This document shows positions 1 to 64,000 of a DNA stretch of 64,000 nucleotides, piece after piece. Each line of letters starts with the position of its first letter. Positions within the stretch are counted from its first letter, which is position 1. Origin of the DNA: Corallococcus macrosporus DSM 14697 (GTDB lineage Bacteria > Myxococcota > Myxococcia > Myxococcales > Myxococcaceae); contig NZ_CP022203.1 in NCBI RefSeq assembly GCF_002305895.1, positions 7,288,001-7,352,000 of the forward strand. The letters are read 5' to 3'. The notes below the pieces were generated by a model. It searched no databases. It was given only the letters and a program-made list of their open reading frames with translations, and had not been told where the DNA came from. The position numbers and the translations under genes are program-made.

Positions 1-159
1 CTTCCCTACTCCAACCCAGGCCCACCCTCCCAGTGCTCCGCACACCCGAAAACCCAACCTCCGACATTTCCCCGCAAGTCGTGCCCACCCGGGAGTCAGG
101 GGCGTGTGCCACCATGCGCGCGCCTGGATTGCCCCAGGCGTCCATCTTCGAGGCCCCTC

Positions 160-975
160 ATGACGCCCGCTTCCCACGCCCCCGCCGCATCCCCCTTCCG
201 CTGGCAGGCCCTGCTCGGCGCGCTCGCCGCGCTGGCCCTGGGCTTCGTGGCCACCCCGGCCCGGGCCGGTGAGGAGATCCGGGTCCAGAAGGCGGTCAGC
301 ACCGTGAGCAGCCGCTATGGCCAGTCGTGGCAGGACGTCTCCATCACCCTGCTGGTGAAGAACCTCGCGTACCACAAGGAGGTCTCCGTCAGCATGAAGC
401 AGCCGGACGGCACCTGGGCGGACCTGGCCGCGTCCTACGTGGGGCCCGCGGGCAGCGGCCTCTCCGGCCATGAAATCTGGAAGGTGACGCGCATGTACGC
501 GAGCTGGGGCGTGGACCCGCAGCCCTCGCGCGACCTGGAGTTCGTGGCGAAGTACACCGTGGCGGGCCAGACGTACTGGGACACGAACGATTTCAACCAC
601 CACCGCGTGGGCCGGGGTGACGGGCCGTACCAGCCCTACAACCCGGTGCTGGTGGCCGCCAGCTTCTGGCGGGACAACGGCGACCTGGACGTCAGCATCG
701 ACGTGAAGAACCTGGCCTACGCCAAGAACGTGACGGTGGTGTACTCCACGGACGGCTGGGCCACCGCCCACGAGGCCCCCGCGGCCTATGTCTCCGGCTA
801 CACCTCCGGGTACGCCTACATCTCCAGCCCCAACGTCCAGGGCGTGGAGCGCTGGCAGGCCCACATCCCCGCCCTGCCCGGCAACGTGGTGCTCTTCGCG
901 GTGCGCTACGAGGTGGGCGGCCAGACGTTCTGGGACAACAACTTCGGCGTGGACCACCAGCACACCCGGCCCTGA
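160..975 (+). CDS. Secreted protein with two CBM21 carbohydrate-binding domains
   Basis: The protein of 271 aa starts at the ATG at 160, which has a GAGG about 7 nt upstream; an in-frame ATG at 106 would add an 18-residue arginine-rich extension without a good ribosome site. Residues 1-36 look like a signal peptide (hydrophobic LLGALAALALGFV, then ARA before the mature Gly). The mature part is two copies of one roughly 110-residue module; each begins with a VSI(T/D)xxVKNLAY strand and ends in a (Y/F)WD(T/N)N-(D/F)-F/G motif typical of CBM21, the glycogen/starch-binding family of phosphatase targeting subunits and glucoamylases. No catalytic domain is present. Inference: an exported polysaccharide-binding protein, perhaps acting on alpha-glucans. 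It is monocistronic and precedes htpG by 99 bp. Confidence 0.75.
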   Translation: MTPASHAPAASPFRWQALLGALAALALGFVATPARAGEEIRVQKAVSTVSSRYGQSWQDVSITLLVKNLAYHKEVSVSMKQPDGTWADLAASYVGPAGSGLSGHEIWKVTRMYASWGVDPQPSRDLEFVAKYTVAGQTYWDTNDFNHHRVGRGDGPYQPYNPVLVAASFWRDNGDLDVSIDVKNLAYAKNVTVVYSTDGWATAHEAPAAYVSGYTSGYAYISSPNVQGVERWQAHIPALPGNVVLFAVRYEVGGQTFWDNNFGVDHQHTRP

Positions 976-1037
976 GCGGGCGGGCGGACGGTCCGGGCTC
1001 GACAAGCCGGTTTCCATGGTTAAGGGAAAGCGACGCT

Positions 1038-1063
1038 GGCGCCCCCTCCGGGCGCCCCGGAGG
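1038..1063 (+). promoter_or_regulatory. Bistable hairpin over the htpG ribosome-binding site
   Basis: Two mutually exclusive stems are visible. Stem A pairs GGCGCCC (1038-1044) with GGGCGCC (1050-1056) and leaves the Shine-Dalgarno GGAGG (1059-1063) free. Stem B pairs CCTCCGGG (1045-1052) with CCCGGAGG (1056-1063), 8 bp with a 3-nt loop, and buries the whole Shine-Dalgarno. The start codon follows at 1075. The pairing is read directly; the regulatory role (thermometer-like control of a heat-shock gene) is inference. Confidence 0.45.
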
Positions 1064-1074
1064 CCCCTGTCACC

Positions 1075-3033
1075 ATGACCGTCGAAAACGCCCCCCAGCG
1101 GGAGACCCACGCCTTCCAGGCGGAAATCAACCAGCTCCTCAGCCTGGTCATCAATTCGCTCTACAGCCACAAGGAGATTTTTCTCCGCGAGCTGGTGTCC
1201 AACGCGTCCGACGCGCTCGACAAGCTCCGCTTCCGTGCCATCACCGAGCCGGAGCTGCTCGCGGACGAGCCCGCCCTGGAGCTGCGCCTCATCCCCGACG
1301 AGGCCAAAGGCACCCTCACCATCGAGGACACCGGCATCGGCATGACGCATGACGAGCTGGTGAAGAACCTGGGCACCATCGCCCACTCCGGCTCGCGGGA
1401 GTTCCTTGAGGCGCTGGCGCAGAAGGGCCAGCAGAAGGACATGCAGCTCATCGGCCAGTTCGGCGTGGGCTTCTACAGCGCCTATCTGGTGGCGGACCGC
1501 GTGGAGGTGGTCAGCCGCGCCGCGGGGAAGGACCCGGCCGCCTGGCGCTGGACGTCCGAGGCCAAGGGCTCCTTCACGGTGGAGCCGGCCGAGCGCGCCG
1601 CGCGGGGCACCTCCATCACCCTGCACCTGAAGGAGGACCAGAAGGAGTTCCTGGGCGAGTGGCGGCTGCGCTCGCTGATTACGCAGTACTCCGACTACGT
1701 GGGCCACCCCATCAAGCTCCAGGTGAGCAAGACGACGGGCACCGGCGACGACGCGAAGACGGAGACCTCGCTGGAGGTGGTGAACAAGGCCAGCGCCCTG
1801 TGGCAGCGCGCGAAGTCCGAAATCACCGACGAGCAGTACCAGGAGTTCTACAAGCACCTGACGCACGACTGGGAAGCGCCGCTGGCGTGGACGCACTTCA
1901 AGGCGGACGGCAACACCCAGTTCACCGGCCTGCTCTTCGTGCCCAAGCAGCCCCCGTTCGACCTGGACGCGCAGCAGCAGCGCGGGGTGCGGCTGTTCGT
2001 CAAGCGCGTGTTCATCATGGACCGCTGCGAGGAGCTGGTGCCGCAGTGGCTGCGCTTCGTGCGCGGCGTCATCGACTCGGACGATCTGCCGCTGAACGTG
2101 TCGCGCGAGCTGCTCCAGGACTCGCAGGTGGTGCGCGCCATCCGCAAGCACGTGGTGAAGAAGTCGCTGGACCTGCTGGAGAAGCTGGCCAAGGACAAGC
2201 CGGAGGACTACCTCACCTTCTGGAAGGCCTTCGGCACGGTGCTGAAGGAGGGCCTGGCCACGGAGGCGGAGCAGAAGGACAAGCTGGGCGGCCTGCTGCG
2301 CTACGAGAGCTCGCGCGACGAGGGGCTGACGTCCCTGGCGGACTACGTGGGCCGCATGAAGGAGGGCCAGGAGGCCATCTATTACGTCTACGGCGAGTCC
2401 CGGAAGGCGGTGGCGGACAGCCCCCACCTGGAGGCGCTGAAGCAGCGCGGCTTCGAGGTCCTCTACATGACGGACCCGGTGGACGAGTGGGCCGCGCAGG
2501 GCCTGCGCGAGTTCCAGGGCAAGCCGCTGGTGTCCGCGCTCCAGGCGGACCTGAAGCTCCAGTCCACCGACGAGCAGAAGAAGGAGCAGGAGCAGCAGGC
2601 CGAGGGGCTGAAGACGCTCACCGCGAAGATGAAGGACGTGCTCCAGGAGTCGGTGCGCGAGGTGCGCGTGTCGGACCGCCTGACGGACTCGCCCGTGTGC
2701 CTCGTGGTGCCCGAGGGCGGCTCTCCGGCCTACCTGGAGCGCCTGCTCCAGCAGCGCGGCCGGGGCATGGGCATGCCGCGCGTGAAGCGCATCCTGGAGG
2801 TGAACCCCAAGCACCCCGTCATCGAGCACCTGAAGGCCGTGCATGAGAAGGACCCGGCCGCGGCCCAGGTGGCGGAGTGGATCGAGCTGCTGCACGACCA
2901 GGCGCTGCTCACCGAGGGCAGCACCATCGCCGACCCCAACCGCTTCGCCCGCCGCATGACGGGGCTGCTGACGCAGGTGGCCGCCCTGGCTGCGGCGCCG
3001 ACGCAGGCCCCCACCGCGACGACGGCGAGCTGA
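1075..3033 (+). CDS. htpG: Molecular chaperone HtpG (bacterial Hsp90)
   Basis: This 652-aa protein is a full-length cytosolic Hsp90, slightly longer than the E. coli protein (624 aa). The N-terminal GHKL ATPase domain shows the family motifs: [13 protein letters not shown]-type helix (here [18 protein letters not shown]), [15 protein letters not shown] and [11 protein letters not shown]. The middle domain contains the conserved NVSRE(L)LQ client/ATP arginine region, and the C-terminal dimerisation domain follows. A 15-residue Ala/Thr-rich tail extends past the usual end. HtpG folds and holds client proteins in an ATP-driven clamp cycle. The gene stands alone, preceded by a leader that can hide its ribosome site and followed by two hairpins that look like a terminator, so heat-shock control at the RNA level is plausible. 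Confidence 0.97.
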
Positions 3034-3034
3034 A

Positions 3035-3080
3035 GCCCCTTTCGGGGCCGTGCGCCTCCTCCCACGCAGGGAGGGGGCGC
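3035..3080 (+). terminator. Tandem hairpins after htpG
   Basis: A small hairpin GCCCC-TTTC-GGGGC (3035-3048) is followed by a long one, 3052-3063 pairing with 3069-3080 (12 bp including one T.G pair) around the loop ACGCA. There is no U-tract, as is common in GC-rich genomes. It begins immediately after the htpG stop codon. Confidence 0.5.
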
Positions 3081-3214
3081 CGCCTGCTCCTGGAGGGAAC
3101 GCTCATTCCGGGCGGCCTGTCCGCCGAGGCGCGGGGCATTCCGGACCCGGGGGATCGGCTTTCCCGGGGACTGTCGGCTATCGTCCATCGCCATATCGAG
3201 GGGAGTCCGCCGAC

Positions 3215-4708
3215 ATGAAGCGAGCAGTCCTGGGGTTGATCGCCGCCGTGGTCCTGAACGCGTGCGCCGCGCACGAGAAGACGGGAGACCGCGCCGCGGC
3301 CGTGGGTGATTGGAAGGCCGCGTATACGTCCTACCGGCAAGCGCTGGCGAGCGAGCCGGACAGCCCCGAAATCAAATCCAAGTTCGAATCGGCCCGCACC
3401 AAGGCGCTCCAGGACGCGCAGCAGCGGGCGCAGACGTGCGCGCAGGTGAATGACTGGGGCTGCGCGCTCGCCGAGTCCGACTTCGCCCTGTCGGTGGAGC
3501 CGGGCAACGCGGAGATTGCCTCGTTCCGGGCGCACGCGGCGCAGCAGGTGGCGATGGGGCAGTTGGACACCGCCGCGCAGCAGGCGCAGCAGGGGCAGTA
3601 CGCGGACGCCGCCGCGCTGATGGACCGGGCGCTGCAGCTCTCCCCGGCGCCCGAGGTGAAGACGCAGGCGGACGGCGTGCGGAGCATCATCGTCACCCAG
3701 GGGCGCGCCCAGGCGGACCGGCACCTGCACGAGGGCAACTTCATCGCGGCGCATGAGCTGGCGCAGTTGGTGCTGCGGCTGGACGGCTCCGCGTCGGCGT
3801 GGGCGCAGCACATCGCCAACGAGTACGAGCACTTCATCACCGAGGAGGTCGAGCGGCTGTCGCGCGAGGGTGACGCCGCGCGGGCGCAGCACGACTGGAA
3901 CCGGGCGCAGCAGAGCTACGCCGCCGCGCTGAGCCTGCGGCAGGGTGGCCGGGCGCAGCCGCTGGAGGAGTACGTGCGCCACATGGCCCTGGCCGACCAG
4001 CGCATCGCGGGCCGGGACTGGAACGGGGCGGCGGACGCCTACCACGTGGCGCTGCGCACGGGGCAGGACGACGGCTTCGCCACCCACCAACTGGAGCGGG
4101 TGCAGTTGCGTCCCTACCGCTTCGTCGTGCACTCGATTCTGGTGACGCCGGGCCGGCCGGACGGCCGGACGTGGGTGGGCCCGTCGAACGACATCTTCGT
4201 GCGGCTGGCCAACCGCGTCACCCAGATGGTCCGGCAGCGCGGCATGACGGAGCTGGTGAAGGACCTGGCCATGAGCATCCCGCATGAGAACCGCCCGCGG
4301 CTGCGCATCGAGGTCCACCACCCGGACGGCATGCACCTGACGACGCAGGCGCGCAACGGCATCTATTCTGACTACGAAGCGGAGTTCGTCGCCGTCGCCA
4401 ACGCGTTCGACGACCGGCGCGTCGGCTTCCAGGTGTACATGGACGGGCCGCACGGCAGCGAGCTGCTGGGCTCGGTGGACATCCCCGTGCACGAGCTGGT
4501 GGAGCGCCGCGACGTGGCGCTGGAAGGCGCCTCCATCATGTCGCTGCGGTTGAGCGCCGTGCAGGACGGCCGTCAGCCGGGCCCCTACGGCGGCATGGCG
4601 CACGTGGTGCCCGCGCCGCCGCCGGGTGCGCAGCCGCCGCCCGGGGTGAAGCCGCCCGGTGCGCGGCCGCCGCCGCCGGGACGCCAGCTCGCCGCGCCGA
4701 CGCACTGA
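3215..4708 (+). CDS. TPR-repeat lipoprotein
   Basis: This 497-aa protein starts at ATG 3215, with GAGGGGAG 11-17 nt upstream. A short hydrophobic leader ends in LNAC, a lipobox with Cys17, so an outer-membrane lipoprotein is likely. Residues about 25-310 are helical and rich in Ala/Gln, with TPR-like phasing (WKAAYTSYRQAL, WNRAQQSYAAAL, WNGAADAYHVAL: paired aromatic and small residues every 34 or so residues). Residues about 315-460 form a beta-rich region that could be a C2/PilP-like or novel domain. The last 35 residues are Pro-rich. The family is not recognised beyond TPR lipoprotein. It is convergent with a histidine kinase gene and separated from it by a hairpin. Confidence 0.65.
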   Translation: MKRAVLGLIAAVVLNACAAHEKTGDRAAAVGDWKAAYTSYRQALASEPDSPEIKSKFESARTKALQDAQQRAQTCAQVNDWGCALAESDFALSVEPGNAEIASFRAHAAQQVAMGQLDTAAQQAQQGQYADAAALMDRALQLSPAPEVKTQADGVRSIIVTQGRAQADRHLHEGNFIAAHELAQLVLRLDGSASAWAQHIANEYEHFITEEVERLSREGDAARAQHDWNRAQQSYAAALSLRQGGRAQPLEEYVRHMALADQRIAGRDWNGAADAYHVALRTGQDDGFATHQLERVQLRPYRFVVHSILVTPGRPDGRTWVGPSNDIFVRLANRVTQMVRQRGMTELVKDLAMSIPHENRPRLRIEVHHPDGMHLTTQARNGIYSDYEAEFVAVANAFDDRRVGFQVYMDGPHGSELLGSVDIPVHELVERRDVALEGASIMSLRLSAVQDGRQPGPYGGMAHVVPAPPPGAQPPPGVKPPGARPPPPGRQLAAPTH

Positions 4709-4725
4709 CGTTTTTCGAGGCCGGA

Positions 4726-4754
4726 GTGCGCCTGGAGCGTCATTCCAGGCGTGC
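4726..4754. terminator. Bidirectional hairpin between convergent genes
   Basis: CGCCTGGA (4729-4736) pairs with TCCAGGCG (4744-4751) around a 7-nt loop. The stem extends outward by two wobble pairs and one G-C pair to 4726/4754. It lies between the stop codons of the TPR lipoprotein and the histidine kinase. Confidence 0.5.
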
Positions 4755-4785
4755 GCCGTGAGCCAGCCTCCCCTGCGCCCCGGCC

Positions 4786-6168
4786 CTACCCGGAGCGCGG
4801 CAGGCGGAGCCGGAACGTGGACCCCGTCCCGAGGACGCTCTCCACCTCGATGTCCCCCCCGTGCGCGCGGGCAATCCGGCGGGACACGGAGAGCCCCAGC
4901 CCCACGCCCGGGATGTCCTTCGTCGCGGCCCGGCTGCGCTGGAAGGGCTCGAAGAGGGTGCCCAGCTCCCCGGGCGGAATCCCCACGCCCTGGTCCGTCA
5001 CGGACACCACGGCCTCGCGCCCCGTGGACTCCAGCCGCAGCGCCACCACGCCGCCCTGGGGCGAGTACTTGATGGCGTTGCTCACCAGGTTGGTGAGCAC
5101 CTGCGACAGCCGCGTGGAATCACACCGCCACGGCACGGGCGCGTCCGGCACGGAGAACTCCAGCCGGTGGTGCTCGCTGGACGGCCGGTGGAGCTCCACC
5201 ACCTCCTCCACCAGCCCGCGCAAGTCACACTCCTCCAGCCGCAGCTCCAGGTTCCCCGCCTCGATGCGCGTGCGGTCCAGGAGGTCGCCCACCATGCGCT
5301 CCAGCCGGTCCACCTGGTTGGAGATGCGCACCAGCGAGTCCCGCACCTTCTCCGGCGGCGGCGCCGTCTTCGCGCGCAGCAGCATCTGCGCGGACAGCTT
5401 CAGCGCGTTGAGCGGCGTGCGCAGGTCATGCGCCACGCCCGCCAGGAACTGGAGCTGCCGGGCGTCCTGGCTGGAGACGGTCTCCGCCATGTCGTTGAAC
5501 TCGGCGCCAATCTCCTGGAGCTCGGGAGGCCCCGCGCGCGCCACCCGGGATTCGCGCCGGCCTGACTTGAAGGCGCTCAACGCCCGGCGGATGGCCACCA
5601 GCGGCCGGTAGATGCGCGTCTGCGCGATGGCGAGGAACAGCACCACGCCGGCCAGCACCGCCGCCGCGAGCAGCGTCCCGATGAGCCGCCCCGTCCTGCG
5701 CACCGCGGTCGCCTCGTCACGCGCCGCGCGCGCCCGCGCGATGCTGGAGTCCATCACCGCCCGCGTCGCGTCCACGGCCTGCGCCAGCCGCAGCCGCCGG
5801 TCCGACTCCGGCGCATGGAGATAGGCCTCCACGCTCCTGCGGGAGGCCGCCACCAGCCCGCGCTCCACCTCCGTCTCCGTGTACAGCTCCACGTGCGCCA
5901 GCCGCTCCGGCACCTCGCGCAGCAGCGCGTCCACGCCAATGGAGGGCCCGATATCCGCGGGCCCGATGCCCTCCACCTCATGGGCGTACTGGAGCAGCAG
6001 CAGCGTGATTTCCAGCTCGGCCGCCGCGCGCACCCGCTCCGCCGCGTCGATGAGGCTGGTGGTCTGCCGCTGAAGCAGGGTGGTCATCCAGAAGAGCCCC
6101 CCCGCGGACCCCAGCCCCAGGACCGCAAGGAGTACCGCTCCAAGGGTGAGGAAGGTCCGCAACCGCAT
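4786..6168 (-). CDS. Membrane-bound sensor histidine kinase (HAMP)
   Basis: The start is ATG 6168, with AGGAGGG 6 nt upstream, giving 460 aa; the longer frame to 6249 lacks a ribosome site. The order is TM1 (about 5-28), a periplasmic helical sensor region of about 130 residues, TM2 (about 161-182), HAMP (about 183-235), a HisKA dimerisation helix with phosphoacceptor His247 in AGVAHDLRTPLNALK, then HATPase_c with the N box (NLVSNAIKYS, Asn364), G1 (DQGVGIP, 392-398) and G2 (GVGLGLS, 421-427). All catalytic elements are intact. No response regulator is adjacent, so it is an orphan kinase, which is common in myxobacteria. The signal it senses cannot be read from the sequence. Confidence 0.93.
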   Translation of the reverse strand: MRLRTFLTLGAVLLAVLGLGSAGGLFWMTTLLQRQTTSLIDAAERVRAAAELEITLLLLQYAHEVEGIGPADIGPSIGVDALLREVPERLAHVELYTETEVERGLVAASRRSVEAYLHAPESDRRLRLAQAVDATRAVMDSSIARARAARDEATAVRRTGRLIGTLLAAAVLAGVVLFLAIAQTRIYRPLVAIRRALSAFKSGRRESRVARAGPPELQEIGAEFNDMAETVSSQDARQLQFLAGVAHDLRTPLNALKLSAQMLLRAKTAPPPEKVRDSLVRISNQVDRLERMVGDLLDRTRIEAGNLELRLEECDLRGLVEEVVELHRPSSEHHRLEFSVPDAPVPWRCDSTRLSQVLTNLVSNAIKYSPQGGVVALRLESTGREAVVSVTDQGVGIPPGELGTLFEPFQRSRAATKDIPGVGLGLSVSRRIARAHGGDIEVESVLGTGSTFRLRLPRSG

Positions 6169-6419
6169 CACGCCCTCCTGGGGAAAGCCCCACCCTACCT
6201 GATGCGTGGCCCGGACGGGCACCCTTGCCCGCCGTCCCGCGAACGACATCCAACGGCATCCATGACCCGCGCTGCACGCGCCTTCATCGGGATGTGCACT
6301 GCTTCACGGCCTGGCAACCTGATGGCGGGATATCGCGTCGCCAGGACACATCTCCTCTGGCCGGCCGCATGCGTACGCTACGCTGCGCGGTCCACCGTCT
6401 CCCGGGAGGAGCAGGCGTC

Positions 6420-6887
6420 ATGGCCTTCACGCTGAACGTCAACGGCCAGGAGCACACCATCGACGCGCCCGAGGACACGCCCCTCCTCTACGTCCTTCGC
6501 GACGAGCTGGGGCTCCACGGCGCCCGGTATGGCTGCGGCGTGGGCCAGTGCGGCGCGTGTACGGTGTTGAGCAATGGCGCGCCGCTGCGCTCCTGCGTCG
6601 TGCCAGCGGCCCGCCTGCGGGAACGCAACCTCACCACCGTGGAGGGCTTGCGAGGGCCGGACGGAGCGCAGCACGCGCTCCACCGCGCCTTCGTGGCCGA
6701 GCAGGCGGGCCAGTGCGCCTACTGCATCCCCGGCATGGTGATGACGGCGGCGGCCCTGCTGAAGGCGAAGCCCCGCCCCACCGAGGCGGAGCTTCGCGCG
6801 GCGCTGGACGCGAACCTGTGCCGGTGTGGCTCGCACAACCGCATCGTCCGGGCCATCCAGCGCGCCGCGGAGGAGCTGGCGCGATGA
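6420..6887 (+). CDS. (2Fe-2S) ferredoxin subunit of a molybdenum hydroxylase
   Basis: This 155-aa small subunit starts at ATG 6420 behind GGGAGGAG. The N-terminal plant-type ferredoxin domain carries CGVGQCGACTVL and a fourth Cys in SCVVPA. The C-terminal helical bundle binds a second 2Fe-2S cluster through CAYC and CRCG. This two-cluster layout is the small-subunit design of the xanthine dehydrogenase/isoquinoline 1-oxidoreductase (IorA) family. It passes electrons from the molybdenum site to an acceptor. The stop overlaps the next start (ATGA), which indicates translational coupling with the large subunit. The substrate is unknown. No FAD subunit gene is adjacent. Confidence 0.92.
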   Translation: MAFTLNVNGQEHTIDAPEDTPLLYVLRDELGLHGARYGCGVGQCGACTVLSNGAPLRSCVVPAARLRERNLTTVEGLRGPDGAQHALHRAFVAEQAGQCAYCIPGMVMTAAALLKAKPRPTEAELRAALDANLCRCGSHNRIVRAIQRAAEELAR

Positions 6888-9097
6888 GCCTCCGCCCGAG
6901 CCGCCGCGAGGTCCTCCAGGGCTCGCTGCTCCTGGCCTTCGCCCTCACGGGCCCGCGCGCCCTGGGCGCGGCGCCGGGAGGCGCGGGGCTTCCTGGGAGC
7001 CTGCGACGCAACCCGCGGCTCGACGCGTGGCTGCGCATCGGCGCGGACGGCGGCGTCACCCTGAAGACGGGCAAGGTGGAGCTGGGCCAGGGCATCCTGA
7101 CGGCGCTGGGGCAGCTCTGCGCGGACGAGCTGGACATCGACCTGTCACGGCTGATGGTCATCTCCGGTGACACCGAGCTGTCGCCGTACGAGGGGACCAC
7201 CGCCGGCAGCAACTCCGTCTCCGAGGGCGGCAGGGCGGTGCGCCATGCGTCCGCCGAGGTCCGCGCCATCCTCCTGGACATGGCCAGCAAGCAGCTTGGC
7301 ATCCCCGTGGAGCACCTGCGCGTGCGGGACGGGACCATCCGGGCTGGCGGCGCGAAGGGGGCCTCCGTCACGTACTGGAGCCTCGTGGGCGGCAAGGCGC
7401 TGAGTCGCGAGGCGACGGGGACGGTGAAGCCCAAGCCGCCCATCGCGCGCCACCACGCGGGCCGCTCGGTGCCGCGCCTGGACCTGCCGGGAAAGATTGC
7501 TGGAGAGGCCAGCTTCGTGCACGACCTCCGGCCCGCCAACCTGGTGCATGGGCGCGTCATCCGCGCGCCGTCGCACGGCGCCTCGCTGCTGGAGGTGGGC
7601 GCCGCGGCCGTGGAGCGGATGCCTGGCGTGCGCAAGGTGGTCCGTGACGGTGACTTCCTGGGCGTCATCGCCACGAAGGAGTGGCAGGCCATCCAGGCCG
7701 CGGCGGCCCTGGCGCGGAGCGCGCGCTGGCGCGAAGAGGCCACCCTGCCCGCGGACCCGTACGCCTGGCTGCTGGCACAGCCCAGCCGCGACTTCCTCAT
7801 CGAGGACACCGTCCGGCCCACCGACGTCGCGCCCACCCGCACGCTGGAGGCGCAATACAGGCGGCCCTACCAGATGCATGGCGCCATCGGCCCGTCCTGC
7901 GCGGTGGCGGAGTGGGACGGCGAGCGCCTCACGCTCCACACCCACAGCCAGAGCGTCTTCGAGACCAGCGCGGCCATCGCGAGGATGCTCCGCGTCCCGG
8001 TGGACCACGTCCACGGCAAGCACCTGCCCGGCTCCGGCTGCTACGGCCACAACGGCGCGGACGACGCCGCCGCCGACGCGGCGCTGCTCGCCCGCGCCCT
8101 GCCCGGCCACGCGGTGCGGGTGCAGTGGTCCCGCGAGGACGAACACGCCTGCGAGCCCTACGGCTCCGCCATGGTGATGAAGGCGCGCGCGGGCGTGGAC
8201 GCGGAAGGCAACGTGCTCGACTGGCATTATGAGCTCTGGTCCACGCCCCACGGCACGCGGCCGGGAGGACACCCCGGAAACCTCCTGGCGGGGCGCTCTC
8301 TCGCGTCCCCCACGCCCATGCCCACGCCGGGCAACGGCGGCCCGCCGAACTACGCCGCGGACCGCAACGCCATCCCGCTCTACGGCTTCCCGGGCCGGAA
8401 GGTGATGACCCACTTCATCCCCCGGATGCCCTTGCGCGTCTCCTCGCTCCGGGGCCTGGGCGCGTACGGCAACGTCTTCGCCATCGAGTCCTTCATGGAT
8501 GAGCTGGCCCATGCCGCGAAGGTGGACCCGGTGGCCTTCCGGCTCCGGCAGCTCCAGGACGCGCGCGCGAAGGCCGTCATCCAGAAGGCGGCGGAGCGCT
8601 TCGGATGGACGGCGGCGCCCAGGGCGCGGGGGCACGGGCGCGGCATCGGCTTCGCGCGCTACAAGAACCTCGCGAGCTACTGCGCCGTCTGCATGGAAGT
8701 GCGCGTCGACCCGGAGACACACGCCATCCAGGTCCTGCGCGCGGTGCTGGCCGCGGACGCGGGCGAAATCGTCAATCCGGATGGGCTCTCCAACCAGCTC
8801 GAGGGTGGGCTCATCCAGTCACTGAGCTGGAGCCTCAAGGAGGCGGTCCGCTACGACGCGCGGCGCGTCACCTCGCGAGACTGGCGCAGCTACCCCATCC
8901 TCACGTTCTCGGAGGTGCCGCCCATCGACGTCGCGCTCATCGAGCGTCCGGGGGAGCCCCTCCTGGGCGTGGGCGAGGCGGCCCAGGGCCCCACGTCGGC
9001 GGCGCTGGCCAACGCCCTCTTCGATGCCACGGGGGCGAGGCTGCGGGAGCTGCCGCTGACGCCGGAGCGGCTGGCCGCGGCGCTCCAAGGGCGCTGA
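6884..9097 (+). CDS. Molybdopterin-binding subunit, xanthine dehydrogenase/IorB family
   Basis: This 737-aa protein starts at ATG 6884, overlapping the previous stop by 4 nt. The N-terminus has a twin-arginine signal, SRREVLQGSLLLAFAL, so the folded complex is probably exported to the periplasm by Tat. Two Mo-binding modules follow; family landmarks are VELGQGILTALGQL, SLRGLGAYGNVFAIESF and, near the C-terminus, GVGEAAQGP, which holds the catalytic Glu of these hydroxylases. Together with the 2Fe-2S subunit it should hydroxylate a heterocyclic or aldehyde substrate using water oxygen. The usual third partner, a c-type cytochrome, is not next door; a matching one lies at 15338-16006. Molybdenum cofactor insertion genes are not in view. 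Confidence 0.9.
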   Translation: MSLRPSRREVLQGSLLLAFALTGPRALGAAPGGAGLPGSLRRNPRLDAWLRIGADGGVTLKTGKVELGQGILTALGQLCADELDIDLSRLMVISGDTELSPYEGTTAGSNSVSEGGRAVRHASAEVRAILLDMASKQLGIPVEHLRVRDGTIRAGGAKGASVTYWSLVGGKALSREATGTVKPKPPIARHHAGRSVPRLDLPGKIAGEASFVHDLRPANLVHGRVIRAPSHGASLLEVGAAAVERMPGVRKVVRDGDFLGVIATKEWQAIQAAAALARSARWREEATLPADPYAWLLAQPSRDFLIEDTVRPTDVAPTRTLEAQYRRPYQMHGAIGPSCAVAEWDGERLTLHTHSQSVFETSAAIARMLRVPVDHVHGKHLPGSGCYGHNGADDAAADAALLARALPGHAVRVQWSREDEHACEPYGSAMVMKARAGVDAEGNVLDWHYELWSTPHGTRPGGHPGNLLAGRSLASPTPMPTPGNGGPPNYAADRNAIPLYGFPGRKVMTHFIPRMPLRVSSLRGLGAYGNVFAIESFMDELAHAAKVDPVAFRLRQLQDARAKAVIQKAAERFGWTAAPRARGHGRGIGFARYKNLASYCAVCMEVRVDPETHAIQVLRAVLAADAGEIVNPDGLSNQLEGGLIQSLSWSLKEAVRYDARRVTSRDWRSYPILTFSEVPPIDVALIERPGEPLLGVGEAAQGPTSAALANALFDATGARLRELPLTPERLAAALQGR

Positions 9098-9163
9098 GGC
9101 CGCGGCGCGCCTGCGCGAAGCCCGGAGCACGTCAGGCCCTCGCAGCACGGGACCAGGCACGTT

Positions 9164-9377
9164 CACCGGCAGTGCGCCACCGCCGGTGGAGCCCAGCCAG
9201 GGGCGGGTTGCGTCGCCACGCATCCCCGCTGGCGCCACACCGGGAAAGCAAGCCCACGGCGAGCTCGCCCCATGTCGACAATGCTCGACGGAGACCGCGC
9301 GCCATGTGAATGTGTTTCCCCACGTGAAGGGTGCGGCGATGCACGCCGCAGGAACGGGATGGTCGGGCCGCCATCCC
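9164..9377 (+). promoter_or_regulatory. Highly structured leader upstream of nhaA
   Basis: The 310-bp gap before nhaA has no gene but is dense in inverted repeats. CACCGGC/GCCGGTG pair at 9164-9170 and 9182-9188. There is a 12-bp palindrome at 9258-9269 and a GTCGA/TCGAC stem at 9274-9278/9285-9289. TGCGGCG pairs with CGCCGCA (9332-9338/9344-9350, loop ATGCA), and GGGATGG pairs with CCATCCC (9356-9362/9371-9377). A 14-mer, CATCCCCGCTGGCG, occurs twice (9221-9234 and 9372-9385). The last hairpin ends 30 nt before the start codon. Ion-sensing riboswitches upstream of nhaA are known (nhaA-I and nhaA-II motifs); membership here is not shown. Confidence 0.35.
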
Positions 9378-9407
9378 CGCTGGCGACACCGCCGGCAGGG
9401 ATAGCGC

Positions 9408-10820
9408 ATGTCCACGACCACGCCACCGGGGCAGGCTCCCCATCCGCCCGAGGCCTGGGCCCCCTTGCTTCGCCTCTCCCGCCTCGCGAGCCGGCCGGTG
9501 GAGCGCTTCCTCCACATCGAGGCGGCCAGCGGCATCCTGCTGCTCGTGGCCGCGGCGGTCGCCCTCCTGTGGGCGAACTCCCCCTGGGCGGAGAGCTACG
9601 CGCACTTCTGGCACACGCCGCTGGGAATCCGCGTCGGTGACTTCACCTTCGAGCGCAGCCTCGAATGGGTGGTCAATGACGGCCTGATGGCCATCTTCTT
9701 CTTCGTCGTGGGCATGGAGATTCGCCGCGAGGTCCACCAGGGCGAGCTTTCGGAGTTGCGCCGCGCCGCGCTCCCCGCCGCCGCGGCGCTGGGTGGAATG
9801 CTCGCTCCGGCGGGCCTCTACCTGCTCCTGGCGGACACGCCCGCCACCCGCTCGGGCTGGGGCGTTCCCATGGCCACGGACATCGCGTTCGCGGTGGGCA
9901 TCCTCACGCTCCTGGGGAGCCGGGTGCCGCCGGCCCTGCGCGTGCTCCTGCTGGCGCTCGCCGTCATCGACGACCTGGGCGCCATCATCGTCATCGCGCT
10001 GTTCTACTCGTCGGGCGTGGCCGTCACGGGGCTGCTCGTCGCGGCGCTGGGAATCCTGGGGGTCTTCGCGATGCAGCGGTTCGGCGTGCGCTCGAAGTGG
10101 GCCTACGTCGTTCCGGCGTTCATCGCCTGGGCCGGCGTCTATTCCGCGGGAATCCATCCGACGATTGCGGGGGTCATCGTCGGGCTCATCACCCCGGTGC
10201 GCGTCTGGCTCGGTCCGGAGGGGTTCATCACCGGAGCTCGGACCGAGCTCGAGCACATCGCCCAGGCGCAGCCGGGCACGCTGTCCTCGCACCACCTCTC
10301 GGAGACCTTGCGCCGCGTGGACGCCGCGCGCCGTGAGGCCATGTCGCCTTCGGAGAGCCTGATCGCCACGCTGCACCCCTGGGTCGCCTTCGGCATCATG
10401 CCGGTGTTCGCGCTCGCGAACGCGGGCGTGTCGATTCAAGCCGGGCCGCTGGACCCGTCCGCGTGGGCCGTGGCCACGGCGGCCACCGTGGGGCTCCTGG
10501 TGGGCAAGCCGCTGGGCGTCGTCGGGGCCTGCTGGCTCGCGCTGAAGCTGCGGCTCGCGACGCTGCCACGGGGCCTGGGCGTCCGGGACCTCCTGGTGCT
10601 GGGGACCACCGCGGGCATCGGCTTCACCATGGCCCTGTTCATCGCGCAGCTGGCCTTCACGAATTCGGAGCTCCTCGCCGCCGCCAAGCTGGGCGTGCTG
10701 GCCGCGAGCGGCGCCGCGGCCGTCCTGGCGCTCATCCTGGGCCGGCTGCTCCTCAACGCCGGGTCGAGGCCCGGCGCCGCGACGTCCGTGGAGGAGGCCG
10801 AGCGCTCGACGGAGCTGTGA
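9408..10820 (+). CDS. nhaA: Na+/H+ antiporter NhaA
   Basis: This 470-aa inner-membrane protein, longer than the 388-aa E. coli NhaA, starts at ATG 9408 behind GGCAGGGA. Family motifs are clear: VVNDGLMAIFFFVVGMEIRRE, MATDIAFAVGIL, and ALAVIDDLGAIIVIALFY with the paired ion-binding aspartates. It exchanges protons for sodium or lithium across the inner membrane, supporting pH and salt homeostasis. The leader contains several hairpins, suggesting RNA-level control. The 3' end overlaps the convergent lysR gene by 68 bp, so antisense interference between the two transcripts is possible. Confidence 0.96.
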   Translation: MSTTTPPGQAPHPPEAWAPLLRLSRLASRPVERFLHIEAASGILLLVAAAVALLWANSPWAESYAHFWHTPLGIRVGDFTFERSLEWVVNDGLMAIFFFVVGMEIRREVHQGELSELRRAALPAAAALGGMLAPAGLYLLLADTPATRSGWGVPMATDIAFAVGILTLLGSRVPPALRVLLLALAVIDDLGAIIVIALFYSSGVAVTGLLVAALGILGVFAMQRFGVRSKWAYVVPAFIAWAGVYSAGIHPTIAGVIVGLITPVRVWLGPEGFITGARTELEHIAQAQPGTLSSHHLSETLRRVDAARREAMSPSESLIATLHPWVAFGIMPVFALANAGVSIQAGPLDPSAWAVATAATVGLLVGKPLGVVGACWLALKLRLATLPRGLGVRDLLVLGTTAGIGFTMALFIAQLAFTNSELLAAAKLGVLAASGAAAVLALILGRLLLNAGSRPGAATSVEEAERSTEL

Positions 10821-11742
10821 CGGCTTGCGCGGGCGGCGGGCCTGAATCCCCCAGCCGCTCGCTCAAGAAGTCGACGAACACGCGCGTCTTCATCGGCAGG
10901 AAGCGCGCGTGCGGGTACACCGCCCAGACCCAGCTATCCGCCACGCGCCACGAAGCCAGGACCTCGACCAGCCGGCCCGCCTCCAGGTCCTGGCCCATCA
11001 CGAAGTCCGCGAGCAGCGTGATGCCACAGCCGCCGAGCGCCGCCTGCCGGAGCGCCTCCGCGTTGTCGGCGCGGAGCAGGGGCTCCACGGCCACCTGGGT
11101 CCGCCGTCCGCCCCGAATCAGCACCCACGGGAGTTCCTTCATCCGCGGCGCGAACTGGAGGCAGGCATGAGCGCGCAGGTCGGCCGGCGTGAGCGGCGTC
11201 CCCTTGCGTCGCAGGTACTCGGGTGACGCGCACAGGCGGCGGCGGTTCAGCGCCAGGCGGCGCGCCACGTAGTCGCCACTGCGCAAGTCGCCGATCCGCA
11301 CCCCCACGTCGATGCGCTGCTCGACCAGGTCGATGTAGCGGTCCTCCATCGTCACCTCCAACCGCAGCAGCGGGTAGCGGCGCATGAACTCCGGCAGCAG
11401 GGGCGCGACGCGAAGCTGACCATAGAGGTTGGGCAGGGACACGCGCAGCAGGCCCCGGGGCTGCGCGGAGAACGCGGACACCGCGGCGTCGGCCTCGTCG
11501 GCGCGCGCCAGCACATCCAGGCAGCGCTCCAGGTACAACGCCCCGGCCTCGGTGAGCGCGACACGCCGGGTGGTGCGCTGCAACAGCCGGCAGCCGAGCG
11601 CCCGCTCCAGGTGCGCGATGCGTCGGCTGAGCGCGGAGGGGCTGAGCCCCAGCTCGCCCGCGGCGGCGACGAAGCTGTGCCGGGTGGCGACGGCGACGAA
11701 GGCGCGCATGCCGCCGAGGCGATCGGTATCGAGCATCGGCAT
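10753..11742 (-). CDS. LysR-family transcriptional regulator
   Basis: This 329-aa regulator starts at ATG 11742 (a second ATG two codons in, at 11736, is possible). The N-terminal winged helix-turn-helix (FVAVATRHSFVAAAGELGLSPSALSRRIAHLE) is followed by a substrate-binding domain of the PBP2/CrgA-like type. The last 25 residues are a Pro/Arg-rich tail that runs over the end of nhaA. It is divergent from the acetolactate decarboxylase gene 100 bp away, the arrangement seen for AlsR and alsD in other bacteria. Control of that gene and of itself is the natural inference. A dyad in the gap is a candidate operator. Confidence 0.9.
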   Translation of the reverse strand: MPMLDTDRLGGMRAFVAVATRHSFVAAAGELGLSPSALSRRIAHLERALGCRLLQRTTRRVALTEAGALYLERCLDVLARADEADAAVSAFSAQPRGLLRVSLPNLYGQLRVAPLLPEFMRRYPLLRLEVTMEDRYIDLVEQRIDVGVRIGDLRSGDYVARRLALNRRRLCASPEYLRRKGTPLTPADLRAHACLQFAPRMKELPWVLIRGGRRTQVAVEPLLRADNAEALRQAALGGCGITLLADFVMGQDLEAGRLVEVLASWRVADSWVWAVYPHARFLPMKTRVFVDFLSERLGDSGPPPAQAVTAPSSARPPPRTSRRRASTRR

Positions 11743-11753
11743 TGCTGCACCGT

Positions 11754-11772
11754 ACGCAACATCCTGATGCGT
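11754..11772. promoter_or_regulatory. Candidate LysR operator dyad
   Basis: ACGCA (11754-11758) and TGCGT (11768-11772) form an inverted repeat. Two further inner pairs match around centre 11763, so 7 of 9 positions are symmetric. It lies 12 bp from the lysR start and 70 bp from the decarboxylase start, a usual location for a LysR recognition site. Confidence 0.35.
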
Positions 11773-11842
11773 TTCACCCCGATTGTGCCAGCAGCCTCGG
11801 CGGTCCAATTCTTCCGCTCCCCCCGACGAGGAGCTTCGCGCC

Positions 11843-12724
11843 ATGCCCGACTCGCCCCCCTCCCCTCGCGACACCGTATCCGCGCGCGGTCCTGTCCCAG
11901 GACACGCCCGCCGCGCCGCTGGGCTCGCCCTGCTCCTGGGCGCGTCACTGGCGCAGGCCGAGCAGGCGGTGCCTGGGGACGTGGTCCACCAGTTCGCCCC
12001 AGCCGCTGGATTCATGGCCGGCGTGCACGAAGGCCCGACGCGCTTCGGCGAGCTGCTCCGGCTCGGTGATTTCGGCACCGGCGCGCTCAGCCCCACGGAC
12101 GGCGAGGTCATCATCCTGGACGGCGTCGTGTGGCACGCAGCCGTGGACGGCGAGCTGCGGCGCCTGCCAGCCGATGCGCGGACCTCCTTCGCCACCCTCA
12201 AGCGATTCGTCCCGGACCGCCGGCTCACCCTCCCCGCCGTCGCTGACTTCAGCGCCTTCGCGAAGGCGCTGGATGCGCGGCTCGGTTCCCGGAACCACTT
12301 CCACGCCGTGCGCATCGATGGCCGCTTCCAGCACATGAAGCTGCGCAGCGTGCCGCGCCAGAAGCCGCCCTACCCCAACATGCGGGCGCTCCTCGCGCAG
12401 CAGCAGGTCTACGAAGCCAAGGATGTCACGGGCACCCTCGTGGGCTTCCGGTTCCCCAGCTACGTGGCCGGCGTCATCATCCCCGGGTGGCACTTCCACT
12501 TCGTGGACGCGGACCGGAAGCTGGGAGGCCATGTCCTGGACCTGCGCGCCAACCCGCTCACCGCGCAGCTCGACAGCAGCCGGGCCCTGTCGCTGGTGCT
12601 GCCCGATGACCCGCTGTTCAACGCCGCCCCCATCGACGAAGCCCAGACCGCGCCCGCCGCGGCGGGCCCAGACAACCCCACGTCGAGTCCTCCCACTCCG
12701 TCGCCGGCGCGCCAGAAGCCCTGA
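11843..12724 (+). CDS. Acetolactate decarboxylase, exported form
   Basis: This 293-aa protein starts at ATG 11843 with GACGAGGAG upstream. It belongs to the AlsD/BudA family, which converts (S)-2-acetolactate to (R)-acetoin. The zinc triad is visible as His217-x-His219 and His230 in GWHFHFVDADRKLGGHVLD; the spacing of 2 and 11 matches the characterised Brevibacillus enzyme. DGEVIILDG carries the conserved Glu. Unlike the cytosolic Bacillus AlsD, the first 39 residues look like a signal peptide (AAGLALLLGASLAQA before Glu). The C-terminus has an extra Pro/Thr/Ala-rich tail of about 30 residues. No acetolactate synthase gene is adjacent. Periplasmic export would separate it from the cytosolic valine/isoleucine pool. 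Confidence 0.9.
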   Translation: MPDSPPSPRDTVSARGPVPGHARRAAGLALLLGASLAQAEQAVPGDVVHQFAPAAGFMAGVHEGPTRFGELLRLGDFGTGALSPTDGEVIILDGVVWHAAVDGELRRLPADARTSFATLKRFVPDRRLTLPAVADFSAFAKALDARLGSRNHFHAVRIDGRFQHMKLRSVPRQKPPYPNMRALLAQQQVYEAKDVTGTLVGFRFPSYVAGVIIPGWHFHFVDADRKLGGHVLDLRANPLTAQLDSSRALSLVLPDDPLFNAAPIDEAQTAPAAAGPDNPTSSPPTPSPARQKP

Positions 12725-12731
12725 CCCTCAC

Positions 12732-12768
12732 CCCTGGCGGCATCGAGGTCTTCCGAGATGCCGCAGGG
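12732..12768 (+). terminator. Hairpin after the acetolactate decarboxylase gene
   Basis: GCGGCATC (12737-12744) pairs with GATGCCGC (12757-12764), extended by CCCT/AGGG across a single bulged G. That is 12 bp in all, starting 7 nt after the stop. No U-tract is present. Confidence 0.5.
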
Positions 12769-12896
12769 CGCCCATCACTTCGAGGTGCGCTGACCCGTGC
12801 CCATGCGTCCGGAGGCCCCTGGTGGGGCATGCGGGGCGCGGGGCAGTATCCCGGTCGCGAGCAACGAGGGCTCGCCGAACGCGGAGGGAGCAGGTG

Positions 12897-13742
12897 ATGC
12901 GGACATTGATGAAGTGCATGGGGCTGCTGTTGCTCGTCCTCGGGTGCGCGTGCGCGAGCACCCGGCCCGCTGTGCTCGAGCCCGTACCGCCCCACCAGAC
13001 CTTCACCCTCGAGTCCGCGAAGCTGAAGGAGACCCGCCACATCACCGTCTATCTGCCGCCGGGCTACGCGGCGACGCCGGAGGCACGCTTCCCGGTGCTC
13101 TACATGCCCGACGGAGGGCTGAAGGAGGACTTCCCGCACCTGGCCACCACCGTCGACGCGGCCATCCGCGCGGGCGAACTGCGGCCCCTCATCATCGTGG
13201 GCATCGAGAACACCGTGCGGCGGCGGGACATGACGGGCCCGACCACGGTGGCTTCGGACCGGGAGGTGGCCCCTGTCATTGGAGGCTCGGCGGAGTTCCG
13301 CGCCTTCATCCACGAGGAGCTGATGCCGGAGGTGGAGCGCCGCTACCGGGTGACGCGGGAGCGGGCCATCATCGGCGAGTCGCTCGCGGGCTACTTCATC
13401 GTGGAGACGTTCTTCCTCCAGCCGGAGCTGTTCGACACCTACCTCGCGCTGAGCCCCAGCCTGTGGTGGAACGCGGAGTCCTTGGTGAAGGAGGCGGGTG
13501 AGCGGCTCGCGGCCCGGCCCGACCTGCGCGCGGGGCTCTACGTGTCCTCCGCCGATGAGACGGACATCGTCCCCGCCGTGGCGCGGCTGGGTGAGGTCCT
13601 CCGCGCCAGCGCGCCCCCGGGACTGAAGTGGGAGGTCGAGCCCCGGCCGGACCTGCGCCACGACAACATCTACCGGAAGAGCTCGCCCGGCGTGCTGCGC
13701 AAGTGGCTGCCGCCAGTGAAGACGGCCGAAGGCTCGCACTGA
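12897..13742 (+). CDS. Esterase lipoprotein (esterase D / Fes-like alpha/beta hydrolase)
   Basis: This 281-aa protein starts at ATG 12897 behind GCGGAGGGAG. A lipoprotein signal ends at LGCAC (Cys17 or Cys19). The fold is the putative-esterase family (IroE, Fes, esterase D): an N-terminal RHITVYLPPGY strand, oxyanion region PVLYMPDGG, nucleophile elbow GESLAG with Ser162, a SPSLWWN segment typical of the family, and a late His in DLRHDNIY. In characterised relatives these enzymes cleave siderophore or feruloyl esters; the substrate here is unknown. The gene stands alone, convergent with the VOC gene 71 bp away. Confidence 0.82.
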   Translation: MRTLMKCMGLLLLVLGCACASTRPAVLEPVPPHQTFTLESAKLKETRHITVYLPPGYAATPEARFPVLYMPDGGLKEDFPHLATTVDAAIRAGELRPLIIVGIENTVRRRDMTGPTTVASDREVAPVIGGSAEFRAFIHEELMPEVERRYRVTRERAIIGESLAGYFIVETFFLQPELFDTYLALSPSLWWNAESLVKEAGERLAARPDLRAGLYVSSADETDIVPAVARLGEVLRASAPPGLKWEVEPRPDLRHDNIYRKSSPGVLRKWLPPVKTAEGSH

Positions 13743-13813
13743 CGGGCCCGCGTGTGCCGCGCCAGCGCCACGCGGAGGCCCGGGGCCCCCGCGCGGCGCG
13801 AGACGCCCGCGGC

Positions 13814-14233
13814 CTACTGCGGCGGCATCTGGCCCGGGTCCATCCAGGCCAACTCCCAGTGGTGGCCGTCCGGGTCGTAGAAGCTGCCGCCGTACATGAA
13901 GCCGAGGTCCATGGCCTCCGCCGCGGGAGAGCCGCCGTTCGCCAGCGCGATCTTCACCATCTCGTCGACCTCCGCCTTGCTGTCGGCGGACAGCGCGTAG
14001 GTGCCCGCGGTGCTCTGGGTCGCGTCGTGCAGGGGCTTCTTGATGAAGTCCTTGAAGCGGGTGTGCGTGAGGAGCATCACGAACGCGTCCTCGCCCACCA
14101 CCATGCAGGTGGCGTTCTCGTCGGTGAAGTCCTTGTTGAACTCGAAGCCGAGCCTGGTGAAGAAGTCGACCGAGCGCTTCAGGTCGGCCACGGGCAGGTT
14201 GAGGAAGAGCTTGCGGGGACGGCTGACCTTCAT
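13814..14233 (-). CDS. VOC (glyoxalase/bleomycin-resistance-like) protein
   Basis: This 139-aa single-domain protein starts at ATG 14233 with GGAGGCGAAC upstream; the frame continues to 14293 without a better site. It shows the vicinal-oxygen-chelate layout of paired beta-alpha-beta-beta-beta units: LFLNLPVADLKRSVDFFTRLGFEF at the start and FYDPDGHHWELAWMDP at the end. It resembles the subgroup often annotated 'lactoylglutathione lyase-like' that lies next to sigma factors. The chemistry is unknown. It is the last gene of a minus-strand run, 94 bp after the sigma factor gene, and may share its transcript. Confidence 0.85.
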   Translation of the reverse strand: MKVSRPRKLFLNLPVADLKRSVDFFTRLGFEFNKDFTDENATCMVVGEDAFVMLLTHTRFKDFIKKPLHDATQSTAGTYALSADSKAEVDEMVKIALANGGSPAAEAMDLGFMYGGSFYDPDGHHWELAWMDPGQMPPQ

Positions 14234-14327
14234 GTTCGCCTCCAGGGAGGGTGGGTTTTGAAGGTTGAGACTGCCCGGCCGCCCCGAAATCATCGGTCCT
14301 TTTCCAGGAAGATTTTCGCCGCCCCAC

Positions 14328-15305
14328 CTACCGGGGGAGCTCCAGGGGGAGGCCGAAGCGCGGGAACAACGTCTTCGTGTCGAGGAAGTGGGTCATTGCC
14401 GCGATGCGTCCACCGGACAGCTCCAGGACGATGAGCGACCACGGCGTGTAGGGCTCCCCCTCACTGCTCGCGTGGTACTGGCCAAAGGCCGGTGAGCCAC
14501 AGGCCGAGGTCGGCACCAGCCGGGAGCCCCGGCAGACGGCTCCCCTTCCCAGGAACCAGCCACGAATGGACTCGTGCCCCTGGAGCCACAGCGAGAAGGG
14601 AGGCATATTCAGGGTCACCTCCTCGTGGAGCAGCGCGGTGAAGGCGTCCATGTCGTAGCGCTCGAACGCGTCCACGTAGCGGTCCAGCAACGCCGCCTGG
14701 GCGTCGGACTGCGGCGCCTGGTAGTCGGAGTCATCCAGCCCCAGGTCCGACAGCGTCACCCGGGCGCGCTGGAGCGCGCTGTTGACCGAGGCCACCGACG
14801 TCTCCAGCGTCTCGGCGATTTCGGCGGCGGGCCAGCCCAGGACCTCGGCCAGCAGGAGCACCGCGCGCTGCTTCGGCGGCAGGTGCTGGAGCGCCGCGAG
14901 GAACGCGAGCCGGATGCTCTGACGCAGCGACACCTGCTCGGACGGGTCCACGTCCGACGGCACGGCCAGCGCGTCTGGGATGGGCTCAATCCAGCTGTTC
15001 GCGGGCAGCGGCGTCAGCGGCCCGTCAATGGAGTACGCGGGCCCCAGCTCCATGGGCCGCGCGCGGCGACCGCTCGCCGACAACGCGTCCATGCACACGC
15101 GGGTGGCGATGGTGTACAGCCAGGTCCGGACCGACGAGCGCCCCTCGAACCGGTCCATCGCGCGCCAGGCGCGGACCATCGTCTCCTGGACGGCGTCATC
15201 CGCTTCCGAGATGGACCCCAGCATGCGGTAGCAATGGCCGACGAGCGCCGCGCGGTGCTCCTCGAAGGCGAACACCTGATTCCTCGAATCCGGAAGGTCC
15301 TTCAT
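14328..15305 (-). CDS. ECF-type sigma-70 factor with SnoaL-like C-terminal domain
   Basis: This 325-aa protein starts at ATG 15305. The sigma2 region ([29 protein letters not shown]) and sigma4 region ([26 protein letters not shown]) are intact. After residue about 200 comes a 125-residue SnoaL/NTF2-like domain ([22 protein letters not shown]). This design is that of the SigG/SigJ-type ECF groups, in which the C-terminal extension takes the place of an anti-sigma factor in modulating activity. No anti-sigma gene is adjacent, as expected. It lies 32 bp downstream of the cytochrome gene and upstream of the VOC gene; autoregulation of this run is plausible. Confidence 0.92.
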
Positions 15306-15337
15306 CGAAGGGGGTCTATCAGGCCCACCCGGTCGTG

Positions 15338-16006
15338 TCAGGGGCGCGGGCAGACCGCGCCCGTGTCAATCCACGCGCGGATCAACTCACCAAACGCACG
15401 CTGCGTCCCTGGCACGGGCTCCAGGCCAGCGCCCGGCTCCCACCCCCAGCCCACCAGGACGTCCTCGGCCATGTGGTGGTGCAGCGCCTCCAGGGACTTG
15501 CCGCCGTTGCGCGCGGGGTCCTTGAGCTGCTCGCAAATCTTCCCCAGGGGCACGCCCACCCAGGCCATCTCCGCCGGGGCCAGCGCCCACTTCGGGTTGC
15601 CCGGCACGCTGCGCACCGTCGCCCCCACCAGCGGCGTGTTCCGCTCCTGGTGACACGCGGTGCACGGCAGGGCGGGCGTTCCATGCCCCGAAGGGCCCCC
15701 CGCCACGGCGGGCACGTGCGGCCGCTGGTCCATGCCCTGCCGGGGGACTCCATCCGCGGGGTGGCAGTTGACGCAGCGGGGGTGCGTTATCACGCGCCCC
15801 GCCTCGACGAAGAGCGCGGCCGACCGCTGCCTCTCATCCGCGATGCCAGCGAACGCGGACACCGGCCGCAGTGACGCCCCCGCCGCGCGCGCCTGCGCCC
15901 GCGCCGCCGGGGGTTCGGCCGGCTCGGGTGCGCTCTTGGCGGATTTGCAGCCCGCCGCGGCGAGCGTGGCGCCCAGCAGGATGGCCATGCGTCCCAGGTG
16001 TCTCAT
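15338..16006 (-). CDS. Diheme c-type cytochrome lipoprotein, isoquinoline 1-oxidoreductase-associated type
   Basis: This 222-aa protein starts at ATG 16006, overlapping the stop of the upstream oxidoreductase (ATGA). A lipobox ends at Cys20 (LAAAGC). Two heme c sites are present: CVNCH (78-82) and CTACH (115-119). The body pattern HPRCVNCH... PRQG... RGP-like HG... CTACHQ... NPKWALAP... MAWVG... LEALHHHM... GWGWEPG matches the cytochrome often called 'isoquinoline 1-oxidoreductase subunit', which in many genomes sits beside the 2Fe-2S and Mo subunits. Here those subunits are 6 kb away (6420-9097), and this gene is coupled to a FAD oxidoreductase instead. It is probably a periplasm-facing electron carrier. 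Confidence 0.78.
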
Positions 16007-17253
16007 CCGTGCTCCAGCTCCCTCAGGACGGCCTCCGCGGCGCGGCGGCCCGACATCAGCGCGCCGTCGATGGAGGCATTGTCGCGGTGGTCTCCACATA
16101 CGAACAGGCCCGGTGACAGCCGCACCGGCCGGCGTGGCGGCTCCAGCGCCTCGGGCGGCTGCGCGGGCAGCGCGAGCGGAAGCGCGTAGGTGCGCAGGTG
16201 CCGCCACGCGGACACCGCGGGACCGAACCAGTCCGCCAGCTCCGCGCGCACCTCGGCCTGCAGCGTGTCCAGGTCCGGCGTGGCGCCGACGACGGACACG
16301 GACACGAGCGCCTGTCCGCGAGGCGCGTACGCGGGTGAGACCTCGCTCATCACCGCCACGTTGTTCACCCGGCCCCGGCCCTCGCCGTTGAGCAGCAGCC
16401 AGGGGCCCTCCACGGGGGGCTCCGGCGCGGCGAAGTAGAGGCACGTCACCCGGTTCATCAGCGGAGGCACCATGCCCGGCAGCAGCCCCACGGCGCTCGC
16501 CGGGTCGGTGGCCACCACCACCGCCCTGGCGCCAATCAGCTCTCCGTCCGCCAGGCGCACGCGGTGCCCCCACACGTCCGACACGGGCGCGCGCATCCGC
16601 AGCATGCCCGCTGGCAGCCTCGCGGCGAGCTGCTCCGGGATGACGCCCATCCCCGACTCGGGGACCGCCGCGTACCCGCTGGCGAACATGCGGAAGACGA
16701 ACTCCAGGAAGCGGCTGGAGGTGGACAGCTCCTTCTCCAGGAAGATGCCCGCGAAGAAGGGGCGCAGGAACGACTCGCGCAGCGCCTCCGTGAAGCCCAG
16801 CTCGTCCAGGTAGCGCCGCGACGTGCGCGACGGGCGCTGCCACACGTCCTCCACTTCCCCCGAGAGCGCGAGCTGCCGCAGCTCCAGCACGCGCAGCTTG
16901 TCCCCGAACGTCCCCACGGGGGCGAACAGGTGGGTGAGCGCGTCCACGGGCCGGCGCAGCGGGTCCGCCACCGTGTGAAACCTGCCACCCCGCCGCACCC
17001 GGGCGCCGGGGATGAACCGGCGCAGCGACAGCGCCTCCAGGTCCAGGGTGCGCCGGCCCTCCGGATACGCGGCCAGGTACACCTGGAAGCCCCTGTCTAG
17101 CAGGAAGCCCTCATGGACATCCGTGCGGACCCTGCCCCCGGGTGCGTCGCTTCCCTCCAGCAGCAACACCTTCACCCGTGACGCGACGAGCGCCCGCGCG
17201 CACGCCAGCCCCGCGAGTCCCGCACCGACGACGATGACCTCCGGATTCGGCAC
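16003..17253 (-). CDS. FAD-dependent amine oxidase-family oxidoreductase
   Basis: This 416-aa flavoprotein starts at ATG 17253. The N-terminal dinucleotide fold is clear (VVGAGLAGLACARAL, then an acidic end of beta-2 in LLLEGSDAPGGRVRTD). The C-terminal FAD-contacting segment is LFVCGDHRDNASIDGALMSGRRAAEAVL. The family includes phytoene desaturase-like and protoporphyrinogen oxidase-like enzymes; the closest look is to the 'NAD(P)/FAD-dependent oxidoreductase' group with unknown substrate. No signal peptide is present. It heads the minus-strand run oxidoreductase > cytochrome > sigma factor > VOC and is divergent from the aroF-trp operon, 204 bp away. Confidence 0.87.
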   Translation of the reverse strand: MPNPEVIVVGAGLAGLACARALVASRVKVLLLEGSDAPGGRVRTDVHEGFLLDRGFQVYLAAYPEGRRTLDLEALSLRRFIPGARVRRGGRFHTVADPLRRPVDALTHLFAPVGTFGDKLRVLELRQLALSGEVEDVWQRPSRTSRRYLDELGFTEALRESFLRPFFAGIFLEKELSTSSRFLEFVFRMFASGYAAVPESGMGVIPEQLAARLPAGMLRMRAPVSDVWGHRVRLADGELIGARAVVVATDPASAVGLLPGMVPPLMNRVTCLYFAAPEPPVEGPWLLLNGEGRGRVNNVAVMSEVSPAYAPRGQALVSVSVVGATPDLDTLQAEVRAELADWFGPAVSAWRHLRTYALPLALPAQPPEALEPPRRPVRLSPGLFVCGDHRDNASIDGALMSGRRAAEAVLRELEHG

Positions 17254-17289
17254 CGCGCTCCTCCCAGATTCTGCTCAAGAAAAGCACTC

Positions 17290-17310
17290 ACGCTCGCTTG
17301 ATAAGCGTGG
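17290..17310 (+). promoter_or_regulatory. Alternative hairpins in the aroF-trp leader
   Basis: CACGCT (17290-17295) can pair with AGCGTG (17305-17310). The same loop bases can instead form CGCTT/AAGCG (17296-17300/17304-17308) around GAT. The 204-bp leader contains one short frame (17357-17464, 35 codons, overlapping the aroF start) but it has no Trp and a single Phe, so classical attenuation is not supported. Confidence 0.25.
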
Positions 17311-17457
17311 GAGGCGCAAGGGAGACTCGGAGGCGGTTGCGGGCAACAGACACTTGATGCAGAACCACCGGCTGTTGTTCGTCACCCCCGTGAAACCCGG
17401 CGCCGGATGCTCCCGGCCCACAACACCCCTTCGGAGCAAGAGAAAGCAGGTAGCCCC

Positions 17458-18483
17458 ATGTTGATCGTGATGCGACCCGACGCGACGGCCCAGGACATCG
17501 AGCGTGTGAACGATGAAATCCGCCGTCGTGGTTGGCAACCGCACGCGATTCCAGGGGGCACTCGCACGGCGGTTGGCATCACTGGAAATCCGGGCGCGGT
17601 GGAGCCGGAGCCCTTCCGCGTGCTCCCTGGCGTCGCGGACGCCGTCGCCATCTCCCAGCCGTTCAAGCTCGTCAGCCGCGAGGTGAAGCCGGAGGACACG
17701 CAGCTTCGCGTCGGCGACCTGACGATTGGCGGCTCGGCCTTCCACGTCATCGCCGGTCCGTGCTCGGTGGAGTCGCGCGAGCAGATCCTCTCCACCGCGC
17801 ACGCGGTGAAGAAGGCGGGCGCCACCATGCTGCGCGGCGGCGCGTTCAAGCCGCGCACCAGCCCCTATGAGTTCCAGGGCCTCAAGGGTGACGGGCTCGC
17901 GCTGCTGGCCGAGGCGCGCCAGGAGACGGGCCTGCTCGTCACCACCGAGGTGAAGGACACCGCCACGCTCCAGGCCGTCGCGGACGCCACGGACATCCTC
18001 CAGATTGGCGCGCGCAACATGCAGAACTTCAGCCTGCTGGAGGCGGTGGGCGAGCTGCGCAAGCCCGTGCTGCTCAAGCGCGGCATGAGCGCCACCATCA
18101 AGGAGCTGCTGATGGCGGCCGAGTACATCGTCGCCCGCGGCAACACGCAGGTCATCCTCTGCGAGCGCGGCATCCGCACGTTCGAGACGATGACGCGCAA
18201 CACGCTGGACCTCAACGCGGTGCCCATGCTGAAGGCGCTGTCGCACCTGCCCGTCTTCGTGGACCCGTCGCACGGCATCGGCGTGCGCAAGGCGGTGCCG
18301 GCGATGATGCGCGCGGCGACGGCGGTGGGGGCGGACGGCATCATCGTCGAGGTGCACCCCGACCCGCCGCGCGCGAAGTCGGACGGCGCCCAGTCGCTGG
18401 ACTTCTCCGAGTTCGAGAAGTCCATGAACGAGGTCCGCGCCATCGCCCAGGCGATGGGCCGCGAAGTCGTCAGGCTGGGATAG
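17458..18483 (+). CDS. aroF: 3-deoxy-7-phosphoheptulonate synthase (DAHP synthase)
   Basis: This 341-aa protein starts at ATG 17458. It is a class I beta DAHP synthase of the Thermotoga/Bacillus type: an N-terminal ferredoxin-like regulatory domain ([20 protein letters not shown], about 1-70), then the barrel with [41 protein letters not shown] and DPSHGIG. It condenses phosphoenolpyruvate and erythrose 4-phosphate at the entry to the shikimate pathway. The N-terminal domain gives feedback inhibition by aromatic amino acids in relatives. As first gene of the trp operon it couples precursor supply to tryptophan synthesis. The gap to trpD is 3 nt. Confidence 0.96.
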
Positions 18484-18486
18484 GCC

Positions 18487-19503
18487 ATGACCCTCAAGGA
18501 AGCGCTGGGCAAGGTGGTGGGCCGGCGCGACCTCACCCGCGAGGAGATGACCCGCGTCATGGGTCTGATGCTCGCCGGGGAGGCTTCGCCTGCCCAGGTT
18601 GGCGCGCTGGCGACGGCGCTGAAGATGAAGGGTGAGACGGAGGATGAAATCCTCGGCGCGGCGGAGGCCATGCGGGCCTGCGCGGCGAAGCTGTCCCCGC
18701 GCGCGGAGGTGGTGCTGGACACCTGCGGCACGGGCGGAGACGGCGCGCACACCTTCAACATCTCCACCGCGGTGGCCTTCGTGGCCGCCGGGGCGGGGGT
18801 GACGGTGGCCAAGCACGGCAACCGCGCGGTCTCCAGCCGCTGTGGCAGCGCGGACGTGCTGGCGGCGCTGGGCGTCTCCATGGAGCGTCCGCACGAGCGC
18901 GTGGCGCGGGACATCGACGAGCACGGCGTGGGCTTCCTCTTCGCGCCCTCGCACCACGGGGCCCTGCGGCACGTGGCGCAGGCGCGGCGGGACATGGGGT
19001 TCCACAGCGTGTTCAACCTGCTGGGGCCGCTGACGAACCCGGCGGGCGCGCGCTACCAGCTCCTGGGGACCTTCGACGGCGGGCGCGTGGAGCAGACGGC
19101 GCGGGTGCTGGGCCGGCTCGGCAGCCGCCGCGCGTGGGTGGTGCACGGGCACGACGGGCTGGATGAAATCTCCCCGTGCAGCGCCACACAGGTCGCGGAG
19201 CTGCGCGAGGACGGCACGGTCCACACCTTCACGGTGTCGCCCCGGGACGCCGGGCTGGACGTGGTGCCGCGCGAGGCCATCGCGGGCGGCGACGCGGAGG
19301 AGAACGCGCAGCGGCTGCGCGCGCTGCTGGACGGCGAGCGCTCGGGGCTGCGCACGGCGGTGCTGCTCAACGCGGCGGCGGCGCTCGTCGTCGTCGGGCT
19401 GGTGACGGACCTGCGTGACGGCGTGCGCAAGGCCGAGCACGCCATCGACTCGGGCGCGGCGCGGCGCAAGCTGGCGGCGCTCATCGATGGGGCCGTGTCA
19501 TGA
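18487..19503 (+). CDS. trpD: Anthranilate phosphoribosyltransferase
   Basis: This 338-aa protein is full length. Signatures are the PRPP loop DTCGTGGDG, the [27 protein letters not shown] stretch (anthranilate and phosphate contacts) and [11 protein letters not shown]. It transfers the phosphoribosyl group of PRPP to anthranilate, step 2 of tryptophan synthesis, in the cytosol. The start at 18487 lies 3 nt after the aroF stop, and the stop overlaps the trpC start (ATGA). It is a stand-alone TrpD, not fused to TrpG; the glutaminase subunit is at 30868-31431. Confidence 0.97.
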
Positions 19504-20305
19504 CCCTCCCTTCGAACGGCCCTGCGCCAGGAACGTTGGATCGCATCATGGCGCGCAAACGCCAGGAGCTCGCGGCGCGTCCGCCCATGGCGCCTCGCGT
19601 GCGCCCCGTCCACCGCGACTTCGCCCAGGGCCTGGTGACCCACCGCTCCGGGCGGCGCGTGAGCGTCATCGCGGAGGTGAAGCGCAAGAGCCCGTCAGGG
19701 GGCGCGTTCCCCCACGCCGACGTGGTGGCGGTGGCCCGGGCCTATGAGGCCGCGGGCGCCAGCGCCATCAGCGTGCTGACGGATGGGCCGGACTTCGGCG
19801 GCGCGCTGGAGGACCTCGTGGCGGTGCGGGCGGCGGTGGCGCTGCCCGTGCTGCGCAAGGACTTCCTCGTCGCCGCGCGTGAAGTGGAGGAGAGCGCGCT
19901 GTGGGGCGCCGACGCGGTGCTGCTCATCGCCGACGCGCTGGAGGACGGCGAGCTGCGGGAGATGGTCGCCACGGCGAAGGCGGTGGGCGTGGCCGCGTTG
20001 GTGGAGGCCCACACGGAGGCGCACGCCGAGCGCGCGCTGGCCGCGGGCGCGAAGCTGGTGGGCATCAACAACCGCGACCTCGCCACGCTGAAGACGGACA
20101 CGGGGACGGCGCTGCGGGTGATGCCGAAGCTCCGCACCCGGGCCCGGGTGCTGGTGGCGGAGAGCGGCCTGAAAACCCCGCGGACCTGCTGGCGGCCCAG
20201 GACGCGGGCGCGGACGCGGTCCTGGTGGGCGAGTCGCTGCTCCGCGAGCCCGACCCTGGACACGCGCTGCGGCGGCTGCTCGGGCTGGAGGACGCGGCCC
20301 CATGA
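19500..20305 (+). pseudogene. trpC: Indole-3-glycerol phosphate synthase with apparent -1 frameshift
   Basis: Reading from ATG 19500 gives a normal TrpC barrel: [79 protein letters not shown]. After Lys-Thr-Pro at 20172-20180 the frame runs into Arg/Trp/Cys-rich nonsense. The expected end, [20 protein letters not shown] and onward, continues in the next frame and stops at 20303-20305, overlapping the trpF start by 4 nt. The span is 806 nt, one short of 269 codons. A missing G at about 20180/20181 (CCGCGG for CCGGCGG) explains it. Without correction the frame stays open through trpF and joins trpB in frame, giving an artificial 883-residue chimera. The lost GES phosphate-binding loop would be needed for activity. 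Either a sequencing error or a true mutation is possible. Confidence 0.9.
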
Positions 20306-20940
20306 GCGTCCGCGTGAAGGTGTGCGGCGTCACCCGGCTGTCCGACGCGGTGGCCGCGTGGGAGGCGGGCGTGGACGCGCTGGGCCTCAACTTCTATCCG
20401 AAGTCCCCCCGCTACCTGGACCTGCCCACGGCGGCGGCCCTGGCGCGCACGCGTCCGCCGCTGGGCGCGCTGCTGGGGGTGTTCGTCAACGCGGCGCCGG
20501 ACACCATCCGGGAGACGGTGCGCGCCTGCGGCCTCACGGCCGTGCAGCTCCATGGGGACGAGCCCCCGGAGGCCTGCTCGGGCTACGGGGTGCCCGTCAT
20601 CAAGGCGCTGCGGGTGACGGGGCCGGAAGATGTGGCCCGGGCCCGGACGTATGTGGGCGTGGGGGACGTGAAGGGCCTGCTGCTGGACGGCGCGGCCCCG
20701 GGGTACGGCGGCGGCGGGGTGGGCTTCGACTGGTCCCTGGTCGCCGGGCTTTCGGGGAGCGGCGTGCCGGTGCTGGTGGCGGGTGGCCTCAAGCCCTCCA
20801 ACGTGGCCCAGGCGGTGCGCGCGACGCGGCCCTACGGCGTGGACGTGGCCAGCGGCGTGGAGTCCGCCCCTGGCATCAAGGACGTGGAGGCGGTGCGCGC
20901 CTTCGTGCGCGCCGCGAAGTCCATCAACCTCTGGGAGTGA
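20302..20940 (+). CDS. trpF: Phosphoribosylanthranilate isomerase
   Basis: This 212-aa TIM-barrel enzyme starts at ATG 20302, overlapping the original trpC stop. The catalytic Cys is in [12 protein letters not shown], and other family blocks are [48 protein letters not shown] and [16 protein letters not shown] (catalytic Asp in LLLDG). It performs the Amadori rearrangement of phosphoribosylanthranilate to CdRP, the substrate of TrpC. It is a separate gene rather than a TrpCF fusion. The gap to trpB is 5 nt. Confidence 0.96.
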
Positions 20941-20945
20941 CAGAC

Positions 20946-22151
20946 ATGAGTACGGAGACTGCCGCCGGCCGCTTCGGGCGCTACGGCGGACGCTACGTGC
21001 CGGAGACGCTGGTCCCGGCGCTGCTGGAGCTGGAGGAGGCGTATGCCGCCGCCAGCGCGGACCCGGCCTTCGGTGAGGAGGTCGCCCGGGTGCTGCGCGA
21101 GTTCGTGGGCCGGCCCACGACGCTGACGCCCGCCCGTCGCCTCACGGAGGCCTGGGGCGGAGCGGACGTGTGGCTCAAGCGCGAGGACCTGGCGCACACC
21201 GGCGCGCACAAAATCAACAACACCGTGGGGCAGGTGCTGCTCGCGAAGCGGATGGGCAAGAAGCGCATCATCGCGGAGACGGGCGCGGGCCAGCACGGCG
21301 TGGCCACCGCCACCGCGTGCGCCCTCTTCGGCCTGCCCTGCGAGGTGTACATGGGCGCGCTGGACGTGGAGCGGCAGGCGCTCAACGTCTTCCGCATGCG
21401 CGCGCTGGGCGCGGTGGTGCGGCCGGTGGAGTCCGGCTCGCGCACGCTGAAGGACGCGATGAACGAGGCCATGCGCACCTGGGTGTCGCAGGTGTCGGAC
21501 ACGCACTACGTCATCGGCAGCGCGGCAGGGCCGCACCCGTACCCCACGGTGGTGCGCGACTTCCAGGCCGTCATCGGCCGCGAGCTGCGCACGCAGGCCC
21601 AGGCGGCCTGGGGTGGACTGCCGGACGCCATCATCGCGTGCGTGGGCGGCGGGTCGAATGCCATTGGCGTGCTGCACCCGTTCATCGGTGACGCCAGCGT
21701 GCGGCTGGTGGGCGTGGAGGCCGGAGGCCACGGCCTGGCTTCGAAGCAGCACGGCGCGTCGCTGACGCTGGGGACGGAGGGCGTGCTGCACGGCTCGCGC
21801 TCGCTGGTGCTCCAGGACGAGGACGGCCAGATTCAGGAGGCGCACAGCATCTCCGCGGGCCTGGACTACCCGGGCGTGGGGCCAGAGCTGGCGCACCTGG
21901 CGAAGACGGGGCGCATGGAGGTCCGCACCGCCACCGACGACGAGGCGCTGGCGGCCTTCTACGAGGTGGCGCGCCTGGAGGGCATCCTCCCCGCGCTGGA
22001 GACGTCCCACGCCTTCGCGCGCGGCCGGGAGCTGGCGCGCGAGCTGGGCGCGGGCAGGCACCTGGTCATCAACTGCTCGGGCCGCGGCGACAAGGACGTG
22101 GCCACGATCTCCGCGCGGGGCGTGCCTCCGCCGGTGGGGGTGAAGGCGTGA
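20946..22151 (+). CDS. trpB: Tryptophan synthase beta subunit
   Basis: This 401-aa protein starts at ATG 20946, with GGGAGTGA overlapping the trpF stop as ribosome site. It is the TrpB1 type: [12 protein letters not shown] near the N-terminus, the PLP lysine in [22 protein letters not shown], and the phosphate-binding glycine loop [10 protein letters not shown]. It joins indole and serine in an alpha2beta2 complex with TrpA. Its frame is the same as that of the 5' part of trpC, so an automatic call may fuse them; the strong internal start and family alignment argue for the separate gene. Confidence 0.97.
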
Positions 22152-22939
22152 GCGGCGAGATTGCACAGGCCTTCGCGCGGGCGAAGGCGCGCGGTGAGGG
22201 CGTGCTGGTGGCCTACGCCATGGCGGGCGACCCGGACCTGCCTCGCTCGGTGGACGTGTTCGCCGCGCTGGTGGAGGGCGGCGCGGACATCCTGGAGCTG
22301 GGCGTGGCGTTCAGCGACCCCATCGCGGACGGCCCCGTCATCCAGGGCGCGGCGGAGCGGGCGCTCAAGGCCGGCTCCACGCTCAAGCGCGTGCTGGACG
22401 AGGTGGTGCCGGCGGTGCGCCAGCGCTGCCCCCAGACGCCGCTGGTCATCATGACGTACGTCAACGTCATCATGGCCATGGGCGAGGCGCGCTACGCGAA
22501 GCTCGCGCGGGAGCGGGGCGTGTCAGGAACCATCCTCCCTGACTTGCCGCCCGAGGAGAGCGCGGCCCTGCGCGCCACCTTCGACGCGGAGGGGATGGAC
22601 TTGATTCCGCTGTGCGCGCCCACCACGCCCCCGGCGCGGGCGCAGGCCATCGCGAAGGACGGACGTGGCTTCGTCTATTGCGTCTCCGTGTCGGGCGTGA
22701 CGGGCATGCGCGCGGAGCTGCCGCCCGACCTGTCACAGCGGCTGGACCTGGTGCGCAAGGCCGCGTCCGTGCCCATCGTCGCGGGCTTTGGCATTTCCAC
22801 CGAGGAGCAGGCGCGAACGCTGTCTGCCCATGCGGACGGCGTCGTCGTGGGCAGCGCGTTGGTGCGCGCCGCGCACACAGAAGGCCCCGCGGCGGCGAAG
22901 GCGCTGTGTGCCGACATCAAGCGCGGGCTGCGACGTTGA
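22148..22939 (+). CDS. trpA: Tryptophan synthase alpha subunit
   Basis: This 263-aa protein starts at GTG 22148, overlapping the trpB stop (GTGA). The barrel carries the two catalytic acids in context ([16 protein letters not shown] with Glu, and PDLPPEES with Asp) and the flexible loop [14 protein letters not shown]. It cleaves indole-3-glycerol phosphate and channels indole to TrpB. It is the last gene of the aroF-trpDCFBA unit; an AT-rich stem and a GC-rich compound hairpin follow within 110 bp. Confidence 0.97.
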
Positions 22940-22951
22940 GGTGACGGGCGC

Positions 22952-23051
22952 GAAAATCCGCCCAAATCGATTTTCCGGAATTATTCCACTTCCCTAAAAG
23001 GCCTCTGGACCTCCGAGACAGCCCGCATGGCGCGGGCCCCCAGCTCGGAGG
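22952..23051 (+). terminator. Two stem-loops between trpA and the CARDB gene
   Basis: GAAAATC (22952-22958) pairs with GATTTTC (22969-22975), 13 nt after the trpA stop. Further on, CCTCCGAG (23010-23017) pairs with CTCGGAGG (23044-23051), enclosing a nested GCCCGC/GCGGGC stem (23021-23026/23032-23037). The first suits trp-operon termination. The second could be a terminator or part of the 5' leader of the next gene, whose GGAGG lies at 23061-23065. An odd palindrome GGAATTATTCC sits at 22977-22987. Confidence 0.4.
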
Positions 23052-23069
23052 CATCCGTCCGGAGGCGAT

Positions 23070-26000
23070 ATGCGATTACGGCGAAGGCCGTGTTGGAGCG
23101 GTACGGCCCTGCTGACAGCGGGGTTGATGGTGGGCTGCGGGGGCGGTGCGGACCCCACCCAGGTGAAGGGCCAGGCCAAGAGCCTGGACGTGGGCCCGGA
23201 CCTGGTGGTTCGCGAAATCAGCGGCCCCGCCAGCCTGCGCCCCGGGGAGCCCTTCACGGCCACCGTGCGCGTCTGCAATGAGGGGACGACGCCCGCGCAG
23301 CCCTCCGGGGGGCCCATCCTGCTGGACTTGTACCTGTCCATGGATGACGCGCTGTCCTGGCCCACGCCCGGCGCGCCGCCGCCCCTGGACCAGACGCTGC
23401 TGGGCACCCTGGAAGTGGGCTGGCCCGCCCCCGGGCACTGCACGGCGCGCGCCTTCTCCGCGCAGGCCGAGCTGCCGCCCGCCGCGCAGCAGGACGGCAC
23501 CTTCTACCTGGGCGCCATCGTCGACGCGCAGCACGCGCTGACCGAGCTGCGGGAGGCCAACAACACCGGCGTCCGGGCGCTGGGCGTGGGCTTCCTGCCG
23601 GACCTGGTCGTCACGGACGTCAGCGGCCCCGCGAGCGTGCTCCACGGGACCTCGTTCACCACCAAGGTCACGGTGTGCAACCAGGGCACGCAGTCGTCCC
23701 CCAACGGCGACGTGGACGTCTATCTCTCCACGGCTGACAGCCTGTCCGTGCCCGCGCCCGGCGCGCCGCCGCCCCTGGACCAGGCCTGGGTGGGCAGCAC
23801 GGACGTGCCGCCGCTGGCCATCGGGCAGTGCGTCACCCGTCATGTCCCCTCCGCCGCCACGCCGCCTCCCGGCAGCGCGCCCGAGCAGCCGCTCTACCTG
23901 GGCGCCATCGTCGACAGCGGCCAGAACGAGAGCGAGCTGAACGAAGGCAACAACGCGCGCGTCGGCGGCCCCATTGGCCTGGGTGACGGGCCCGACCTCG
24001 TCATCACCTCGGTGCAGGCGCCTCCCAACGCCGAGCTGGGCTCGGACTTCACCGCCACCGTGAGGGTCTGCAACCAGGGGACGCAGCCCGCGCCGACCTC
24101 CCAGGTGGAGCTGCACTTCTCCGCGGACGGCGACATCTCCCTGCCTGGCCCGGGTGGCTTGCCCCCGGACCAGCTGCGGGTCGGGATGACGGACGTGCCG
24201 CCGTTGAGCCCGGGCGACTGCGCCGCGCGCGCCGTTCAGGCCACCGCCGACCCTGTCCCGAGCATTCCGCAGCCCGGCCCCGTGACGCTGGCCGCCATCG
24301 TCGATGCCCAACAGCAGATGCCGGAGCTGCGCGAGGACAACAACGTCTTCGTCGGCGGCGACATCGGCCTGGGCCTCGGGCCAGACCTCGTGGTCACCGC
24401 CCTGAGCGCGCCCGCCAGCGTGCGCGCCTGGGAGTCCTTCATGACCACCGTGACGGTCTGCAATCAGGGAACGGCGACAGCGAGCCACGCCGAGCTCGGA
24501 CTGTACCTCTCCATGGCGCCGACGCTGGACGCCCCGGCCGTGAATGGCCCCCTCCTGGGCGTCCAGAGCCCGCTGGGCTGGCTGAGCGTCCCCCCGCTGG
24601 CGCCGGAGCAGTGCCTCACCCAGGACGTCATGGCCTCGGCGATGCGCCCGGAGGACGCGCCACCCCAGCGGACGTCCTTCTACCTGGGCGCCTTCATCGA
24701 CACCCATTTGGATGTGCAGGAGCTGCGCGAGGACAACAACGCCTTCGTCCACGGCCTCGTCGGCGTGGGTGAGCTCCCGGACCTCGTCGTCACCGCGCTG
24801 CGGGGCCCCGCCAGCGTGGAGAACGGCCCCTTCACCGTCACCGCCCGGGTCTGCAACCAGGGCACCCAGCCCGCGAGCCCCACCGACGTGGTGCTCTTCC
24901 TCTCCACCCATGACACCTTGAGTCCCCCCATCCCCGGGAGCCCGTACCCGTACCCGGACCCATCGACGCAGGTGCCCATTGGAGGGCTCCCCGTCCCTCC
25001 GTTGGGGGCCAACACGTGCGTCACGCTGCACAACACCGCGTCCGTCCATGTCCCGGGGATGCCGGAGCACACGCGCTTCTTCCTGGGCGGCGTCATCGAC
25101 GCGGCGGACTCGGTCGACGAGCTGCGCGACGACAACAACGCCTTCGTCGGCGGCGCCATGGGCGTGGGCCACGGGCCCGACCTGGTCATCACCGCCGTCA
25201 CCCCCCCCGCGAACGTACGGAAGTATGACGACTTCATCGCCACCGTGCGCGTGTGCAACCAGGGCACCCAGCCGTCCAGCGTCACCCAGGCGGAGCTGTA
25301 CCTCTCCACTGAAAACCACCTGCGCATGCCGGACTGGAACACCCCGGGCTCGCCCTTCCCCTGGAGCCAGTCCCCCATCGGCGGCGTGAGTGTGCCGCCG
25401 CTGTCTCCAGGCCACTGCCTCAACCTGCAAGCGCAGGCGCACGCGCACCCGCCCCCCGACGTGCCGCCGAACGCGGCCGTCTACGTGGGCGCCATCATCG
25501 ACACGTATCAAGGCGAGACGGAGCTGCGCGAGGACAACAACATCTTCGTCAGCGGCCTCATCGGCGTGGGCGACGGCCCCGACCTGGTCATCACCGCCAT
25601 CACCGCGCCGCCGAGCGTGATGGAGAACGACGAGTTCACCGCCACCATCACGCTCTGCAATCAAGGCACCGCGCCCTCCTTCTACACGGAGGTGGAGCTG
25701 TACCTCTCCACGCAGGCCCACGTCGCCATGCCGCAGGTGAATGGCCCCGGCCCGATATTCCCCGACACGCAGCGGCCCATTGGCGGAGTGAGCGTGTCAC
25801 ACCTGGCCGAGGGGCAATGCGAGACTCACGCTTTCATGGCGTGGGGAGGCCGTCCCTACGTGGCGACGCCGGGCCAGCCGCTCTACGTGGGCGCCTCCGT
25901 CGATGGGTGGAAGAACGTCGAGGAGCTGCGGGAGGACAACAACACCTTCGTCAGTGGCCGCATCGGCGTGGGCAACGGCCCCGACCTGGTCGTCACCGAG

Positions 26001-27590
26001 GTGCAGGCGCCCCCCAGCGTGCTGGACAATGACACCTTCACCGCCACCGTGACTGTCTGCAACCAGGGCACGAACATGTCGGGCAGCACGCACGCCGAGC
26101 TGCACTTCGCCTCGGAGCCCGTGCTGGCCATGCCGAGCGCCAATCCTCCAGGCCCACCCTTCCCGCCAACCCAGGTTGGCGTCGGAGGGATGAGCGTACC
26201 GCCCCTCCCCGCCGGCAGGTGCTTCACCGGCGACGTGACGGCCACCGCGCAGCGTCCCCCCGGAGCGCAGCCCGGCACGACGCTCTACGTGGGAGCCCTT
26301 GTCGACGGCCCCCAGTACGAGCCGGAGCTGCGCGAGGACAACAACACCTTCGTCAGCGGCCTCATCGGCGTGGGCCATGGCTCAGACCTGGTCGTCACCG
26401 ACGTCACCGCGCCGGCGAGCGTGTACGAGAACGACAGCTTCACCGCCACCGTCACTGTCTGCAACCAGGGCACCTCCTCCTCCATGGATGCGCCGCTGGA
26501 GGTCCACCTCTCCACGGAGGCCACGTTGACCCCGTACCCATTGGACCACCCAGGCGGGCCGCTGCCGGACAGCCAGGTCCGCGTGGGATACCAGAACGTC
26601 CCCCCGTTGGACGCCAATGACTGCATCACCTTGAGCGTCCCCGCCCAGGGGCAGCGGCCCGTCGCGTCTCAGCCCGACCAGGCCCTCTACCTGGGCGCGC
26701 TCATCATCCCGTCGAGGAGCTGGCATGAAGCCGAGCTGCGCGAGGACAACAACACCTTCGTGAGCGGCCTCATCGGTGTGGGCCATGGCGCGGACCTCGT
26801 CGTCACCGCCATCACCGCGCCGCCGAGCGTGGAGGAGCACGAAGACTTCACCGCCACCCTCACCGTCTGCAACCAGGGCACAGTGTCCTCCTCCTACACG
26901 GAGCTGGCGCTGTACCTCTCCACGCGGCCCCACCTCGTCGTCCAGGAGGGACAGGGCCCGGATCCGCAATCTTCGGACTCGCAGCGCTTCGTGGGCGGTT
27001 GGAACGCGCAGCCGCTCGCGCCGGGGCAGTGCGTCACCAGCCCCGTCATGGCCTGGGCCGCCCGTCCCTACGCGGCGGAGCCGGGCCAGCCCCTCTACCT
27101 GGGCGCAGCCATCGACCAGTATGACTCCGAGCCCGAGCTGCGCGAGGACAACAACACCTTCGTCAGCGGCCTCATCGGCGTGGGCAGCGACCCCGACCTG
27201 GTCGTCACGTCCATCTCCGGTCCGAGCTCGGTCAGGACGGGCAGCGCCTTCACCGCCACCGTGCGGGTGTGCAACCAGGGCACCACGTCCTCCGGCGGCG
27301 TGGACGTGGAGCTGTTCATGTCGAGCGACAGCACGCTCGACGCGCCGGGAGCGTACGGTCCGGGCCCCGTCGCCGAGGAGCAGGTGTCCATCGGCGGGGT
27401 GCAGCTCTCCGGGCTGGCCGCGGGCCAGTGCGCCACGCGCAACGTCTCCGTGGCGGCCTACACGCCCCCAGGCTCCGCGCCCACCGGGTTCTTCTACCTG
27501 GGGGCCATTGTCGACGTATGGAACGGCACGCCAGAGCTGCGCGAGGACAACAACGCCCTCGCGAACCGGCTCATCATGGTGACGCCGTAA
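23070..27590 (+). CDS. Giant lipoprotein with eleven CARDB (Ig-like) repeats
   Basis: This 1506-aa protein starts at ATG 23070 behind GGAGG. A signal peptide ends in the lipobox LMVGC. From residue about 42 the rest is eleven tandem modules of about 133 residues. Each opens with (G/L)PDLV(V/I)T and xPxSV, contains VCNQGT, then a PPLxxGQC segment, then LYLGAxxD, and closes with ELREDNNxFVxG(L/R)IGVG. This is the CARDB cell-adhesion-related fold. Each module has two Cys, in VCNxGT and in the GQC/GxC segment, one pair per repeat, consistent with an intra-module disulfide outside the cytosol. No catalytic domain or C-terminal sorting signal is seen. Inference: a long surface-exposed rod. It is monocistronic, ended by a strong hairpin. 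Confidence 0.88.
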   Translation: MRLRRRPCWSGTALLTAGLMVGCGGGADPTQVKGQAKSLDVGPDLVVREISGPASLRPGEPFTATVRVCNEGTTPAQPSGGPILLDLYLSMDDALSWPTPGAPPPLDQTLLGTLEVGWPAPGHCTARAFSAQAELPPAAQQDGTFYLGAIVDAQHALTELREANNTGVRALGVGFLPDLVVTDVSGPASVLHGTSFTTKVTVCNQGTQSSPNGDVDVYLSTADSLSVPAPGAPPPLDQAWVGSTDVPPLAIGQCVTRHVPSAATPPPGSAPEQPLYLGAIVDSGQNESELNEGNNARVGGPIGLGDGPDLVITSVQAPPNAELGSDFTATVRVCNQGTQPAPTSQVELHFSADGDISLPGPGGLPPDQLRVGMTDVPPLSPGDCAARAVQATADPVPSIPQPGPVTLAAIVDAQQQMPELREDNNVFVGGDIGLGLGPDLVVTALSAPASVRAWESFMTTVTVCNQGTATASHAELGLYLSMAPTLDAPAVNGPLLGVQSPLGWLSVPPLAPEQCLTQDVMASAMRPEDAPPQRTSFYLGAFIDTHLDVQELREDNNAFVHGLVGVGELPDLVVTALRGPASVENGPFTVTARVCNQGTQPASPTDVVLFLSTHDTLSPPIPGSPYPYPDPSTQVPIGGLPVPPLGANTCVTLHNTASVHVPGMPEHTRFFLGGVIDAADSVDELRDDNNAFVGGAMGVGHGPDLVITAVTPPANVRKYDDFIATVRVCNQGTQPSSVTQAELYLSTENHLRMPDWNTPGSPFPWSQSPIGGVSVPPLSPGHCLNLQAQAHAHPPPDVPPNAAVYVGAIIDTYQGETELREDNNIFVSGLIGVGDGPDLVITAITAPPSVMENDEFTATITLCNQGTAPSFYTEVELYLSTQAHVAMPQVNGPGPIFPDTQRPIGGVSVSHLAEGQCETHAFMAWGGRPYVATPGQPLYVGASVDGWKNVEELREDNNTFVSGRIGVGNGPDLVVTEVQAPPSVLDNDTFTATVTVCNQGTNMSGSTHAELHFASEPVLAMPSANPPGPPFPPTQVGVGGMSVPPLPAGRCFTGDVTATAQRPPGAQPGTTLYVGALVDGPQYEPELREDNNTFVSGLIGVGHGSDLVVTDVTAPASVYENDSFTATVTVCNQGTSSSMDAPLEVHLSTEATLTPYPLDHPGGPLPDSQVRVGYQNVPPLDANDCITLSVPAQGQRPVASQPDQALYLGALIIPSRSWHEAELREDNNTFVSGLIGVGHGADLVVTAITAPPSVEEHEDFTATLTVCNQGTVSSSYTELALYLSTRPHLVVQEGQGPDPQSSDSQRFVGGWNAQPLAPGQCVTSPVMAWAARPYAAEPGQPLYLGAAIDQYDSEPELREDNNTFVSGLIGVGSDPDLVVTSISGPSSVRTGSAFTATVRVCNQGTTSSGGVDVELFMSSDSTLDAPGAYGPGPVAEEQVSIGGVQLSGLAAGQCATRNVSVAAYTPPGSAPTGFFYLGAIVDVWNGTPELREDNNALANRLIMVTP
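23191..27590 (+). repeat. Eleven tandem ~400-bp coding repeats
   Basis: The repeat period is about 400 bp (in multiples of 3), from the first GPDLVV codons at about 23191 to the stop. Conservation at DNA level is highest at module borders: a 51-bp stretch at 26325-26375 is identical to 27135-27185, 810 bp (two units) away. In-frame loss or gain of modules by recombination is therefore possible. Confidence 0.85.
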
Positions 27591-27607
27591 TCATCGATGG
27601 CTGAGAA

Positions 27608-27645
27608 CAGGCCCGGCCAAACGCACCAGCGCGCGGCCGGGCCTG
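27608..27645 (+). terminator. Strong hairpin after the CARDB gene
   Basis: CAGGCCCGGCC (27608-27618) pairs perfectly with GGCCGGGCCTG (27635-27645), 11 bp with a 16-nt loop, 17 nt after the stop codon. GTTTCGGG follows rather than a full U-tract. Confidence 0.6.
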
Positions 27646-27897
27646 GTTTCGGGTTCGGACGAGCCGCCACGTCCTCCCTGAAAGAACGCCAGCCCGCCTC
27701 CTGCAATTCTTACACGAGCCCGTGAGGGGGCTCCGCCTTCGGCGCCAGCTCCACCTGCCCTCATGCACCGCTCAACAGGCAATGCCAGACATACGAAGGC
27801 CTCCAAGTCCCAGCCCCGGTCAATGACAGTCAACACCCAGGAGACCCAGGCGGGCACGCATCTCAATCCCCGAGAATAACAATACGCAAGAGAACAT

Positions 27898-27914
27898 CTG
27901 GCACATCGACTGCA
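27898..27914 (+). promoter_or_regulatory. Candidate sigma-54 (-24/-12) promoter
   Basis: CTGGCACATCGACTGCA matches the -24/-12 consensus (YTGGCAC, then TTGC). GG and GC have the required spacing of 10 intervening bases, and only the first T of TTGC is changed. The predicted start of transcription is near 27925, some 30 nt before the ATG at 27958. Sigma-54 promoters are frequent in myxobacteria. The rest of the 27646-27897 gap shows no gene. Confidence 0.45.
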
Positions 27915-27957
27915 GCCCGTCCCCCGTCCCCCAGCAACCACGGACGTGGAGACACCC

Positions 27958-29607
27958 ATGATGGAGAGGCAGTGGCGCGGGCTCCTGTTCATCGGCGCCG
28001 TCTGGGCCTCGCACGCCGGAGCCAATGACTTCCGCGCCGAGACGCGCGTGAACGGGCTCAAGCAGTACACGGTCGACGCCTACCCGGCGACGCTGCGCTT
28101 CACGCTCACCGCCAGCAACCTCGACCCGGCGCTCCCCTCCGAGTTGCTGACCGTCACCGCGCCCGTGATGAAATCCTGCGCGCTCGCGCCCTCACCACCG
28201 CTGGTGGTTCCGGAGGGCGGGCACGTCACGTATCAATGCGAAGTCGAGCTGGAGAGCCACGACGCGTGCCTCACGCTGGGGCTCCATGACGCGAACCCGC
28301 TGACCCCGAACCACGAGGTCTCCTTCACCAGCACCTTCAGCCTCGGCTGGGACATGGGGGCCAGTCAGGCGGCGACCAACGTGCTCTGCCTCCCTCAACC
28401 CAGCCTGCCCTGCGACGACACCGTCTATCTCTCCACCGCCGCGCGCACGCCGGATGGGCGGCCCGCTGCGCCCTCGCGGCTCTACATCTTCGACCCCGCC
28501 ACCGGAATGCTGACGCGGCAGGGGGAGTCGGCGCTTCCCTACAACGCGCTGGCGTACAACCACTACGACAACTTCCTGTACGCCATCGCCTCGGACGGCG
28601 TCGGGGCCCCCCGCTTCATCCGCGTTGAGGCCGCGGGCTCCGCGAAAGTCATTGCCCCCCTGGACACCGCGGCCCCACGCGCGGCCATCTGGACCGCGGG
28701 CGCTGTCCTGAAAGACGGCGCCTACGTCGCCTTCGAGCACCGCACCCGCCGCCTCATCCGCGTCGACCCCAGCACCGGAGAGACGCTCTCCGAGCGCGTG
28801 GTGACCGCCCCAGACGGCTTCCAGATAGCGGACTTCGCGCTGCATCCCCGGGACGGTCAACTCTACGCCTTCAACAACGCCACCCAGCGGCTGACCGCCA
28901 TCGACCCGCTCACCGGCATCGCCACGGACCACCCCGCGCCCGCGCGGATAGACGGCAGGCCCCCGGAGAACGCCGTCATGAGCGCCGCCGTCTTCACCCG
29001 TGACGGCGAGCTCTTCCTTTATGGAACCCACGGCCCGGACACCCGCAGGACCACCGGCTTCCATGCCGTGGACGTGACGACGGGAGCGCTGACCACCCTC
29101 CTCTCGAAGCAGGTCCCCCAGCTCGCGAACGGCGCGATGTGTGGCGTCTACCTCTGGGGCACACCCCTCCCGCAGCCGATGACGCGCGACCGCGGCTTCT
29201 TCGGGGCCAGCGAGAGCGCCCTCCTGGAGTGCCTGGCATATGGCCCCATCACCCTCGGCGCGCTCGGCGAAGTCTCCACCCTCCCTGGCGCCCTGGGCAT
29301 CCTCTGGGCCAACCCCGCCATCGCCTCGAACCACGCGCGCCGCACCGCCGAAGCGTCTCTGAAGGTCCGGACGGCGCGCGAGGCGCTGACGGCGGTCTGC
29401 AACGAGCGCGTCTTCAACACGCGCGCGCCGGACCTGTCCGCGCTGGTGAATCCGGCCTCGGTCGAATCCGGCCGGATGGAAGCGCTGCGCCAGCGGCTGG
29501 AGCGGCACAACCATTCCGGCAAACGCACCGCCATCCCACTGCGAAAGCGCATCTTCGCGGTGGACCCGCTGCGGGCGATGGAGCGCGCCGAGGAACCCCG
29601 GTTCTGA
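27958..29607 (+). CDS. Secreted propeller-like protein of unknown function
   Basis: This 549-aa protein uses ATG 27958, with GGAG 7 nt upstream; a GTG at 27946 is a weaker alternative. Residues 1-22 form a signal peptide ending in AGA before Asn-Asp. An N-terminal Ig-like segment (about 23-150, several Cys) is followed by about 250 residues of repeating YAFNNATQRLTAIDPLTG / RLIRVDPSTGE-type blades, consistent with a beta-propeller of the 'DUF6923-like' sort. The C-terminal 130 residues are helical and contain AREALTAVCNERVF and a dense RLERHNHSGKR tail. It precedes a small lipoprotein by 14 nt and lies behind a sigma-54-like promoter. The function is unknown. Confidence 0.6.
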   Translation: MMERQWRGLLFIGAVWASHAGANDFRAETRVNGLKQYTVDAYPATLRFTLTASNLDPALPSELLTVTAPVMKSCALAPSPPLVVPEGGHVTYQCEVELESHDACLTLGLHDANPLTPNHEVSFTSTFSLGWDMGASQAATNVLCLPQPSLPCDDTVYLSTAARTPDGRPAAPSRLYIFDPATGMLTRQGESALPYNALAYNHYDNFLYAIASDGVGAPRFIRVEAAGSAKVIAPLDTAAPRAAIWTAGAVLKDGAYVAFEHRTRRLIRVDPSTGETLSERVVTAPDGFQIADFALHPRDGQLYAFNNATQRLTAIDPLTGIATDHPAPARIDGRPPENAVMSAAVFTRDGELFLYGTHGPDTRRTTGFHAVDVTTGALTTLLSKQVPQLANGAMCGVYLWGTPLPQPMTRDRGFFGASESALLECLAYGPITLGALGEVSTLPGALGILWANPAIASNHARRTAEASLKVRTAREALTAVCNERVFNTRAPDLSALVNPASVESGRMEALRQRLERHNHSGKRTAIPLRKRIFAVDPLRAMERAEEPRF

Positions 29608-29621
29608 AGGAGGACGCGGTC

Positions 29622-30158
29622 ATGAAGAGTCCATCCCAATCCAGGTGGAGGTGGCTCCCCGGCCTGCTCGTGGCGCTGGGCACGAGCGCCTGCGATACCA
29701 GCGAGGATGACTTGAGGCGCGCGCTGGGGGACCCCGTGCTGGACGCCTTTGAAATCCGCATCCGGGGCCAGGACGCGGCCCCGTACGAGAAGGTCCTGCT
29801 GGGCATGGGGCAGGTCGACGTCACGTCCTTCGGCCAGCCCGTCCGCTTCGAGCCCTCGCCGAACGCGCGCGCCATGGACCTTTCGGACACCGGGCACGCC
29901 CACCTGCTGGGGCGCTTCTTCCTGCCCCGGTACGTGAAGCACGTGGACATCACCGTGCGCTTCGACGACGTGGGCGCATTCAAGGAAGGCTCGCTGGCGG
30001 GCCTCATCAACGCCCAGGCCGGCACCATCCAGTTCACGTCCACGCGCGCCGCCCTGGAGCAGCGCTCACGCGTCGTCATCCACCTGCACCTGCAGGACAG
30101 CCTCTTCGACGGCGCGGGCGCCAGGACGCTCCTGCCGGCGGCCCACATCACCCACTGA
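29622..30158 (+). CDS. Small lipoprotein of unknown function
   Basis: This 178-aa protein starts at ATG 29622, with GAAGGAGG 8 nt upstream. The N-terminal signal ends at GTSAC, a lipobox with Cys24, followed by Asp-Thr, which in E. coli rules would suggest inner-membrane retention (the rule is uncertain in myxobacteria). The mature domain is beta-rich with no known motif (AFEIRIRGQDAAPYEKVLLGM, then HLLGRFFLPRYVKHVDITVRFDD). Co-transcription with the upstream secreted protein is likely (14-nt gap), so the pair may form an envelope complex. Confidence 0.65.
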   Translation: MKSPSQSRWRWLPGLLVALGTSACDTSEDDLRRALGDPVLDAFEIRIRGQDAAPYEKVLLGMGQVDVTSFGQPVRFEPSPNARAMDLSDTGHAHLLGRFFLPRYVKHVDITVRFDDVGAFKEGSLAGLINAQAGTIQFTSTRAALEQRSRVVIHLHLQDSLFDGAGARTLLPAAHITH

Positions 30159-30260
30159 CGCCCGCCGCTCCAGCGGGACGTTGATTCAGGAGGCGACGAC
30201 CCACCGCCCCACGGTGCGCCCTGGAGGACTCTTCACGCGCCTCGGGCCGCCGCTGGCAGA

Positions 30261-30866
30261 ATGCGCGCCATGAAGACACCCGGGAAGCAGGTGGTACTCG
30301 TCCGGCACGGAGAGACGGAGTGGAGCCGCGGTGGCCGGCACACGGGGCGGACGGACATCCCGCTCCTGGAGTCCGGAAGGGAGATGGGCCGCCTGCTCGG
30401 CGCGCCGCTGAAGGCCTGGCGCTTCGACGCCGTCTACACCAGCCCGCTGAGCCGCGCGGCGGACACCTGCGCCCTGGCCGGCTACGGCGACCGCGCCCAG
30501 CCGCGCGCGGACCTCATGGAGTGGGACTACGGCGACTACGAGGGACGCACCGGCGCGGAGATTCGCGCGGAGCGGCCCGACTGGACCCTCTGGAAGAACG
30601 GCGTCCCCAACGGAGAGACGGCGGCGCAGGTGGCCGCCCGGGTGGACAGCGTCATCTCCGACGCCCTCCGCACGGACGGCGACGTGCTCATCTTCGCCCA
30701 CGGGCACCTGCTCCGCGTGCTCGCGGCGCGGTGGCTGGGCCTGCCCCCGTGGGAGGGCCGGCTGTTCCTGCTGAGCACCGCGTCCATCAGCGTGCTCGGC
30801 CATGACGGCGACCGGCGCCGTCCGGCCATCGTGTCGTGGAACGACACCACGCACCTGCGCGCCTGA
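30261..30866 (+). CDS. Histidine phosphatase family protein (phosphoglycerate mutase-like)
   Basis: This 201-aa protein starts at ATG 30261 (ATG 30270 is an equal option). The catalytic motif RHGETEWS near residue 15 supplies the phospho-accepting His. YTSPLSRAADTC and MEWDYGDYEG hold the second Arg and the acid, and FAHGHLLRVLAARW supplies the second His. The domain is the minimal branch-1 histidine phosphatase (GpmB/CobC-like). Its substrate is not predictable. Its stop lies 1 bp from the stop of convergent trpG; no terminator space is present. Confidence 0.88.
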   Translation: MRAMKTPGKQVVLVRHGETEWSRGGRHTGRTDIPLLESGREMGRLLGAPLKAWRFDAVYTSPLSRAADTCALAGYGDRAQPRADLMEWDYGDYEGRTGAEIRAERPDWTLWKNGVPNGETAAQVAARVDSVISDALRTDGDVLIFAHGHLLRVLAARWLGLPPWEGRLFLLSTASISVLGHDGDRRRPAIVSWNDTTHLRA

Positions 30867-30867
30867 G

Positions 30868-31431
30868 CTACAGCCGCCCCTCCAGGAAGTTGCGCACCAG
30901 CGCGGGGCCTTCGGGCGTGAGCACGCTCTCCGGATGGAACTGCACGCCCACCACGGGCCGCTCGCGGTGGCGCAGCGCCATGATGAGGCCGTCCTGGCTC
31001 CACGCGGTGGCCTCCAGGTGGGCGGGCAGCGACGGCGCCTCCACGATGAGCGAGTGGTAGCGCGCCGCCGCGAAGCCCACGCGCAACCCGGTGAAGAGCC
31101 CCGTGCCGCCGTGCTGGATGTGCGCCGCCTTGCCGTGCACCGGCTCCGGCGCGCGCACCACCTTGCCGCCGAAGGCCGCGCCAATGGACTGGTGCCCCAG
31201 GCACACGCCCAGCACCGGCACGCGGGCTTGAGCGATGGCCGCCACGCTGACGCCCGCTTCGTGCGGCGTGCAGGGCCCCGGCGAAATCACCAGGTGGGAC
31301 GCGCCGGAGGCCGCCACGCCCTCCGCGTCCAGCGCGTCATTGCGCACCACCTTCACCTCGGCGCCCAGCGTGAAGAGCAACTGGACCAGGTTGAAGGTGA
31401 AGGAGTCGTAGTTGTCGATGACCAGAATCAC
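30868..31431 (-). CDS. trpG: Anthranilate synthase component II (glutamine amidotransferase)
   Basis: This 187-aa class I amidotransferase starts at GTG 31431, overlapping the trpE stop (GTGA). The triad is visible: Cys in GVCLGHQS, and His and Glu in VGVQFHPESVLTPEG. The N-terminus MILVIDNYDSFTFNLVQ is the TrpG/PabA signature, so PabA-type dual use for folate is possible. It supplies ammonia to TrpE. Translational coupling with trpE and the separate location from trpDCFBA give a two-operon tryptophan pathway. Confidence 0.95.
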   Translation of the reverse strand: MILVIDNYDSFTFNLVQLLFTLGAEVKVVRNDALDAEGVAASGASHLVISPGPCTPHEAGVSVAAIAQARVPVLGVCLGHQSIGAAFGGKVVRAPEPVHGKAAHIQHGGTGLFTGLRVGFAAARYHSLIVEAPSLPAHLEATAWSQDGLIMALRHRERPVVGVQFHPESVLTPEGPALVRNFLEGRL

Positions 31432-32921
31432 CGCCCACCTCCCTCGCGGGCCAGCCGCAGCGCGGCGGCCATGGCGCCCGCCTTGGCCTCCGTCTCATCC
31501 GCCTCCTTGGACGGCACCGAGTCCGCGACCAGGCCCGCGCCCGCGGTCCACATCGTCCGGTCTCCGTCCACGAAGAAGGTGCGCAGGGCGATGGCCACGT
31601 CCAGCGTGCCGCAGAAGGACAGGTAGCCCACCGCGCCCGAGTAGGGCCCGCGCCGCTGGACCTCCAGCTCGTCGATGATCTGCATCGCGCGAATCTTGGG
31701 CGCCCCGGACACGGTGCCCGCGGGGAAGGTGCTGGCCAGCGCGTCCAGCGCGTCGTACTTCGCGTCGAGCTTGCCGCGCACCTGCGACACGATGTGCATC
31801 ACGTGGCTGTAGCGCTCGATGAGCATCATGTCCTCGACGCGCACCGAGCCCGGCGCCGCCACGCGGCCCACGTCGTTGCGGCCCAGGTCCACCAGCATGA
31901 TGTGCTCGGCGCGCTCCTTCTCGTCCGCGAGCAGCTCCTTCTCCAGGGCCAGGTCCTCGGCCTCGGAGGCGCCGCGCCGCCGCGTCCCCGCGATGGGCCG
32001 CACCACCACGTCCCCGTCGCGCACCTGCACCAGCAGCTCCGGCGAGGCGCCCACCAGCGCGCGGGCCTCGCCCAGCTCCACCAGGAAGAGGTACGGCGAG
32101 GGGTTCACCCGCCGCAGCGCGCGGTAGAGCGACAAGGGCGGCGGCGCCCCCCGGGACTCGAAGCGGCGCGCGAGCACCACCTGGAAGATGTCTCCGGCGC
32201 GGATGTACTCCTGCGCCCGGGCCACCGCGGCCTCATAGCCCGCGCGGTCCCAGCACGCGGTGGGCGCCGCGTCCCCGCGCATGCGCGGCGCGGGCGCGTA
32301 GGCCTCCGGGGACAGCGGCTTCAGCAGCTTGTCCGCCATGGCCTGCGCGCGCGCCTCCGCGTCCTTCAGCGCGGCGTCCACGCTGCCGTGCAGCGACGGC
32401 CGGGCGATGGCGGTGGCCTTGAGCGTGCCGGTGCGGGTGTCGTGCGTGACGAAGTCCTCGCACACCAGCCATTCGGAGTCCGGGAAGGAGAGGTCGCTGG
32501 GGTGCCGGTCCGGCACCGTGGGCTCCAGCCACGAGAAGCAGTTGTAGCCCATGTACCCCACGAGCCCGCCCAGGAAGGGCGCCTCGCCAGGGAGCCGGGC
32601 CACGGCCAGCTCGCGCCAGAGCTGGCGCAGCACGTCCAGGGGCTTGCCCTGCCGTCGCTCCTCGCGCGCGCCACGCCACAGGGTGGCGCCGTCGCGGTCC
32701 AGGCGCACGCGCCCCGCGGGCTCCGCGCCGATGTGGCTGTAGCGGCCGAACCGCTCGCCGCCGTAGCACGACTCGAGGATGAAGCCGCGCGAACCACCGC
32801 CGAGCTTCAGGTAGGCCGACAGCGGCGTATCGAGGTCCGCCGGCAGCTCCACCGACACCGGCACCGCCTCGCCCTGCTCCGCGCGACGCCGATAGGCTGA
32901 CTTCCGCTCCTGTGCATCCAT
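31428..32921 (-). CDS. trpE: Anthranilate synthase component I
   Basis: The 497-aa protein is taken from ATG 32921; a GTG at 32936 would add 5 residues, and neither has a strong ribosome site. The chorismate-binding C-terminal domain is intact: IFQVVLARRFE, YLFLVELGEARALVGASPELLV, RPIAGTRRRG, HIMLVDLGRNDVGRVA, FPAGTVSGAPKIRAMQIIDELE and the PYSGAVGYLSF block. The N-terminal domain has a SLDTPLSAYLKL-like stretch (here DLDTPLSAYLKLGG) with the usual Leu-rich tryptophan feedback site region. It makes anthranilate from chorismate with TrpG. No leader peptide rich in Trp was found upstream. Confidence 0.95.
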   Translation of the reverse strand: MDAQERKSAYRRRAEQGEAVPVSVELPADLDTPLSAYLKLGGGSRGFILESCYGGERFGRYSHIGAEPAGRVRLDRDGATLWRGAREERRQGKPLDVLRQLWRELAVARLPGEAPFLGGLVGYMGYNCFSWLEPTVPDRHPSDLSFPDSEWLVCEDFVTHDTRTGTLKATAIARPSLHGSVDAALKDAEARAQAMADKLLKPLSPEAYAPAPRMRGDAAPTACWDRAGYEAAVARAQEYIRAGDIFQVVLARRFESRGAPPPLSLYRALRRVNPSPYLFLVELGEARALVGASPELLVQVRDGDVVVRPIAGTRRRGASEAEDLALEKELLADEKERAEHIMLVDLGRNDVGRVAAPGSVRVEDMMLIERYSHVMHIVSQVRGKLDAKYDALDALASTFPAGTVSGAPKIRAMQIIDELEVQRRGPYSGAVGYLSFCGTLDVAIALRTFFVDGDRTMWTAGAGLVADSVPSKEADETEAKAGAMAAALRLAREGGGR

Positions 32922-32936
32922 TGTCTTTTGACTCAC

Positions 32937-33252
32937 GTCCCGCCGCGCGTCACGGCAGGGGGAATGGGGTGGCCCGGCCCGGCTCCGATGCGGGGCTTCG
33001 CTGGCGGCGTTGAGGCTTCGCGGACAGCAGCAGGTCAGGCGCCATTGCGGGGGTTATCCCTCGTCCTCGAGGAGTCGTCCACGCGGTCCGATATTCCTCC
33101 GCGCCCCTTCCGCAAGCCCCCGGGCCCGCGCGTGCCAGGGGAGCAGCCCGGAGAGCACCCGCCCGGGAGACGACGTCCCACCCCGGGTGGTCCGGCTCCA
33201 AGCCCCTCGCTATCTGAATGGGACTTTGAGTGCCGCTCCTTCCTCTCCCTTG
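32937..33252. other. Intergenic region between divergent trpE and the repair cluster
   Basis: This 316-bp gap must hold both promoters. I see a 10-bp palindrome TCCTCGAGGA (33064-33073) and an AT-richer spot CGATATTCC (33089-33097). No convincing -35/-10 pair, leader peptide, hairpin or small gene was found. Confidence 0.4.
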
Positions 33253-34239
33253 ATGACGGTGACGCCTCAGGGGCTCTACTGCGTTCCGGGCGACTTCCAC
33301 ATCGACCCCTGGCGTCCGGTGGACCGGGCGCTCATCACCCACGCGCATGGCGACCACGCGCGCGGTGGCAGCCGCCGCTATCTGGGCGCCCGGGCAGGCA
33401 AGGGACTGCTGCACCGGAGATTGGGCGCGGACGCCACCATCGACACGCTCGACTACGGCGAGCGGTTGGACATCAACGGGGTCACCGTCAGCTTCCATCC
33501 GGCCGGCCACGTGCTGGGCAGCGCGCAGCTCCGCGTGGAGCACGGCGGGGAGACGTGGGTCGTCTCGGGCGACTACAAGCGCGCGCCGGACCCCACGTGC
33601 GCGCCCTTCGAGGTCGTCCCCTGCGACACCTTCATCACCGAGGCGACCTTCGGCCTGCCCATCTTCCGCTGGGACGCGACGGAGCAGGTGGCCGAGGACA
33701 TCCTGCGCTGGTGGGACGCCAACCGCGCCCTAGGCCGCGCGGCGGTGCTGTTCTGCTACGCGCTGGGCAAGGCGCAGCGGCTGCTCGCGGAGCTGGCGAA
33801 GCTGACGGACCGCGCCGTGTTCGTCCACGGGGCCCTGCACGCGCTGGTGGACGTGTACCGCGACGCGGGCGTCCGCATGCTGCCCACGCAGCTCGTGTCG
33901 GAGGTGGAGAAGGGCACCTCGTTCGCGGGAGCGCTGGTGCTGGCGCCGCCGAGCGCCAGCGGCTCCACGTGGATGCGCCGCTTCGGTGAGTACGAGACGG
34001 GCTTCGCGTCCGGCTGGATGCGCGTGCGAGGCAACCGGCGCCGCCGGGGCTTCGACCGGGGCTTCGTGCTGTCGGACCACGCGGACTGGCCGGACCTCTT
34101 GCGCACGGTGAAGGACACCCAGGCGGAGCGCGTGCTGGTGACGCACGGCTACACGGAGCCGCTGGCCCGCTACCTGCGCGAACAGGGCGTGGACGCCGCG
34201 CCCCTGGCCACCCCATTCGAAGGCGAGGCGGAGGACTGA
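33253..34239 (+). CDS. Ligase-associated DNA exonuclease (metallo-beta-lactamase/beta-CASP fold)
   Basis: This 328-aa protein is taken from ATG 33253, although the site lacks a clear Shine-Dalgarno. It carries the metal motif HAHGDHARGG (HxHxDH), PAGHVLGSAQ, SGDYKR and late motifs LSDHADW and VTHGYTEP. This is the SNM1/CPSF-like 'exo' of the four-gene cluster first analysed biochemically in Pseudomonas putida (exo, ligase, Lhr-core, MPE). It is thought to trim DNA ends or cross-linked DNA. It starts the operon; the gap to the ligase is 3 nt. Confidence 0.9.
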   Translation: MTVTPQGLYCVPGDFHIDPWRPVDRALITHAHGDHARGGSRRYLGARAGKGLLHRRLGADATIDTLDYGERLDINGVTVSFHPAGHVLGSAQLRVEHGGETWVVSGDYKRAPDPTCAPFEVVPCDTFITEATFGLPIFRWDATEQVAEDILRWWDANRALGRAAVLFCYALGKAQRLLAELAKLTDRAVFVHGALHALVDVYRDAGVRMLPTQLVSEVEKGTSFAGALVLAPPSASGSTWMRRFGEYETGFASGWMRVRGNRRRRGFDRGFVLSDHADWPDLLRTVKDTQAERVLVTHGYTEPLARYLREQGVDAAPLATPFEGEAED

Positions 34240-34242
34240 CGC

Positions 34243-35838
34243 GTGCGGCGACTGGCCGACCTCTACGAGACGCTGGACCAGACCATGTCCACCAACGCCA
34301 AGGTGGAGGCGCTCGCGCGCTACTTCCAGGAGGCGCCGCCGGAGGACGCGGCGTGGGCGCTCTACTTCCTCACGGGCCAGAAGCTGAAGCGGCTGATTCC
34401 CACGAAGCTGCTGGTGGGCTGGACCCAGGAGCTGACGGGCATCCCCGGCTGGCTCTTCGAGGAGGTGTACGCCTCCACGGGCGACCTGGCGGAGGTGATT
34501 GCCCTGCTGCTGGACGCACGGGAGCGCCCGGCGCGCACCGAGGAGCTGCCCCTGTCCGTCTGGCTGGAGCAGCGCCTGCTGCCCCTGCGGCGGTTGGACG
34601 CCGCCGGGCAGCGCGAGCAGGTGGTGTCCTGGTGGCACGCCATGCCCCGGCGCGAGCTGTTCCTGCTCAACAAGATGCTCACCGGCGAGCTGCGCGTGGG
34701 CGTGTCCTCCACGCTGGTGGTCCGCGCGGTGGCGCAGGTGGCGGGGCTGCCCGCGCCCAGCGTGGCGCACCGGCTGATGGGGACGTGGACGCCCTCGGCC
34801 ACCTTCTTCCGGCAGCTCGTGTCGCAGGACGTGTCGGACGGCGACAGCTCCCGGCCCTACCCCTTCTATCTCGCCTCACCGCTGGAGCAGCCCGCCGAGG
34901 ACCTGGGCGAGCGGGCGGAGTGGCAGGTGGAGTGGAAGTGGGACGGCATCCGCGGCCAGCTCATCCGCCGCAAGGGCAGCGTGCACCTGTGGAGCCGGGG
35001 CGAGGAGCTCATCACCGAGCGCTTCCCCGAAATCGCCAACGCCGCGGCCTCGCTCCCCGAAGGCACGGTGCTGGACGGCGAGGTGCTGGCCCATGCGGAC
35101 GGAAGGCCCCTGCCCTTCGCGCAGCTCCAGCGGCGAATCGGCCGGCAGAAGCTGACGCCCAAGGTGCTGGCCGAGGCGCCCGCGGCCTTCATGGCGTACG
35201 ACGTGCTGGAGCTGGGCGGCGAGGACCTCCGGAGTCAGCCGCTGCGCGAGCGGCGCGCGAAGCTGGAGGCGCTGCTGCAAGGCATGCCGCGGCTGCCCAT
35301 CTCCCCCGTCGTCCAGGCGGCCACGTGGGAGGACCTGGCCACGGCGCGAGGCGAGGCGCGCGAGCGCAACGTCGAGGGCTTCATGCTCAAGCGCCTGGCG
35401 TCGCCGTACCTCACCGGGCGCAAGCGGGGCGACTGGTGGAAGTGGAAGATCGACCCGTTCACCGTGGACGCGGTGCTGCTGTACGCACACCCGGGCCACG
35501 GCCGACGCTCGTCGCTGTACACCGACTACACCTTCGCGGTGTGGAACGGCACGGAGCTGCAACCGGTGACGAAGGCCTACTCCGGCCTGACGGACGCGGA
35601 GATTGGCCGGCTGGACCGGTGGATTCGCGCGCACACTCGAGAGAAGTACGGCCCCGTGCGCTCGGTGGAGCCCGAGCAGGTCTTCGAGCTGCACTTCGAG
35701 GGCATCCAGCCCTCGCCGCGCCACAAGTCGGGCGTCGCGCTGCGCTTCCCCCGCATCGCGCGCTGGCGGACGGACAAGAAGCCGCGGGACGCGGACACGC
35801 TCGACTCGCTCAAGGAGCTGCTCCATGCCAGCGGGTAG
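34243..35838 (+). CDS. ATP-dependent DNA ligase of the Lhr/PdeM-linked cluster
   Basis: This 531-aa protein starts at GTG 34243 with GGCGGAGGA upstream. The N-terminal DNA-binding domain (about 1-200, ELFLLNKMLTGELRVGVS) is followed by the nucleotidyltransferase domain with the AMP-accepting lysine in EWKWDGIRGQL (KxDGxR), LDGEVLA, FMAYDVLELGGEDL, EGFMLKRLASPYLTGRKRGDWWKWK, and a C-terminal OB domain (VDAVLLYAHPGHGRRSS, VFELHFEGIQPS). The length and layout match LigB/LigI-like bacterial ligases, not LigD. It seals nicks in repair and overlaps the helicase start by 14 nt. Confidence 0.93.
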   Translation: MRRLADLYETLDQTMSTNAKVEALARYFQEAPPEDAAWALYFLTGQKLKRLIPTKLLVGWTQELTGIPGWLFEEVYASTGDLAEVIALLLDARERPARTEELPLSVWLEQRLLPLRRLDAAGQREQVVSWWHAMPRRELFLLNKMLTGELRVGVSSTLVVRAVAQVAGLPAPSVAHRLMGTWTPSATFFRQLVSQDVSDGDSSRPYPFYLASPLEQPAEDLGERAEWQVEWKWDGIRGQLIRRKGSVHLWSRGEELITERFPEIANAAASLPEGTVLDGEVLAHADGRPLPFAQLQRRIGRQKLTPKVLAEAPAAFMAYDVLELGGEDLRSQPLRERRAKLEALLQGMPRLPISPVVQAATWEDLATARGEARERNVEGFMLKRLASPYLTGRKRGDWWKWKIDPFTVDAVLLYAHPGHGRRSSLYTDYTFAVWNGTELQPVTKAYSGLTDAEIGRLDRWIRAHTREKYGPVRSVEPEQVFELHFEGIQPSPRHKSGVALRFPRIARWRTDKKPRDADTLDSLKELLHASG

Positions 35839-38407
35839 GCCACGCTCGCTGCGGGCGCAGATCGCGGCGGGCCGCAAGGCCCTGCTCGGCCCCCCGGAGC
35901 CGCCGGCTCCGAAGCCCACGCGCAAGCCCCGGCGTCCGCGCGCCGCGAGCGGCAAAGCACAAGCCGGTCCTGGTGAAGCGCCCCTGGAGCGGCTGCGGCG
36001 CTGGTTCCATTCGAAGGGGTGGACGCCCTACCCGTTCCAGGAGGAGGCCTGGGCCGCCCATGCGCGCGGCGAGAGCGGGCTCATCCACGTCCCCACCGGC
36101 GCGGGAAAGACCTATGCGGCCTACCTGGGCCCGCTCGCGGAGGTGGCGGCGCATGGGCAGCCCGGCCTCCAGCTCCTCTATGTGACGCCGCTGCGCGCGG
36201 TCTCCCGGGACGTGGAGAAGGCCCTGCGGGAGCCGCTGGACGTGCTGGACGCGGACATCACCGTGGAGAGCCGCACCGGCGACACGTCCTCCTCGGTGCG
36301 CCAGCGCCAGCGGGAGCAACTGCCCCAGGTGCTCATCACCACGCCGGAGTCGCTCTGCGTCCTGCTCACGCATGCGCGGGCCGCGGAGCTGTTCGCGTCG
36401 CTGCGCTCCGTCATCGTGGACGAGTGGCATGAGCTGCTCGGCTCCAAGCGCGGCTCGCAGTTGGAGCTGGCGCTGGCCCGCCTGCGCCACTTCGCGCCGG
36501 GCCTGCGCACCTGGGCCCTGTCCGCCACGCTGGCCAACCTGGACGAGGCGGCCCGCCATGCGGTGGGCACCGGCCGGACGCCCACGATTGTGAGCGCGGC
36601 GCTGGAGCGGCCCGTCATCGTGGAGACGCTGCTGCCGGCGTCCGTGGACGCGTTCCCCTGGGCGGGCCACCTGGGCGCCTCCATGCTGGCCCGCGTGGCC
36701 GCGTGGCTGGACGCGGAGCGCTCCACGCTCATCTTCACCAACACGCGCTCCCAGGCGGAGCGCTGGTTCGAGGGGCTGCGCATCGCCCGTCCGGAGTGGG
36801 AGCACCTCATCGCGCTCCACCATGGCTCCATCGACCGCGAGGAGCGCGAGCGCGTGGAGGGCGGCCTCAAGGAAGGCTCGCTGCGCGTCGTGGTGTGCAC
36901 CTCGTCGTTGGACCTGGGCGTGGACTTCGGCCCGGTGGAGCGCGTGGTGCAGGTGGGCAGCCCCAAGGGGATTGGCCGGACGATGCAGCGCGCGGGCCGC
37001 GGCGCCCACCGCCCCGGCGCCACCTGCCACATCCTCTTCGTCCCCACGCACGCGCTGGAGCTGGTGGAGATGGCGGCCGCCCGGGACGCGCTCCTGCGCC
37101 GCGAGGTGGAGGCCCGCACGCCCCCGCGCAAGCCGCTGGACGTCCTGGCGCAGCACCTGGTGACGTGCGCGCTGGGCGGCGGCTTCACGTCCCATGCGCT
37201 GCGCGACGAGGTGCGCACCGCGGCGGCCTTCGCCAGCCTCACCGACGAGGAGTTCGCGTGGACGCTGTCCCTGGTCCGTGAGGGCAGCCCCACGCTGCGC
37301 GCCTACCCGGAGTTCCGCCGCGTGGTGGAGCACGAGGGCCGCTGCGTGGTCGCGGACGCGCGCGTGGCGCGCCTGCACCGGCTCAACATCGGCACCATCA
37401 CCTCCGACGCGGTGGTGCAGCTCCGCTACTGGAGCGGCGGGCGCCTGGGCAGCGTGGAGGAGTCCTACGTCAGCCGCCTCAAGCCGGGTGACACCTTCAT
37501 CTTCGCGGGGAAGAAGCTGGAGTTCAGCCGCATCCAGGACATGACGGCCTACGTGCGTCCCGCGAAGACGAAAGTCACGCAGACGCCGCGCTGGGGCGGC
37601 AGCCGCCTGCCCCTGTCCAGCTCGCTGGCCGCCGCCGTGCGCCGCACGCTGGACGCCGCGCGCCACGGCGACGTCACCTCGGACGAGCTGGCCGCGGCCT
37701 GGCCCGTGCTGGACGCGCAGGCCCGCCTGTCCCGCATCCCCGCGGCGGACACGGTGCTGGCGGAGACCTGCCAGACGCGGGACGGACACCACCTCTTCCT
37801 CTACCCCTTCGAGGGACGGTTGGTGCACGAGGGGCTGGCGGCGCTGCTGGCCCTGCGCCTCACCCGCCTGCGCAAGGCCACCTTCACCCTGTCGGTGAAT
37901 GACTACGGCCTGGAGCTGCTCACCCCCACGCCCTTCCCCTTCGAGGAGGCGCTGCACCCCGGGCTCTTCACCCGCGAACGTCTGGAGGCGGACGTCCTGG
38001 AGAGCGTCAACGTCGGCGAGTTGTCGAAGCGCCAGTTCCGCGACATCGCGCGCATCGCCGGGCTGGTGCTCCCGGGCCTGCCCGGCGCGCGCAAGTCGTC
38101 GCGGCAGGTCCAGGCCAGCGCGTCACTGCTCCACGACGTCTTCGTGAAGTACGACCCGGACAACCTCCTGCTCGTCCAGGCCCGCCGGGAGGTGCTGGAG
38201 CAGCAGTTCGAGGAGGGGCGCCTGGCGCGGACCCTGGCGCGGCTGGAGTCCTCGCCGCTGGAGCTCCTCCCCGTCCGCCGGCCCACGCCCCTGGGCTTCC
38301 CGCTCGTCGTCGAGCGCATCAGCGCGAGCCTGTCCAGCGAGTCCCTGCTGGAGCGGGTGGAGCGCATGAAGGAACGATGGACTCGCGAAGATGCCAGGTC
38401 CGCCTAG
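35825..38407 (+). CDS. Ligase-associated DEXH-box helicase (Lhr-core)
   Basis: This 860-aa protein starts at ATG 35825, inside the ligase 3' end. A basic Pro/Arg/Lys-rich stretch (about 20-50) precedes the SF2 core: Walker A PTGAGKT, LLYVTPLRAVSRD (Ia), TPESL (Ib), DEWH (II), ALSATLAN (III), IFTNTRSQAE (IV), DLGVDFG (V) and QRAGRGAHRPG (VI). The Lhr-specific winged-helix and beta-barrel modules follow (to about 600), and the C-terminal DUF4-type extension (VNDYGLELLTPTPFPFEEAL). The long C-terminal part of full-length Lhr is absent, as in the Lhr-core class. It is a 3'-5' DNA translocase in relatives. The 3' end overlaps pdeM by 31 nt. Confidence 0.94.
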   Translation: MPAGRPRSLRAQIAAGRKALLGPPEPPAPKPTRKPRRPRAASGKAQAGPGEAPLERLRRWFHSKGWTPYPFQEEAWAAHARGESGLIHVPTGAGKTYAAYLGPLAEVAAHGQPGLQLLYVTPLRAVSRDVEKALREPLDVLDADITVESRTGDTSSSVRQRQREQLPQVLITTPESLCVLLTHARAAELFASLRSVIVDEWHELLGSKRGSQLELALARLRHFAPGLRTWALSATLANLDEAARHAVGTGRTPTIVSAALERPVIVETLLPASVDAFPWAGHLGASMLARVAAWLDAERSTLIFTNTRSQAERWFEGLRIARPEWEHLIALHHGSIDREERERVEGGLKEGSLRVVVCTSSLDLGVDFGPVERVVQVGSPKGIGRTMQRAGRGAHRPGATCHILFVPTHALELVEMAAARDALLRREVEARTPPRKPLDVLAQHLVTCALGGGFTSHALRDEVRTAAAFASLTDEEFAWTLSLVREGSPTLRAYPEFRRVVEHEGRCVVADARVARLHRLNIGTITSDAVVQLRYWSGGRLGSVEESYVSRLKPGDTFIFAGKKLEFSRIQDMTAYVRPAKTKVTQTPRWGGSRLPLSSSLAAAVRRTLDAARHGDVTSDELAAAWPVLDAQARLSRIPAADTVLAETCQTRDGHHLFLYPFEGRLVHEGLAALLALRLTRLRKATFTLSVNDYGLELLTPTPFPFEEALHPGLFTRERLEADVLESVNVGELSKRQFRDIARIAGLVLPGLPGARKSSRQVQASASLLHDVFVKYDPDNLLLVQARREVLEQQFEEGRLARTLARLESSPLELLPVRRPTPLGFPLVVERISASLSSESLLERVERMKERWTREDARSA

Positions 38408-39030
38408 ACGGCACCCTGCTGGAGCTGCTCCCCGAGCGCGCCCTCTACTGGCCCGACACCCACACCCTGGCCGTGGCGGACCTGCATTGGGGAAAGACGG
38501 AGAGCTTCCAGCAGCACGGCATCCCCCTGCCCCAAGGCGTGCTGGAGGATGACCTGGCCCGCCTGTCCGCGGCGCTCACCGCCACCGGCGCCCGCCGCCT
38601 GCTCCTGCTGGGGGACCTCATCCACTCCCGCCAGGGCCTCACCCCCGCCCTGGTGGACCGGCTCGCCCTGTGGCGGGAGTCCCACGCGTCCGTGGCGTGC
38701 GTCCTGGTGCGGGGCAACCATGACCGGCACGTGAAGACGCTGCCCGAGCGCTGGCGCCTGGACGTGCGCGAGTCCCACGCCGACGAAGGCCCCTTCCGCT
38801 TCGCCCACCACCCGGAGCCCGCGTCAGGCCGCTACGTGTGGGCAGGTCACCTCCACCCCATGGTGCGGCTGGGCGGCAGGAGCGACACCCTGCGGCTTCC
38901 CTGCTTCCATGTGGGACGCGGCGTGGGTGTACTCCCGGCCTTCAGCGCATTCACGGGCGGAATCAATGTCTCCCGCCGCGCCGGCGATCGCCTCTTCGCC
39001 GTCGCCGGCCCCGCGGTCATCGAGGTGTAG
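38377..39030 (+). CDS. pdeM: Ligase-associated DNA damage response endonuclease PdeM
   Basis: This 217-aa calcineurin-like metallophosphoesterase starts at ATG 38377, with AAGGAACG just upstream, inside the helicase reading frame. Metal ligands are in DLHWGK, LLGDLIHSRQG, VRGNHDRH and WAGHLHP, all intact. Relatives show Mn-dependent DNA endonuclease activity. Its tight overlap with the helicase argues for a shared repair machine. A short gap with GAGGTG leads to the HNH gene. Confidence 0.93.
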   Translation: MDSRRCQVRLDGTLLELLPERALYWPDTHTLAVADLHWGKTESFQQHGIPLPQGVLEDDLARLSAALTATGARRLLLLGDLIHSRQGLTPALVDRLALWRESHASVACVLVRGNHDRHVKTLPERWRLDVRESHADEGPFRFAHHPEPASGRYVWAGHLHPMVRLGGRSDTLRLPCFHVGRGVGVLPAFSAFTGGINVSRRAGDRLFAVAGPAVIEV

Positions 39031-39031
39031 G

Positions 39032-39397
39032 GTGAGCTACGCCAAGCGTCGGAAGATTCTGGGTATCATCGAAACAGATAATACCTTCGAGCGCGCCGAC
39101 CACCGGGGCCGCGAGGCGTGGCTCGGCAAGTGCCTGCACTGTAACGCGCACCTCTGGGTCGGCCTGGATGGCGAGCCGATCAGCCGCGCCACCATCGAGC
39201 ACATCCTCCCGAAGACGGCCGGGGGCACCGAGGCGCTGACGAACCTGGGCCTGGCCTGCGCCCGGTGCAACCAGGGCAAGGGCACCCGGCATGACGCCCG
39301 CTACCACCGGGACGCGCGCGCCCGGGAGCTGGTGGAACGGCTCCTGGCCCGCCGGCTCGCGCGCTGGCGGCCGCCGGAGACCAACGACGCGCCGTGA
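39032..39397 (+). CDS. HNH endonuclease
   Basis: This 121-aa protein starts at GTG 39032, with GAGGTG 5 nt upstream and just 1 nt after the pdeM stop, so it joins the repair operon. It has the zinc-ribbon HNH layout: CLHC, then IEHILPKTAGGTEALTNLGLACARCNQGKG (catalytic His, structural Asn and the second CxxC), then a basic tail. HNH proteins of this type are nonspecific or structure-specific nickases. This gene is not one of the canonical four members, so its place here may indicate an added nuclease or simply read-through. Confidence 0.88.
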   Translation: MSYAKRRKILGIIETDNTFERADHRGREAWLGKCLHCNAHLWVGLDGEPISRATIEHILPKTAGGTEALTNLGLACARCNQGKGTRHDARYHRDARARELVERLLARRLARWRPPETNDAP

Positions 39398-39796
39398 AAC
39401 CCCCGGGCTGATCCGCGCCACCAGGGTGCTTTGCTCAATCGTCCCTACCTCCCGCCAGAAGAGAGATTCATCACCGCGCGACCGCGACTTTCCGCCCTCG
39501 CGCGAGGAAGTGGTATCCCCGTGCCGCCAAATCAGAATGGTTGACACTGCCGTGTCGATGCCCGATGGTCCCGCGCCGCATTAGGGCAGGGAGAGGAGGA
39601 GGGCCCCGCCCACGGCATTACTAATAGAGGTTTCGTTGGACGTGTCCGCTTCGCCTTCAGTGCGCCAGGAGCCACCGCCCACCCGCCCCCGTGGGGCCGG
39701 GAATGCCCCTCCGCTCCCCGTGCCCGGTAACGCCCACGCCTCGCCTTTCGTTCCTGTCACTGCTGCTATCGAAGCCCCCTTGCCCATGGTCCTGGT
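39398..39796 (+). promoter_or_regulatory. Upstream region of the act-cta operon
   Basis: The 399-bp gap has no supportable gene. TTGACA at 39541-39546, followed after 17 bp by GATGGT (39564-39569), is a possible sigma-70 promoter with a weak -10. A second AT-rich spot, TACTAAT (39619-39625), is a better -10 but lacks a -35. A purine run GGGCAGGGAGAGGAGGAGGG lies between them (about 39584-39603). The operon it feeds is at least 12 genes long. Confidence 0.3.
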
Positions 39797-40455
39797 ATGA
39801 GCGGCCCTCTCTTCCCACGTTGGACGAACACGGTGTCGCGGCTGTCCGCCGCGGCGCTCCTTGCCGTGCCCGCCATCGGCATCGGCGGTCTCATGGCCTA
39901 CGTGCGCTCGCCGTACGTCACTGGCCAGCAGCGGCCCGTTGAACAGCCGATCGAATTCGATCACCGCCATCACGCGGGTGACGAGCAGATTGACTGCCGG
40001 TACTGCCACTGGTCCGTTGAGGATTCGCCCTCCGCGGGCATCCCCTCCACCTCGGTGTGCATGTCCTGCCACGCACAGGTCTGGAACAAGAGCCCGTACC
40101 TCACCGAGGTTCGCAAGGCCTTCTTCTCCGACCAGCCCATCCCCTGGGTCCGCGTGCACAACCTGCCGGACTTCGTCTACTTCAACCACTCCATCCACGT
40201 GGCCAAGGGCGTTGGCTGCGCCACCTGCCACGGCCGCGTCGACCAGATGGCCGCCGTGGAGCAGGCCGCGCCGCTGACCATGGCCTGGTGCCTGGATTGC
40301 CACCGCAACCCGGAGCCCCACCTTCGGCCGACGGAGTTCATTACCTCGATGACCTGGGCCCCGCCCAAGGACAAGGCCGAGGCCGCTGAGCTCGGCCGCC
40401 AGCTGGCGGAAGCGTACGACGTCCACTCGCGCGAGAGCTGCTCCACATGCCACCG

Positions 40456-40459
<4 letters not shown>
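39797..40459 (+). CDS. actA: Alternative complex III subunit ActA (pentaheme cytochrome c)
   Basis: This 220-aa protein starts at ATG 39797. A single membrane span (about 17-37) anchors a periplasmic domain with five heme c sites: CRYCH (67-71), CMSCH (88-92), CATCH (141-145), CLDCH (165-169) and CSTCH (215-219). Additional His residues (FDHRHH, FNHSIHVAKGVG) are likely sixth ligands. The five-heme count and fold are those of ActA of the quinol:electron-acceptor oxidoreductase known from Rhodothermus marinus and Flavobacterium. It collects electrons from the quinol site and passes them to the monoheme subunit. It overlaps actB by 4 nt. Confidence 0.95.
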
Positions 40460-43644
<3,185 letters not shown>

Positions 43645-43647
43645 GCC

Positions 43648-45087
<1,440 letters not shown>

Positions 45088-45091
45088 AGCC

Positions 45092-45637
45092 ATGGAAGCC
45101 ACCGTTCTCGATTCCTGGGTCCTGGCCGAGTTCCCGACGCCGGACGCCCTCGTGGATGCCACCCGCCAGATGCGGGAGAAGGGCTTCGAGGGGATGGACA
45201 CCTACTCTCCGTACCCGCTGCACGGCGGCTCGGAGGCCCTGGGCCTGCCGCCCTCGCGCGTGCCCTTCATTGCCCTGTGCGGCGGCCTGACGGGCGTGGC
45301 CACCGCGCTGGCCATGCAGACGTGGATGAACACCGTCGACTACCCGCTCAACATCGGTGGTCGCCCGCTGCTGTCGCTGCCGGCGTGGGTGCCCATCACC
45401 TTCGAGCTGGGGGTGCTGTTCGCCGCCTTCGGTATCTTCTTCGGTCTGCTGGGGCTCAGCCGCCTGCCCCAGCCGTACCACCCCGTCTTCGAGTCCGAGG
45501 ACTTCCGCACCGCCTCCACGCACGGCTACTGGCTGAGCGTCCCCCAGGCGACGGGCACGGACGCGACGCCGGTCATGGATCAGCTCAAGGCCCTGGGCGC
45601 GACCCAGGTGACCCTCGTCACGGGAGAGAAGGAATGA
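45092..45637 (+). CDS. actD: Alternative complex III subunit ActD (DUF3341)
   Basis: This 181-aa protein starts at ATG 45092, 4 nt after actC. It has the DUF3341 form: a cytosolic ferredoxin-like N-terminal region (VLAEFPTPDALVDATRQMREKGF...DTYSPYPLHG), then two membrane helices (FIALCGGLTGVATALAMQTW and VPITFELGVLFAAFGIFFGLL), and a C-terminal cytosolic tail. It is structural, packing against ActC and ActF. The stop overlaps the actE start (ATGA). Confidence 0.94.
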   Translation: MEATVLDSWVLAEFPTPDALVDATRQMREKGFEGMDTYSPYPLHGGSEALGLPPSRVPFIALCGGLTGVATALAMQTWMNTVDYPLNIGGRPLLSLPAWVPITFELGVLFAAFGIFFGLLGLSRLPQPYHPVFESEDFRTASTHGYWLSVPQATGTDATPVMDQLKALGATQVTLVTGEKE

Positions 45638-46227
45638 GGTGGCTCATCCCCGCCGCCGGACTCGCCGCGCTCACGGGCTGCAACGTCAGCTCGGAGTTCC
45701 TCCAGCGCATGGAGCACCAGGCGAAGTACGAGTACTACGAGGCGTCCAGCTTCTGGGCGGACGGCCGCGCCATGCGCACGCCCCCTGCGGGCACCGTCCC
45801 GCGTGAGCGCTTCGACAAGCTCCCCGAGCTCAAGGACCCCGCCCAGCGCCAGGCGGCCCTCACCGGCCGCAGCGCCGGCCAGCCGGTGGCCCACGTGCCC
45901 GTCACCGTGGACCAGGACCTGCTGACCCTGGGTCAGAAGAAGTACAACATCGTCTGCTCGCAGTGTCACGGCGTGCTGGGCGACGGCAACAGCATCGTCG
46001 CGGAGAACATGGCCCTGCGCCTGCCGCCCTCGCTGCTGGACCTGGAGGGCAAGCCGGACGGCCACTTCTACGTGGCCATCAACGAGGGCTACGGCGTGAT
46101 GCCGTCCTTCTCCGGTGAGCTCGACCTGCGCGAGCGCTGGGCCGTGGTCGCCTACGTCCGCGCGCTCCAGACGGCCCGCAATACCCGCACGGACGGCCAG
46201 CAGCCCGTTCCGCAGGAGAACCGATGA
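45634..46227 (+). CDS. actE: Alternative complex III subunit ActE (monoheme cytochrome c lipoprotein)
   Basis: This 197-aa protein starts at ATG 45634. The lipobox LTGC gives Cys16 for lipid anchoring. One heme site, CSQCH (108-112), has a likely Met ligand in GVMPSFSG. The fold is a class I cytochrome c. It is the exit point of ACIII electrons toward the caa3 oxidase, whose subunit II carries its own cytochrome c domain a few genes downstream. The stop overlaps actF (ATGA). Confidence 0.95.
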   Translation: MRWLIPAAGLAALTGCNVSSEFLQRMEHQAKYEYYEASSFWADGRAMRTPPAGTVPRERFDKLPELKDPAQRQAALTGRSAGQPVAHVPVTVDQDLLTLGQKKYNIVCSQCHGVLGDGNSIVAENMALRLPPSLLDLEGKPDGHFYVAINEGYGVMPSFSGELDLRERWAVVAYVRALQTARNTRTDGQQPVPQENR

Positions 46228-47465
46228 GTCCCCCCGTCGTCACCAACTCGCACACCGGCTTCGAGCCGTACACCGGCACGCCGAAGCTCATGGTGCCCGC
46301 GTTCGCCGTGGGCATTCTGGGCCTCCTGGCCACGCTGGGTGGCTTCTTCGCCACCGGCGCCAAGGGTGAGACGGCGCACGCCTACCTGATTGGCTTCACC
46401 TACTGGGTGGGCATCAGCGTCGCCTTCCTCATCATGCAGGCCATCTTCCACACGGCGAAGGCCAAGTGGCTCATCGTGCTGCGCCGGACGATGGAGACGG
46501 CCTCCGCGGTGATTCCGGTGTTCTTCGTGCTGGCCCTGCCGCTGCTGGCCATGGCCGCCTACCTCTACCCCTGGTGGGAAGGCTCCGAGCTGACCAAGGG
46601 CTACTCCAGCCTGGAGCTGGAGCACCTGAGCCACAAGCAGCACGGCTACCTGAACAACCACCTCCCCATCGGGGTCGGCGTCCGCCACATCATCTACTTC
46701 GGCCTCTGGACGTTCGCGGCCTGGCGGCTGCGGACCTGGAGCCTGAAGCAGGACACCGTGGGCGGGCTCGACTTCACGGTGAAGCAGCGGAAGTTCTCCC
46801 CGGGTGTGCTGCCTTTCCTTGCGCTCACCATCACCTTCGCTTCTTTCGACTGGCTGATGAGCCTCACGCCGCTCTGGCAGTCGACCATCTTTGGCATCTA
46901 TTACTTCGCCGGAAGCTTCCTGGCGGCCTTCTGCATCCTGACCATCGTCACGGTGAACGCTCAGGGCAAGGACCTCTACGGCAGCGTCGTGAAGCTGGAC
47001 CACTTCCACAACCTCGGCAAGCTGATGCTCGCCTTTACCGCGTTCTGGGCCTACGTCGCCTTCTCCCAGTTCATGCTGGTGTGGATCGCGAACATCCCGG
47101 AAGAGGCGCCCTGGTACGGCCTGCGCATCTTCGGCGCGTGGCGGCCGCTCTCCATCGCCCTGTTCTTCCTGCACTTCCTGCTGCCCTTCTTCATCCTGCT
47201 GTCGCGCAACCTGAAGCTGCAGCCCCGGAAGCTGGCCGTGGTGGCGGTGTACCTGCTCATCATCCACGCGGTGGACCTGTACTGGCTGGTGTGGCCGGCG
47301 CTGACGGGTGACGCGGGCCCGACGTTCCACTGGTCCCTGCTGACGGCCTTCTTCGGCGTGGGCGGCATCGCGGTGGGCACGGCCCTCTTCCTGGCGCGCG
47401 GCCAGTACACGCTCACGGTGAAGGACCCCTACATCGCCGAGTCCCTGAGGTACGTGCAGCCATGA
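46224..47465 (+). CDS. actF: Alternative complex III subunit ActF (NrfD-like paralogue)
   Basis: This 413-aa polytopic protein starts at ATG 46224. It is homologous in layout to ActC, with about ten membrane helices from LMVPAFAVGILGLLATLGGFF onward. It has the HxxxH-like FHTAKAKW helix and FASFDWLMSLTPLWQSTIFGIYYFAGSF block found in ActF proteins. It contributes to the proton path or structure; whether it binds quinol is unsettled. The next gene starts within its last codon (ATGA). Confidence 0.95.
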   Translation: MSPPVVTNSHTGFEPYTGTPKLMVPAFAVGILGLLATLGGFFATGAKGETAHAYLIGFTYWVGISVAFLIMQAIFHTAKAKWLIVLRRTMETASAVIPVFFVLALPLLAMAAYLYPWWEGSELTKGYSSLELEHLSHKQHGYLNNHLPIGVGVRHIIYFGLWTFAAWRLRTWSLKQDTVGGLDFTVKQRKFSPGVLPFLALTITFASFDWLMSLTPLWQSTIFGIYYFAGSFLAAFCILTIVTVNAQGKDLYGSVVKLDHFHNLGKLMLAFTAFWAYVAFSQFMLVWIANIPEEAPWYGLRIFGAWRPLSIALFFLHFLLPFFILLSRNLKLQPRKLAVVAVYLLIIHAVDLYWLVWPALTGDAGPTFHWSLLTAFFGVGGIAVGTALFLARGQYTLTVKDPYIAESLRYVQP

Positions 47466-47956
47466 AGCAGACCCAATCTGAGCTCGAGTCGCGAGTCATC
47501 GTGGGCCCCCATGGCGTGGCGGCCGAGGAAGACCACCTCGTCATGGGCAAGGTGGTGGGCATTGGCGTGGGTTCGCTCGCCATCTTCGCGGTGGGCATCG
47601 TCTGGGCCTGGCACATCCAGGTCTCCACCATGGACGAAATCCAGCCGGACGGCCCGCCGCCGCGTCCCGCGGCCATGGGCCAGTACGAGGTGGGCATCGT
47701 CAACCAGCGCCTGTTCGAGCAGGACTGGCACGCCGAGGACAAGCTCAGCGGCCAGGACCAGGCGCTGCGCGCCGGCTGGGGTGACCAGCCGGGGGTGAAG
47801 CAGCACCCCGCCATCGACGCCGCCATGAAGACGGTCATCGAGCAGAAGCGCAACCCGCCTCCCGCCCCGGCCCCCACGCCCGCCCCGGAGACCGCTCCCG
47901 GGCAGACGCCCTCGGAAGCCGCTCCCGGGCAGACGCCTCCGGCACCGCAGCAGTAG
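47462..47956 (+). CDS. Single-span membrane protein between actF and the SCO gene
   Basis: This 164-aa protein starts at ATG 47462, overlapping actF by 4 nt, which ties it to the complex. Residues about 29-51 form one membrane helix (VVGIGVGSLAIFAVGIVWAWHIQ). The periplasmic part includes GQYEVGIVNQRLFEQDWHAEDK and a repeated, Pro-rich tail with two copies of PGQTP. It has no heme or metal motif. Its position matches that of the small ActG subunit in Rhodothermus, but I see no sequence signature that proves the match. It could be an assembly factor or an ACIII-oxidase linker. Confidence 0.65.
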   Translation: MKQTQSELESRVIVGPHGVAAEEDHLVMGKVVGIGVGSLAIFAVGIVWAWHIQVSTMDEIQPDGPPPRPAAMGQYEVGIVNQRLFEQDWHAEDKLSGQDQALRAGWGDQPGVKQHPAIDAAMKTVIEQKRNPPPAPAPTPAPETAPGQTPSEAAPGQTPPAPQQ

Positions 47957-47992
47957 CCATCACCGCTCCCCTGTCGTAAGAGCCGTCCTGCA

Positions 47993-48874
47993 ATGATGTC
48001 CACCCTCTCCCACATCCTCCCGCGCGTCCGCCGCGCGGGCTTCCTCACCGCGGCGGCGCTGGTCCTGGCCGTCGCCGTGCCGGCCTCGGCCATGCCGGGC
48101 GCCGGGAAGACGCCCCGGGCCATCCTGGAGGCGCAGCAGGACCTGCCGCCCCAGGTGAAGGGCGTGGACGTCCAGGAGCACCTGGGGGAGCTGGTGCCCA
48201 CGGACACCCGCTTCCTCGACGCCTCCGGGCGCGAGGTGCGCCTGGGCGACGTGCTGCCCAAGTCCCGGCCCACGCTGCTGACGCTCGTCTATTACAACTG
48301 CCCCATGCTCTGTAACCTGGTGCTCAACGCCCAGGTGCAGGCCATGAAGGAGCTCGGGCTCGAGCTGGGCAAGGACTATGAGGCCGTCACCGTCAGCATC
48401 GACCCTGACGACACCCCCGCCCAGAGCCTGGAGCGGCGGCGGCGGCACCTGCAGTCCATGGGCAAGCCGGAGACGGCCCCCTGGCACTTCCTGACCGGGA
48501 CGGACGCGGAGATCCGCCGGCTCGCGGACGCCCTGGGCTTCAAGTACACCTACGACGAGAGCACGAAGCAGTACGCCCACGCGGCCGTGGTGCACGTGCT
48601 CACGCCGGAAGGCAGCATCTCCCGGTATCTCTACGGGACGACGTTTCCCCCCTCGGACATGAAGCTGGCGTTGCTGGAGGCGGCCAATGGCCGCGTGGGT
48701 ACCAGCTTCGATCAGGTCATCCTGTCCTGCTTCAAGTATGACACCGCCACTCGGCGGTATGGCTTCTACATCTTCGGGTTCATCCGCCTGGGCGGCATTG
48801 CCGTGTTCTGCGCCCTGGCGACGATGCTGATCTATTTCTGGAGGCGCGAGCTGAAGAAAGGCGCGGCGGCATGA
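47993..48874 (+). CDS. SCO1/SenC-type copper chaperone for cytochrome oxidase
   Basis: This 293-aa protein starts at ATG 47993. A signal peptide (about 1-33, ending ASA) exports a thioredoxin-like domain with the copper motif CPMLC (Cys103, Cys107) and a late His in YAHAAVVHVL. Unlike most SCO proteins it also ends with a membrane helix (FIRLGGIAVFCALATMLIYFW) and a short basic tail. It delivers copper to the CuA centre of subunit II, the very next gene, with which it overlaps (ATGA). Confidence 0.92.
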   Translation: MMSTLSHILPRVRRAGFLTAAALVLAVAVPASAMPGAGKTPRAILEAQQDLPPQVKGVDVQEHLGELVPTDTRFLDASGREVRLGDVLPKSRPTLLTLVYYNCPMLCNLVLNAQVQAMKELGLELGKDYEAVTVSIDPDDTPAQSLERRRRHLQSMGKPETAPWHFLTGTDAEIRRLADALGFKYTYDESTKQYAHAAVVHVLTPEGSISRYLYGTTFPPSDMKLALLEAANGRVGTSFDQVILSCFKYDTATRRYGFYIFGFIRLGGIAVFCALATMLIYFWRRELKKGAAA

Positions 48875-49917
48875 GCGAGCTTCTCAACGATATCCTGTTC
48901 CTCCCGGAGGCCGCGTCCACGTTCGCGGAGCGCATCGACAAGCTGCATCACTTCGTCGTGGGTACGACGATGGTGATGTCCACGGCGGTCGGTCTGGCGG
49001 CCCTGTTCTTCTTCTTCCGTTACCGCCGCCGCCTGCCGGCGCAGGCGACGGAGTACGTGGTCCCCACGCTGAAGACGGAGTTCCTGTTCGTCTCCGTCCC
49101 CCTCGTGTTCTTCCTGGCCTGGTTCGGCATCGGGTTCCGGGACTTCACGTGGGTCACCACGCCGCCCAAGGACGCGATGGACGTCTACGTCATGGGCAAG
49201 CAGTGGATGTGGAAGTTCTCCTACCCGGAGGGCCCCAACGGGGTGAATGTGCTGCACGTGCCGGCCAACCGCCCGGTGCGTCTGCTCATCACCTCCCGTG
49301 ACGTGCTGCACTCCTTCTACGTGCCGGCCTTCCGCATCAAGATGGATGCGCTCCCGGGCCGCTACACGCAGATCTGGTTCGAGGCGACCAAGCCGGGCAC
49401 GTACCAGGTGCTGTGCACCGAGTACTGCGGCCTGTCGCACTCGAAGATGCTGGCCGAGGTCGTCGTGCTCCCGGAAGAGGAGTACGAGAACTGGATCAAG
49501 GAGCAGCGCCGCGGCCGCCTGCAGGACCGTCAGGACGCGCTGGCGGACAACTCCCTGGTGCCGCCGGTGGCGCGCATGGTGGAGCAGGGCCAGGTGCTCG
49601 CGGGCACGCAGGGCTGCCTCAAGTGCCACTCGGTGGACGGCTCGCAGCACATCGGCCCCACCTTCCTGGGCATGTATGACCGCGTGGAGCAGCTCGAGGA
49701 CGGCCAGAGCATCCGCGTGGACGAGGCCTATATCACCCAGTCGATGATGGACCCGGGCGCCCACCTGGTGGCGGGCTACCAGAACGTGATGCCGACCTAC
49801 CAGGGCAAGCTGCAGGGCCCGGAGACGGCCGCCATCGTCGAGTACATCAAGTCGCTTCGCACTCCGAACGTCCGTGAGGGCGCCTCCGAGGGACCCGCCT
49901 ATGACGCCATCCAGTAG
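48871..49917 (+). CDS. ctaC: Cytochrome c oxidase subunit II with fused cytochrome c domain (caa3 type)
   Basis: This 348-aa protein starts at ATG 48871. Two membrane helices (about 28-50 and 69-89) precede the cupredoxin domain with all CuA ligands: His148, and Cys182, Glu184, Cys186, His190, Met193 in CTEYCGLSHSKM. A C-terminal class I cytochrome c follows with CLKCH (249-253) and Met in NVMPTYQG. The fusion defines a caa3 oxidase, which can take electrons directly from ActE. The end overlaps ctaD by 17 nt. Confidence 0.96.
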   Translation: MSELLNDILFLPEAASTFAERIDKLHHFVVGTTMVMSTAVGLAALFFFFRYRRRLPAQATEYVVPTLKTEFLFVSVPLVFFLAWFGIGFRDFTWVTTPPKDAMDVYVMGKQWMWKFSYPEGPNGVNVLHVPANRPVRLLITSRDVLHSFYVPAFRIKMDALPGRYTQIWFEATKPGTYQVLCTEYCGLSHSKMLAEVVVLPEEEYENWIKEQRRGRLQDRQDALADNSLVPPVARMVEQGQVLAGTQGCLKCHSVDGSQHIGPTFLGMYDRVEQLEDGQSIRVDEAYITQSMMDPGAHLVAGYQNVMPTYQGKLQGPETAAIVEYIKSLRTPNVREGASEGPAYDAIQ

Positions 49918-51571
49918 CATCGCAGCCCCGGGCGCCACCCCCGCGCCCGAGGAGCATCACGACCACCACCCGAGCTACCTGGTCGACGGCACCACCATCA
50001 AGTCGTGGGTGCTGACGGTCGACCACAAGCGCATCGGGCTCATGTTCCTGTTCTGGGTCCTGCTGTTCTTCCTGGTGGGCGGCATCTTCGCGCTGCTCAT
50101 CCGGGTGGAGCTGCTGACCCCGGGCCCGACCATCATGGACGCGATGACGTACAACCGTACGTTCACGCTCCATGGCCTGGTCATGATCTTCCTGTTCATG
50201 ATTCCGGCCATCCCGGCCGTCTTCGGCAACTTCCTGCTGCCGCTGATGCTGGGCGCCAAGGACGTGGCCTTCCCGCGGCTGAACCTGCTGTCGCTCTACA
50301 TCTACCTGGGCGGCGCCTTCCTCGCGCTGTGGGGCATGCTCAACGGCGGCCTGGACACGGGCTGGACGTTCTACACCCCGTACAGCGCGCACACGACGAC
50401 CACGGTGGCGCCGGTGCTGTTCGGCGCGTTCATCATCGGGTTCAGCTCCATCGTCACGGGCATCAACTTCATCGTGACGGTGCACACCATGCGCGCGCCG
50501 GGCATCACCTGGTTCAAGATGCCGCTGTTCGTGTGGGCCATCTACGCCACGAGCTGCATCCAGGTGCTGGCCACGCCCGTCATCGGTCTGCTGCTGTGCC
50601 TGGTGACGGTGGAGAACCTGTTCGGGTTCGGCATGTTCGACCCGGCCCGCGGCGGTGACCCGGTGCTCTTCCAGCACCTGTTCTGGTTCTACAGCCACCC
50701 GGCCGTGTACATCATGGTGCTCCCCGCCTTCGGCGTGATGAGCGAGGTCGTCGCGGCCTACAGCCGGAAGAACATCTTCGGCTACCGCGCGGTGGCGTAC
50801 TCCAGCCTGGGCATCGCCTTCGTCGGCTTCTTCGCCTGGGGCCACCACATGTTCGTGTCCGGCCAGTCCACCTTCACGGGCGGTCTGTTCGGCGTGCTGA
50901 CCATGCTGGTGGGTGTGTTCACCGCCATCAAGGTCTTCAACTGGGTGGGCACCGTCTACAAGGGCGCGGTCGACTTCAAGACGCCCTTCGCCTACTTCTG
51001 CGGCTTCCTGTTCTTCACCGTGTTCGGTGGCATGACGGGCATCGCGCTGGGCACGGTGTCGCTGGACGTCCCCTGGCACGACACCTACTTCGTGGTGGCG
51101 CACTTCCACTTCATCATGGTGGGCGCGACCATCATGGCCTTCCTGGCCGCCCTCCACTACTGGTTCCCGAAGATGTTCGGGCGCACGTACCACGAGGGTT
51201 GGGGCCTGGTGTCCGCGGCGCTCATCATCCTGGGCTTCAACGCCACGTTCATCCCCCAGTTCCTGCTGGGCAACAACGGCATGCCGCGCCGCTACTACGA
51301 GTACCCGGAGCGCTTCCAGGCGCTGAACGTGGCCTCCACGGCGGGCGCGTCCCTGCTGGCCTTCGGCTTCATCATCATCGCCATGTACCTGACCTACGCG
51401 CTGGTCTACGGCAAGGCGTCCGGCAAGAACCCGTGGCGCAGCAAGGGCTACGAGTGGCTGTCCGAGTCGCCGCCGCCGACCCACAACTTCGTGGGGCCGC
51501 AGCCGGTGTTCCCGGAGGAGCCCCACTTCTACGTGGACCCGAAGAAGGCCGAGGTGCCCGATGCAGTCTAG
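49901..51571 (+). CDS. ctaD: Cytochrome c oxidase subunit I (type A2 heme-copper oxidase)
   Basis: This 556-aa catalytic subunit starts at ATG 49901, inside the ctaC end. Low-spin heme ligands are in TLHGLVMIFLFMIP and HFHFIMVG. CuB ligands are in SHPAVYIMVLP (with the cross-link Tyr) and the WGHHMF pair. In helix VI the sequence reads YSHPAVY rather than GHPEVY: the D-channel glutamate of type A1 oxidases is absent and replaced by the Tyr-Ser motif that defines type A2, as in Rhodothermus caa3. It reduces O2 and pumps protons in the inner membrane. Confidence 0.97.
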   Translation: MTPSSSIAAPGATPAPEEHHDHHPSYLVDGTTIKSWVLTVDHKRIGLMFLFWVLLFFLVGGIFALLIRVELLTPGPTIMDAMTYNRTFTLHGLVMIFLFMIPAIPAVFGNFLLPLMLGAKDVAFPRLNLLSLYIYLGGAFLALWGMLNGGLDTGWTFYTPYSAHTTTTVAPVLFGAFIIGFSSIVTGINFIVTVHTMRAPGITWFKMPLFVWAIYATSCIQVLATPVIGLLLCLVTVENLFGFGMFDPARGGDPVLFQHLFWFYSHPAVYIMVLPAFGVMSEVVAAYSRKNIFGYRAVAYSSLGIAFVGFFAWGHHMFVSGQSTFTGGLFGVLTMLVGVFTAIKVFNWVGTVYKGAVDFKTPFAYFCGFLFFTVFGGMTGIALGTVSLDVPWHDTYFVVAHFHFIMVGATIMAFLAALHYWFPKMFGRTYHEGWGLVSAALIILGFNATFIPQFLLGNNGMPRRYYEYPERFQALNVASTAGASLLAFGFIIIAMYLTYALVYGKASGKNPWRSKGYEWLSESPPPTHNFVGPQPVFPEEPHFYVDPKKAEVPDAV

Positions 51572-52226
51572 TTCTCACGCCGCCGGGGGCGTCCTGCCCG
51601 TCCCCCGGCTCGCCGGCCACTTCGCCTCGCTGGAGGTGCAGAACCACGCCGCGCGCCTGGGCATGTGGCTGTTCCTGGCGACGGAAATCCTGCTCTTCGC
51701 CGGCCTCTTCATCTGCTACGGCGTCTACCGCTTCCTCTTCCCGGAGGCGTGGGCCGCCGCCAGCCGCAGCCTGGACCTGACGCTGGGCACCATCAACACG
51801 GTGGTGCTCATCACCTCCTCGCTCACCGCCGCGCTCGCGGTGCACTACGCGAAGGAGGGGAAGAACAAGATGGTCGCGGTGCAGATTGCCCTCACCCTGG
51901 TGATGGCCGTCGGCTTCCTCGTCATCAAGTACTTCGAGTACGACCACAAGTTCCAGATTGGCACGCTGCCGGGCCGCTTCTACTCGTACGAGGGCATCCA
52001 GCTTCCGGGCGTGCCCATGTACTTCACGGTCTACTTCTGCTCGACGGCCCTGCACGGTCTTCACGTCGTCATCGGCATGGTGGTGCTGGCCTTCTCCATG
52101 GTCCGCGCGCTGAAGAAGGCTGACTTCGGGCCGAACAACTACACGATGGTCGAGCTGGGCAGCATGTACTGGCACCTCGTCGACCTGGTGTGGATCTTCC
52201 TCTTCCCGATGCTGTACCTCGTTTGA
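51561..52226 (+). CDS. ctaE: Cytochrome c oxidase subunit III
   Basis: This 221-aa protein starts at ATG 51561, overlapping ctaD by 11 nt. It is the short five-helix form of subunit III, lacking the first two helices of the mitochondrial-type protein. Landmarks are LGMWLFLATEILLFAGLF and the closing STALHGLHVVIGMVVL and YWHLVDLVWIFLFPMLYL. It stabilises subunit I during turnover. It has no cofactors. Confidence 0.95.
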   Translation: MQSSSHAAGGVLPVPRLAGHFASLEVQNHAARLGMWLFLATEILLFAGLFICYGVYRFLFPEAWAAASRSLDLTLGTINTVVLITSSLTAALAVHYAKEGKNKMVAVQIALTLVMAVGFLVIKYFEYDHKFQIGTLPGRFYSYEGIQLPGVPMYFTVYFCSTALHGLHVVIGMVVLAFSMVRALKKADFGPNNYTMVELGSMYWHLVDLVWIFLFPMLYLV

Positions 52227-52240
52227 AGGGTTCCTCCACC

Positions 52241-52696
52241 ATGGGCATTGCCAACGAATCCCGGCAAGAAGAACAGAACATGCGCGAGGAGCACCACGGA
52301 GCGGGCCGTTACTGGCTCATCTGGGGCCTGCTGCTGGTGCTGACGGTGGTGACGGTCGTCACCGGCCGCATCCACATCCCCACCTGGGGCCTGGTGCTGG
52401 CGCTCGTCATCGCGTCCACCAAGGGCACGCTGGTGCTGCTGTACTTCATGCACCTGGCTGACCACCGCGGCGCCAACCGCCTGGTGTTCGCCGTGTCCAT
52501 CATCTTCGTGGTGTTGATGCTCGCCATTCCGCTGGTGGACCTGGGCACCCGCTACCGCGGCGCCACTCCGCCGGGCTCGACGTACAGCGACCTGCAGGCG
52601 CTGGACATCGGCGCGGACGCGCAGGAAGGCCGCTACGGTGGCGGCATCCGCAAGGAAGGCAAGACGGGCGAGGAGTCCGGCGCCACCAAGCAGTAG
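52241..52696 (+). CDS. ctaF: Cytochrome c oxidase subunit IV family protein
   Basis: This 151-aa protein starts at ATG 52241. Three membrane helices (about 23-40, 47-70, 78-100) match the bacterial prokaryotic subunit IV (COX4_pro) family: GRYWLIWGLLLVLTVVTVV, then KGTLVLLYFMHLADHRGANRL. A polar C-terminal tail of about 45 residues is rich in Gly and Lys. It is the last gene of the act-cta run and is followed by two strong hairpins. Confidence 0.92.
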   Translation: MGIANESRQEEQNMREEHHGAGRYWLIWGLLLVLTVVTVVTGRIHIPTWGLVLALVIASTKGTLVLLYFMHLADHRGANRLVFAVSIIFVVLMLAIPLVDLGTRYRGATPPGSTYSDLQALDIGADAQEGRYGGGIRKEGKTGEESGATKQ

Positions 52697-52705
52697 GACA
52701 GGCTT

Positions 52706-52770
52706 GGGGCGGCCTCCGCCCCACTCTTCAAGCACGCGGCGCCAGGGACTTCCCCGGCGCCGCGTTGCTT
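52706..52770. terminator. Double hairpin ending the act-cta operon
   Basis: The first stem is GGGGCGG/CCGCCCC (52706-52712/52716-52722, loop CCT). The second is ACGCGGCGCC/GGCGCCGCGT (52734-52743/52756-52765), extendable by AAGC/GCTT across a bulge to 52730/52770 and followed by TTGC. It lies between convergent genes, so it can serve both strands. Confidence 0.65.
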
Positions 52771-52777
52771 TTGCGGG

Positions 52778-53803
52778 CTACAGCATCACTTCGAAGTTCA
52801 GCGCCAGCGCGGTGTCCGTGGGCACCTTGCCCGGGGGCGGCGCGCTGTCGTGCTTGATGAGGAAGCTGGCGCCCAGGGAGAGCTGCTTGGTGAGGCCCAC
52901 GGAGAGCTGCGTCTGGCTGTTGAACAGCATGCGCGAGTCACCGATGACGCTCACCAGCACCTCCACGTCCTCCTTGAAGAGGACGTTCTGCGCCAGCCCG
53001 TAGCGGAACACCGCGCCGAAGCGGGGGCCGCCCAGGTCCACGTCGGGCAAATCCATCCGCGTGGGGTAGAACTGGAAGCGCGTTTCGTTGGCGTAGCGGA
53101 AGGCGGCGTCGGTGCGGAGGTAGGACTCGCGGCCCTTCTCCTTCTTCTCGTCCCACCACAGCACGCCCATCCCGCCCTCACCATAGGTGCGCGACTCCAC
53201 GCTCTTCACGTGGTCCGCCTCCGCGCCAGCCAGCAGGTAGCCGCTGATGACCTCCGTGAAGCGGCGGTCACCGCGCAGCTCGACGCCGGCGTTGAGCGCC
53301 ACCACCTGGGACTCGGCCGCCTGGCCCTCCACCTCGGGCGGGCGGCTGCGGCCGTAGGAGCCGAAGGACTTGATGGCGTAGATCCAATGGTCCGTCGTCC
53401 GCTGCGCGCTGGCCAGACCGCTCACCGTCAAGGTGGAGGCGTTACCCGTCAGCGAGATGAGGCCCAGGCCGACGGTGACGTCCCACTCCCCCTTCTTCTT
53501 GTCGGTGGCGGGCGCGTCGGCCGACGCCGGCGCGGCGGGCGCCGTGGCGGCGGCGACGCGCTCGGCGGCCTCGGCGGCGCGGGCGCTGGCCTCGGCGGCG
53601 CGCTCGGCGGCGATGGCGGCGCGCTCGGCCGCGGCGGCGGCGCGCTCCTCGGCGGTGAGGGACGCGGCGGACGCGGCGGGCGCGGCGGGCGCGGCGGGCG
53701 CGGCCTCCGCGGCGGGCGCGGCGGGAGCCGGCGGCGTGGCGGGAGCGGGCGCAGGCGACTGGGCCTGCAGGGACGTGGCAATCAGAAAGGCGGCGGAAAG
53801 CAT
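52778..53803 (-). CDS. DUF481-family outer-membrane protein with Ala/Pro-rich leader
   Basis: This 341-aa protein starts at ATG 53803, with GGAG 6 nt upstream. A signal peptide of about 15 residues is followed by an Ala/Pro stretch and an Ala/Glu/Arg helix (AAAAERAAIAAERAAEASAR) up to residue about 100. This is a low-complexity segment that could form a periplasmic coiled coil. The remaining 235 residues are the DUF481/YdiY salt-induced outer-membrane barrel: GEWDVTVGLGLISLTGNASTLT at the start, and alternating strands with ERFTEVISGYLLAGAEADHVKS-like turns. The function of the family is not established. The gene is convergent with ctaF. Confidence 0.8.
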   Translation of the reverse strand: MLSAAFLIATSLQAQSPAPAPATPPAPAAPAAEAAPAAPAAPAASAASLTAEERAAAAAERAAIAAERAAEASARAAEAAERVAAATAPAAPASADAPATDKKKGEWDVTVGLGLISLTGNASTLTVSGLASAQRTTDHWIYAIKSFGSYGRSRPPEVEGQAAESQVVALNAGVELRGDRRFTEVISGYLLAGAEADHVKSVESRTYGEGGMGVLWWDEKKEKGRESYLRTDAAFRYANETRFQFYPTRMDLPDVDLGGPRFGAVFRYGLAQNVLFKEDVEVLVSVIGDSRMLFNSQTQLSVGLTKQLSLGASFLIKHDSAPPPGKVPTDTALALNFEVML

Positions 53804-54049
53804 CGGGTCTCCAGGGCAACGACGCCGGCGAGCTGCATGAGTCCGGGTGCGGAAGTCCTGTGATTCCCCCCGATGCCGACGCAGCCCCTTCCTGCTCCAA
53901 AGGCCCGCCGCGCATCAATGCCTTAATGGTCGAAATTGGATGAACGGCGCGACCCGCGCCGGGTGGGTCCGTTCTCACCACCACGCAGGCGCCTCTTGAA
54001 AGAAGAGACGCAAAGAATTTCAGTCCGCGGAGCGCCGTCGAGGAGGCCC

Positions 54050-54739
54050 ATGTCCCCGCGTCCCACTCCACTCCTGCTGGCCCTGGCCCTGGCCCTGGCC
54101 CTGGCCCTGCTCCTGCCCACCGCGGCCTCCGCCCAGCGCTTCACCGTGCCGGTGGACGTGGGCGTGGGGCCCGCGGCCTTCGCCTTCTTCGGCCCCGTGT
54201 TCGAGGACCAGCCCCTCCACACCGGGTTGAAGCTCTCCGTGGAGGCGGTGCTGGACAAGGACTGGCTGAAGAAGAACCAGCGCCGCGTGCCCGCGAAGTA
54301 CCGCAAGTACGCCCAGCGCCTGGACGAGGTCCGAATCTCCCCCTCCCTCCTCATCCCGGACGCGCTCATCCTCTCCCCCAAGCTGCGCGACACCGGCATG
54401 TACGGCGCCACCTGGAAGCCGCTGTCCCTGGGGCTGCCGCTCACGTCCAGCCCGGCGCGCCTGAGCCTGGGGGCCGGGCTGCTGCTGACGTATGCCTACC
54501 TGCACTCGGACACGCTGCCCGACACGCACTTCGTGCGGCCTGGCGCGGAGGTGGGCGTGGACCTGGAGCTCCAGCTTTCCAAGCGCTTCCTGGTGAGCCT
54601 GGGCTGGGAGTCCGCCTTCTACGTCCCACAGGAGCTGGGGGGCCTGGGCCTGCCGGGGCGCCTGCGCGATGGCATCTTCCACGTGGGCCAGGCCTACCTC
54701 CAGCTCCACCTCCGCTTCCCCTACACCGCGCGCTTGTGA
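54050..54739 (+). CDS. Exported protein, probably outer-membrane barrel
   Basis: This 229-aa protein starts at ATG 54050 behind AGGAGG. The signal peptide (about 1-27, ending ASAQ) has an unusually regular core, Leu-Ala repeated five times, encoded by CTGGCC hexamers. The mature protein has Gly-rich amphipathic strands (PVDVGVGPAAFAFFGPVF, LSLGAGLLLTYAYLHSD, VDLELQLSKRFLVSLGWESAFYVP) and ends near an aromatic/Leu segment. These features suit a small outer-membrane barrel. No family is recognised. Confidence 0.65.
   Translation: MSPRPTPLLLALALALALALLLPTAASAQRFTVPVDVGVGPAAFAFFGPVFEDQPLHTGLKLSVEAVLDKDWLKKNQRRVPAKYRKYAQRLDEVRISPSLLIPDALILSPKLRDTGMYGATWKPLSLGLPLTSSPARLSLGAGLLLTYAYLHSDTLPDTHFVRPGAEVGVDLELQLSKRFLVSLGWESAFYVPQELGGLGLPGRLRDGIFHVGQAYLQLHLRFPYTARL
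54077..54106 (+). repeat. (CTGGCC)5 microsatellite in a signal peptide
   Basis: Five perfect copies of CTGGCC encode (Leu-Ala)5 in the hydrophobic core of the signal peptide of the protein at 54050-54739. Each gain or loss by slippage changes the core by two residues without breaking the frame. Confidence 0.9.
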
Positions 54740-54815
54740 AGCGGCAGGCAGGACCCGCCGATGGACACCGCGGGGCTGCTGCGAAGTGGAGCTGGCGCGG
54801 TTACCCTGCGCCGCC

Positions 54816-55772
54816 ATGCATCTGGTCGTCGCCGACGAAGCACAGAAGACGGAGAGAGACCGTCACACCTACGCCGCGTGGGGCTCGCCGCTCACCGTCG
54901 AGCAGTTCCTCCAGCGGGAGCAGCGCCTGCGCGCCCACCCCTGGAGCCGGGACACCCTGCGAACCTGGCTGCTGTGTGACGGCTCGGGCCGGGTGCTCAC
55001 CTCGTGCGAGACGTTCCGGACGCCCAGCTACCTGCGCGGCCCCGACGGCCAGTACACGCGGGGCGACAGCTTCGTCATCGCCAGCGTCTTCACCGAGCCG
55101 GCCCTGCGCGGGCACGGCCATGCCACGCGGCTGATGGACCTGGTGGCCACCGAGCTGGAGCGCACGCAGCCGGGTGCCCAGGCCGCCGTGCTCTATTCCG
55201 ACGTGGGCGCCCGCATCTACCGGCGCTCCGGCTACCAGGAAGCCCCGGCCTGGGACTGGCACCTGCCGGTAGGCCAGGGCGACGCCGGGCTACAAGTGGA
55301 CTCGCTGCTCGAGGACGCGGATGTGCCCGCCGCGCTCGCCCGGATGCGGCGGCCCGACGTGCCCTTCTACCTGTGGCCGGAGGCCGCGCAGGTGGACTGG
55401 CATCTGGAGCGAGAGCGCATCTACGCGGAGCTGCTGCGCCGGCCCCGGCCCAAGGCCTGCGGCGCCGTGGTGAACGCGTCCACGGCGCTGTGGGCGATGA
55501 TGGCCCGCTACGGCGAGCTGGTGGTGCTGATGCTGGATGCACGCTCGGAGGAGGACGCCGCCGCGTTGCTGGAGGCCGCTGGGGCCCAGGCCCACAAGGC
55601 GGGCCTGGCCAGGGTGGTGCTGTGGGAGGAGGCGGGCACCATGCCGTGGGTGGCGCGGCTCCCCGAGGCCCGCCGAGAGGCCCGCGAGGGCTCGCTGCCC
55701 ATGGTGCGCCCCCTGCGCGAGGGGCTGCCCGCCGCCGCGGACATCCCCTTCGCTCGCGCGCTGTGGGCGTGA
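54816..55772 (+). CDS. GNAT acetyltransferase with LYC1-like C-terminal domain
   Basis: This 318-aa protein starts at ATG 54816. The N-terminal GNAT fold shows strand FVIASVFTEPALRGHGHATRLMD, where RGHGHA is the acetyl-CoA pyrophosphate loop, and VLYSDVGARIYRRSGY as motif B. The C-terminal 150 residues (DVPFYLWPEAAQVDWHLERERIYAELL...) resemble the C-terminal domain of fungal lysine acetyltransferase LYC1 and related bacterial proteins. The substrate is unknown. The next small gene follows after 20 nt and is probably co-transcribed. Confidence 0.82.
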   Translation: MHLVVADEAQKTERDRHTYAAWGSPLTVEQFLQREQRLRAHPWSRDTLRTWLLCDGSGRVLTSCETFRTPSYLRGPDGQYTRGDSFVIASVFTEPALRGHGHATRLMDLVATELERTQPGAQAAVLYSDVGARIYRRSGYQEAPAWDWHLPVGQGDAGLQVDSLLEDADVPAALARMRRPDVPFYLWPEAAQVDWHLERERIYAELLRRPRPKACGAVVNASTALWAMMARYGELVVLMLDARSEEDAAALLEAAGAQAHKAGLARVVLWEEAGTMPWVARLPEARREAREGSLPMVRPLREGLPAAADIPFARALWA

Positions 55773-55792
55773 GCGTCCAGGAGGATTCCCGC

Positions 55793-56011
55793 ATGGCCCG
55801 CAGAACGCGCATCATCGAGGGCACCTGGAACCGCACCTCGTGCGACACGGAGGAGACCTACACGGTGCGGCTGCGCTACGAGGACGACGGCGCCCACGAG
55901 CACGTGCTGGCGCCGAAGGACGAGCGCGCGTTCCTCGGCTGGAAGAAGGGCCAGGGCGCGCGCCTCACCGTGACGAACCTGGGCACGGTGGAGAAGGTCG
56001 TGCCGCGGTGA
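55793..56011 (+). CDS. Small conserved-looking protein of unknown function
   Basis: This 72-aa protein starts at ATG 55793 behind CAGGAGG. It is basic and beta-rich (MARRTRIIEGTWNRTSCDTE, RLRYEDDGAHEHVLAPKDERAFLGWKKGQGARLTV), without a signal or membrane segment, and could be a small SH3/OB-like barrel. It sits 20 nt after the GNAT gene and overlaps the following gene by 4 nt (GTGA). That context, with an excellent ribosome site, supports a real gene despite its size. Confidence 0.65.
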   Translation: MARRTRIIEGTWNRTSCDTEETYTVRLRYEDDGAHEHVLAPKDERAFLGWKKGQGARLTVTNLGTVEKVVPR

Positions 56012-56361
56012 GCGACACGCCCGTGCAAGCAAGGCCCGTGGAGTGCACGCAATGCGGCGCCTGCTGCGTGGCGCCCGACATCGCCGCGCTGGACAAGCCG
56101 CTGGGCCTGCGCTGCCCGAACCTCCTGGAGAACAACCTCTGCGCCGTGTACGAGCAGCGGCCCGCCATCTGCCGCGAGTACCAGGCGGACGAGGTCTGCA
56201 CCCTCATCGAGGCGCCCACGCTGGAGGAGCGCGTGGAGAAGTACCTGGGCCTCTTCGGGCTCCAGGAGGAGGCCCGGGCGCTGAGGGAGCAGGGCTGCGC
56301 GTCCATGCGCATGGCCCGCCGCCTGGCCGCCCTGCCGCGTCCCGACGGCGCCAAGGACTAG
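56008..56361 (+). CDS. YkgJ-family cysteine cluster protein
   Basis: This 117-aa protein starts at GTG 56008, coupled to the previous stop. The family pattern is intact: CTQCGACCVAPD, then LRCPNL, NNLCAVYEQRPAICREY and a late Cys in EVCTLIE. The Cys-rich fold is thought to bind zinc or an Fe-S cluster; a role is not established. A further Cys in EQGCASMRMAR may be structural. It ends the GNAT / small protein / YkgJ run. Confidence 0.85.
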   Translation: MSDTPVQARPVECTQCGACCVAPDIAALDKPLGLRCPNLLENNLCAVYEQRPAICREYQADEVCTLIEAPTLEERVEKYLGLFGLQEEARALREQGCASMRMARRLAALPRPDGAKD

Positions 56362-56416
56362 GCACCGCGCGGCAAGAGCGCTTGTCGTCCCCCCGCACGG
56401 GCGTTATCCCCGGGCC

Positions 56417-57403
56417 GTGCGATTCCAGCCCACCCAGCCCTTCGTGCCCGCGCCCGGTCTGGCGAACGAGCATGCGCAGACCATCTATGCCTCGCTCGTG
56501 CGCCCCACCCGCACGCCCCCGCTGCGGCGCGAGCGCCTGGAGCTGCCGGACGGGGACTTCGTCGACCTGGACACCTTCGACGGCGAGCCCGGCGCGCCGC
56601 ACGTCGTGGCGCTGCATGGCCTGGAGGGCTCGTCCCGCGCCGGCTACGTCACCGCCATCCTCCGGGGCGCGAAGACGCGCGGCTGGGGCGCCACCGCGCT
56701 CAACTTCCGCTCGTGCAGCGGCGAGCCCAACCGGCTGGCGCGCTCGTACCACTCAGGCGACATCGACGACGCGCTCCGGGTGCTGAACGAGACGCGCGCC
56801 CGCGTCAGCGGCCCGCTCTTCGCGGTGGGCTTCTCGCTGGGCGCCAACGTGCTGTGCCGCCTGCTGGAGACGCTGGGAGACGACGCCCCCGTGACGGCCG
56901 CCGCGTCCGTGAGCGCGCCGTATGACTTGAGCGCCTGCTGCCGCAAGCTCGACGCGGGGGGGCCCTTCCACCGGCTGTACCGCGAGCGCTTCCTCCGGAC
57001 GCTGAAGCAGAAGGCGCGCGCCAAGCTGCGCCACTTCCCCGGGGCCTTCGACGGCCGCGCCATGGAGGCGGCGCGCACCATCCGCGCCTTCGACGATGCC
57101 GTGACGTCCCAGTTGCACGGCTTCCGCGACGCCGCCCACTACTACGCGGAGTCCTCCGCCGGGCCCCGGCTGCACGCCATCCGCCGGCCCACGCTGCTCG
57201 TGAGCGCCGCGGACGACCCGATGCTGGAGACGCCCGTCATCCCGCCGGCCGCCGCGGACAATCCCCACCTGAGCGTCATGCTGACGGAGCGCGGCGGACA
57301 CGTGGGCTTCGTCGGAGGCCAGGTGCACCAGCCCTGGTTCTGGGCCGAGGCGCAGGTGCTGGCCTTCTTCGACGCGGTGCTGTCCCCGCCGCGCGCGGCC
57401 TGA
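56417..57403 (+). CDS. YheT-type alpha/beta hydrolase
   Basis: This 328-aa protein starts at GTG 56417; no clear Shine-Dalgarno is seen. It begins with the YheT signature NEHAQTIYASLVRP, followed by VALHGLEGSSRAGYV (oxyanion), FRSCSGEPNRLARSYHSGDIDD, the nucleophile elbow GFSLGANVL with Ser, LVSAADDPM (Asp) and RGGHVGF (His). The catalytic triad is complete. Relatives act on short acyl esters or lipids, and the physiological substrate is unknown. It may belong with the upstream YkgJ gene (55-nt gap). Confidence 0.88.
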   Translation: MRFQPTQPFVPAPGLANEHAQTIYASLVRPTRTPPLRRERLELPDGDFVDLDTFDGEPGAPHVVALHGLEGSSRAGYVTAILRGAKTRGWGATALNFRSCSGEPNRLARSYHSGDIDDALRVLNETRARVSGPLFAVGFSLGANVLCRLLETLGDDAPVTAAASVSAPYDLSACCRKLDAGGPFHRLYRERFLRTLKQKARAKLRHFPGAFDGRAMEAARTIRAFDDAVTSQLHGFRDAAHYYAESSAGPRLHAIRRPTLLVSAADDPMLETPVIPPAAADNPHLSVMLTERGGHVGFVGGQVHQPWFWAEAQVLAFFDAVLSPPRAA

Positions 57404-57414
57404 GCCAGCGGCCT

Positions 57415-58017
57415 TCAGCCGAAGGACAACAGGATGCCGAGCTTCGCGGTGGGTTCGATGTTGCTCAGGCTCCAGCCGTGGAAGCCTCCGGGCTCCAGCG
57501 CGTCGCGGAACTGCTCGTCCACGCCGACGATGCCGGGGCTGTAGAGCCGCATGATGCTGAAGCCGCCGCGCACGAAGAAGGTCAGCCGCCTCGGCGCCTG
57601 CCATTCGAAGCCCAGCAGGGCGCTCGCGTAGGAGTAGCCCACGCGCTCGAAGGAATGGATGGGCATCTGCGTGCGGTCCACGATGCGCCGCTCCAGGCCC
57701 TCGCCATTCGCGGGCCGCGCGTGGCCGGCCTCCAGCGTCAGCGCGGGCGTCAGGCGCCCCTTCAAGGGCAGCAAGGTGAGGCCCACCCGAGCCCCGGGGC
57801 GGACGCCGTTGTGCGTGCCGCCCACGTGGAGCCGGACCATGCGCGTGGGCCGGAAGGAGAGGGAGAGCCCCGCGCCCTCGGGTGCGCTGGCGTCCAGCAT
57901 CAACCCGAAGGGCGCCAGCCGCTCCGGGTCCTGCGTCCGCCGCTGGAGCCCCGTCGCGAGCGCGGTCTGCGCCGTGAGCATCACCCCGACCGCCGCCAGC
58001 GCGGACATCGCCCCCAT
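57415..58017 (-). CDS. Exported protein of unknown function, barrel-like
   Basis: This 200-aa protein uses ATG 58017, which has GGGAGG 6 nt upstream; the more distal ATG 58038 has none. The signal peptide (about 1-22) ends in ALA before Thr-Gly. The mature sequence alternates short strands with Arg/Gly turns (APEGAGLSLSFRPTRMVRLHVGGTHNGVRPGARVGLTLLPL...LTFFVRGGFSIMRLY), like a small outer-membrane barrel. No family is recognised. Its upstream region is the repeat-bearing C-rich stretch, so its promoter may lie in or before those repeats. Confidence 0.6.
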   Translation of the reverse strand: MGAMSALAAVGVMLTAQTALATGLQRRTQDPERLAPFGLMLDASAPEGAGLSLSFRPTRMVRLHVGGTHNGVRPGARVGLTLLPLKGRLTPALTLEAGHARPANGEGLERRIVDRTQMPIHSFERVGYSYASALLGFEWQAPRRLTFFVRGGFSIMRLYSPGIVGVDEQFRDALEPGGFHGWSLSNIEPTAKLGILLSFG

Positions 58018-58201
58018 GGACTGCCTCCCACGACTCATGACCACCACCCGGCCCCCGCCTGTCCTCCTGCCTCCACCACCCACCCGGCTGAAGCTACTGC
58101 TCGCCCGCCACCGTGCATCCGCGTCGCTGGCGCGCGCTGGCCGCTCGCCTGGTCAGCGCTGCTGAACGTCGCGCCCCCTCCGTCCCGCATGCGGTCGGGA
58201 A

Positions 58202-58483
58202 CCCGCCGCGCTCCGCCCCCACGAAGCGCGGCGGGCTCGCTCGTCACGCCCCCGCCGCGCTCCGCCCCCCTGCGAAGCGCGGCAGGCCCGCCCGTCCCCC
58301 CCCGCCCTGCTCATCAAACTGTCGTCGTGCATGACCTCGCCGGCTGGCACGGCCCCGCTGCGCTCCGCCCCCACGAAGCGCAGCAGGTCCGCCCGCCATC
58401 CCCGTCCTGCCCCCGACCCCGTCTGCGAGCCTGGTCCTGCCGGTCCGTCCATCGCCGCGCTCCGCCCCCACGAAGCGGCGGCG
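58202..58483. repeat. Four hairpin repeats with a conserved loop
   Basis: Each copy is an inverted repeat around the loop CCGCCCCCACGA. R1 is at 58202-58235 (arms CCCGCCGCGCT/AGCGCGGCGGG, perfect 11 bp, loop 58213-58224). R2 is at 58251-58286 (one mismatch, 14-nt loop). R3 is at 58354-58387 (arms CCCGCTGCGCT/AGCGCAGCAGG, one mismatch). R4 is at 58453-58483 (9 bp with a bulged G). R3 swaps a C-G pair of R1 and R2 for T-A in both arms, a compensatory change that argues for selection on the structure. R2 to R3 and R3 to R4 are 103 and 99 bp apart, and downstream C-rich flanks are also similar, so the true unit is about 100 bp. Nothing like it was seen elsewhere in the window. Confidence 0.75.
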
Positions 58484-58823
58484 TGTCCGCACCGCCCTGC
58501 TCCCCCCATCCCACCGAGGCCTGCCACCCCACCCCAGGCACCGCCTCGACCTCCGTCCCCGCCCCTGACATCCACGACGCGACGGCCTTCCACGCCCACC
58601 GTCCAACCCCATCCACCGGCCCGCGTCGCGCCGTGCCCAAGGCCATAGCATTCCGCATGCCGTGCCCAGGTCGCGCGGAAACACGAGCTATTTCCATAAG
58701 TTACAAGTGCCGGGGCGCAGGCGCGGCCAGCGAGGGCTGGGCGGGCCGGAAAAAACTACGCTCGCGGGCAGGCCGCGCCGCCCTAACGTGCCGGCCGACT
58801 GTCGAAGACTTGGAGAACCCGCC
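58484..58823. other. C-rich non-coding stretch before the TIG lipoprotein
   Basis: The plus strand remains strongly C-rich to about 58610 and then becomes mixed. Open frames here give low-complexity Arg/Pro/Gly translations and no family, so I call no gene. ATTTCCATAAGTTACAAG (58690-58707) is the most AT-rich spot and is where a promoter for the gene at 58824 could lie. Confidence 0.4.
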
Positions 58824-59909
58824 GTGCGTCTGCCGCTCGCCGTCACCCTGCTCGCCCTCACAGCCTGTTCGAAAGAGGACGTGAACCTGGAGATTCAGGT
58901 CCATGGCGTCGTCAACCCGCTCCACCGCGTCGTCACGCCCGCGCGCGTGTGCAATGCGCAGGGAGGCGCGAAGGGCTGGCGCATCGAGGTGACGGGAGCG
59001 GGGTTCCTGCCCTCCTACCGGTACTCCGCCACCAACGAGCTGATGGTGCTCCCGCCCGAGGTGACGCTGCGCGGCGCCACCTCCATCACCCTGCCCTCCT
59101 CACACGTCAGCAACCCCAGCCTCGAGCAGCTGTGGGTGGACGTGCCCACGCGCGACTCCGAGAACCCGATGCAGTTGCCGCCGGGCCTCTATTCGGTGGA
59201 GGTCAGCAACGACGCGGGAAACCGCGACGCGCTGCCGGATGCGCTCCAGGTCGTCCCACCACCCCACCTGACGCGGCTGGAGCCGCCGCCCTCGGGCTAC
59301 TCCCACCTCCACGACACGCCCATCGTCATCGAGGGCACCGGCTTCCAGCCCGGCACCTTCCCGCATGTCGAGCTGCGTCACGCGAGCCTGAGCGCCCGGC
59401 CCCTCGGCCCCGTCACGGTGGTGTCCGCCACCCGCGTCGAGACGGTGGTGCCGCATGACGCGAACGAGGGCGCCTACGACGTCGTCCTCCGCAACCCCGA
59501 AGGCTGCGCCGCGGTGCTGCCCCAGGCCGTCACCATCACCTACAAGCGGCTGGGCGCGCTGTCCGTCTCGCCAGCCGTCGGCCTCGAGTCGGAGAACACA
59601 CGCATCACGCTCAGGACCTCGCCAGAGCCGTGGGGACACGCCTTCTCGGGCACGCCGACGCTCTTCATCCTCGCGCCCCTGCGGGCCGCTCCGGCGCGGA
59701 TGGAGCGGATTCCCCTCCAGGACGTGACGCTCCTCTCCGACACCGAGGTCAGCGCGGTGGTCCCCGCCTGCACCGGCCTTCAGGCGCCTCCCGAAACGGC
59801 CCCTGGCTGTCCCGACGGAATCGCCACCGGAGGGCCGTACATCATTGAAGCGGTGGACCCGGGCGGCGCGTCGGGACGGATGCTGGGCTTCAGCGTCGTG
59901 CCTCCCTGA
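58824..59909 (+). CDS. TIG/IPT-domain lipoprotein
   Basis: This 361-aa protein starts at GTG 58824, with GGAG 8 nt upstream. A lipobox LTAC gives a lipid-anchored Cys near residue 15. The mature part has three to four Ig-like IPT/TIG modules; typical strands are IEVTGAGFLPSYRYSATNEL, PIVIEGTGFQPGTFPHVELR and VVPHDANEGAYDVVLRNPEG, each with the G(T/A)GF turn and a YDVVLRN-like closing strand. Such modules bind sugars or proteins or act as spacers. No enzymatic domain is present. It is monocistronic, convergent with a receiver-domain gene. Confidence 0.8.
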   Translation: MRLPLAVTLLALTACSKEDVNLEIQVHGVVNPLHRVVTPARVCNAQGGAKGWRIEVTGAGFLPSYRYSATNELMVLPPEVTLRGATSITLPSSHVSNPSLEQLWVDVPTRDSENPMQLPPGLYSVEVSNDAGNRDALPDALQVVPPPHLTRLEPPPSGYSHLHDTPIVIEGTGFQPGTFPHVELRHASLSARPLGPVTVVSATRVETVVPHDANEGAYDVVLRNPEGCAAVLPQAVTITYKRLGALSVSPAVGLESENTRITLRTSPEPWGHAFSGTPTLFILAPLRAAPARMERIPLQDVTLLSDTEVSAVVPACTGLQAPPETAPGCPDGIATGGPYIIEAVDPGGASGRMLGFSVVPP

Positions 59910-59941
59910 CCCGGTGGCCGCCCGCCCGCGCGGCCGCGGCG

Positions 59942-60349
59942 TCAGGCCCGTCCCACGGGCGGGCGCAGCACCCGGAGCAGGTCCTGCGCGAGCACGTCGT
60001 GCACGGCCTGCTTCAACGCCCCGAGCAACTGGTGAAGCGCCTCCGCGGTATCGCCGTGGGCTTCGAGCACGCGCTCGTGTTGCCCGTCGAAGACACGCAG
60101 CCGCCCGGGCACCAGGGCGATGACGGGGAGCGCGGGGTGACGTTTGCGAAGCAGCCCCAGGAAGAGCGGGTGGTCCTCGTCCGGCCGGCGCAGGTCCACC
60201 ACCACCAGGGCAGGCGGCCTGGACGCCAGCGCGGAGAAGGCGTCGTCCGTGTCGCCGGTCGCGGAGACGCTCAACTCGGGAGCGTCGAGGATGCGCCGCA
60301 GCAATTCGCGCGAGGGAGCGTGGGGGCTGACGACGAGGACGCGGCGCAT
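59942..60349 (-). CDS. Degenerate receiver-domain protein
   Basis: This 135-aa protein starts at ATG 60349. It follows the response-regulator receiver pattern: RRVLVVSPHAPSRELLRRIL, then strand LVVVDLRRPDED with a phosphoacceptor-like Asp. The acidic pair normally following the first strand is replaced by Ser-Pro, and the conserved Lys after strand 5 position reads VPGRL. It is therefore probably a pseudo-receiver unable to take part in normal phosphotransfer. No output domain follows; the last 25 residues are a helical tail. It lies 13 nt after the YdcZ-type gene and is likely co-transcribed with it. Confidence 0.72.
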   Translation of the reverse strand: MRRVLVVSPHAPSRELLRRILDAPELSVSATGDTDDAFSALASRPPALVVVDLRRPDEDHPLFLGLLRKRHPALPVIALVPGRLRVFDGQHERVLEAHGDTAEALHQLLGALKQAVHDVLAQDLLRVLRPPVGRA

Positions 60350-60362
60350 CGTGCCGTTGAAT

Positions 60363-60812
60363 CTAGCCCTTCCAGACGGCGATGGCGGCGCCCAGGAAGG
60401 CCACGCCGGAGCCCAGCACGCGGGGGAACGTGGCCGGGCGGCCTTCCACCATCGCGTCCCACACGAGGCTGGTGATGAGCTGCGCCGCCATCAGCAGCAG
60501 GGCGGACTGCACCGCGCCCAGGCGGCTCATGGCCCAGGGCATGCCCAGGACGATGATGACGCCACACAGCCCGGGAATCAGGTGCCAGGGCGTCAGGCCA
60601 CCGAAGCGCCCCTGGCCCGCCGCGGCCTCCGGCCAGAGGCCCGGCACCATGCGCACGGCGAGGTACACACCGAAGGTGGCCACCGTGGCCACCACCATGT
60701 TGACGAGCACGGCGCTCATCAGGCCCCACTGGCCCGCGAAGCGACGGTTGAGGCCGGCCTGGGCGACGACCGCCAGGCCGCACAGCATGGGAACGAGCGA
60801 GATGAAACGCAT
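60363..60812 (-). CDS. YdcZ/DUF606-type DMT-family membrane protein
   Basis: This 149-aa protein starts at ATG 60812. Five membrane helices are visible: MRFISLVPMLCGLAVVAQAG, LMSAVLVNMVVATVATFGVY, LIPGLCGVIIVLGMPWAM, ALLLMAAQLITSLVWDAM and VLGSGVAFLGAAIAVW. The QAGLN and AQLITSLVWD motifs are those of the DUF606/YdcZ half-transporters of the drug/metabolite superfamily, which usually act as dimers. The substrate is unknown. It is divergent from the XPB-like helicase gene (105-bp gap). Confidence 0.85.
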   Translation of the reverse strand: MRFISLVPMLCGLAVVAQAGLNRRFAGQWGLMSAVLVNMVVATVATFGVYLAVRMVPGLWPEAAAGQGRFGGLTPWHLIPGLCGVIIVLGMPWAMSRLGAVQSALLLMAAQLITSLVWDAMVEGRPATFPRVLGSGVAFLGAAIAVWKG

Positions 60813-60917
60813 GCGGCGCGCTGGGTACCGTGAACGGCGCCCACCTGCAAGCCACCCCGCCCGCTCTTTCTTGAGGCTGGCGAAACCCGGGATGACCCGA
60901 TAGTTCCCTCCACGCCG

Positions 60918-62297
60918 ATGCCGTCGCCCACCGAGCTCCACTTCGACTGCGGCACCCTGGTCGCGCCCTCCCTGCCGGAAGACGCCCGCCTGCGCGCGCT
61001 CTTCCAGAAGGATGGGCGCACGGGCGTCCACCGCGCGCCCGCGTGGCATTACCGCGAGGTGGTGCTCCGGCTGCGCGCGCTGGGCCTGCCCTACGACGAC
61101 AAGGCGAAGCGGTTCGAGCCGCTGGAGCTGCCGCTCGCCGTGCCCATCCAGCCCTTTCCCCACCAGCAGCAGGCGCTGGACGCGTGGACGCGCGCGGGGG
61201 GCCGTGGCCTGGTGGAGCTGCCCACGGGCGCGGGCAAGACGCTGCTGGCGGTGCTCGCCATCGCCCACGTGAAGCGGCCCGCGCTGGTGGTGGTGCCCAC
61301 GCTGGACCTGATGACGCAGTGGCAGGGCGTGCTGGCGCGCCACTTCGGAATCCCCGTGGGGATGCTGGGCGGCGGGGTGAATGACCGGCAGTCGCTGACG
61401 GTGACGACGTACGACTCGGCGGCGATGCAGACGGAGTTCCACGGCAACCGCTTCGGGCTGCTCATCTGCGACGAGTGCCACCACCTGCCGGCCCCCAGCT
61501 ACCGGTTCATCGCGGAGGGCTCGCTGGCGCCGTACCGGCTGGGGCTCACCGCGACGCTGGAGCGCGCCGATGGCGGCGAGCGCGTGTGCGAGGAGCTGCT
61601 GGGCCCCCGCGTACACCGCTCGGACATCCGGGAGTTGCAGGGCGAATACCTGGCGCCCTACGAGGTGAAGCGGGTGGAGGTCCCGCTGACGCCCGACGAG
61701 AAGGCGCGCTACGACACGGCGCGCGCGCTGTACCTCGGCTTCGTGCGCAGGCTGGGCGTACCGCTCTCCGCGCCAGACGGCTGGGCGCGCTTCCTGGCGC
61801 AGAGCCAGCGCAGCGACGAGGGCCGCGCGGCGTACCGCGCCTACCGCGAGCAGCGGCGGATTGCCCTCACCTCCAGCGGCAAGCAGGAGGTGCTGTGGCG
61901 CATCCTCCTGGAGCACCGCGACGACCGCGTCCTCGTGTTCACCGACGACAACGAGACGGTGTACACGCTGGCGCGCCGCTTCCTGCTGCCCGCGCTGACG
62001 CACCACACGCCGGTGCCGGAGCGCAAGGCGCTGCTGGCGGCCTTCGCGTCCGGGGAGCTGCCGGTGCTGCTGACCTCGCGCGTGCTGAACGAAGGCGTGG
62101 ACGTGCCCGAGGCCCGCGTGGGCGTAGTGCTCAGCGGCAGCGCGAGCGTGCGCGAGCACGTGCAACGGTTGGGGCGAATCCTGCGCAAGCGGCCGGGGAA
62201 GCGCGCGCTGCTGTACGAGGTGTGCTCCGCGCAGACGGCGGAGAGCAGCATCAGCGAGCGGCGGCGCCAGCACGGCGCCTACCAGGAGGGCGGCTGA
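60918..62297 (+). CDS. XPB-like SF2 DNA helicase
   Basis: This 459-aa protein starts at ATG 60918. An N-terminal damage-recognition-like domain (about 1-70) precedes the Q-like FPHQQQALDAW motif and Walker A PTGAGKT. Next come VVPTLDLMTQW (Ia), CDECHH (DEXH, II), LTATLERADG (III), FTDDNETVYTLARR (IV), LNEGVDVPEA (V) and QRLGRILRKRPGKR (VI). This is the layout of archaeal/bacterial XPB (RAD25) helicases. It is followed after 99 bp by a Bax1-like gene, the known partner of archaeal XPB. The pair is expected to open and cut damaged DNA in a nucleotide-excision-like process. Confidence 0.92.
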   Translation: MPSPTELHFDCGTLVAPSLPEDARLRALFQKDGRTGVHRAPAWHYREVVLRLRALGLPYDDKAKRFEPLELPLAVPIQPFPHQQQALDAWTRAGGRGLVELPTGAGKTLLAVLAIAHVKRPALVVVPTLDLMTQWQGVLARHFGIPVGMLGGGVNDRQSLTVTTYDSAAMQTEFHGNRFGLLICDECHHLPAPSYRFIAEGSLAPYRLGLTATLERADGGERVCEELLGPRVHRSDIRELQGEYLAPYEVKRVEVPLTPDEKARYDTARALYLGFVRRLGVPLSAPDGWARFLAQSQRSDEGRAAYRAYREQRRIALTSSGKQEVLWRILLEHRDDRVLVFTDDNETVYTLARRFLLPALTHHTPVPERKALLAAFASGELPVLLTSRVLNEGVDVPEARVGVVLSGSASVREHVQRLGRILRKRPGKRALLYEVCSAQTAESSISERRRQHGAYQEGG

Positions 62298-62396
62298 GGT
62301 GCGGACGCCCGGACCACCCGAGGGCCGCGGGCACCGGCCAGCGCCCCGCCCAGTCCCTGAGCGTCCACGCGGCGCGTCCACCGGAGGCCCCACGCG

Positions 62397-63608
62397 ATGC
62401 TGACGCGCGAGCTGCTGAACTTCCGCGTCCGCCAGGGCGTGCTGCGCCCCGCCTTCGTGAAGCGGGACGAGGCGGAGCTGCTGACCTTCGCCCAGGAGCT
62501 GCTGGCGGAGGTCGACGCCTCGCGCGGCGGCCAGCGCGATGACCTCGAGGAGTCGCTGGGCCTGAAGGCCGGCGCCTTCACCAGGCCCAAGGTGGCGCGC
62601 GGCCTGGTGAAGCTGGTGCTGGACCGGCTCCTCTTCGACGAGCCCGCGCCCGGCGTGACGGAGGCCCGCTGGGAGCGCATCAAGGCCGCGGGGCAGGTGC
62701 TGCGCGCGCTGCCCCCCGACGCCACCGTGGAGGACTTCGAGGCCCGGCTGGCCCAGGCCCTGCCCGTCTCGCTGCCAGCGGCGCGCGAGGCCCTGTACGC
62801 GGACCTGCCCGGGCACCGGCGGCTGGTGGGCTGGGACGGCGACGCGCTGGACGCCCAGGGCCTGCTGGACCGCTACAACCTGGCGCTGGCGCAGGGGCCC
62901 CTGCTGTCCGCGCGGCGCCTGCGGCTGCGCGCCCAGGCGCCTGACCTGCTGCGCGTGCGCAAGGTGCTCCGGTGGCTCAAGTTCTGCCGCCTGGTGGCCG
63001 AGGTCTACCGCGACGACGACAACTGGGCGCTGGACGTGGAGGGCCCCGGGGCCATGCTGGCGCTCCAGAAGAAGTATGGCCTCCAATTGGCGACCTTCCT
63101 GTCCGTGGTGCCAGTGCTGGAGCGCTGGGAGCTGACCGCCACGGTGGAGCCCTCACGGCGGCAGGCCACGCTGATGCTCAGCCACAAGGACCCGCTGCGT
63201 TCGCCCCTGCCCGCCGCGCTGGGGCACATCCCCCCGGAGGTGACCTCGCTCGCGGAGCGCTTCGCGGATGACGCGTGGGAGCTGGACCTCACGCCCCTGC
63301 CCCGACATGTGGGCGCCTCCGGCCTGTGCGTGCCGGACCTCACCTTCCGCCACCGCGCCTCCAGGAGGGAGGTGGCGCTGGAGCTGTTCCACGCCTGGCA
63401 CGCGGCCCCGCTGGCCCGGAGGCTGGCGGAGCTGCGCTCGCGCCCGGACGCGGACCTGCTGCTGGGCGTGGACCGGGCGCTGGCGAAGGCGTCCGCGGAG
63501 CGGGAGGCGCTGGAGGCCCACCCGCAGGTGGTGCTCTTCAACGGCTTCCCCTCCGCGCGCAAGCTGCGAGAGCGCCTCGCCAGGAAGGAGGCGGAGGCCG
63601 GGCGCTGA
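62397..63608 (+). CDS. Bax1/DUF790-family nuclease, XPB partner
   Basis: This 403-aa protein starts at ATG 62397, with CCGGAGG upstream. The N-terminal TRELLNFRVRQGVLRPAFV motif and central RYNLALAQGPLLSARRLRLR belong to DUF790, the Bax1 family. The C-terminal PD-(D/E)xK-like nuclease fold shows GLCVPDLTFRHRASRREVALELFHAWH, with PD and the acidic residue of the active-site strand. Bax1 binds XPB and cuts bubble DNA in archaea. Retention of both genes next to each other supports the same job here. It is convergent with an XRE gene, 9 bp away. Confidence 0.88.
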   Translation: MLTRELLNFRVRQGVLRPAFVKRDEAELLTFAQELLAEVDASRGGQRDDLEESLGLKAGAFTRPKVARGLVKLVLDRLLFDEPAPGVTEARWERIKAAGQVLRALPPDATVEDFEARLAQALPVSLPAAREALYADLPGHRRLVGWDGDALDAQGLLDRYNLALAQGPLLSARRLRLRAQAPDLLRVRKVLRWLKFCRLVAEVYRDDDNWALDVEGPGAMLALQKKYGLQLATFLSVVPVLERWELTATVEPSRRQATLMLSHKDPLRSPLPAALGHIPPEVTSLAERFADDAWELDLTPLPRHVGASGLCVPDLTFRHRASRREVALELFHAWHAAPLARRLAELRSRPDADLLLGVDRALAKASAEREALEAHPQVVLFNGFPSARKLRERLARKEAEAGR

Positions 63609-63617
63609 GAGCGGGCC

Positions 63618-63983
63618 TCAGCCGCGCGGCTTGAACTGCGCGGCGAGCACGCTGAGGATGCGGATGGACGTCCGGTCGAGCTGCTTCGCCCGGCGCATGA
63701 GCCGCCGCAGCTCGGCGGACTCGCCGTAGTCACTGGGCGGCTCCGCGGCCCACTTCACCTCCTGCACGGGTTTGAGGCCCAACGCCTCGTCCGCGGAGAT
63801 GGAGAGCACCGTGCACAGCCGGCGGAACGTCTGGATGCTCGGCAGCATGTGGCCGCGCTCCAGCCGGCCGTAGACTTCGCTCGCGATACCGATGCGCTCC
63901 GCCACGTCTGCCTGGGTCAGGTTCAGGCGGGTCCTTGCAAGGCGGGCCGCTCCTCCAAGGCGGGATGCGAGAGTCTTTTCCAT
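63618..63983 (-). CDS. XRE-family helix-turn-helix regulator
   Basis: This 121-aa protein starts at ATG 63983. Residues about 10-68 form the HTH_XRE domain (ARTRLNLTQADVAERIGIASEVYGRLERGHMLPSIQTFRRLCTVL). The C-terminal half is helical with LRRLMRRAKQLDRTSIRILSVLAAQF, which may be a dimerisation segment. It has no enzymatic domain. Its promoter lies at the window edge, so any neighbour upstream is unseen. Confidence 0.9.
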   Translation of the reverse strand: MEKTLASRLGGAARLARTRLNLTQADVAERIGIASEVYGRLERGHMLPSIQTFRRLCTVLSISADEALGLKPVQEVKWAAEPPSDYGESAELRRLMRRAKQLDRTSIRILSVLAAQFKPRG

Positions 63984-64000
63984 TGGTAGAGGGGTGGCGC

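Follow-up and report, generated by a model that had tools for sequence, protein, structure and literature searches.

The window analysed here, a stretch of 64,000 nucleotides from Corallococcus macrosporus DSM 14697, contains four stem-loop repeats in a C-rich region that an initial annotation described as gene-free. What do these repeats belong to? No gene is found inside the region, but the region itself is the upstream leader of a minus-strand gene (Table 1). In our best reading, the array is part of a larger thing, a repeat-built, G-rich and hypervariable 5' leader of an outer-membrane gene, which probably tunes the expression of that gene.

Table 1. Features of the array and its surroundings (positions in the window)
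Feature	Position	Strand	Remarks
Predicted 8-stranded outer-membrane β-barrel gene	57415-58017	-	ATG at 58017-58015; Shine-Dalgarno GGGAGG at 58029-58024
Putative 5' leader	58018-58636	-	About 620 nt, 51% G on the sense strand; predicted start site
Hairpin R1	58199-58238	-	Sense strand GAGCCCGCCGCGCUUCG UGGGGG CGGAGCGCGGCGGGUUC; covariance model match, 55.7 bits
Hairpin R2	58250-58285	-	One additional C-G pair; sense-strand loop AGGGGG; 38.4 bits
Hairpin R3	58351-58391	-	Compensatory C-G to T-A; 54 bits
Hairpin R4	58453-58484	-	One bulged G; 38.2 bits
Hairpin C	58519-58539	-	GCCTG/CAGGC stem, G-rich loop; family alignment
Sigma-54-type promoter element	58646-58662	-	CGGCATGCGGAATGCTA (GG-N10-GC); conserved in 29 of 29 genomes
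Conserved GGAAAAAACT...CCTAACG block	58748-58790	+	For the divergent gene; family alignment
Divergent gene	58824-59909	+	Lipoprotein-like start, repeated domains

Structure of the repeated hairpin

Re-scanning of the window places the four hairpins between 58199 and 58484. Three exact copies of the core CCGCCCCCACGA start at 58213, 58365 and 58462, and the expanded fourth copy occupies 58258-58282, just as had been annotated; the replacement of a C-G pair by T-A in R3 is likewise confirmed. The stems are genuine: hairpins of the R1-R3 class score 23-27, and the strong-hairpin count is three (R4, with its bulged G, pairs but scores under the cut-off), while 20 dinucleotide shuffles average 0.1, with a maximum of 1. 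Units of about 100 bp, as described earlier, account for two of the spacings (101 and 97); R1 and R2 are closer, at 51. The annotated loop of 12 nucleotides was a misreading, as CTCCG...CGAAG extends the stem and the true loop is the hexamer CCCCCA, or UGGGGG on the minus strand. There the stem and loop read CUUCG UGGGGG CGRAG, with a U.G wobble where the plus strand shows a C.A mismatch, and the core that does not vary between copies is GCTYCG-CCCCCA-CGAAGC. We know of no protein for the UGGGGG loop.

We scanned 60 scattered 20-kb pieces of the same genome together with the window, 1.26 Mb in total, and found 184 hairpins of similar score; outside the array, no 600-bp stretch of this sample holds three strong ones. 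When the whole leader is folded, R3 and R4 each fold on themselves, and R1 and R2, whose arms are nearly identical, also pair with each other, so that copy number may alter which structures form. In the family alignment, the best-conserved block between the array and the promoter is the one that holds hairpin C; this hairpin, like the type A hairpin, is retained over much of the genus. An upstream ORF behind the Shine-Dalgarno-like loop of hairpin C was considered and dropped, as the aligned leaders have no conserved start codon there, and a CRISPR-like array was set aside because the spacers themselves are related to the repeats.

The aligned copies prefer one strand. In type B hairpins, standard pairs make up 93.6% of cells when read as minus-strand RNA and 80.1% when read as plus; the minus strand pairs better because C.A mismatches of the plus strand are G.U pairs on it. 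Every one-sided change yields a standard pair via G.U on the minus strand, and two-sided changes also occur in these hairpins: pair 11-22 is found as U-A, U.G and C-G, pair 5-28 as C-G, G-C, U-A and U.G, and pair 13-20 as G-C and A-U. Pair positions with G.U number nine on the minus strand and one on the plus (P = 0.02). Other members of the genus have another type of hairpin (CTCCG...CGGAG) in a comparable position, and this one is 95.6% paired on the minus strand in an alignment of the stem arms alone, joined by four filler bases. Transitions outside the hairpins (A/G 46, C/T 72) follow base contents (purine 40%, pyrimidine 60%) and thus reveal no matching mutational bias, though the inside/outside comparison of strand preference is modest (P = 0.07). 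Compensatory changes and one-strand tolerance of G.U, which together characterize a conserved structured RNA, are both found here, in few independent events and small counts.

These observations bear out the proposal of a selected RNA or DNA structure, through covariation across copies and species and through the preference for the minus strand; folding of the minus strand as single-stranded DNA would leave the same G.U asymmetry. The alternative of an RNA read from the plus strand, with C-rich loops, was rejected on account of its poorer pairing. The fold of the 311-nt array has a z-score of -9.2 on the minus strand and -3.6 on the plus. Whole-leader fold energies were not accepted as general proof, because their z-scores are uneven between species, with the minus strand not consistently better (the G006 leader was shortened by a stray pattern match).

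A putative G-rich leader between a promoter-like element and a barrel gene

The product of the barrel gene matches no Pfam or NCBIfam family. Eight beta strands make up its AlphaFold2 model (mean pLDDT 74.8); among solved structures the closest ones, with weak scores, are outer-membrane barrels (for example CarO, OprF and OmpA domains). Upstream of the gene, the motif GGCAYG-N4-NTGC is present on the minus strand in all 29 genomes with an intact region, with the first T of TTGC replaced by A in most of them; a search of 1.2 Mb of this genome gave no match to the longer pattern GGCAYGN4NTGCTA. For M. xanthus, TGGCACG-N4-TTGC(T/A) has served as the sigma-54 consensus (PMC7910581), and the element agrees with this pattern in having GG and GC 10 nt apart within TGGCACG-N4-TTGCW. 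In the window, the usual GGCACGG copy is out of register, and an overlapping GGCATG-CGGA-ATGC (58661-58648) preserves GG-N10-GC. The genome encodes sigma-54, and the promoter is presumably active; neither an intrinsic terminator nor a sigma-70 promoter was found in the region. The predicted start near 58636 would place the array inside the leader.

The distance from the element to the gene varies in the 29 genomes from 75 to 1244 nt. Six genomes (G009, G025, G029, G008, G028, G075) have leaders of 75-113 nt that lack repeats and evidently do not need them. Leaders in most other genomes are 336-872 nt, reaching 1244 nt in the g14 genomes, and the long ones are packed with lineage-specific tandem repeats, of which the hairpin unit is that of the M. 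xanthus-like group. The G011 (L067) leader has an unrelated 66-75-nt tandem repeat in about five copies, with its own palindrome (CGACACACG...CGTGTCG); that of G024 contains a near-exact 98-nt tandem duplication; and the g14 leaders consist of degenerate 19/34-nt minisatellites of the CTGCCCCGTCCCGCCCT type, with related ones in g16.

Composition is retained through this turnover. In 29 of 29 leaders, G makes up 45-59% of the sense strand and C 19-26%, and four-tract G-quadruplex motifs occur in these leaders on the sense strand only. With a G fraction of 0.50, the leader ranks first among 247 upstream regions (mean 0.34, s.d. 0.04) taken from 1.26 Mb of this genome, where genes were called with a simple GC3-based finder.

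Possible function of the leader and alternatives

The order of promoter, array and gene, together with the pairing on the sense strand, makes a transcribed leader the best reading; transcription of the leader, and any effect of the array on expression, are what we infer from this arrangement. We propose, giving the idea about an even chance, that the barrel gene has a transcribed 5' leader to which the array belongs, and that the number of units sets protein output. Transcription from the sigma-54-type promoter near 58636 would pass through the array, and each transcribed unit would become an RNA hairpin topped by a UGGGGG loop. The leader would be a fast-evolving tandem-repeat tract, gaining and losing units by duplication and deletion while G-richness of the sense strand and RNA structure are kept. 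A strongly folded, G-rich leader whose unit number varies would be expected to affect elongation, mRNA decay or translation; most likely, its stable structures would work in cis, where they could slow RNA polymerase, protect the mRNA or hold back translation. The number of hairpins would then set the amount of surface protein, as a tandem-repeat rheostat. A leader bound by CsrA was also considered and rejected, the genome having no CsrA (no PF02599 match).

A precedent is known in Haemophilus influenzae hmw1A, where 7-bp tandem repeats are transcribed from the P2 promoter and more copies give less RNA and protein (PMC8262952). As in hmw1A, tandem repeats of varying copy number lie here between a promoter and a surface-protein gene, but the units are of about 50-100 nt instead of 7 bp, fold as hairpins, and follow a sigma-54-type promoter. 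Also, the effect on expression is known for hmw1A, whereas here the repeat variation is seen between species (one genome per species) and its effect would be by analogy. Structured 5' leaders and cis-regulatory RNAs of the kinds collected in Rfam likewise have conserved covarying hairpins between promoter and gene; unlike them, the present leader has no Rfam match, and its repeat sequence turns over while composition is kept. If the proposal is right, this leader of a surface protein in social, predatory bacteria has had its repeats swapped between genera with promoter, gene, composition and structure retained. Selection would then act, unusually, on the composition and structure of RNA and not on its sequence, and the locus would offer a case of repeat-tuned expression under sigma-54 that can be put to the test.

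The same observations could be explained without any benefit to the cell, and this we consider possible, though on the improbable side. The G-rich non-template strand past an active promoter may form R-loops and hairpins, leading to slippage, template switching and growth of a neutral minisatellite, with pairing maintained by hairpin-templated repair. G-richness of the leader sequence and its tandem growth could indeed be mutational in origin, and unrelated repeats of the same composition in different lineages, the G024 duplication and the tolerance of short leaders in some species all fit such a process. It accounts poorly for the strand preference of mismatches, which has no matching bias outside the hairpins (a modest effect, as given above), for the retention of both hairpin C and the type A hairpin in much of the genus, and for a leader composition far outside that of the genome's other upstream regions.

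A broader version of the leader hypothesis, which we hold as tentative and rather doubtful, is a family-wide class of leaders whose function would come from sense-strand G-richness and tandem structure, not from sequence. The promoter and the gene would be the same throughout, with UGGGGG-loop hairpins in one lineage and G-quadruplex-prone minisatellites in others, and repeat number would again be the rheostat.

The initial annotation had suggested a non-coding RNA with repeated modules. An RNA on the minus strand is indeed favoured, but its stand-alone form, which would start at the sigma-54-type promoter, end before the barrel gene and bind a partner in trans through its loops, is unlikely. 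Identical UGGGGG loops on varying stems and the strong fold would suit such an RNA; no terminator-like site, however, is found between array and gene, and in six species the promoter element is 75-113 nt from the gene, with little between. A 5' leader is the likelier form because the order of promoter, leader and gene holds in 29 genomes.

Protein-binding sites had also been suggested, and an array of DNA sites that bind a regulator of either divergent gene would agree with the invariant core and with the placement of the array between these genes. Such sites are quite improbable, since DNA binding would give no preference for G.U-compatible changes on a single strand and so leaves that asymmetry unexplained, and since the core is missing from most species that retain both genes.

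Distribution of the element and neighbouring observations

The annotation had called for a core search and a covariance model across relatives; both were carried out, and their outcome, a conserved single locus, favours an RNA. A search of the 8.97-Mb genome for the exact core gives three matches, all of them in the array. A covariance model was built from 12 copies, as the hairpin alignment holds only 12 related sequences; its E values are about 1e-5 or lower for the four array hairpins and 0.01 at best elsewhere in the genome. Membership in a REP/REPIN or MITE family, another early suggestion that the REP-like size of these intergenic palindromes might evoke, is rejected as hardly credible, because the element is present at one locus only, with this gap in E values, and the strongest off-locus matches in relatives (G022 and G011) are the same protein-coding sequence in both. 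REP/REPIN palindromes are short, GC-rich and intergenic, as are the present ones, but they occur as many dispersed copies (PMC3116915, PMC3733652), whereas here the hairpins stand in tandem at one locus per genome. No Rfam family was matched up to E = 1. Elsewhere in the genome, at L138:16281, there is a short tandem palindromic repeat, GTCGACAAGCCGTTC, unrelated to the array.

Among 27 members of the genus, the model matches the orthologous locus in G006, G007, G032, G027, G024 and G001, and it has one match in the more distant G034. Seven related genomes have 1-3 clear copies at the orthologous site; by genome, clear copies number four in G000, three in G024, two each in G006, G032 and G027, and one each in G007 and G034. 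The contig of G001 stops within the array, and that of G033 just before it. In a scan of public contigs, we found one true ortholog and four matches elsewhere; of these four, just one could be aligned to the window, over 30 bases. The contig BNCN01000001.1 (L078) bears the title Comamonas sp. KCTC 72670; it is collinear with the window, about 80-88% identical over 6 kb, and carries the hairpin; its label is probably wrong.

Draft genomes tend to break at this place. By contig-end distances tabulated by hand, 23 of the 38 draft assemblies that contain the gene end within 700 bp upstream of it, against 0.87 expected from contig numbers (G021, G023, G012, G005, G026, G001, G030, G033, G050, G051, G053-G055, G057-G061, G065, G071, G073, G074 and G077). 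Such repeated breaks at the orthologous leader mean that the locus is systematically missing from short-read genomes, a warning for anyone who works with such assemblies.

On the other side of the promoter element, the conserved GGAAAAAACT...CCTAACG block resembles an ECF-type promoter in sequence. For the divergent gene that follows, the orthologous sites of G006, G007, G032, G027, G024 and G033 yield no full match; the GGAAAAAACTAC promoter-like block is retained in those of the six with intact sequence, which suggests recent loss of the gene. Nearby, at 60918-62297, the window encodes an XPB/ERCC3-like helicase with a damage-recognition domain (Pfam PF18458, PF16203).
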